Positions 1 through 64,000 of a stretch of DNA of 64,000 bases are shown piece by piece. Every line of letters begins with the position of its first letter. Within the stretch, counting starts at the first letter, position 1. The DNA is from Hydra vulgaris. Lineage: Eukaryota > Cnidaria > Hydrozoa > Anthoathecata > Hydridae. The notes below the pieces were generated by a model that was given only the letters and a program-made list of their open reading frames with translations, had not been told where the DNA came from and ran no database searches. The translations under genes and the position numbers were made by a program. The DNA lies in NCBI RefSeq assembly GCF_038396675.1, contig NC_088926.1, positions 7,436,501 to 7,500,500 of the forward strand, written 5' to 3'.

Positions 1-106
1 ATTTGAAAAAAAAAAATTTTTTTTTGCTGTTTTTATTTATGTAAACTCAATAATTTAATAAAATGCATTTTTAATATTTATTTTAAAAATGCATTTTACC
101 AAATAC

Positions 107-23066
<22,960 letters not shown>

Positions 23067-23285
23067 TCTTATTTAAGTCTTTAACAGTAATTATAAAACT
23101 TTAGCAGTATCTTAAATCATAAGCCCAGCCGTAAATGGCGTTCGCAAATGTTTTGAAAGTTATCTGCCGAATCCAACGTGGCTATCTTTTTGCTTGGCAA
23201 TAGTGTTTATTAAAAAACGGTAATATACCGGATAACCTGCGGAATTTTAAGTACTTTTGAATAGCTGCGGAATATTTAGATGAAC
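23067..23285 (-). promoter_or_regulatory. Putative SEC13 5' flank
   Basis: The only sequence between the SEC13 start codon and a transposable element. Slightly less AT-rich, with GCCGTAAATGGCGTTCGC and CCGAATCCAACGTGGC. No TATA box or defined motif is asserted; promoter role is inferred from position only. Confidence 0.35.
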
Positions 23286-23339
23286 CGTATTCATCGTGTA
23301 CGATGCACCGTGTGCATCGGTTGACAGGATTGTCAATAA

Positions 23340-23725
23340 ATGAATTTCGGAATAGTGTCAAATATCGGAATAGTGTTGAAAAGGTCTAATGTCGCAAAAA
23401 AAAAGGAATAGTGTCGCAAAAGAATTTAATGAATAGTGTCAAAAACAAAAAAAAGGAATAGTGTCGCAAATAGCAAAAAGATGTATATGTAAAATGTCGC
23501 AAACAGTAAAATCGGAATAGAGTCGAAAACAAAAAAAAGTAATAGTGTCGCAAATAATAAAAGGAATATTGTCGCAAATAGTAAAATTGGAATAGTGTCG
23601 AAAACATAAAAAAAGTAAAGTGTCGCAAATAGTTAAAACGGAATAGTTTCGCAAATAGTAAAATCGAAATAGTGTCGCAAATAGTAAAAACAGAATAGTG
23701 TTGCAAATAGTAAAAACGGAATTGT
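23340..23725. repeat. Minisatellite, units near 25 bp
   Basis: About 15 degenerate units of the type CGGAATAGTGTCGCAAATAG plus A-rich spacer. The long minus-strand frame through it (23386-23835) is a by-product of the repeat. Confidence 0.88.
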
Positions 23726-24100
23726 AGTTGGAGAGAGTTAGCGAAAAATAAAGTCAAACTCACACAATTATAGTATAATGCTGAAATTTTGCAGAGAGAA
23801 AGTGTACAGTCTTTGGGTAGGCGTAAAAAAAACACCAGTTGATTGCGCTACAGTAATATCCCTTTCAGGGCAATTTAAGGGGGAAAAAAGGTCCATTTTG
23901 TCACCTCTAAAATCTTATAAACTTTATACGGTTGGATAGAAAATTTTATCTTGATTAATATTTATATAAGAACTATGACTTATAAGCAATCAATTGAAAA
24001 ATTATTCACGTTTAAAAGTGTGAAAGTTCCATTCGACGTTTTTGCTGCGATAAACGTTTTGTCATGATGTGGTCAAAATATTGTCAACGTTTTTGTTTGA

Positions 24101-24111
24101 TATATATATAT

Positions 24112-24190
<79 letters not shown>
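24101..24190. repeat. (TA)n array
   Basis: Simple TA repeat with a single TAATA slip, left of the hammerhead palindrome. Confidence 0.97.
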
Positions 24191-24191
<1 letters not shown>

Positions 24192-24283
24192 AATTATGTT
24201 AGTGTATTTTACAAATAGAGTGCTCAATGTTCTTAAAGAACAGAGCAATAATTAATTAGTAAAAAACACTTATCTAACTTTTA

Positions 24284-24325
24284 TCTTCGACTCGGAGTTT
24301 CACCATCGCTGGATCATCAGGAAGA
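24284..24325 (-). ncRNA. Hammerhead ribozyme motif (minus strand)
   Basis: Exact mirror of 24330-24371 in the other arm of the palindrome, with the same core, stems and GTC triplet. In a transcript through the whole palindrome the two arms would also pair with each other. Confidence 0.75.
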
Positions 24326-24329
24326 GTAC

Positions 24330-24371
24330 TCTTCCTGATGATCCAGCGATGGTGAAACTCCGAGTCGAAGA
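24330..24371 (+). ncRNA. Hammerhead ribozyme motif (plus strand)
   Basis: Stem I TCTTC/GAAGA; conserved CTGATGA; stem II CCA-GCGA-TGG with a GNRA tetraloop and a T-T pair at its base; GAAA; stem III ACTC-C-GAGT with a one-base loop; cleavage triplet GTC, predicted cut after C 24366. All catalytic-core bases expected of a hammerhead are present. The very short stem III is the kind known from Penelope-associated hammerheads, which may act as dimers. Confidence 0.78.
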
Positions 24372-24396
24372 TAAAAGTTAGATAAGTGTTTTTTAC

Positions 24397-24530
<134 letters not shown>

Positions 24531-24554
24531 TATTTAGATGAATAAAAACAACTG

Positions 24555-24604
24555 ATTAGCGGGACTTAAAGTTTCATGCCCGAAGGCAATCATCAGCCGT
24601 TAAT
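24555..24604 (-). ncRNA. Hammerhead ribozyme motif downstream of Penelope ORF
   Basis: Read on the minus strand. Stem I: ATTAACGG pairs with CCGCTAAT (one A-C mismatch). Core CTGATGA. Stem II TGCC-TTCG-GGCA with an extra-stable UUCG loop. GAAA. Stem III ACTT-T-AAGT. Triplet GTC; predicted cut between 24563 and 24562. It lies about 145 bp beyond the stop codon of the Penelope ORF on the same strand, where a 3' terminal ribozyme of such an element would be expected. Confidence 0.85.
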
Positions 24605-24749
24605 ACAAACAAAAAACGTAAACAAACCGTTACAAAAACGTAAAAATTACTGTAGAATGACATCTGACGTTATAAACAAATCTACGTAAAAAACAAATCT
24701 ACGTAAAAAACAAATCAAAAAACAAAAAACAAAAAGCCGTTATAGTTTA

Positions 24750-25513
24750 CTAGTCCCCTGTGTCAAATAAAGATAATAGGAATTTTTTTGAATGTCGACA
24801 CTGCGATACGATTTCGTTTTTTTTATTCAGTAGGTTTTTTCCATTATGTGATAAAATTACATATTTTTCGTAGAGACAAAGGTGGCATATTTTTGTTGCT
24901 AGATTGTAAGGTTTACAACGTTTGACAATTTTCCATTCTATAATGGGCTTTATGTTTTGGTCTTTTAAGCTCCATATTTCCTTAGATAGTTCTGTGTCAT
25001 TTCTATATTTAACTGATGCAAATGATTTGAGATGGTTTGCGTATCTTAGTTTAAATGGTGTATTACTAATGCCAAAATATACTTTTTTATTACGATCATG
25101 ATGACTGGAACTTACGGTTGCTTGATAGACAATATTGTTAGATAAACATTGATTGTTCAAAGGACAAAATGCTTTATCTACGCAGTTACATTGGTTGGTT
25201 TTTAATTGATTTTTGTTGTGTAAAGTTTTGAAATTATGCGAATTTATGATAGATTTTAGGTTAGGCATGCAACTGTAGCTAATCTTAATAGAATTTCGGT
25301 TGAATATTTTATGTAGCTTGTGGCCGGCTGGAAAATGTAAGTCAATAAGGGCTAGAAAACGGTTTCCTATTTTTGTTTTGACGTTTAAGCTGAACGGAGG
25401 GTTATACCAAATAATATTACGTTTACGTTGCTTTTTTTGTTGATTTTGACTTGAGATTATTTGTGGTTGGTAGGTAAGGTTCGATTTGTATCCCGATTTT
25501 TTTAAAGCCTCTT
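24750..25513 (-). CDS. Penelope-like element, C-terminal linker and GIY-YIG endonuclease (5' truncated)
   Basis: Open for about 250 codons. N-terminal part: [19 protein letters not shown], then [56 protein letters not shown]: the conserved region between reverse transcriptase and nuclease. Then a Cys-rich knot [12 protein letters not shown], followed by the nuclease with [20 protein letters not shown] (GIY-YIG type; the second signature reads KVYFG), Lys/Arg-rich helix and ending LFDTGD. No ATG starts it: the reverse transcriptase is missing and the frame runs upstream into transposon-end sequence at 25514-25544. A stop-free frame suggests a fairly young copy. Followed by a hammerhead motif at 24555-24604. 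Confidence 0.87.
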
Positions 25514-26465
<952 letters not shown>

Positions 26466-26529
26466 AAAACATTTAATCTGAATTTATATTTATTTTAATT
26501 TTATTTTTATTATACCTACTGTTTCCAAA

Positions 26530-26862
26530 AAAAGGTAACTTTGATTCCGTTCTTTTGTTTTCGACACTATTCCTTAAACTCATTTGCAACACTATTCCGT
26601 TTTTTTGTTTTCAACACTATTCCTTAGATTCATTTGCGACACTATTCCGTTTTTTTTGTTTTCGACACTGTTCATTAAACTCCTTTGCGACATTATTCCT
26701 TTTTTTATATTTGACTTATTCATTTGCAACATTCCTTATTCTGTTATTCGACAATTTGCGACACTATTTCTTTTTCACATTTTCGACAATCAAATTTGCG
26801 ACAATCAAATTTTTGCTACACTATTCTGCAACACCTGTGCATCGTGTTCATCGTGTGCTACA
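26530..26862. repeat. Minisatellite arm, inverse of 23340-23725
   Basis: Units like TTTTCGACACTATTCCTTAA and TTTGCGACACTATTCCGTTT in opposite orientation to the left array. Frames through it are repeat artefacts. Confidence 0.85.
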
Positions 26863-28130
26863 TGTTAGAATCAAATGTTTGGTTAAAGCTTGTTTTTTGG
26901 GTCAATAATATTATTGCTTGCAACATCAATAACATCTCATTTACTGTCATTATACCAATATATTTTAATAGTATCACTGGTTTTGAGCTTACCAAAGATC
27001 CAATCTATGCCATAGAATCCGCTATAAACGAATAAAAAAGCAGTTTAGACAATATGGGTTAGGGTAGCAACATCAGTTTTTGCCATGTTTAATAACATCT
27101 GTCCAACAACATCTGAAATTTCATTGATGTCTAATAACTTCTGTGCAACAATTAAATGAATATTATAGATGTAGCTACATCTTTTAAATCATCAAAGTGT
27201 AATAACATCTGTGCGACTACATCGGTAGATTTTAAAATGACCAAGCTGATCGAACTTTTGGGACAATACTCTAGCATCGCAGAAGCTAAATTTTCTGATT
27301 ATCTGAAAAAGACCGTTGATGTACAGCTTAAACTAAAGAAGCTATGTGATTTTAAATATAATAAAAATATTATTTGAGTGAAAATATAGCATATGCTGAA
27401 GCGATTGCTTCATTTCATTTTTAACATACAATGTTTTAAATGCACTAGCTTTGTTAGATTATAATAATAAATCTAAAAATAACATTAGAAAACACATTTG
27501 ATCTGAATGTTCAATAACATGATGATAAATTAATTTGCCTCGTATAATACTTATAAAACACACACACACACAAATCGTCCACTTGACAGTATTGGTTAAA
27601 AAATGCGGTATATATTTAAGCCATTTTAAAGTATAGCATAATTTTTTAATTTATAGATTTATAAAGTCAAAAGTGCCCTAGCAAGATTGAGGTGATTGAG
27701 ACTTAAGTCTTAAAAGCACTTACTTAAACATAACGGCAGAACTTATGACCTCGAAATCATTAGTTCTTTATTTTTAGTGCTAACTATATTTTTAAATAGT
27801 TCTAATTTAGCAAAAATGTTTCTTTACTTTTTGCCTTTCATTAATCAATAAAGTCTTTAAATTAAGAAAAAAATGCATATATAAAATACTATGAATATTT
27901 CATTAAGTCTTTTTATATAGAACTTTACAGTTTTCAGTAACTTATAGGCCAATTTAATAGACATTAAAAAATGCCCCTTCCCCTTAAACAAAGCTCGCTA
28001 AGGCAGTAATCGTCAATATGCTTAGCAAAACAGAATAAAACAGTTCAAAAAATTTTAATATGATTAACAAAATAGAATAAAACAATTTTAGAAAATTTTA
28101 AAAAGAATTATCATAGTTGCAACTTATAAC
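26863..28130. other. Mostly unassigned AT-rich region
   Basis: Short repeats of AACATCTGTGCAAC/AACATCAATAACATC type occupy 26915-27215. An ORF at 27156-27377 (LIELLGQYSSIAEAKFSDYL then KKTVDVQLKLKK) is of unknown nature and may be chance. A (CA)n run is at 27559-27572. No gene supported. Confidence 0.4.
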
Positions 28131-29415
28131 GGGTGATAACTAAAAAGTGAGAATATTCATATCGGGCAACAATAAAAACAAATGTTAAGAAAATGAAAAT
28201 TATATTATTTCAATTGAAGGTACATCACTTATCTTTAAAAAAAGAATAATGAACATTCGAATATGGTCCATCATCAGCAGTTTGATGTAGTTTTGTCATG
28301 ATGTTGAAACAGGAGCATTGTACAGCATTTATATCGATTTATCGAATGCATCTTTTGATTCGGGTAATCAATTGTTTGCAATTCTTAGCTCTCCAGTTTT
28401 TTTTTTGTATACTAACGAACTAAAATATCCAAAGAAATCTTTAATTAGGCGACAATGAGGCAAGTCTGTCAGATTGCAGTTGTTTGGTACATATGGGATG
28501 TTTTGATTTCCAAGAAGGTTTGTATTTTTTTGGCAAAATACTATGATACTTTATCCGGCTAAATCAAGTAATTGTCATATGAATGATATTTTTGAAGAAA
28601 TGGAATCAATATTTTCTTCAAACATTGATTTTGGTATACTTCTTGATTAATAGCCAAATCACTTGGCTTAAACAATGGCTTGGAAATTCTCCTCTCACAT
28701 ATGACAATGTACAGCATCACTTTCTGCTCAAACTTGAATTTATATTTGTATTTTACTTTTGTAGGTGTTGTAGAACTTTTATCTGCATAATATCAATCAT
28801 TTCCTGGAACTAGCATTTTGGAGAGGGAGAAGTAACTTTCGCCATCCATAACAAAACAATTTTTAGAGTAATTTCGGATCATCCAGCAGCATTGAGATTT
28901 CACGGTTAATATTTGTTGCTCAGTGTATTCAGGTGCTCTTGTTTTTTTTCAACAGACTATTCCTTGTTTTTGCAGATATAAGGCTGTGTACACTTAAACT
29001 TTTCTGCAGCATTTCGTTGACTTATTGAATCATTGTTATTGAAAGCATCGTGAAGCAAACGAAGTCCCTTCTTGTTCATTATTTTAGCTGGTCTTCCACT
29101 ACCACTTTTACGATTGGTTGTTAAGGATGCCAAAATACGGTAAATAGTTGAATCTGGAACATTTTAAAATGATTCCCAGTAAACTTTTTTCCGAGATTTT
29201 CGTGCATTTGATAAAACTTTACAATGCGCACGCGTAGTACATCTTGTTTTGACAGCATCTTAAGCTCAACTGAATTAGCTGATGCAAAACAAAACATATG
29301 ATAAGTTTGTAAACAGAAAGAGTATAATTTCACATAGGAGTACTTTTCTTTTTTTGACTTTTGCGGTTTGATTTTAGAGGGCTTGAGTTATTCTCATTTT
29401 TTAGTTATCGCCTGT
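28131..29415 (-). pseudogene. Mariner-type transposon with recognisable TIRs, frameshifted transposase
   Basis: Ends GGGTGATAACTAAAAAGTGA and TCATTTTTTAGTTATCGCC are inverted. On the minus strand: SVELKMLSKQDVLRVRIV (helix-turn-helix start), KFTGNHFK, then in another frame NVPDSTIYRILASL with SGSGRPAKI, the linker between the two DNA-binding helices, then MNKKGLRLLHDAFNNNDS and ISQRNAAEKFKC. Near 28450-28520 a decayed NVPNNCNL...LIKDFF block stands for the PNVPELRPIEDFW motif. Frameshifts and stops; inactive. Related at its end to the 4957 copy. Confidence 0.78.
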
Positions 29416-29472
29416 TAGTTACAATTAAAAAACTCAACAAAATACCAAAAAAAATAATTCTGTGTGTCAGAA

Positions 29473-29686
29473 TTTTTTTTTTTTTTTTTTTTAGGTGCCC
29501 CAAGAAGTCCTAACGGTCTTGTCACAGAGCACCGCGGAAGTGCATTTAACCAGGAAATTCACGCCTCCTTCCTTACCGTGACGCGAAAATATGTCCAGAG
29601 CACGCGAAAATATGTCCAGAGCTCGATTCGAACCTGGATCTCCTGCTTATAAAGCAAGCGTTCTAACCACTGCGCCACGGCCGCAC
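29473..29686 (-). mobile_element. tRNA-derived SINE, second family
   Basis: Minus strand: GCGGCCGTGGCGCAGTGGTT (A box), anticodon-type arm CTTGC-TTTATAA-GCAGG, B box GGTTCGAATC, then a body with a duplicated GACATATTTTCGCG unit, ending in 20 A. The head is close to a real tRNA but the body and poly(A) mark a SINE. A fragment of the body recurs at 50699-50760. Confidence 0.88.
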
Positions 29687-30202
29687 AATTATTGTGGATA
29701 AATGATTTTAAATTTTCTTAACTATCTGACCCCTACTTATGGAAATAAAAATTTTTAGCGCTATTATGTAGTTTTGTAGTAAAAATTTAAAAGTTTGTTT
29801 CATGTAAACGTAAAACTTAAAAAAATGTTTAAAACTAAATAAAAACTATGTTAAAGTTAGACATTTTAGCAGCTTTTTTAAATTTTATATGTTTCCAAAA
29901 CAATTGAAGATAATTTTCCAAAAGTTCTTCTAAAAATAATGTAATTTTCAGAACTCCCAGTAAAAAAAGAAATAATTAGAAATAATTCCGGAAAGATAAC
30001 TTGTGATTTTTATTACTAAAGTAAAATATGCAAGTATAGTTATATATGCAAGAGTTAATAAGCAGTGGTGTGCAAACATTATCTAATTACTTACTAAAAA
30101 TACAATATAAATTTATAATTATTAAGTTCAAATCTCGTTTTCTTGCTGTGTTTAAAAATTTAGCTTTGCATGAATATTACTAAAAATAAAGATAACAATA
30201 AC

Positions 30203-30644
30203 TAGGGCTACCATAGTCCTGATTTTCATCAGGACTGTCTTGATTTGAAGGGTCTGTCCTGACTGTCCTGATCAGGTGCCAAAATGTCCTGATTTTTAAA
30301 AACCATAACAAAAAAGAAAAAAATATCATTTTTTGTAAGTTAAATATTGATCTCAATTGCTCACAATTCTATGAAAAGATAAAAAATGACCAGTTGTTCC
30401 TGAAAAAAGTACACTAGTGAAAAATACGACTGGTTTAAAAGCAAAGAAAAGAAATAATTCTTGTAGTCATTAGAAAAATGTAAAATAAAGCTGGTTTTTA
30501 ATGTTGTATTTTTTGTCATTTTCACTTTTAGTGTGACGAGCTTTTGTCCTGATTTAGACTTTCTGCTTATTTATTTGTCCTGATTTGACAGGTTAAAAAA
30601 GACATGATGTCCTGATTTTTCCAAAATTTCATATGGTAGCCCTA
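30203..30644. mobile_element. hAT MITE with perfect 8-bp target duplication
   Basis: TIR TAGGGCTACCATA ... TATGGTAGCCCTA; flanked on both sides by ACAATAAC (30195-30202 and 30645-30652). Inside, short GTCCTGATTT repeats near both ends. No coding capacity. Confidence 0.93.
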
Positions 30645-31669
30645 ACAATAACTTAAGAAAATTTCCGTAAATCAATATAAAATATATAAATAAACTCATA
30701 ACTAAAAAAAAAAATGAAGTTATGGTTTTGAATGTTTCAACATTCTAATCCAAAATATCGTGATGCAGTAGAAGGCTTTTTACTTAACATTAAATGATTT
30801 GATCTAATATATCTTGAAAATTGCCTTTATTCAGAATAATTGTTCAGCAAAACGTGAATAAAAGTTTGAGGAAAATCGCTTAAATTTTTATTCATGTAAA
30901 GTTAAGCGAATTACTCCAAAAACGCTGAGTAATTGCTCAGCTTTACGTGAATAAAAATTTTTGCTATAGTTTTTACCAGGGCTGTGGAGTCGGAGTCGGA
31001 GTCGTGGAGTCGGAGTCGGAGTCGGAGCTCATTTTGGCTGGAGTCGGAGTCGGAGTCGGAGTCGGAAAAATGATACCAACTCCGACTCCAGCTTAAAAAA
31101 AATCTTTCAAAGTTTCCAAAATTTCATATGAATTTTATATATATCAGTCATTAAAATATTTTAGGTTCTGTCAGTCTAGAGCTTAAGTATCAAACTCTAG
31201 CCCTCAAATATATATCATTTTCTTTATGTCTTTTTTTTTTTTTCAATTTATTCAAACTCGATAAGTTACCATGATCTGTTAAAGAAACTCATTAAAAGTT
31301 AATTGCCTTGTTAATAACCGAATTTTCCTCTGATAAAAGACGAGCTAATGTTGTGTAAGATTGTATCTTTAAGTTAAAATGTCATTTGATTGTACTAATT
31401 CATTATTTGGAACAATAAAACGAGATGCTTGCGGTCTTGGAATTTTACAGTTTAAAAAAAAAAACACTTATTTTTAATTTACAAATATTTTCAATTTCAA
31501 ACGTTACTTCAAAAGAAAAATGAAAATATACTGAAGTCTTATTTACGCACACTCTTTTGTTAAAAAATATTCCAAAAACAAAAGAACTTTTTAATTACTT
31601 TTAACGCGCCGTGAAGCTTTTTACTTCTTCTGTTTACGTACATAAAATACGACTCAACTGTATGTAAGT

Positions 31670-32525
<856 letters not shown>

Positions 32526-33029
32526 TCATTTTAGTTTTATAAAAGAGTTTATAGTAGTCACAGAAATGCATTATTTGTTTATTGCAACTTACCCCACTGG
32601 GTAGGTTGAGCAGCTGATTAAACTTTTCAAATAATTTTTTAAACAAATCTAAAAACGTTTTTCTTTCCTAAGCCATTTTTAGCAGATAGAATTATCTTTG
32701 TAATAGTGAAAAAATAATGTAAACCCGATGCACCGTTAAGAAGATCTGTTAGAATTAGTAAAAATTTCTCAACTAGTCCCGCCCTACTGCCCCGACCTAC
32801 TGCTTTACACTAGTTCGATAAAAAAAACCCTGGTGTCTAAACATAGCACCTGTACTTTTCACATTTTTCTTTCTCGGACAAATATAATTCTAACATATAA
32901 ATTTATACATAGTGGACAGCTGTGAAATATATATATTTGTATGTATATACATTTTAATAATTATGTGCAATTATTTTTAGGAAAAACAGTCGTCATTTGA
33001 ATTGTGAGCACACAATAAAAAAACTGACA

Positions 33030-35041
33030 ATGTCAAAAAAGCCTTCTGTTAAGTCTGCTGTATTTGAACATTTTACTGTTACTCAAGATGGAAAACATTT
33101 TGTCTGTCAATGTATGACAAATGATCCAGATGAAAACAAATGCTGTGGAGTCAAGATCAGTGCATATGCAGGCAAAAATAAAAATGCTCCTACAAGAGCT
33201 TCCAATCTAAAGAGACATTTACAGCGCTTTCATTCTGAACTATTCAAAGTAGTGAAAGAGAAAGACAGCATCCAAAGTAATGAACCAGTGACCAGCACTT
33301 CCAGCCAAGCAAGGGAGCAGAGAACTTTGCAGATATCAGTTGCAAGATATTTTGTTAGCGACAAAGTTACTGTGACAATGACAGTAGATACATTTAAAAA
33401 AAAGATCATAGAGCTTGTGGTAAAGGATGGTTTGCCTATATCATTATTTTCAAAACCAGCTTTTATGGGTCTTAATGGAGAAATGGCCCGCAAGCTTAGC
33501 GTTTCTCTGGAGAGAGAGAGAGTATTAGAAAATTAGTGATTGAAGAAGCTATTAAACAAAAAGAAGAACTTAAAGAATCTCTCAAAGGACGCTTTGTGTT
33601 TCTTAAAATGGACGGCTGTACACGTCACAGAGTGAACTATTTTGCGATCAATGTCCGATTTGTTTGTGAAAATAATGAAATAGTTACCAAGACATTGGCA
33701 GTAAAAGACACCAAAGCTCATCACACCAGCGAATTTCTCCAGCTCTTAGTGGAAAAGATTCTTCAAGAATATGAACTTAGAAAAGAACAAGTTCTTTCAG
33801 TTGTAACTGACAATGCTTCAAACATGATAAGTACCATTAAATTGATGAACAAGACTACTGAAAGTGACAGGCAGCTAGAAGAACATACTGGGTTCAGAGA
33901 AACAGATATATTTGAAATGGAGGAACACAGTATAGAGACAGAGGAGCAAACCGAAGTTGCTTCAGATGAACAGCAACATGACAGTTTAGATGAGCTTGTT
34001 GAAACTATGTCGATACGTTTTCGCATTCATCACATGCGCTGTGCTGTGCATACGCTACAGCTGGCTATACGGGATGGTCTGCAAGAAGGACATGCTGCTG
34101 CACTAATTGAAAAGTTGAGAAAATTGGCTACTGCTGCCAGAACTCCTAAAGTTGACTCAATTTTGAAGAGACGCGCTGGAAAAGGGGCAATTATTGATCA
34201 AGTCACATGATGGGGAAGTACTTACTTAATGATTCAACGCTTGGTTGAACTGAAACCCTTTCTCGTAGACATGGCTAATCCTCAATTAATGCTACATGAA
34301 AGCCAATGGGAACAGGTGAAAGAGCTTGAAGAATTGCTACAACATCCATTTGCAGTGACTAAAAAACTGCAAGAAGAGGACTTAACTCCAGGTATTTTCC
34401 TTAAGGAGTGGAAAAACTTGATGTTTTGCCTGTCTCAAAAAGGAGCGTTATTTGCAAGTGGCATTGCCGCTTCAATGAAACAGAGAGAAAAAGTACTATT
34501 AGAAAATAAGATTTTTTTGGCAGCTGTTTATGTAGACCCAATGCATCGGATACTTCTTGATGATCAACAGCTGACTAAAGGAAAAGAAGCTCTGTTTGAA
34601 ATAGCTGTAAGAATGAACAAGTTACAGAACTGTCAGGAACAAGAAGAATTGGGTCATACTGCCACATCTTCAACATCATCAACTGATGAAGAATTTGATT
34701 TTGAGAAATATTTGGACCATAAAGACCGTACAAAGCGTTCCCGCATGGAAAAAGAGTCATCCCTATCAGAGAACACTGCCAGTAAATTTCAGCACAGTTT
34801 TTCATGTGCATTAAAAGTAGTGGAACAATTTGACCGTTCATCAAAAGTAACAGTACTGCAAGCAATTGATATGTATCCTGAAATGGTCAGAGAAGTTGCC
34901 CGAGTAGTTACTGCCTTGCCACCAACTCAAGTTAGTGTGGAGAGGTTGTTCTCTGCGCTAAAAATAATAAGATCAGATTTGAGGACATCCATGAAGGAAG
35001 ATCTTATGGAGGCAATACTATTTCTGAGGACAAATTCATAG
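33030..35041 (+). pseudogene. hAT transposase, two inactivating lesions
   Basis: BED zinc finger near residues 8-70 (FVCQC...CCGVKI...NLKRHLQRFH), RNase H-like core (FLKMDGCTRHRVNYFAI; VVTDNASNMIST with the second Asp; MRCAVHTLQLAI with the Cys/His motif; WGSTYLMIQRL), hAT dimerisation tail (PPTQVSVERLFSALKIIRSD). First in-frame ATG at 33030, giving MSKKPS; the frame is open upstream only with non-ATG codons. Lesion 1: a (GA)n run at 33510-33523 shifts frame just before RKLVIEEA. Lesion 2: TGA at 34208-34210 between DQVT and WGSTY where Arg (CGA) is expected. Otherwise intact to the stop after LFLRTNS, about 670 residues. Confidence 0.93.
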
Positions 35042-35460
35042 TTTTATTAGTGACTGCATAAGAGTTTATTGTATATCTATTTACAAAAGTTCAGAAAATT
35101 TATTTGTTCAGAAATTGTTTTATAATAAATATTGTTTAAAGCACTAAGTGGTCGGATTATTTATATCATAATGATGAAATAGGCAATCTTAACATTTTAA
35201 CGCGGTAAATTTGTTTTTACAAATTGTTGACTTTTGGAGGAGTCGGAGTCGGAGTCGGGAGTCGGAGTCGGATTCGGAGTCGATCCATGATAAAGTTAAG
35301 GAGTCGGAGTCGGAGTCGGAACAGCGGTTTACCGACTCCACAGCCCTGGTTTTTACTTACGTAAAGCTGACCGGGCCCGACCGCATATTTTGAAACCCTA
35401 TACAGACTCAGAATAGGCAGAGATATGCGCAATCTGATTCGCTGATTTTGAAAGAGAGGC

Positions 35461-36967
35461 TTTGGCGCGTATGTTTAAATCAAAACAAATGTCAAAAAAC
35501 GTATTGAATAATAAAAGTAAATTTGAGTAGTTTCATAAAAAACCAAATAATAATTGTAAAAAAATTCTGATTTTTCTATCCAATTTTGTGCAATATAGTA
35601 CAAATACTTATACAAACCCTCACAACTCAAAATATCTGTGATTTTTAGAATTTTTTCTTAAAAATAAAGATTTCAAAAAATTAGTTTGTTTTTCTAATTG
35701 TTTTTATAATTCTAAAATATAAAAAAGACAACCATTGTAACAAACTATAAACCAGATGGTGAAACTTGACTATGCTGTGATTCTCATACAATAGATTTTT
35801 TAAAACAGTTTTAAAATTTATCTACTAATATCAATAGACTATAATTAACTTGGTATAATTTTTTTCAAATTAAGTTCCCATTTATCCAATCATTTAGCAA
35901 GAAAAGTATTTTGAAACAACAGCCTAATTTATTTTTAGAACTTTACACTTATTACTCCCATATATAAATTACATACAACACTAAAAAAATTTGAGAATAT
36001 TGCTTATTGGTTGTTATAGCTAGCCCAGATGATTTGCAACACTCTTAAATTAAAAGCAATTGTAAGCAAGAGCAAATTTAGATATCCTTTGTTAATGTAT
36101 AGTAACAAAAGATCACAAAGCATTGTAAGCCATTAGGAAAAATCTATAACCTGATGTCTACAACTGTGTTTTGCTATAGGAAACTGATTACCAAAAGCAA
36201 TAACTCTCAACTTACCACACCTTTATGAAAAACTAAGTGTAAAAAGCTAGAAACAAGAAAGATTGCAAACATGCAAGTTCATGTTGTTATTTATTTCAAT
36301 TTCAAAACTCAATACATGTTTATTGGTATATAGATTTTAACCTTAACAAAATATTAATTAATAGTAAAAATGGTAAATAATATTAAATAAAGCAGCAAAC
36401 TTTGATAAATTTTATATATTTATAATGCTAATAATTTATTTTACATTATATACTCCAGAAGAAAAAGAAAATGTGTCTGCTCTAAAAAAATTGGATAAAG
36501 AATTTTAAATAAAATGTACTCCATATTTACAAACTTTATTTATAGTTTTATTATGTAATTTTTAATATAACCAATAAAAACAAGTTCTTTTTTCAAATTT
36601 CAGTGAATATCTCTTGTTTATTAATATAAAAACAGAGATGCGTTATGTTTTATTTTGATGTAATATTAACAACTTTTTTGAAAACTTGCTTCTTCAAATG
36701 TAAAAGCTAATTTTGATGAAGTTATTTTTATTACAAAAATTGCCATAAGTCACCTTTACTTGGTTAAATTTTTTGAATTTAATACTCAGTAAAGTTTTAA
36801 TGTTCAGTGAAAAAACAAATATCACTTTTTTTGTTAAATTTTCCAATAGATTATTATCCAATTTATTACTCAAATTATTTCCATTAGATTAATATCCAAT
36901 TTTCATCCTATATAATATATAAAGAAAAGTATTGATGTACGCCTTATCAGCCTTCTCAAAATTTAGA
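35461..36967. other. AT-rich interior of the unclassified TIR element
   Basis: No ORF above background; A/T runs and diverged direct repeats shared with 39890-41270. Confidence 0.5.
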
Positions 36968-36975
36968 TTGAAGAG

Positions 36976-39878
36976 TAGTGATATGCGAAATTCGAAACTT
37001 CGATTGCGAATTCGAAACTGACTTTTAGTTTTGTTTCGAATCGAACTTTTTTTTTAGTTTCGAACAATTTGAATTTTCGAAGTATAGTATCTTTGTTTCG
37101 AAGCGAACCCAAAGTTAATCGAATTTTATCGTTTAAAAGTGAAAGAAAAAAGTTATACAGTTCCACAAAGGCGGATAGTAACGATGGTAATTGTCGAAGT
37201 ATTGTCTGGGAATTTTTTAGTAGACAAAAAACGAATGGCAATAGAATTATAGGGATTTGCAAAATAGGAACATGCAAGTTACCTGTTCAGTGTCCAACTG
37301 GAGCAACAACAGGTCTTTATGCTCACTTACGTACTGCTTATCCAAAAGCGCATAAAGAGTGTGTAGCGAGAAATGAAGAGAATCGTAAAAGAAAACTTGC
37401 AGAACAAGAACTGAAAAATGAAAGTAAGAAGCAAAGTAAAGTTGATGACCTTTTTAATGAGAAAGCACATTGGTCGTCAAGTCATCCAAATGCCATCGCT
37501 ATAACGAATTCGGTTGGTCGCATACTTGCTCTAGACATGTTGCCATACGACTTTGTAGAAGCCAGAGGATTCAAAGAACTGATGAAATTAATGGAACCAC
37601 AATATCTGGTGCCAAGCAGAACTATGTTTTCAAGATCAGTTGTACCTGAGTTATATTGTAGTGTAAAACAGAAAACCGCTAATGAAATATATCTAGATTT
37701 TGAAGATATTCCTTCATATTCATTCACGACTGACCTGTGGACTTCGAGGGCGCAAGATCCATTTCTTTCTTTCTGTCTGTCATATGTAAGCCCTGAATTT
37801 GAGCTAAAGACATTTGCATTAGAAAACAAGCCGTTTCCAGGAGAACATACCGGCGAAAGCATTCTTGAATCTTTAGACAAGACTAATGATAATTGGGAGC
37901 TTCCTCGGACTGTTCCAATTTATGCGTTGCGTGATAATGGCAGTAATATGAAAAGCGCTATGAATCTCTCACAATCATTTTATGATCTTTCTTGTTTTGA
38001 TTACACTTTACAATTAACCATCAATGATGCCGTGAGTGAAATTGATGGAATGCAGACTGTTCTTTCCAAAAGCCGTCGTATTGTGTCACATTATCACCAT
38101 AGCTGCCAGGCTGCACAGAGTTTGCACAGAGAGCAGAAGCGATTAGGAAAGGTAGAACGAGAACTGATAATCAATGTTGTTACTAGGTGGAACTCGGATT
38201 ACTTTATGCTGAAGAGTTTATGCGAAGAAAAAGATGCTATATCTGCAGAGCTAGCAATAAGTGAATAAAATGATAACTTGACTAATGTAGACTACCCAAC
38301 GTTGTCTATGAAAATTCCGGCTTTGCATGGCTTAAATCAGCAATTGCAGCGATTCATCAATGATTCTTCACATAAGGGTTATGGTGTACTTATTGCTCGA
38401 AAATTAAAGTTAAAACTAGACCAACGATTTCCGCAATTCATATCAGCTTTGCCTGATGCAGCATGTACATTTCTTGATCCACGCTACAAATCCATCTTCT
38501 TCTCTGAACAACAGCAAGCTACTGTTGTAGACAGTCTTCATCAGTACTCTAAGGAATTCCGATCTCGTGGCGGTACTAGTGTTGGTGGAGGTGGACATTG
38601 AGCCTTGAGCGATCATGACACGAACTTAATTCAAAGTACAATTCCAAAACTGTTACGTTTTAAGTTACGTGATTAACACAGATTAAGACTTGATGGTAAT
38701 GGTAATGGCCTGCAGTTCAGATTTAACTTTCAGATTTACTGCATTGTGGTTTAATTTAATTACAGATGAATAATAAAAAAATAATGCAAAGGTTTTCATT
38801 TCTGTTTGCTATTTTAGTTTTACATCTATTTATATTATATAATACTTTGTAGGAACATCTGTTAGTGCTGGTGCTCCCGCTCCATCTTTTGGAAGTGCTG
38901 GTCCTGGTTCAGGTCCTGGTCGGACATCAGCTGCAGCCTCCAAGCCAAGTAGTTTATGGGATGACTTCGACAGCATGCTTACAACAGCAACTGCGAATAA
39001 GATGCTGCCAGTTGATGATGCAGCTTCTGTGCAAGAGGAGGTCAGAATGTATATGATTGAACCTCCTATTGGAAGGAACGCCAATGTACTTGATTGGTGG
39101 AAAGTTAATCATCACCATCTGCCGAAACTCTCAAGAATAGCGAGGGCACTATTGGCTATTCCAGCAACTTCTTTAAATTCGGAGAGATTGAACTCGACGT
39201 CTGGTAACACTGTTACAAGAAGGCGATGTAATCTACTCTCTGAGCATGTGGCTGAACTAACTTTTATTCACGAAAATTTGTAGTATAACACATAGCAGTA
39301 GCGTACTAAAGCCAGACTGCCCTGCCAGACACAGTCAGTACAGTACACTGTAGATTAAGGTCTCAGACTTTCTGTAACAATTGCCTATGCATGTACTACT
39401 ACTTTACATAACTGTATAGCATTTGCATTCATTATAGCATTGTACTTTTACTTGTATTGTATTATCTGTTAAACTATAACTGTAAATATAATACTAGTCC
39501 TAGTATTTATTTTATGCACTACATTGCAAGTAGTTGACTTGATTTTTTTTAACTTGAATTATTACACATTGTAATTGTATTGTATGATACTAGTCTCATT
39601 TGATTTCATTCACTTTTATTTGACTCTAGAGTCTAGTTTGTGTTGCTTAGTACTTTGTTTACATTATAAAACTGCAATATGATTGGTTATTAAATATAAA
39701 ATGTATAATGTTTCATTTCTGTTCTGTGTTCTGTCACACACTATAAATTATTACTATTTAAATACCAAATTTCAATATCAATGCAGCGTACTTTCGAACC
39801 AAATCGAATTCGAACGAAAGTGGCTTAGTTTCGTTTCGAATCGTTTCGAACTTAAAATCTTAGTTTCGCAGATCACTA
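36976..39878 (+). mobile_element. Second hAT transposon, 2.9 kb
   Basis: Left TAGTGATATGCGAAATTCGA, right ...TTTCGCAGATCACTA; flanks TTGAAGAG and TTGAACAG match 7 of 8 (36968-36975, 39879-39886). Subterminal TTCGAA repeats at both ends. Encodes a ZBED-type transposase of a different hAT lineage from 30977-35348. Confidence 0.9.
37069..39283 (+). pseudogene. hAT (ZBED-like) transposase, broken
   Basis: Part 1 (37069-38268): SIVWEFFSRQ, BED-like CKIGTCKLP..GLYAHLRTAYPKAH, then YSFTTDLWTSRAQDPFLSF (first Asp), YALRDNGSNMKSAM (second Asp), CFDYTLQLTINDAV, VVTRWNSDYFMLKSL (RW motif). Part 2 (38278-38601): VDYPTLSMKIPALHGL, KLKLKLDQRFPQF, AACTFLDPRYKS. Part 3 (about 38850-39283): EEVRMYMIEPP, LDWWKVN, ATSLNSERLNSTSGNTV, the hAT dimerisation tail. 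A TAA at 38266 followed by a deletion splits parts 1 and 2. Between 2 and 3 there is a stop and an acceptor-like TTTGTAG at 38844-38850, so a real intron is possible. No in-frame ATG starts part 1; it opens within the TIR region. Confidence 0.88.
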
Positions 39879-39886
39879 TTGAACAG

Positions 39887-41273
39887 TAACTTATTCGGGT
39901 TCGTAGATTTATATGGAGCATGTAAGCTAGTTTGGCAAAACATCTGTAAAAATTTTCTTTTTCCAAAATTTTAAATGTTAAATTGTTTATAATTAACAAG
40001 TTGGTATAAAGATGCAGTAACGAGCTTATAACAACCTCTACCTCAGCTTAAAATTTATACTTTGCATATTTTAAGTACTTTACCAGTAGTCTGGTACAAT
40101 TGCATATAAACTTTGTATCGAGCATGCTTTATAGAACACGGACATTATATTTGATAAGAAACACATTTAGAAATCTTGCAAAATTGCACTTTATACAAAA
40201 TTGCACTTTATACATACAAAACACATTTTATAAGAGCAAAAATATTCATAGCATGACAACTTATTTTTTTTTTGATAATTTTCTTTTCTTTTTTTATTAC
40301 TCTTTTTTCATTAAAACGTTTGATTTTAACCACTTAGTTTAGTTTTTTAAATCAATTTTTTTTTCAATTACTGCAATACAAAAAATGCCACAATCATTTG
40401 CCATAATCCACTTTTATTTATACCATAATCCACTTTTATTTGGTTAACTTATTTGACTTCAATACTTTTTCTTGCTTTTAATGTCAGTGTTTATATGTAA
40501 CTGTACAAAAATTACTGTTCTGTAGACAAACATAAATATCACTTCTTTAGTTAAATTTTCAAATATTTTATAACTTAATGCAGCCTGCCAAAATTTTTAT
40601 AAGTTTTAAAAAAGTTTTTAATGGTTTAACACGATGTTTTATTAAAGTTACGTAATAAAAAAATATATCAGCCTCCTCCAAACTATGATTGAAACAAAGC
40701 ATGAAAACAAAATCTCCTCAGAGTTCATATATTGACATGGAACATGTAAGATAGTTTTGCAATTAGTACAAATTTTCTTTTTTAAAAAACTCTAATTTTC
40801 AACTCTTTATAGTAAACATGTAAATCAGTTTATAAATAAAGTTCTTCACCAGTAGTCACGTAAAACTACATATAAACTTTGTATGCAAAAGTGCTTCACT
40901 ATTAGTCTCGTACAACATACTTATATAAACTATGTATTTGAGAATGCTTTAAGGCCAAGAGCATATTTTAAGAGAAACACATTTGTAGATTTTTTAAATT
41001 TACTTCAAGACATTTTTTTTTTTCGTTTCTTAAAATTAACAATAGATGAAATCTTCATCACCGAGATAAACTTTATTGAAACTTTTATGAGTGAAAATTC
41101 TCTTGTATAAATAGATTTTGATACATTTTAAATACTCTGAAGAGTACTAAAATAAAATGAATTTCCTGTGTTGATAGTAACATGACTTGTATTGATAAAC
41201 TTAGTATATCATTACTTTGAAATTTATTTCAAAAATCTGTTTGTTTTGATTTTTATTATATTTTTCAACAAAA
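39887..41273. other. AT-rich direct-repeat region inside the TIR element
   Basis: Segments starting near TGGAGCATGTAAGCTAG (39913) and TGGAACATGTAAGATAG (40738) are diverged copies; several short ORFs are chance. No gene. Confidence 0.5.
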
Positions 41274-41680
41274 TCGCACTTGCCTTTCTTTCAAAATCAG
41301 CGAATCAGATTGCTCATTTTTCTGCCTATTCTGAGCCTATATAGGGTTTCAAAATATGCGGCCCGGCCTATACTTGTTGCATTTGGCAAGAAATGTTTAC
41401 GCATATTAAACGCTTTTAAAATTTATTTAAATGTATGCGGTTATAAAATGAGTAGTTCGCTTATAATAGTATAAAGTTCAGTGAAATAAGCTTATTTTAT
41501 TGTTCGGTAAAATAAGCCAATTTAGCCAAAAATGTTAAAAAGCCATTTTAGCCATAAAAGTAAATACTGCTTCCATTAAAGGTAACCAAACTTAAGTGAA
41601 AGTTTAAATTTCTAAAAATAATTTAGATATTTATCTTGTCGGGTTTAAAACATTTTTTTGCCTTACACTTAATTTTATAC

Positions 41681-41833
41681 CAGGGCTGACGACGCGGGTT
41701 TTGAAGTGGAGGGGCACAACCGTCAATTTTCAAAAAAAGTCCTCTATATCTAGAACTTTCTTGCCAACGACTCTGGAGGAAAGGAAGTTTGGGGAGGGGA
41801 CAAGTGCCCCTCCCCCCTGTGTCGTTGGCTCTG
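41681..41833. mobile_element. Small hAT-like MITE (153 bp)
   Basis: CAGGGCTGACGACGC at left, GTCGTTGGCTCTG at right, with inner GGAGGGGCAC/GTGCCCCTCC also inverted. Target duplication not clear. GC-richer than surroundings. Confidence 0.75.
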
Positions 41834-42170
41834 TATGCAACATTTAATTTAAATATAATAATTTTATTTTAAAAACGTAAGTTCTCCTTTTTAAAAATAT
41901 AAAATTGTGGAATTCAAAAAAAGTAAAATGCGTGGTTAATTGAAATTTAAAAACGTATTAATTGAAATTAAAAAAACGTTCCAATTGCGAATTCTTTGGA
42001 TCTCTGGTTATATGTATGTAGAGAGTATTTATTCAATCCGTTAAAAATACAAACTTAGATATTTAAATTAAGATAAATCTTTTAGTTCTTAGTACGCTTT
42101 GAGTTTTGCTATATTTATGATTGCTTTTAAAATCATGTGCAATTGGTGTATATGCAGTTATAAAAACGGT

Positions 42171-43652
42171 TTATTTTCTTATTCTTGCATCAATTCTTCC
42201 ATTCCTAATTTTTTCAAGATAACGTGATATAAACGGAATCATCAACACAAGCTTAAGAATTATAACCACAAGTGGAAATATTCCCATTACAAATATTGGG
42301 TACGGATAAACTCCATTTGGGTTTGTTTTCCATAAACGCCAACCATATATGTAGCTTGGATTCCAAAATTTGTAACCTTGACATATAATATGACCAAAAG
42401 TTAGAACTAAGCATAAGAAACCAAGATGACTTTGAATAAACCTCCATTCTCTCCAGCTCATTTGTGCGGACACGGAAGATATTGACGTTATTCCCATTAT
42501 CGACATGATAGCAAAAGCAAACACTCCAAAAAGCATAGAAAGTTGTGCTACCCAGTTCATACCTTGGTATATTTTAATGACTGAGTGTTTAAAAACTGGA
42601 ATATATATGGTGTTTAAAAGATACTTTAAATCTCCAGAACCAATTAGTAAGCAAGAAATACAACCATGAACTCCACCGAGTAGCAACGATATTAATCCAA
42701 GTTGTTTACGACATTTCATCCAATTATTTAACCATGGTGGAAAAGAGAAGTACTTTGTGCGTTTATATAATTGGAAAAATCCTGCTATTGCATTAGCTAA
42801 ATATATTACTGCTATCAAGGTCGATGTTAGCCATGAAATAACTATGTTTGCTTGATAGAGAGGTATGCCGTCCATTTCTTCTTTGTTATGGTCTTTTTCA
42901 AACCAAAAAAGACGTAGATAGACATAAAGCAAAATAGGTATTAGCGTTAGGAATGTTATAAATAATGCATAATACCAATTAGGAAATAATCGCAATGATA
43001 ACCGTTCAATTAAAATGGCTGAATTTAACGATCCTTTATCAATAGGATTCATACCGATTTCTCTCAAGATGCTACACAGCTTATCTTTAATCAAATTGTT
43101 ATTACCACAAATATATGTATCTCGAATGCACCCATAAAAATCATTTTCCATTGAGTACACTGATATTGTGTTTAACGCTTTAACAACGTAGGACTTAGGA
43201 AGTAGTTTTTGAAGTTTTAATGCATTGCACTCATCTGAACTGCTTTCCAGGTTGCTCACATCGACTACTATTTTTTTCTCTAACATTTTTGAGTGCTCTA
43301 CAGAAAACTTTGCGTGCGCGTATACCGGCAAACATAAAAATATAATTTCAGTATTGATAATTGCTTGTTTAACGGATACAACAACTGAAGAACCAGCTAT
43401 TGGTGATCTGCTTCCAATGCAGTAGTCTAGAGCAGCGTTCTGAAAAAGAGTTGCTAAAGCTTTGCCAAAGTTTCCGTTGCCAATAATTGCTACTCTAGGC
43501 TTACCATTGCTTTCTGTTTTTATTTCTTCATCATTGTTTTCGTTTTCATCGTAACTTTCGCTGTCGTTGGTTTTGCGTAACTCTAAACAATTGTGAAATT
43601 GAGTTTCTTCTTGCTCAACGTCAACGTCGACATCAATATTTGCGTAAGACAT
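42171..43652 (-). CDS. STEAP-family metalloreductase, single exon
   Basis: 493 residues; STEAP2-4 reduce ferric iron and cupric copper at the cell surface or endosomes using cytosolic NADPH, FAD and one haem. Acidic N-terminal extension (1-50), then a Rossmann oxidoreductase domain with IIGNGNFGKALATLF (about 56-70), SRSP (81-84) binding NADP, DVSN and VKALNTIS typical of the F420:NADPH-like fold. From 226 six membrane segments; haem ligands His329 (LLGGVHGCIS) and His421 (TFGHIIC), spaced as in human STEAPs. Start ATG at 43652 follows an in-frame acidic leader. AATAAA at about 42027 and another overlapping the stop could serve polyadenylation. Intron-free whereas vertebrate STEAP genes have several exons: a lineage trait or retrocopy. 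Which STEAP paralogue cannot be told. Confidence 0.93.
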   Translation of the reverse strand: MSYANIDVDVDVEQEETQFHNCLELRKTNDSESYDENENNDEEIKTESNGKPRVAIIGNGNFGKALATLFQNAALDYCIGSRSPIAGSSVVVSVKQAIINTEIIFLCLPVYAHAKFSVEHSKMLEKKIVVDVSNLESSSDECNALKLQKLLPKSYVVKALNTISVYSMENDFYGCIRDTYICGNNNLIKDKLCSILREIGMNPIDKGSLNSAILIERLSLRLFPNWYYALFITFLTLIPILLYVYLRLFWFEKDHNKEEMDGIPLYQANIVISWLTSTLIAVIYLANAIAGFFQLYKRTKYFSFPPWLNNWMKCRKQLGLISLLLGGVHGCISCLLIGSGDLKYLLNTIYIPVFKHSVIKIYQGMNWVAQLSMLFGVFAFAIMSIMGITSISSVSAQMSWREWRFIQSHLGFLCLVLTFGHIICQGYKFWNPSYIYGWRLWKTNPNGVYPYPIFVMGIFPLVVIILKLVLMIPFISRYLEKIRNGRIDARIRK

Positions 43653-44510
43653 TTGTGATATTATTAAATACTATTTTTATATAATATATGTTGTATTTTA
43701 TTTGTTGTATTTCTTTTCTAAAACGTTGTTATTTCTTATTTACATCTGATGCCTTTTTATTAAAATGTTACCCTAATCCCAAAATTTTATCCCCTTCTAG
43801 TCGAATACATTTAGCATCTTTTATTTAATTGTCAAAGTAATTGAATTATAACCTCCGCACCTTTTGAAAATTAATTATAAAATGATTCTCTGGTTTTAAC
43901 TAAGTATTTTAACAAAATGACTCACTCAAAAATGTTTTTTCGGGTTAAAAATTTACTTTAAGTTCACCGACGTGCTTTAGTAAGCGTTCAACTGCTATTT
44001 TAAAATAAAACTGTAACCATTAATACAACCACATAGTTTGTATAAATTAATAAACTTAACAAGACGCTTTCATAAAAAAAATAACGATAAAAGGAATGAT
44101 CTTTTATTGCACAAAGTTTTCTAGTGAAAATGTCACAACACAGCTTTATTAACAAAATCTTCAAAACGTTTATGAACATAATACTTGTAATTTATACATA
44201 GTACTTGTAATTTGTTAAGTCTGAAGTGAGATAATATTCATCAAGATCATCTTCATATTTATTAGAATTATCTTAAACAGAAAATCTTATGTACCATCGT
44301 TGCAGTCTTTATTTACACTGTTGTCATAATGAATATATTCATAATCATTAGGATTTGAATACTTTTCCGATCTCAGCCATCAGAAAATTTTTTTTTTACA
44401 TCTTTACTTGTTATTCACATTTATTTTTCTATCAAATTTTTACATTTTTATTGCATAGACAACATATTTGCTTAATGATATTACCGATTGTATCAAAAAT
44501 GCATAATGTA
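43653..44510. other. 5' flank of STEAP gene, no other gene
   Basis: AT-rich. TATAAAAAT occurs on the minus strand at about 43674-43682, only about 25 bp before the ATG, so it would imply a very short leader or is incidental. Confidence 0.4.
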
Positions 44511-44514
44511 AAAA

Positions 44515-44574
44515 TATATGCTGACAATGCGGATGTATTTTGCTTGGCCAAATACATCCGCATTGTCAGCATAT
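44515..44574. repeat. Perfect hairpin, about 25-bp arms
   Basis: ATATGCTGACAATGCGGATG... with exact complement around a TGCTTGGCC loop. Likely collapsed ends of a foldback element. The ORFs across it are mirror images of each other. Confidence 0.88.
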
Positions 44575-44645
44575 AATATCAGTTGAATGTTGCCTAATGA
44601 AAACTTCAGACAACATTGTATATTATTTTGATGTAGCTGCAATCT

Positions 44646-44815
44646 GATTTGAAGGGGTTTGGGGCAGATGTTGTCAAAATAAGAAAGCCTTTTTTTTGTT
44701 CCCAGGCTCCAATCATTGCAATTTTTGCAAAGCATCCTTGAATCAATTTGACATAAGTATAAGCATATAAATGTTTTAATTTAGGTATTTCAAACATCAA
44801 AAAATGCTATATTTA
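44646..44815. mobile_element. Diverged half copy of the 25717-26345 MITE
   Basis: Shares GGGGCAG, GTTCCCAGGCTCCAATCATT, GACATAAGTATAAGCATA and AAAAAATGCT in the same order as 26175-26330. Right half only, next to (TA)n. Confidence 0.75.
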
Positions 44816-44819
44816 TTTG

Positions 44820-44820
<1 letters not shown>

Positions 44821-44880
<60 letters not shown>
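44821..44880. repeat. (TA)n array
   Basis: TA repeat, followed by CAGAGGCGATATTACTGG and a run of 10 G (44909-44918). Confidence 0.98.
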
Positions 44881-44884
<4 letters not shown>

Positions 44885-45232
44885 GGCGATATTACTGGTG
44901 TGTGTAGGGGGGGGGGGGTTGTAGTTGTAAAATCTCGGAAGAAGGTGATTTTCAAGCTGTAGTCGGTTTTTTCACGAATTTAGTCGGCTAGTCATATATT
45001 GTCGCATGAGAATTATAGGGTTCTATCTGCATTTTTTTATGTTGTGAGAACTTAATTTTCGATATTTAATTTTAAAATGTTTTAATGCTATTATTCCTTA
45101 TATTTATAAATTACAAGTCGTTTATGTTATTATGGTTTCATTATTAAAAATATATTATTATTCATAATATTTTTAAAGTTGTTTGTTTTTATTATTAATT
45201 ATTAATTAAAACTTTAATTGTTTGATTCTTAA

Positions 45233-45648
45233 GGCAAAACGAGGGTAAGTCATTGAGGTAGAACTAAAAAATGAAGAAATACCATTCATATACACAAGAC
45301 ATTCTACATGAGATAAATGAGATGAAATTATTCAATTTTAAGTAACATTTTAAGCGTGTTTAATAAAGCTATTATAAAATAACAACTACAAAAAGGGTAC
45401 TGTCAGGTGCTGTCCTGACAGCACCTAATAAATTTTTCCAAGTTTGTACTGTAAGATGCCGTCAGGACAGCACCTGACAGTACCCTTTTTGTAGTTGTTA
45501 TTTTATAATAGCTGTATTAAACACGCTTAAAATGTTACTTAAAATTGAATAATTTTATCTCATTTATCTCATGTAGACTGTCTTGTGTATTTGAATTGTA
45601 TTTCTTCATTTTTTAGTTCTACCTCTATGACTTACCCTCATTTTGCTG
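45233..45648. mobile_element. Foldback MITE, arms about 190 bp
   Basis: GGCAAAACGAGGGTAAGTCA at left against TGACTTACCCTCATTTTGCT at right, nearly complementary throughout. The centre is built of CAGGTGCTGTCCTGACAGCACC, itself palindromic, on both sides of a 30-nt loop. No ORF; target duplication unclear. Confidence 0.87.
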
Positions 45649-46224
45649 AGCGTACAACAAAAATCATTTTTTTCTTAAAATTCTTTATTGTTAGCATACG
45701 GTTGTAATTCAATTTACATTTGTAATCATAAAATGCTTAATACCAACAATAAATACTTTGCACCTTTCGAATTCTCAGAACAAAATATAGAAAAATAATG
45801 TCCAAGCTGTTAACCAAAAAAGTGTTCCAGGTATTATTTAGTAAAAAAAGGCTAAAATGAAGACAAACATGTTAGTAACATGTTAAACATGTTAATACTT
45901 TTGTTATAAATTATTATAATAAAATTATTATATTTGCAGTATGCTTTTAATATTTCTGGAATTTCTCAAAAATTCTGAAGGAATGCAAAAAAATTGTTCG
46001 CGAGAAGTAAAAATACCACTAAACTCGAATTTGGTTTACCTCATTTTCGATATAGAAAGAAATATATATTATAGAGAAAAGTTTTAAGAACTTATACGGG
46101 TGAAATTGGATATAAAGAATATACAGCATATTGTATTTAAGATTCGCCTACAACAAAATGTGCATTGGTCAGCATCTTTTGTCGAAATTCTCATATAAGT
46201 AAGAAAAAAGCTTTTTTGTAAAAT

Positions 46225-46227
<3 letters not shown>

Positions 46228-46319
<92 letters not shown>

Positions 46320-46329
46320 TGTATATATA

Positions 46330-46420
<91 letters not shown>
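46228..46420. repeat. (TA)n array with one island
   Basis: Interrupted by ACATATAATGTATATATATC near 46312-46332. Confidence 0.98.
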
Positions 46421-46422
<2 letters not shown>

Positions 46423-47298
46423 AAACATTTTAATTGGTTTATTTTCAACAAAAGTTAAGTTTCAACAAAATATGGTGTTTGCGCACTAGGGTGTTTCATA
46501 TTTTATCAATTTTTGAAATCGAACTTGCGAATCGATTTATAAATTGACTATTTGTATAAAAATAAGTTTGAGCAAAAAAAAAAAAATAATTTAATTTTTA
46601 GGGTCCCCGCCAGTTCGATTTTGGGCCAAAAATGATGGGTGTTTTAAAGGCCTGGCGGGGACCTTAAAATTTATCGAAATTTTTTTTTTATTCTTTTAAA
46701 TGTTATATGTTGGATTGAATATTAATCACATAAATGGAGCATGTTGAAAAAATTAAGAAATTAGTCTACAGAATCTTTTAAAATTGGTGAAAAATCCGAA
46801 TTTTCCATCTTAAAAATCTATTTTATCACTCAATCGCGTATAAAAAACATTTTTGATTTTCTGATAAACTGTTTCCAGACGCGGAAAAATCAATAACCTA
46901 GATTTTTTTAATAATAGTGTCAAATGAGGTATATACAGGTCTAAAAAAAAATTTCTTTTATCCTTCGAGGTAACCTAACCCTTACGCTAACCTTAATAGC
47001 CTAATAACAATTGTTTATTTTAGTTATTTTTATAATAAAAAAGACTTAATGAACTTACTGCAACATTGTTAAAAGTGGTATTGTTGTTATTAGTTTTATT
47101 GCCTCAAGATTAGAAAGTATATGGTAGCTTTTCAACTTTAAACGATTTTCTTGGTATTGTTGCAAAGTTTTTTTTGGTTTTGTAAAAAATAAAAAATAAA
47201 AAAGAATGATATGTTTAAGTATAATTAAATAAAAAATACATATTTACAAATCAATATTACATCATTAAATAAAAGTCATCATTTAAAAACTATATTAT

Positions 47299-49400
47299 CT
47301 ATTTTGCAATTGCTTGATATGCTAATTGCAAATCTTCTTTAGTCTTTGCCTTGTTAAGGTTTTCTCTCCTTTGGTGAATAGCTAGCAGTAAGTCCTGACG
47401 ATCGTCTTCATTGTGAACGTTATTTACAAAGTCTGATACAACTTTAATAGATCTTTCAGAAACGTCGTTAACCACTGCAAGGTTGGAAACAAACTGGGAA
47501 AAAATCTTAAACTGTTCAATATACTCCCATAGTGGTACCGGGCTGTTTAACCAAAGTTTATCATTTAGCTTAGTAAGGTTTAACAAACTAAATATGAACC
47601 AAGAGTTTTCTCCCACTAGTTGGGCAATACTTGGTGGTTTTTCTAGGTTAAAGTTAAGAGTTTTTAACAAATTTAATTTTTCGGAATGCCGAAAAAATTC
47701 AGGAACTGGTTTCGAAAAGACCATTTTTGCAACTTCTTCTCTCTCTGCAACAGAAATACCTTGGTCTAGAAGAGCCAGCGGAATTAAAGTTTCATCAAGG
47801 TACCATAAATGTGATTCCATTGAAACCATTGTGGCATCAATTCCATTTAAAATTGTTTCAGCATTCTGAACATATTGTTCTACGTAACCTCTATATTTTG
47901 TCATTTGCCAATAGGCTTTTATATCTTGGTAAGGCGCAGCGTAAGGTAAAGAGGTTTTTAAAAACCAGACGGTATAAAAGATTGAGATAAACTCAGCAGT
48001 AGACTGCACTTCGTTCTTTTGATCGTCTGTCAATTCATAAGACAGTTGCAAACTCAATATCCGAATCTTGAGATAATAAATAGCTTTGGACATAAAACGT
48101 GCATGAGACACGCACCCTGGAGCTTGAATTTTAAAATCTCTTTCAGGGCATAAGTACATTAGGGTTAGTTTCAATAACTCCTTGTAGTCTCCTCTGGGAA
48201 AAGTGTTTTTTTTTAGAGCAATCTCGCAATATTTTACAGCATCGAGTTTATGGATTTCTAAGAAAGTGGTAGCAATAGATTGAGTGTCATATTTTACAAA
48301 CTTTGAAGAGTCAATGCTACTTTTAATGTCATTCCAGTTTAATTGGAACCGTTTAAACATTAGGTTTTCTGGAGATTTAGTTTTTCCACTGCACTGTCTT
48401 TCACAGAAGTGTTTTAGATGTAACTCATAAACATGCCTCCTGCATGCCAACTCTAGTAGAATTGAGTTTTGTTTATGACTAAACCTGACATTTGTACCAG
48501 AAAGTCTTCCTGTATTTGTAGCTGTTGTATCAAAACATAAACCTTTCACGTCATCACATATTCCATACTCATCCAGTATTTTAACTAAAGCATCGTATTG
48601 AGCTTGTCCAGTACCACGATCAATTGCTGGAATGCCAAGGAGCTTCATTTTACCATCAATATTTACCGAGACCGCAAATCGATCTCTTTTTGATTTTATA
48701 CCTTCTGTGATGTCTTCGATAATTTTTCCATCAAAATGTGCTATTATGGGAAAAGTAGCTTTAGCGGTAGCAATTTTTACATTTTTCTTATATTGTTCGG
48801 CATTTTCCCGAATAGATTTTTTTTGAGCTCGCCAAATAGTTGAATGAGACACTGAAAAATCAGCCACATTTCCGCCTGAACTTACGATTAAATCCGTACA
48901 TACATGCACTAGATCTCTTGATGAAATATTTTTTGAGACTGATGTCATGGCAATATCTTTAACAAAACCTTTCCTTAACTCTTGTTTTGCGTTACTTGGG
49001 CCGGGTTGCGATAAATCAAAAGAAATATCTGATTCTGTACTCACGTCACTAATATCTGAGAGAAGCTCTAGATCTGTAGTTGATTCGTCTATTTGGGGTA
49101 ACTGTTTAATATTACAACTTTTTAAAGGCTTCTTATCTTTATTTACCGTTTTATATCTCATGTCTTTGCTCCTCAAAGTCATTAGACGACTGGACTTTTG
49201 GTCTTTTAAAAATTGGATATCAACATAGTATGAAAGTTTATCAAGGCTCGTTTTTTTTAAGATTTCCTTAATATTATCTTTACCAATCCAAAATACCTTT
49301 CTTTTTGAATTCTTCCCTAGATTTCTCTGCTGCTTTAGAGTCTTTATTCTTACTTTTCTTTAATGTCTCCCAACTATCGATTAAACGAGTAATATTATTC
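47299..49400 (-). pseudogene. Transposase exon 2, core (long-TIR family), one frameshift
   Basis: Acceptor TTTTTTCAG at 49401. Reads NNITRLIDSWETLKKSKNKD...EEFKKK, then a one-base slip near 49310 leads into VFWIGKDNIKEI...KDQKSSR and on to a 627-codon open frame from MTLRSKD. In the open frame: THIWR-like SVSHSTIWRAQKKS (about 111-123), IIAHFDGK (Asp151), GLCFDTTATNTGRLSGTNV (Asp218), LELACRRHVYELHLKHFC (Cys247, His250, Glu253), FPRGDYKELLKLTLMYL, SHARFMSKAIYYLKI, and near the C-terminus VVNDVSERSIKVVSDFVNNV. Asp, D-T-T and C-x-x-H blocks recall the hAT layout. The same protein type occurs at 51900-54050 and 63805-64000. The frameshift may be real or a sequencing error. Confidence 0.8.
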
Positions 49401-49624
49401 CTGAAAAAATTAAGATAATACATTAAATAAAATAGAAATATTAACTTTAAGATGCACCTTATATTTTGCATTATTAAGCTATAATCCACACGTAATAACA
49501 ACTAAAAAAATTAGTTGCAGTGGTACTACAAAAAAACCTTAATCATCTACTAGCTTATTAAGTTCGAATGATTATACAAATTTATAATAACTATTTTATT
49601 ATAAATTGAAATTATAAAACTTAC

Positions 49625-49926
49625 CTTGTAGATTTATCCGTTAATAATCCATCTTTATAACCTCCGTCTAACCATGGTTTTTTTACTGCAAAAAGAATAC
49701 AGTTGTCAGGGCAATTGACAAGTCCGGAGCACTTTGCGAATTTATCGGGCCCATCAGTACAACCAATAAACCTTTTGGATGGAGTTAACTTGTTACTAGA
49801 TCTTTTAAACTGAAAGTTAAGAATTAATTCTTTATTTGTTGCAAAAGTTATCTGAGTTAAGTTTTCTATCAGGCTTTCTTCTTCAAATAAATAAGCTCTA
49901 GCTTTTAGTCTCGTAATTTTAGCCAT
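49625..49926 (-). CDS. Transposase exon 1 (long-TIR family)
   Basis: ATG at 49926, MAKITRLKARAYLFEEESL, then a Cys cluster CTDGPDKFAKCSGLVNCPDNC that could bind zinc, then KKPWLDGGYKDGLLTDKST. Ends AAG with a consensus GTAAGT donor; joins in phase to exon 2 (NNITRLIDSWETL). 100 codons plus two bases. Confidence 0.8.
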
Positions 49927-50698
49927 TTTGAATATTATTTAAAAAAATATTAAAGCACTTATTATTAGTAACGCAAATTTAGTTTAAATACTTTGTCTTC
50001 GCATTGGAAAGTAGTTGTTAAATTTTAAATTATTATTTAAGTACCTTGGTATATACATTTTCTAAAAATATTTTCCGATCAAATTTCCGGATTTTCAATT
50101 TATTGCTCTCTAATGTTTATTAAGTAGGGGCCATTAAGGTTAGTGTCCGGGGCATGTTACTCCATGGATCCAATTATTATTTTTTTTAGACTTCATTTAA
50201 CACTAATAAAAAAACTATTCAAATTATAGTTTTTTCCGGGTTTGGAAACAGTTTATTAGGGTATAAAAAAAGTTTATTATACGCCACCGAGTAATAAAAT
50301 AGGTTTTTGTGAAAGAAAATTTGGATTTTTCACCAATTTCAAAATATTGTGTAGACTAATTTCTTTATTTTTTCGACATGCTCCTTTTATGTGATAAACA
50401 TTCAATCCAACATATGACATTTAAAAAAAAAAAAGATAAATTTAGATAAATTTTAAGGTCCCCGCCAGGCGTTTAAAACACCCGACAATTTTGGCCCAAA
50501 ATCGAACTGGCGGGGACCCTAAAAATTAAATTTTTTTAATTTTTTTTTGCTCAAACTTATTTTTATACAAATAGTCAATTTATAAATCGATTCGCAAGTT
50601 CGATTTCAAAAATTGATAAAATATGAAACACCCTATTGCGCACAGCTCATTCAATTTGTTTGTTATTTTCATTGTTTGTTTTTTTTTGTGTTTAATAA

Positions 50699-50760
50699 GG
50701 TGCTTTAAGAAGTCCATACGGTCTCTTATGAGCACCACGGAAAAATTTAACTAGGAATTT
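50699..50760 (-). mobile_element. SINE fragment
   Basis: GGTGC..AAGAAGTCC..ACGGTCT..GAGCACC.CGGAA matches the body of the SINE at 29473-29686. Poly(A)-side portion only. Confidence 0.7.
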
Positions 50761-50984
50761 AATTTTTATTTTTTATTTTTTTTGTTTTGCTGTTTATATA
50801 AACTACAATTCACAAAAAATAAAGTATACTTACAAATATATAAGTAATAAACAGACATGGGCTCAATGAAGATATGGATGGCAAAATACCAATCTAATCT
50901 TTTCATAGAGCCCTTACAGATCATAACAATTATACTATAATATGATAAATAACCAAGTAGAAAATTTAGCGAAAAAACAGTAAA

Positions 50985-51175
50985 AAGAAGATATAATATT
51001 AAAAAATAAAAATATTAAAAAAAAGAAGATATATGAATTAAAAGTACAAATACGCTCAACTAGTCAAAAAAGAAGATATAATATTAAAAAATGAAAATAT
51101 TAGAAAAAAGAAGATATATGAATTAAAAGTACAAATACGCTCAATTAGTCAAAAAAGAAGATATAATATTAAAAA
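50985..51175. repeat. Tandem repeat, unit about 84 bp, two copies and a part
   Basis: AAAAAGAAGATATAATATTA ... GTACAAATACGCTCAACTAG repeated. The rest of 50760-51570 is A-rich and shows nothing coding. Confidence 0.85.
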
Positions 51176-51570
51176 AATACATATAATGAATAAATAATAT
51201 ATAGTATTTAAAAATATAAGTAGTTGCCAATAGACAAAAAAGAAAATATTTAAACATTTAATAGTTAAAATATGGATAAGAGAAAAAAAGGAAATTTATT
51301 GACCTAGCCATCTTTATGACCAGATTTGAATCCAATCAAATGTATTTGGGGTGGGATGGATAAAAAGTTAGTCAAGATTCTAATAATATCCCTAAATAGT
51401 CTAAAGCAAGAACTAAATTCCATTTGAGACTTGTTCTAACCAAAATTTGCAACAATTATTAAACCGGTAACAGTTGTTAAACCGATAGAAAAAAGATGAT
51501 TAGCATGCAAAAAAGCACGCGAGCTATATTTTAAATGTTTATTATTTATGAATCAATTTCGATATATCGC

Positions 51571-51573
<3 letters not shown>

Positions 51574-51618
<45 letters not shown>
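51574..51618. repeat. (GT)n microsatellite
   Basis: About 22 GT copies directly abutting the end of the next element. Confidence 0.97.
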
Positions 51619-51620
<2 letters not shown>

Positions 51621-54050
51621 GGGTGTCCCCACCATAAAAAAATTTAGGTCTCTAAGTCGGGGTTCCAATACAAGGCTATTTCAAATGCAAGTTTGTGTGA
51701 TTATTTTGTATATTTTATAGAATTGATTGATACTGATATTTTTTCATAAATTTATGAAAAAAAGTATAAGAAGTATACAAATATTAGTTATTAAAGTTAC
51801 ATTTAAGACATATAAAATAATATTTTTATTTAAAAATTGAAATACTTTGTTTTTAAAGAAAAAAGTCAGATATTCTAGATTCAAATATGTCGTCATTGCA
51901 ATATTTCGTTATTGTTTTAGCGGCATTAACACTCGATTCAAATAATTGCTTGTATTTAAAATAATATCTGACTCTTTAATTTTATACTTTTCAGAAATAC
52001 TCAAATTTCTTAAAATATAAATGATGATGACGATGACAATGGTGATGGGTTTCCTTGTAAATCTCCAAGAACTAGAAAAGCTCAGAGTATTGTAAGAGAG
52101 AGAAATATAGAGAGTTTCCACGTAACTTCACGTTTTAGAAGTCCTCCTCTGATAAGAAATATCTTTCCTAGAACTTTTAGGGATTGTCAACCAGAAACCT
52201 CAGGTAAATCCCGTAACAGAAGTTTAGCTTCACAGAGAACTAATAGATGTAAAAGATGACTCTACTTGCTTCAGCATCCACCACATATGTTTGCACAAAA
52301 TAGGTATTATATATTTAATAAAAACAATTATTTGGAAAAGCTTTTTCTAGATATAAAACATAATATTAATAGCAGCTGTGTATTGAAACAAATATGTAAA
52401 GACTTTTTTCTTTTGAATTTTGTTTAGACTACACGCACTGGGAAAAGTTTTTCTTCAAATATATTGGCTCAGATTAAGTAACAACAACCTAAATGCAAAA
52501 CTATTCTGTGCAAAAAAGACATGGTCAAGGTCTATGCTTTGTATCTAAAAAAAGGTAGTGTAAGAAAAGAAACTGAAGAGAATTCACTGAAGTATGCAAT
52601 CTGAGAGAATTATTAAATCTTTGGAACAAGCGTGGGTTTGATTCAGGATTTCGGTTTACATAACAAGTAGTGAAAGAGAAGCCTGAGAAATCTTATAAAC
52701 GCTTCAAACATCTGTGTAGTCTTAGAACCCTTATGGAGATAAACAAGAACAAAGAAGAGCAATTTAAAATAAAAACAGAGAGTTTTATCATGTTAAATAT
52801 GATAGAAAGTATGCGTATAGAAGAACAACATGAAAACGAAAAGCAAGAAGTGTTAAAGAAAAAAGTTATAGAGGACATAGAAAGGATAAAAGATTTTGAG
52901 AACAACCTTCAAGCAGCTTCAAGTGCCACTAATACTGATAGTGATTTCAAGTCAAAAAAAAAATTGAAGATTAGTAAAGATAGTGTTTGCATGGAGCTTT
53001 TAATGAATAATCTTCTTAACAAGTAGTATTCTTCCTTGACCAGGTACAAGGTCAGTGTTCGAGTGGAAACTTCACTTCTAGCCTCAATTTTTTAACCTCA
53101 AGATTGGTGGTGTTAATCTAAATACAGTTGTTGTATCAAAAAGTAGTCTAGATAGAAACAAAAAGGTTGTAATTGAAAATGAACCAGGAATAGTCAAAGA
53201 AGAAAATAAAAAAGAGTTTAAAGGTCTTTATTTATTTTGATACAGAACTGGTCAAACTCTATAGAACTGACCAAAAAATGTCTAAAACTGTAGAAAGGCT
53301 AGCTCTCATTTTATCATCCCCCAAGTTAATGAACCCTTACATTTTGTGCTAGGAGTTCTAGGAATTGAGTCATCAAAAACACAGAATCAAGCATAGCTAT
53401 TCAGAACATTTTAGAGTATTATGAGCTCCTTGAACAAATAGTTGGTTGTAGTGCAGATACAACAGCCTCTTATACTGGAAAATACAATGGTGCAACTAAG
53501 TCCCTGATGGACCATGTGCTTAAAAGACCTGTTCTATGGCTGCTCTAGAGGTAATTAAATATTTTAGTAACATATTTTAAAAACTTTGTTAAACTGTTAC
53601 GTAATTTGTACACTTTTTGTCTTTTAAAAATTGTTCTTTTCAGGCACCATGTATCTGAAAGGCATATTTTCCGTGCAATGGATTATATTCAAGATCCAAC
53701 AAAATCTCCATTACGTGCAATATTTTAAAATTTTTAAAAAAACTGGCCAAAAATTAAGGAAAAAGCAAAGAATATTGATCAAATCCTTTTTTTTCAATTA
53801 TGTCAAAGAGGTGTATATGGCAGGTACTGATTTTCATAGAAGCTTGTTAGACACTAAGAACTTCTCCATAAAAGTTCTAAAACAAGGTTGCTTTCAAAGA
53901 GGAGATTATAAAGTTCTTTGTGAGTTATTAGTCATTTATCTTGGTGCTATGTATCTCGTTTTCTGTTCGAACAACAAGGTGCCCATCATCAAGATAATTC
54001 ATGGCTAATTGTCTATTCTTGCTTACAATACAGCTGACTTCAAAAATTAA
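51619..54050 (+). pseudogene. Truncated relative of the long-TIR transposon
   Basis: Starts TTAGGGTGTCCCCACC at the end of a GT run. Plus-strand relic pieces: KSYKRFKHLCSLRTLMEINK and a Lys/Glu-rich helix (52670-53026); YFDTELVKLYRTDQKMSKTV then ERLALILSSPKLNEPLHFVL near 53230-53350; CSADTTASYTGKYNGAT near 53450; donor AG|GTAATT at 53549 and acceptor TTTTCAG at 53640 giving RHHVSERHIFRAMDYIQ; GCFQRGDYKVLCELLVIYL near 53890. These parallel HFDGK, DTTATNTG, CRRHVYELH and FPRGDYKEL of 47299-49400. Many stops, no right TIR: dead and 3' truncated, with a Tc1 relic following. Confidence 0.72.
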
Positions 54051-54109
54051 TTCAATTAAATAAAAGTGAGAAAAATATTCTTACTGTCAACTGACTTTAT
54101 TGTCACATT

Positions 54110-55000
54110 TTATGGAGCGTAATTTTTAAAGTCTACCAACAATGAAATAACTAAAAAGCTGAACTAATCTGGAGTTAAAATGTCAAATGTTCAACATTGC
54201 CTGCTCGATCTTGATTACATTTCACGACGTCCACTTAAGCCTAAACTGATCAAAAAAGATGCAGAGAAGGCAAAAAAAGTAAAGGAGTTTAAAGAAAGAT
54301 GGTAGGAAATTGTTAAAATTAATTTAAATGGTTTAAACAATTTTTTTTTACATAAAACTTTAAAAATTTACTTAACAATCGTTGTATAATACTTTAGGGC
54401 CTGCTTTTGTGATGAGAGTACTTTCCAAGTGTTAACAAAGAATCCTCAATACGTAGAAAGAAAAAATGGGAAAAACTTATAGGAATGCATCATTCAAACT
54501 GTGAAACATCCCACTTTTGTGATGATCCGGTCAGTGATGTGTGGAAGAGGAATGGGGAGGCTCTATATCCAGGGATTAACAAATCAGTTGCAGTATAAAA
54601 AAGTCCTGGAATAAAGATTGTTGCCACAATTAACGCAATGGTTTGGTCCAGGTGAAAAAAAAAATTTATGCAGTGCGAGGTTGCCATGTCATACAGCTAA
54701 ATCAATTTAAAAACATCTATCAGAAAAGAATATTCCATTAGTTGATTGACCATGAAACTCTCCTGACCTAAATCTTATAGAAAATGTTTGGGCGCTCCTA
54801 AATAAGGAAATATCTGAAGAAAATATTGCAAATAAAGTGTATTTAATAGAAATATTATTTACCATTGAAAACATAATAAAAGATTACAGGAAATGGCTGA
54901 AAAATGATTAAAAAGTATGCCGAAAAGGCTTCTTGCTATTAGAGAGACGAAAAAGGGAACTGCCAAGTACTGATCTTGAATAAATATGTTGTAATTTTAT
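54110..55000 (+). pseudogene. Tc1-type transposase relic
   Basis: Plus strand, several frames: SRRPLKPKLIKKDAEKAKKV, GLHSNCETSHF, CHTAKSI near 54690, KHLSEKNIPLVD, then NSPDLNLIENVWALLNKEIS near 54755 (the SPDLNPIENVW catalytic block of Tc1), and MPKRLLAI near 54915. Stop codons throughout; inactive. Confidence 0.82.
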
Positions 55001-55371
55001 AAAAAGGAATAAATTTTATTACCAGTTTGTTAAATACTTTTTTTTTGTCAAAAAATTTTTTTTAATAAAAATTACTTTTGAGTACACAAATAACAAAAAA
55101 ATATTAAAACAATATAGTTTGAAATTTGAGAATTTAAAAAATTGTGGATGGCCATAATAAATTGTCACACGACTGTTTTGACACAATTAATCTAATAAAG
55201 GTTGTCACTGACATATGTCGCTCACAATATGACACAAAGCTCATTCAAAATATTGCCACCTCTTTCAATAAGTAACTCAACTTTATAAAGATCTAAGTTG
55301 AATATGAAAAATTATGAACACAGAGTAACAACCCAATAAATTATGTAAACAATTTTTTTTAAATTTTAACT

Positions 55372-56850
55372 TTATATAAACTCATTCAGTACATTACCGT
55401 TCATAAGTATTGGAAGATCTAAATTATTGCGATAATGATTGGCTGAAAAAAATTGGATTTTATCTGAATTAAAGTTCACCAGCCGCTGTGAGCCCCATGC
55501 TGTAGCAGATATGAGATCCTTTTCAAGCTCAAATGCTTCCTCCAAGAAATTAAAGAGTTTTGACTTCTTATTAAGACAATAATGAATGGTAGTATCATCA
55601 GCGAACAATGCCACCTTAGATATGAGAATATCCGGAAGATCGTAAATGTAAATTAAACAGAGTATAGAGCCAAAGATTGAACCTTCAGAAACCCCTGAAA
55701 TTACAGGATATGAAGAAGAGTGCTGTCCATTGAGGACAACTTTTATAATACAATTGGTAAGGGCAGATTCAATAGTCTTAAAGATGTTACCTAATACACC
55801 GTAAGAAAAAAGCTTATGGAGAAGACCGGCATGCCAAACTTTATCAAAAGCTATTGAAACGTCAAGAGCGATAGCCTTAACCTCTCCACCTTTATCTAAT
55901 GCAAGATAAAACCTAATATAGCAAATCACTTGTAGAGCGAGAAGATCAAAATCCATATTAATGATCAGAAAGTAAGTTATTAGATTTAAGATGAGAGATT
56001 AGGTGTTTGTTAATTAAAGATTTAAGAATCGTGCCTATGATAGGAAAAAGACTAATAGGACGGCAGTTAGACGAGTCAGATTGCTCTCCAGAATTTTTGA
56101 AAGTAGAGGTAACAGATAGCGCTTTCCAGTAGGCTGGAAAACAAGACTCTGATAAGCACTTGTTAAATAGTTTTGAAAGTATAGACCATAAGTTTAGAAA
56201 GTAAAGCTCGGGAGAACACTTCTGCAAGACTATAGCAGGTATGCTGTCCAAGCCACAAGCTATAGAAGAGTCTTAACAGGAAATCAATTTAGATACAGAA
56301 GCTGGAGTGATACGAATGTCAAGCAATGGATCAACCTGTTTGACAGCTATATCAGGTAGAACACAACTAGTGGAATCAAGAGATGATATTGATTAAAAGT
56401 TCTTAGCAAACAATTCAACTTTGTCTTTAAGTGAGGTGACAAAATCTGAACCATAAAAAAGAGTTAGAAAAACAGATTTGCCCTTATTATTGATACTGTT
56501 AAAAATTCTTCATAAGTCACGAGAGCCTAATTTTTGAGATGAAATACGAGCTTTAGTGACCTGAGAATAGCGGGCTTTGGCGTTAGACAAAACCTTTTAA
56601 TAATAGTCTTGAAATAAAGGAAAGCGATACAAAACAAAGAGAAAGGCGATGGAGTGAAGTGATGCTAAACAAGAGCATATAAAAAGATTTACGGTGAATT
56701 GATAGCCAAGCTCAAACTAGTCTCACAAAGAGCAAGTAAGTCTGGTGAACTTTGCAAGAGATAAGACTCAACAGAAAAAAAGTTACTTTAAAGACCATGA
56801 ATGTTAGTGAACAATAGGTTTAGAGAGTTTGTGAATTAGTAAGGTTTTTT
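55372..56850 (-). pseudogene. CR1-like LINE, reverse transcriptase with partial endonuclease
   Basis: Minus strand. Near 56800-56720: LNLLFTNIHGL, SVESYLLQSSPDLLALCETS, the start of the APE endonuclease, then a deletion. From 56251: MDSIPAIVLQKCSPELYFLN, LSKLFNKCLSESCFPAYWKA, FKNSGEQSDSSNCRPISLFP, LINKHLISHLKSNNLLSDH. From 55956 after stops: LDKGGEVKAIALDVSIAFDK, VLNGQHSSSYPVISGVSEGS, ALFADDTTIHYC (catalytic FADD), GSQRLVNFNSDKIQFFSAN. Stops and deletions make it inactive. Same family as 8990-10190. Confidence 0.88.
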
Positions 56851-57030
56851 GTGTTTTATATTTTTTGTTGCTTTAGTAACTTTTAAATTTGTTAAACAAC
56901 TTGACTCAAAGGATATATAGTCCTCAATACACTATTTAATAGTCCAAGCAATAGCCTCATTACTATTAATAAACCCTAAGCCGCAACAAAGGGCTCAAAA
57001 TATTGCTTACAATACACACCAAAAATAGGA

Positions 57031-57080
57031 TCAGGGACACCATCCATGTGCAACAAGGCACATGGATGGTGTCCCTGTTA
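57031..57080. repeat. Perfect hairpin, 20-bp stem
   Basis: CAGGGACACCATCCATGTGC, short AACAAG loop, exact complement. GC-richer than the flanks. Confidence 0.92.
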
Positions 57081-57167
57081 GTACTCTGATATTTTACAGC
57101 TGTTGATGGAATCAAAAGCTGTAAAATATTATCAGGTTATGTCAAACAGTATAAGATTTGTGAAAAC

Positions 57168-57230
57168 TGACTACCAGCCGGCCTAAGAACCATAAAACTA
57201 AGTTTTAGAGCTGTGTCTTCATTAGGATAT
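57168..57230 (-). repeat. Diverged copy of the 80-bp motif of 12851-13091
   Basis: CTGACTACCAGCCGGC ... AAAACTAAGTTTTAGAGCTG ... ATTAGGATAT, reading in the opposite orientation to the copies at 12.9 and 13.0 kb. The AAAAC/GTTTT hairpin and GCCGGC are kept. Confidence 0.8.
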
Positions 57231-58700
57231 AGTAGAATGAGTTGCCTAGTCATAAAAACAGAGACACGAGCAAAACCCATCATTGAATCAAGAAGATCCA
57301 GCATTCAACATCCAAAGCTGCAAACAATGTGTTATAAATACATCTGTGCCAGCCTTATAGATAAAGAAGGGGGCAAGATTGGTCAACAGATAGAACCTGT
57401 TTACCCTCTAAGTGTTTGCCTAGGAGACCTTCTTCAAGACAGAAGCAGGGTACGTTTAACATCTGCCTAAAATGAGTATTTTTTATAGAGACGCTACCTT
57501 TAGCCTTTACTCAACCAAGAGCTCCAAGGCAGGGGATGTTTTAAGTCGGAGTTGGGTTTTCTTAGCTTTTGCCTAAAAAAGCGTATTCTACAAGGCACCA
57601 GCATGAAGCAGGTGTAATGGGTTACAAGTTACCAGTAGTAGGATAACTTGACCTGACCCATTGGTCATTTGGTCTATGTTTTTTTTTGTTTTCGGTTTTC
57701 GATTTTATTTGTTTGGTCTTCTATGTATGTTTTTTTTGCGTGCAAGTTTTTTTGAGACATATTTTAAAATAGAATAGCTTTGACAATAATCAATTTAAAA
57801 GTTGAATCAAAAACTTATAAATGTTCATTGGTCAGTTTAGACATAATTAATTAATAAAAGCCCTATTTATTAAATGAAATGACGTATTTTATTCAACCCC
57901 ATAGTTCACCTTTTCCGTTATTTTACTTTTTACCAGAAATCTCAAACTTAGTTTTAAAAGAAATTCTTGAAATCCTTAAAAAGTTATACAATAGTATGTT
58001 TTAAGTTCAATCCCGGCAAATTTCAATCCCGAGAGTTTTGTATTGCGCGATGGAAAATTGACCTTTCATAGAAAAAACTTGATTATTTTGTATTCGAATT
58101 TTATATCATCTAACTCAGAGAAAGATTCTCCACAACATGACCAAAAAAGATTTGCAAAATGTTTATTCAATAAATAAGTAGGAACAAAAGATTAAAAATT
58201 ATCTTAACAACTTCATTCTATCCTATATTTCATTCCATCCACTTTTACTTTATTTTAGCAATGCCAAATTTATCAAAAATACATTTATATATATTTATAT
58301 TTATAAAATATATTTATAAAATATATTTATAAAAACTTTATACAAAGTCTTTTGTTACCTTTACAAAAATTATAAAATAAAAATCACATTAACAAGTTAT
58401 GTAAAAAAAAAAATGAAAGTTCGAAACAAATCACTTTATTCAATTGCAATATTAAAGACATTGAAAAATACTTAATAAATTAATTTATTAATAATTTAAT
58501 ATTCAATATTTAATGTATTAACATGTAAATATATTAACTAATGACTGTTTGTTTGCTGTGTCAGCCGTCTGATAGAGGTGATGTTCTTTTCATGTTAAGA
58601 ATTTCATTATTAACTCTTCAGAAATGGTAAAGTCGAATGTCTTTAAACTTTTCTTCTAATAACTATGTTGATCTATTTTATCTTCAGTTAAAGAAATTTA
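57231..58700. other. Unassigned region
   Basis: An ORF at 57213-57470 (MSSLGYSRMSCLVIKTETRA...) is GC-richer than its surroundings but has no domain I recognise; together with 57480-57660 it may be unrecognised LINE or SINE-like sequence. 57700-58700 is AT-rich without signal. Confidence 0.35.
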
Positions 58701-58703
58701 CTG

Positions 58704-58789
58704 TCATATCTTTGCACATAGCTTCATAAAATCTTTGCACATAGCTTCATTTAATAAATGAAGCTATGTGCAAAGATTTTATGAAGATT
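58704..58789. repeat. Inverted repeat with internal duplication
   Basis: ATCTTTGCACATAGCTTCAT appears twice on the plus strand and once inverted (ATGAAGCTATGTGCAAAGAT) around TTAATAA. Confidence 0.85.
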
Positions 58790-59139
58790 TTATGAATAAT
58801 TACTTGTCTTGCTTTAACTTTTTGCCATGCTATTCTTTTCAAAGTTTTTCCTACCCCATCAACCGCTCCTTTCCGCAGACTTTAGCAAAAAATTCCCACT
58901 CAAAAGAAGGAATATCAAAAGTCACTTGACAATAACTTAAGACTTTATGTATGTTTGAACTGGTTGTAAGCCTTTAAAAAGTATATTACATTATTTTGCA
59001 TGGCTGAATTCTATGCATTTTTTGTTTTGCTCCTTGAATGGTGGTAGCATTTAGTTGATAGAACCAAAATTGGCACAAAAATTACATGAGAAGAAAAGGT
59101 AATCTAGAGCGAGAGGGCTGCAAAGAATTCATTTGTTTA

Positions 59140-59830
59140 CCCAACTCAAGTTACAAAGTTCAAAATTAGGTTTTGAGGATAAGACATTGCATCTATTAAT
59201 AAAATTTTCATAAATTAGACAACAGCAGGTTTTAAGAAGCGTCTCTAAATATGTAAGCTCTTGAACTGGATGATGTGCGCCAAATATAAAAAATTTTATT
59301 TCGTAACCAAATTTTTCTGCGTACAGGGTATAACATTCTCATAATTTAAGCAATAAAAAACGTTTTTAAAATTTTTCACTATCATTTTTTAGAAAGTCTT
59401 TCATACCTGGAGCCTATCGAGATATTTCTTCGCTATTGTAAAGCTCTTGTACACGATTGAATACACCAAAAGATAAACGGATGCAATTTTTTATCTTTGG
59501 TATATCTGGAACAGAGATTCTCATTTTAGTTGCTAACTGTTTAATGACATTATCCTCTTTTCGCGGTGACTTTGGTAAAGCCAATTGAACACGGTTTACA
59601 GCACGAGCTTAGGACAAACTTGAATAATAGACTTCTTTTATTTGACTAGAAGAAGAACAAGGAATATCAATGATACGTTAAGCTTTTTGAAGATCTCTTT
59701 GTTTACGCTGACGTATTTTAGCAAGCTCCTTTTTTTCAATTCTTGCTCAAGCGTTGATTGTTAGCGACGAATATTACTTTGTTCTTTTTCTATTTTTTTA
59801 AATTTATTTTTCTTTTGGTATAATCTTTAC
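59140..59830 (-). pseudogene. Decayed TE-borne ORF (family with SPRKE and CCC..YENF blocks)
   Basis: Minus-strand pieces in order: KSPRKEDNVIKQLATKM, KNCIRLSFGVFNRVQELYN, SEEISR, stop, APGMKDFLKN, KRFLLLKL, stop, ECYTLYAEKFGYEIKFFIF, LLKTCCCLIYENFIN. This succession resembles a large, mostly unannotated invertebrate TE-linked protein family with SPRK, PGKKDF and CVC..HEN motifs. Resemblance is from memory of the pattern, not an alignment. Several stops; inactive. Confidence 0.45.
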
Positions 59831-60577
59831 AAATTTTATGGTGGGATTTGAACAAAAGTTTTAAATAAAGTTTTTAGAATTAAATCTGCTTTGTTGATGC
59901 ATTTGAATATCGAAACAACTGTGATGTCGCGGTTGTGACATACGACATATTCCAGACAATAATTTTATAAAATAAATTTGACGTAGATAAAATTGACATG
60001 ATATCACTTATTAACAATCTTATTTTAATCACAAAAGTTTAACTTGAGAATTAAAAGTTAAAAAAAAAAAAAAGAAAAAACGTTTAATACAGCTCCATGT
60101 AAAAAAAATTTTTTTTTGGAGCTGAAATATTAAAAATGAATAACAATTTTTTAAACGTCTCCTTTAGATGCACAAATATAATTGACAAAGTGACGATACT
60201 TTTTTTAAATGTACTAATGTGTCTAATAATTTAATTTCTTAAAAATCCACTTCTAATATTCAGTTTAAACGTTTGAAAAATGAAATATAAAATGAATCTT
60301 ATATGGAATGATCAACAATATTTCTATTTTATCCAAAACTTCATAGAGAAGATTTTTTTCCTAAAGAATCAACACTTTCGCGCAAAAAGAGCTACCTTAA
60401 TATTTGTTACTTTGTAAATCGGCAGGCTTAAAAATACATATTTACCTCTTTTTTGAAAAAGTTAATCAAATTTTAATACAAATGTTGATAACCTCTTAAA
60501 TTATATTTAAATAATGGATTACTAGGCCTATCATAGCTAGATACGTATTCAACTTTTAATTCATTGATTAAATATAG
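59831..60577. other. AT-rich spacer
   Basis: Poly(A) run at 60060-60075 and a poly(T) pair near 60108. No gene or classifiable element seen. Confidence 0.5.
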
Positions 60578-60930
60578 CATAGCTCATGGCCTACTGTTAT
60601 TTATTATACGGCCTGATTTGTTGCATTTTCCGGAAATAATTGAGGCCGGTTTTTTTACGGCAAATGTTTATTTGATTAAAATGGTCGCGGAATTCCTGAG
60701 ATTATCATCATGCTATACAATATTTTTCGCTAACTGATTCCCTGTTTCAGTATATTCCAATAACATATGAAATACTGAAATAGGCTTTCAAATAGCTGTG
60801 TATCAAAATGCTACTAAAACAAACTTACATATTGCAAAGACTACTTACAACTCTTATCACGAAATAAAAACAAAGGTTTGTAATTTTATATGTATTAAGG
60901 ATTTGAGAAAAAATCTTTTATTAGCACAAG

Positions 60931-62620
60931 CTATCGGTTCTTTATCTTTTTTTTAAACTCTTTTACCTGATCTTTTCTTACAGAATCTGTTACAGTTTCT
61001 TTTTGTAAATTATTATAAAAAATATTAATGACAATTCGAGATCCATATTTATTTTCCCATTCTTGGTGATTTTCGCATGTAAAATCGACACTGCTATAAT
61101 AAATCTTAAAAATTTGTTCTGAAAAACTTTTAAAAATTTGTTCTGCAAAACTTTTTGATAAAGAATAACTGCAATGTTTGATTAGAATAGGAGAATTAAT
61201 ATCTAGAATACTAAAAAGATGACAAATAAAATCAGACACGGATTGACTTGGACATATAAGTCCACCTCTGGATAATATTTTCAGATATTCGTTATTAAGA
61301 ACATCTTGGTCTGTAGAAACCATTTTTTGACCACAAGATAGATATTTAAATCTTTTTTTCAATTTTTTTAGCAATGTAGCCTGCTATGCCATAGCAGGCT
61401 ACATTGGTAGAATGATTATCTGTAACAATAGCTCTTACTTTAAAACCTGATTGTTGCAATGAGGTAATGCACTCATCAATTTTATTTTTCAACCATGATC
61501 ATGTTGTGCAAACTTCAGGTGATGATCTCACAACATAAGGAATAGCTTTTTGAAGCCCTACAATCATAAAAACAACAACACCTTTATAAAGCTTACTTTC
61601 TGAATCTTCACCAATATATTTCTCACTTTGATATTGGGTTGCTTTTTGCAGATACATTTCATTCACAAGAAACACACAATCACTTGATACACAATGTTTT
61701 TGCAACAAAACTGTTATAGCTTTATATGCATTTATATCACTTTATATCATTTATATGCATTTATATCACTTTATATCATTTATATACATTTATATCACTT
61801 TGGATTTTTCTAAATAAACTAAAAGATGGTAAAAGTAGTTGTTCTAACAATAACTTATAAGACTGTGCTGAAGTGTGACGTAAAATTAGTGCATAATGTA
61901 TAAGGGATGCAGAATATGGAGGTCTACCTTGAGGAGAATAGTATCTAATTTCATTTAACTCTGTCAAAATTGAATTCATATCATTGGCTTTATTTCTAAT
62001 ATAGACAGGAAAATTCTAACATACTACAGTTTGTTAATTTGCAGTTATGACCACTACGCAACCATTCAGATAAAGAAATATGAAAGCCTTTATATGACAA
62101 TGAAACATAAAGATCTTTATTTACAGTTATTGACTCAAAAACAGTTGGTATGCCAGATTTTTCATCAAAATATAATTTATAATAAACCACACTATCGTGA
62201 ATTTTTTTAAATGTAAAGCCTGGTAGAGAATGTTATTCTGTCAAAGAATCAAGATTAATTATTTTATCAACACTTTGAAAACATTCAAACTCATCTTTTC
62301 CTAAATATCTTAAAGTTGGTTCTTTTTCGGGGCAACTTTGGAACACTTAGAGCCGACGATCCACTTATTTCATTGGTTTAAAAAGTTTGAACTGGAAGAA
62401 GATTCCATTTCAAGGTGCATCTTTTTCCGTAATTAATAAATTTGTCATCAAAATGATTCACACAAAGAGCTGAATGTTTTGATGGAACCCAATCTTTTCT
62501 ATTAACAAAGTATATCCATCGTTCTCGCAAATCAAATTCTTCAGGAAAATGAAATGTTGACTTTTTTGGACCATTAGAGTAACCAGTTTTACAGTTTGTA
62601 ACAACACATTTATTAACCAT
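60931..62620 (-). pseudogene. THAP-domain P-type transposase, internally deleted
   Basis: ATG at 62620. THAP zinc finger: VNKCVVTNCKTG (two Cys), TFHFPEEFDLRERWIYFVNR, WVPSKHSALCVNHF (Cys and His). Then broken frames: YKGFHISLSEWLRSGHNC, RYYSPQGRPPYSASLIHYAL, HTSAQSYKLLLEQLLLPSF, LVNEMYLQKATQYQ (the catalytic Asp expected at this place reads Asn), YKGVVVFMIVGLQKAIPYVV, IVTDNHSTNV (second Asp), then directly CYGIAGYIAKKLKKRFKYL and LSRGGLICPSQSVSDFI, normally several hundred residues further on. The join lies at CCTGCTATGCCATAGCAGG (61379-61397). Upstream frames hold stops. Inactive. Confidence 0.85.
61728..61800. repeat. 28-bp imperfect tandem repeat
   Basis: TATATGCATTTATATCACTT TATATCAT unit, nearly three copies, inside the transposase relic; an expansion within former coding sequence. 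Confidence 0.85.
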
Positions 62621-63125
62621 TTTATTACTAAAACAAATCAAAAAAATGTAACAGTTACTTTTAAATATAAAGTTCACTTACATTTATTATTGGGATTATC
62701 TCCATTTAAATAACATCGCATAAAAAAGCAGTTCGACTATATACAGTAATAATATTAGACTGTCTGTGTGTCTTTTTCGTTATTCCACTCTCTAATGGAA
62801 TATAATGAAACAGGCAATCAGTCAGAATACATTCACATATTAATCAGTTCAGAATACATTACATATTAAATGACTATTAAAGCATAAACCAATGCATGCA
62901 AGCAAATATTTATATTGTAATTCTTACAATATTATAATTCAATATTTTATTCAACACCTTTGTATAATATTCACTGGTTAATATATTGTTATTGTTGTTG
63001 TTGTTAAAACCTTTCATACATAATTCAAAATTTAAAAATAAGCCGTAAAAGAACTGGCCTCTTAATTTTTTACGGAAAATGCAACAAATCAGGCCGTATA
63101 ATAACAGTAGGCCATGCATAGCTAT

Positions 63126-64000
63126 TAGGGTGATTCATATTTGACGAACTTTTGAAAATCAAGTTGGTCCTACCTGGAATGGTTGACCAATAATATAAAA
63201 ATAATTTTAAGCCCAAAAATTTTAATGTCACGTGACTTTAGAGGTCCCGCCAGTCAAATTTGTGTATAAAAACATATCAAACTTCAGGGGTCTGGCGGGG
63301 ACCTTTAAAATCAACACGGAAAGCCAACTTTTATTCTATTTGGTATATTTTAGACTACTTATTTATAATAGGGTAGGACCAAAAAGAAATATGGTGGTAT
63401 TTATTCCACATGATGCGGAGAAAGTGGCAAAAAAACGGTTTTTTTACATAAAATGACGCATTACTATGTATAACTGACGCTGGTTTATTCATCAATTTAG
63501 GCCAAATTTTGAAAATTAGTATTAGATCTAAGCATTAATAATGTTTATATAGAAGGGGCGTGTCAATAGCTACCCGCCCCCTCACCCTATTATTGGAGAT
63601 TTACACCCCCTCTATCCCTTCTTTGTTAGAAGGGCGGGGGGGGGGTGCGAAGTTATTTAAATTTTATTATAAATCATAATATTTAAAATTACTTTATTTT
63701 CTTTAGCAAAAAAAAAACATAATTTGGCAATATAAATATTAAAATCATGACATGTAAATATAATATAATATATTGCAATGCATAAATATAGTATATAAAT
63801 CATGTTATTTTTTTCTCTGCTTTCCTATTGCTTCATACGCTAGCTTCAACTGTTCCTTGGTTTCTGACCCACGGAAGTGATCTCGTCTTTGCTGCACAGC
63901 TAGTTTAAGTTGTTGACGATCAACCTTATTGTGAACATTGTTCACAAACTCTGATACAAGTTTTACAGCCCTTTCAGAACAATCGTTAACTACTTCAAGT
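63126..64000 (-). mobile_element. Second long-TIR transposon of the 46487 family, cut by window end
   Basis: Starts TAGGGTGATTCATATTT, only nine bases after the P element. Contains GGTCCCGCCAG (63243-63253) and CTGGCGGGGACC (63292-63303), the same subterminal inverted pair as at 46602-46663 but with unrelated loop sequence, and a transposase C-terminus from 63805. A GC-rich C-run/G-run stretch at 63550-63645 is particular to this copy. Confidence 0.85.
63805..64000 (-). CDS. Transposase C-terminal fragment (long-TIR family)
   Basis: Stop TAA at 63805-63807. Reads LEVVNDCSERAVKLVSEFVN, NVHNKVDRQQLKLAVQQRRD, ETKEQLKLAYEAIGKQ: clearly homologous to the end of 47299-49182 (VVNDVSERSIKVVSDFV ... 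QRREN ... LQLAYQAIAK). Open to the window edge. Confidence 0.9.
   Translation of the reverse strand, partial: LEVVNDCSERAVKLVSEFVNNVHNKVDRQQLKLAVQQRRDHFRGSETKEQLKLAYEAIGKQRKK

Follow-up and report, generated by a model that had tools for sequence, protein, structure and literature searches.

A genuine hammerhead ribozyme motif is confirmed at 24604-24554 on the minus strand of the window, by which we mean the whole 64,000-nucleotide stretch of Hydra vulgaris DNA analysed (G+C 28.6%). Very probably it is a type I hammerhead of the minimal form, carried by a Penelope-like retroelement (PLE) in the customary position within the pLTR (pseudo-LTR), 3′ of a GIY-YIG endonuclease and before a 3′ tail, and it would act as a double hammerhead and cut tandem RNA. 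The basis for this reading is found in the sequence, in pairing preserved by covariation, in the position relative to the ORF and in kinship with other PLEs. Such minimal type I motifs in Penelope-like elements have reportedly been treated by Cervera and De la Pena in 2014 and by Lunse et al. in 2017. The interpretation offered in the initial annotation is, as a whole, supported as largely right. Minimal PLE hammerheads form an established class, presented in PMC6155905, PMC7761336 and PMC7229834, and the motif is one of its members.

Read from 24604 to 24555, the minus strand is AUUAACGG-CUGAUGA-U-UGCC-UUCG-GGCA-U-GAAA-CUU-U-AAG-UC^CCGCUAAU, where ^ marks the predicted cut. The full hammerhead core (CUGAUGA, GAAA and GUC) is present with three stems, and CUGANGA, GAAA and UH follow one another in type I order. 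Stem I (24604-24597/24562-24555) has eight positions, seven paired and one A.C, and is followed by the CTGATGA core box (24596-24590), a U.U mismatch at the base of stem II (24589/24576), stem II itself (24588-24585/24580-24577; 4 bp, UGCC-UUCG-GGCA, loop TTCG) and the GAAA core box (24575-24572). Stem III is reduced to the 7-mer CTTTAAG (24571-24565), with three potential pairs and a one-base loop (CUU-U-AAG), and cleavage is predicted after C24563, between 24563 and 24562 (GUC^CCG). The initial annotation had described the complete minus-strand core, the 8-bp stem I with one mismatch, the short stem III with its one-base loop and the same predicted cut in the way that we read them from the sequence; its UUCG-capped stem II stands as well (4 bp with a UUCG loop), but the U.U at the base of that stem went unmentioned.

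The feature at 24554..24604 was recovered by sequence, pattern, descriptor, covariance model and covariation. The pattern CTGATGAN{6,30}GAAACNNNNNGTC matched three times in the window against a mean of 0.00 in 100 shuffles, and a full hammerhead descriptor with all three stems found four sites against one in 150 simulated 64-kb sequences, both searches having been composed after the motif had been seen. A much looser pattern gave nine matches, a number reached in 1 of 100 shuffles (shuffle mean 1.86). The descriptor's four sites comprise the 24604-24554 motif, one at 12704 and one in each arm of a palindrome that spans 24253-24402; the three further hammerheads are absent from the initial annotation, which concerned 24555..24604. 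A covariance model, R1, was trained on just the palindrome copies and the one at 12704, and the window was scanned with filters off. The 24604-24554 motif, excluded from model building, scored 20.1 bits (E 0.0014), and the next-best non-training site scored 11.5 bits (E 0.89), these E-values being rough. R1 lists 24 window sites, and the motif outranks the other 20 non-training ones.

The Rfam search that the initial annotation had proposed, with silence to count as refutation, returned no hammerhead match for the motif, neither at gathering score nor at E<=10 (401 and 71 nt); the gathering threshold of RF00163 Hammerhead_1 (34 bits) was not reached. The same silence holds for the 12704 motif and for a complete hammerhead at another PLE locus, L001, described below, and because that complete hammerhead is missed too, Rfam is a poor test of the short-stem-III form and weak as a refutation. 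The palindrome arms match RF00163 at 25.6 bits, under the gathering 34. Among the 50 Rfam matches to the palindrome at E<=10, RF00163 stands below microRNA families, which top the list by scoring the long hairpin of the palindrome. Single-strand folding of the 24604-24554 motif gives a minimum-free-energy structure other than the hammerhead, with a z-score of -0.09 and an energy equalled or bettered by 79 of 200 shuffles.

Upstream on the same strand lies the 3′ end of a 5′-truncated Penelope-like ORF (24750..25526, minus; about 256 aa), comprising a linker and a GIY-YIG endonuclease with catalytic residues. The stretch from its stop codon to stem I occupies 24605..24749, with 153 nt from the stop to CTGATGA. 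The initial annotation was correct in placing the hammerhead on the strand of a Penelope ORF and downstream of it, but what it called a stop-free Penelope ORF is the endonuclease end only. The RT domain was not found in this ORF, which ends at (TA)n and whose match begins at residue 91 of P0001; a search of the window for an RT-side piece gave no matches with 7 of 120 listed relatives, which include no more of the RT than its C-terminal part. The window copy is an endonuclease-only, 5′-truncated remnant. Among the 120 relatives listed of 1329, the top-ranked named ones come from Hydra vulgaris: two align over 100% and 97% of the query at 69% and 68% identity, and another reaches 92% over 57%, which makes a Hydra the most likely host. 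The endonuclease alignment comprised the window and 21 of those 120. Pfam gave no GIY-YIG match on the ORF, and Foldseek with its AlphaFold model (mean pLDDT 71.4) had none of 176 matches at E<=0.001; a second look at the same model with VIA-align ranked the I-TevI catalytic domain first. A search of solved-structure sequences gave three matches at E 0.027 to 0.17 (two LAMP1, one gp120), which we regard as noise. No PLE relatives were found in viral contigs with the protein or the alignment.

Protein alignment alone retrieved two PLE loci (L001 and L002) from a bacterial genome collection, and both are probably animal DNA, presumably of the host, left in bacterial assemblies. In each of the two, a hammerhead core lies downstream on the same strand, 126 nt (L001) and 124 nt (L002) past the stop compared with 153 in the window, so that the core position is common to all three PLE loci, the window included. 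Elsewhere the bare core pattern has three other matches in L001 and none in L002, and a core would arise by chance within 300 nt of a single strand with a probability of about 0.02 in L001 and 0.017 in L002. The L001 motif is complete (CUGACGA-U-CCA-GCAA-UGG-U-GAAA-CGG-G-CCG-UU, with CCACAC/GUGUGG as stem I) and scores 42.2 bits (E 8.9e-11) with the window-built model R1. L002 was not reported by R1 at E<=0.05; its contig ends inside the motif, leaving stems I and III incomplete. An ORF starting at 1436 in L001, past the hammerhead, matches the N-terminal part of the L002 PLE ORF (49% over 273 residues); with this PLE ORF start behind it, the L001 hammerhead is flanked by a PLE ORF on either side, an arrangement like that of a tandem pLTR. 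L001 alone shows a pLTR between two units. Association of the hammerhead with a PLE, at the pLTR, was found.

Four distinct complete motifs are available for comparison, and the shrunken stem III, with three potential pairs and a one-base loop, occurs in all four. Of 48 cells, 97.9% are paired and both sides are changed in 10 of 12 pairs, with a covariation score of 1.03 against 0.30 in shuffles (reached by none of 500), figures that lean upward because the alignment was fitted to the model structure and two of the four motifs are close kin. When the registers are slid, only 31-53% of cells pair in the same four motifs. The three helices are kept by compensatory change, as judged on four distinct sequences. 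The stem III 7-mers are CUUUAAG (24604-24554), CUCCGAG, CUUCAAG and CGGGCCG (L001), each self-complementary round its middle base, and UA, CG and GC all occur as the third pair across the motifs. Between the palindrome and 12704 copies, 5 of 42 positions differ, and two of these five form a compensatory C-G to U-A change at that third pair. This covarying pair closes a one-base loop, which is impossible within one molecule, and for this reason dimers are favoured. Dimer action has comparative support in this covariation, since the pair can form in a dimer only.

Two molecules that share their 7-mers form a 6-bp stem with one mismatch. The computed energy for 24604-24554 is -18.8 kcal/mol as a dimer versus 2 x -5.5 for monomers, and the dimer advantage over two monomers is 7.8 (24604-24554), 12.0 (palindrome), 7.6 (12704) and 15.6 kcal/mol (L001). 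The hammerhead fold is the energy minimum in none of the four motifs, under an energy model that omits tertiary contacts; for 24604-24554 it reaches -5.5 against a minimum of -9.8 as a monomer and -18.8 against -25.0 as a dimer. The earlier suggestion that the one-base stem III loop may require a dimer is supported by the covarying third pair and by these modelled energies, and the 24604-24554 hammerhead is probably dimer-dependent.

From these observations we infer cleavage, dimer action and a role in RNA processing. A tandem PLE transcript would be cut by the hammerheads between its units, at GUC^CCG in the present case. Because CUUUAAG is self-complementary round its middle base, two copies can share one 6-bp stem III as a double hammerhead; the copies that pair would be two tandem pLTRs or two transcripts, and a monomer would cut poorly. 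The window copy is a remnant that has lost its RT part and retains a single pLTR, and a second hammerhead of the 24604-24554 kind was not found in the window. One rival, which agrees with our reading on identity, is that the motif is a decayed fossil of a PLE hammerhead, with the right ancestry and its activity gone. The copy is truncated, stems I and II are weakened by an A.C and a U.U respectively, another fold is favoured and the descriptor finds no second minus-strand hammerhead upstream of the ORF in the window; however, the core bases are all intact and seven of the eight stem I positions are paired, and we consider loss of activity rather unlikely. We judge it very unlikely that a monomeric hammerhead acts in cis here by closing a stem III of 2 bp over a 3-nt loop. 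Such a stem, C-G and U-A with the loop UUA, is sterically possible, and an axolotl hammerhead whose helix II also has a basal U.U is reported to reach 22% cleavage in an hour as a monomeric repeat (PMC7229834), but covariation is seen at the third stem III pair, for which a monomer would have no use, the dimer is favoured by 7.6 to 15.6 kcal/mol in four sequences, and the axolotl motifs are described as cutting much better in dimeric constructs (PMC7229834). That a loose motif happens to match next to an ORF with which it has nothing to do, an idea for which the silence of Rfam and a fold no better than shuffles could be cited, is scarcely credible against the strict pattern, the descriptor, the R1 scores in the window and L001, the covariation and the same placement in all three PLE loci, of which the other two speak strongly against it.

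Past the predicted cleavage site, the 24604-24554 hammerhead has a 3′ tail of 33 nt (24530..24562, minus), followed by AATT and (TA)n. By our own count the tails are 33 nt here, 31 on each palindrome arm and 25 at 12704, with AATT next in all; beyond AATT, three of the four run into (TA)n, and the left side of the palindrome continues with other AT-rich DNA. PLE insertions may have a tail beyond the pLTR, given as 31 bp in one Adineta element (PMC3846280), and for the Anolis enzyme reverse transcription is reported to begin inside the RNA, with a preference for an ATT motif in AT-rich DNA (PMC11167929). By analogy, the hammerhead ends in the window resemble PLE tails.

About 150 bp from the 24604-24554 hammerhead lies a perfect palindrome of 150 bp (24253..24402) with two identical 75-nt arms and its centre at 24327/24328. 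It consists of two divergent hammerhead units with their tails outward, one in the right arm (24330..24371, plus) and one of identical sequence in the left arm (24284..24325, minus), both found by pattern and descriptor besides the RF00163 match. A hammerhead of the same family with a GUU triplet, found by the descriptor, occupies 12699..12740 (plus), and a 12-nt inverted repeat round 6 nt (ATCATCAGGAAG / CTTCCTGATGAT) at 12682..12711 has its centre where the full palindrome has it, both centres being 7 nt before CTGATGA; the right arm of this repeat spans the 5′ strand of stem I and the core of the 12704 hammerhead. The palindrome transcript is one long hairpin (-128 kcal/mol), and because it folds in this way the palindrome ribozymes are probably silent in read-through RNA. 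By eye, no comparable hairpin occurs in the printed sequence of 24604-24554 or L001, so that a hairpin of this type would be a feature of one family. Viral contigs gave no match to the palindrome centre, and the idea of an ORF start inside the ribozyme core, inconsistent between copies by eye, was dropped. A palindromic hammerhead pair is not named in the titles and abstract openings of the literature searched, and we claim no priority.

One quite unlikely reading of the palindrome is that the stem I strand and core of the ribozyme double as a primer hairpin for self-primed DNA synthesis, with 12704 as the unextended hairpin and 24253-24402 as the extended product. A stretch of the ribozyme, CTTCCTGATGAT, would serve as the primer, and because the hairpin would also hide the ribozyme core, cutting and self-priming would exclude each other. 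This reading draws on two copies, too few to show extension. Alternatives are two-sided target priming, for which it speaks that the Anolis enzyme is reported to extend both strands (PMC11167929), and a 12704 copy that is itself a truncated palindrome.

Several other elements were observed in the window. A minisatellite of about 25 nt (GGAATAGTGTCGCAAA...) forms two inverted arrays (23331-23714 and about 26544-26760) that bracket the PLE and palindrome region and are perhaps the ends of one larger fold-back element. At 25717-26345 there is a 629-bp inverted repeat (arms of 314 nt, 93%) with ends CAG(T/C)GGCGGATCCAGCATTTTTTG and (TA)n flanks, and a CAG(T/C)GGCGGATCCAGCATTTTTTG end is also fused to the PLE ORF at about 25541-25510. 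An 80-nt unit (ATCTCCTAATAAGGATACAG...CTGAACTCTAG) occurs twice, at 12851-12930 and 13012-13091, each time between (TA)n runs. Pieces of a hAT-type transposase lie at 33500-35041 (plus; DUF659 1.6e-6, below cut-off; Dimer_Tnp_hAT 3e-5, above cut-off), and an RT fragment at 55372-55998 (minus; RVT_1 7e-15) is perhaps a LINE-like remnant. A 499-aa ORF at 42171-43670 (minus; F420_oxidored 1.4e-7 and Ferric_reduct 2.6e-6, just below cut-off) is one that we take to resemble a STEAP-type metalloreductase gene.

Both minimal hammerheads and palindromic inverted pLTRs are already known in PLEs. With the PLE minimal type I hammerheads described in PMC6155905 and PMC7761336, the 24604-24554 motif shares the PLE association, type I order, a shrunken stem III and the proposed dimer action; those reviews describe the class as being without helix III, whereas the present motif has a stem III, a self-complementary 7-mer round a one-base loop, and also a U.U mismatch where stem II begins. 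The axolotl retrozyme HHR_Amex2 (PMC7229834) is alike in its U.U at the base of helix II and in performing better as a dimer, but as described it belongs to a retrozyme and not a PLE, its stem III has two pairs and a tetraloop, and it makes loop-loop contacts. A non-LTR retrozyme was also considered here and rejected, as no tandem array of ~150-450 bp with canonical type I hammerheads occurs at 23000-26600 or, by eye, at 12301-13200.

The Anolis Poseidon element PAc (PMC11167929) likewise has its hammerhead at the pLTR with a tail beyond it and an AT-rich target with an ATT motif. However, its hammerhead is reported to overlap the ORF start, with the cut 26 nt inside the ORF, whereas in L001 about 150 nt separate the cut from the next ORF, and no further ORF follows in the window copy. 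Cleavage by the PAc hammerhead is reported to have required protein, with none seen without it; ribozyme mutants are reported to have left in vitro insertion by the Anolis PLE unaffected, and that study reports no RNA reads beginning or ending at the cut site (PMC11167929). These Anolis results speak against a needed role in RNA processing. Penelope elements of Adineta vaga (PMC3846280) resemble the window copies in their head-to-head inverted pLTR units joined at a palindrome and in their optional tail. The authors of that study read the inverted pLTRs as self-priming on an antisense template, leaving other ways possible, and the word hammerhead occurs zero times in the main text of that study, whereas each arm of the window palindrome is a hammerhead unit. 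A review (PMC7761336) calls the in vivo activity and role of PLE hammerheads a mystery. The palindrome ties the ribozyme to inverted pLTR structures that have been ascribed to self-priming in Adineta (PMC3846280), and one window offers three distinct hammerheads with clear tails.
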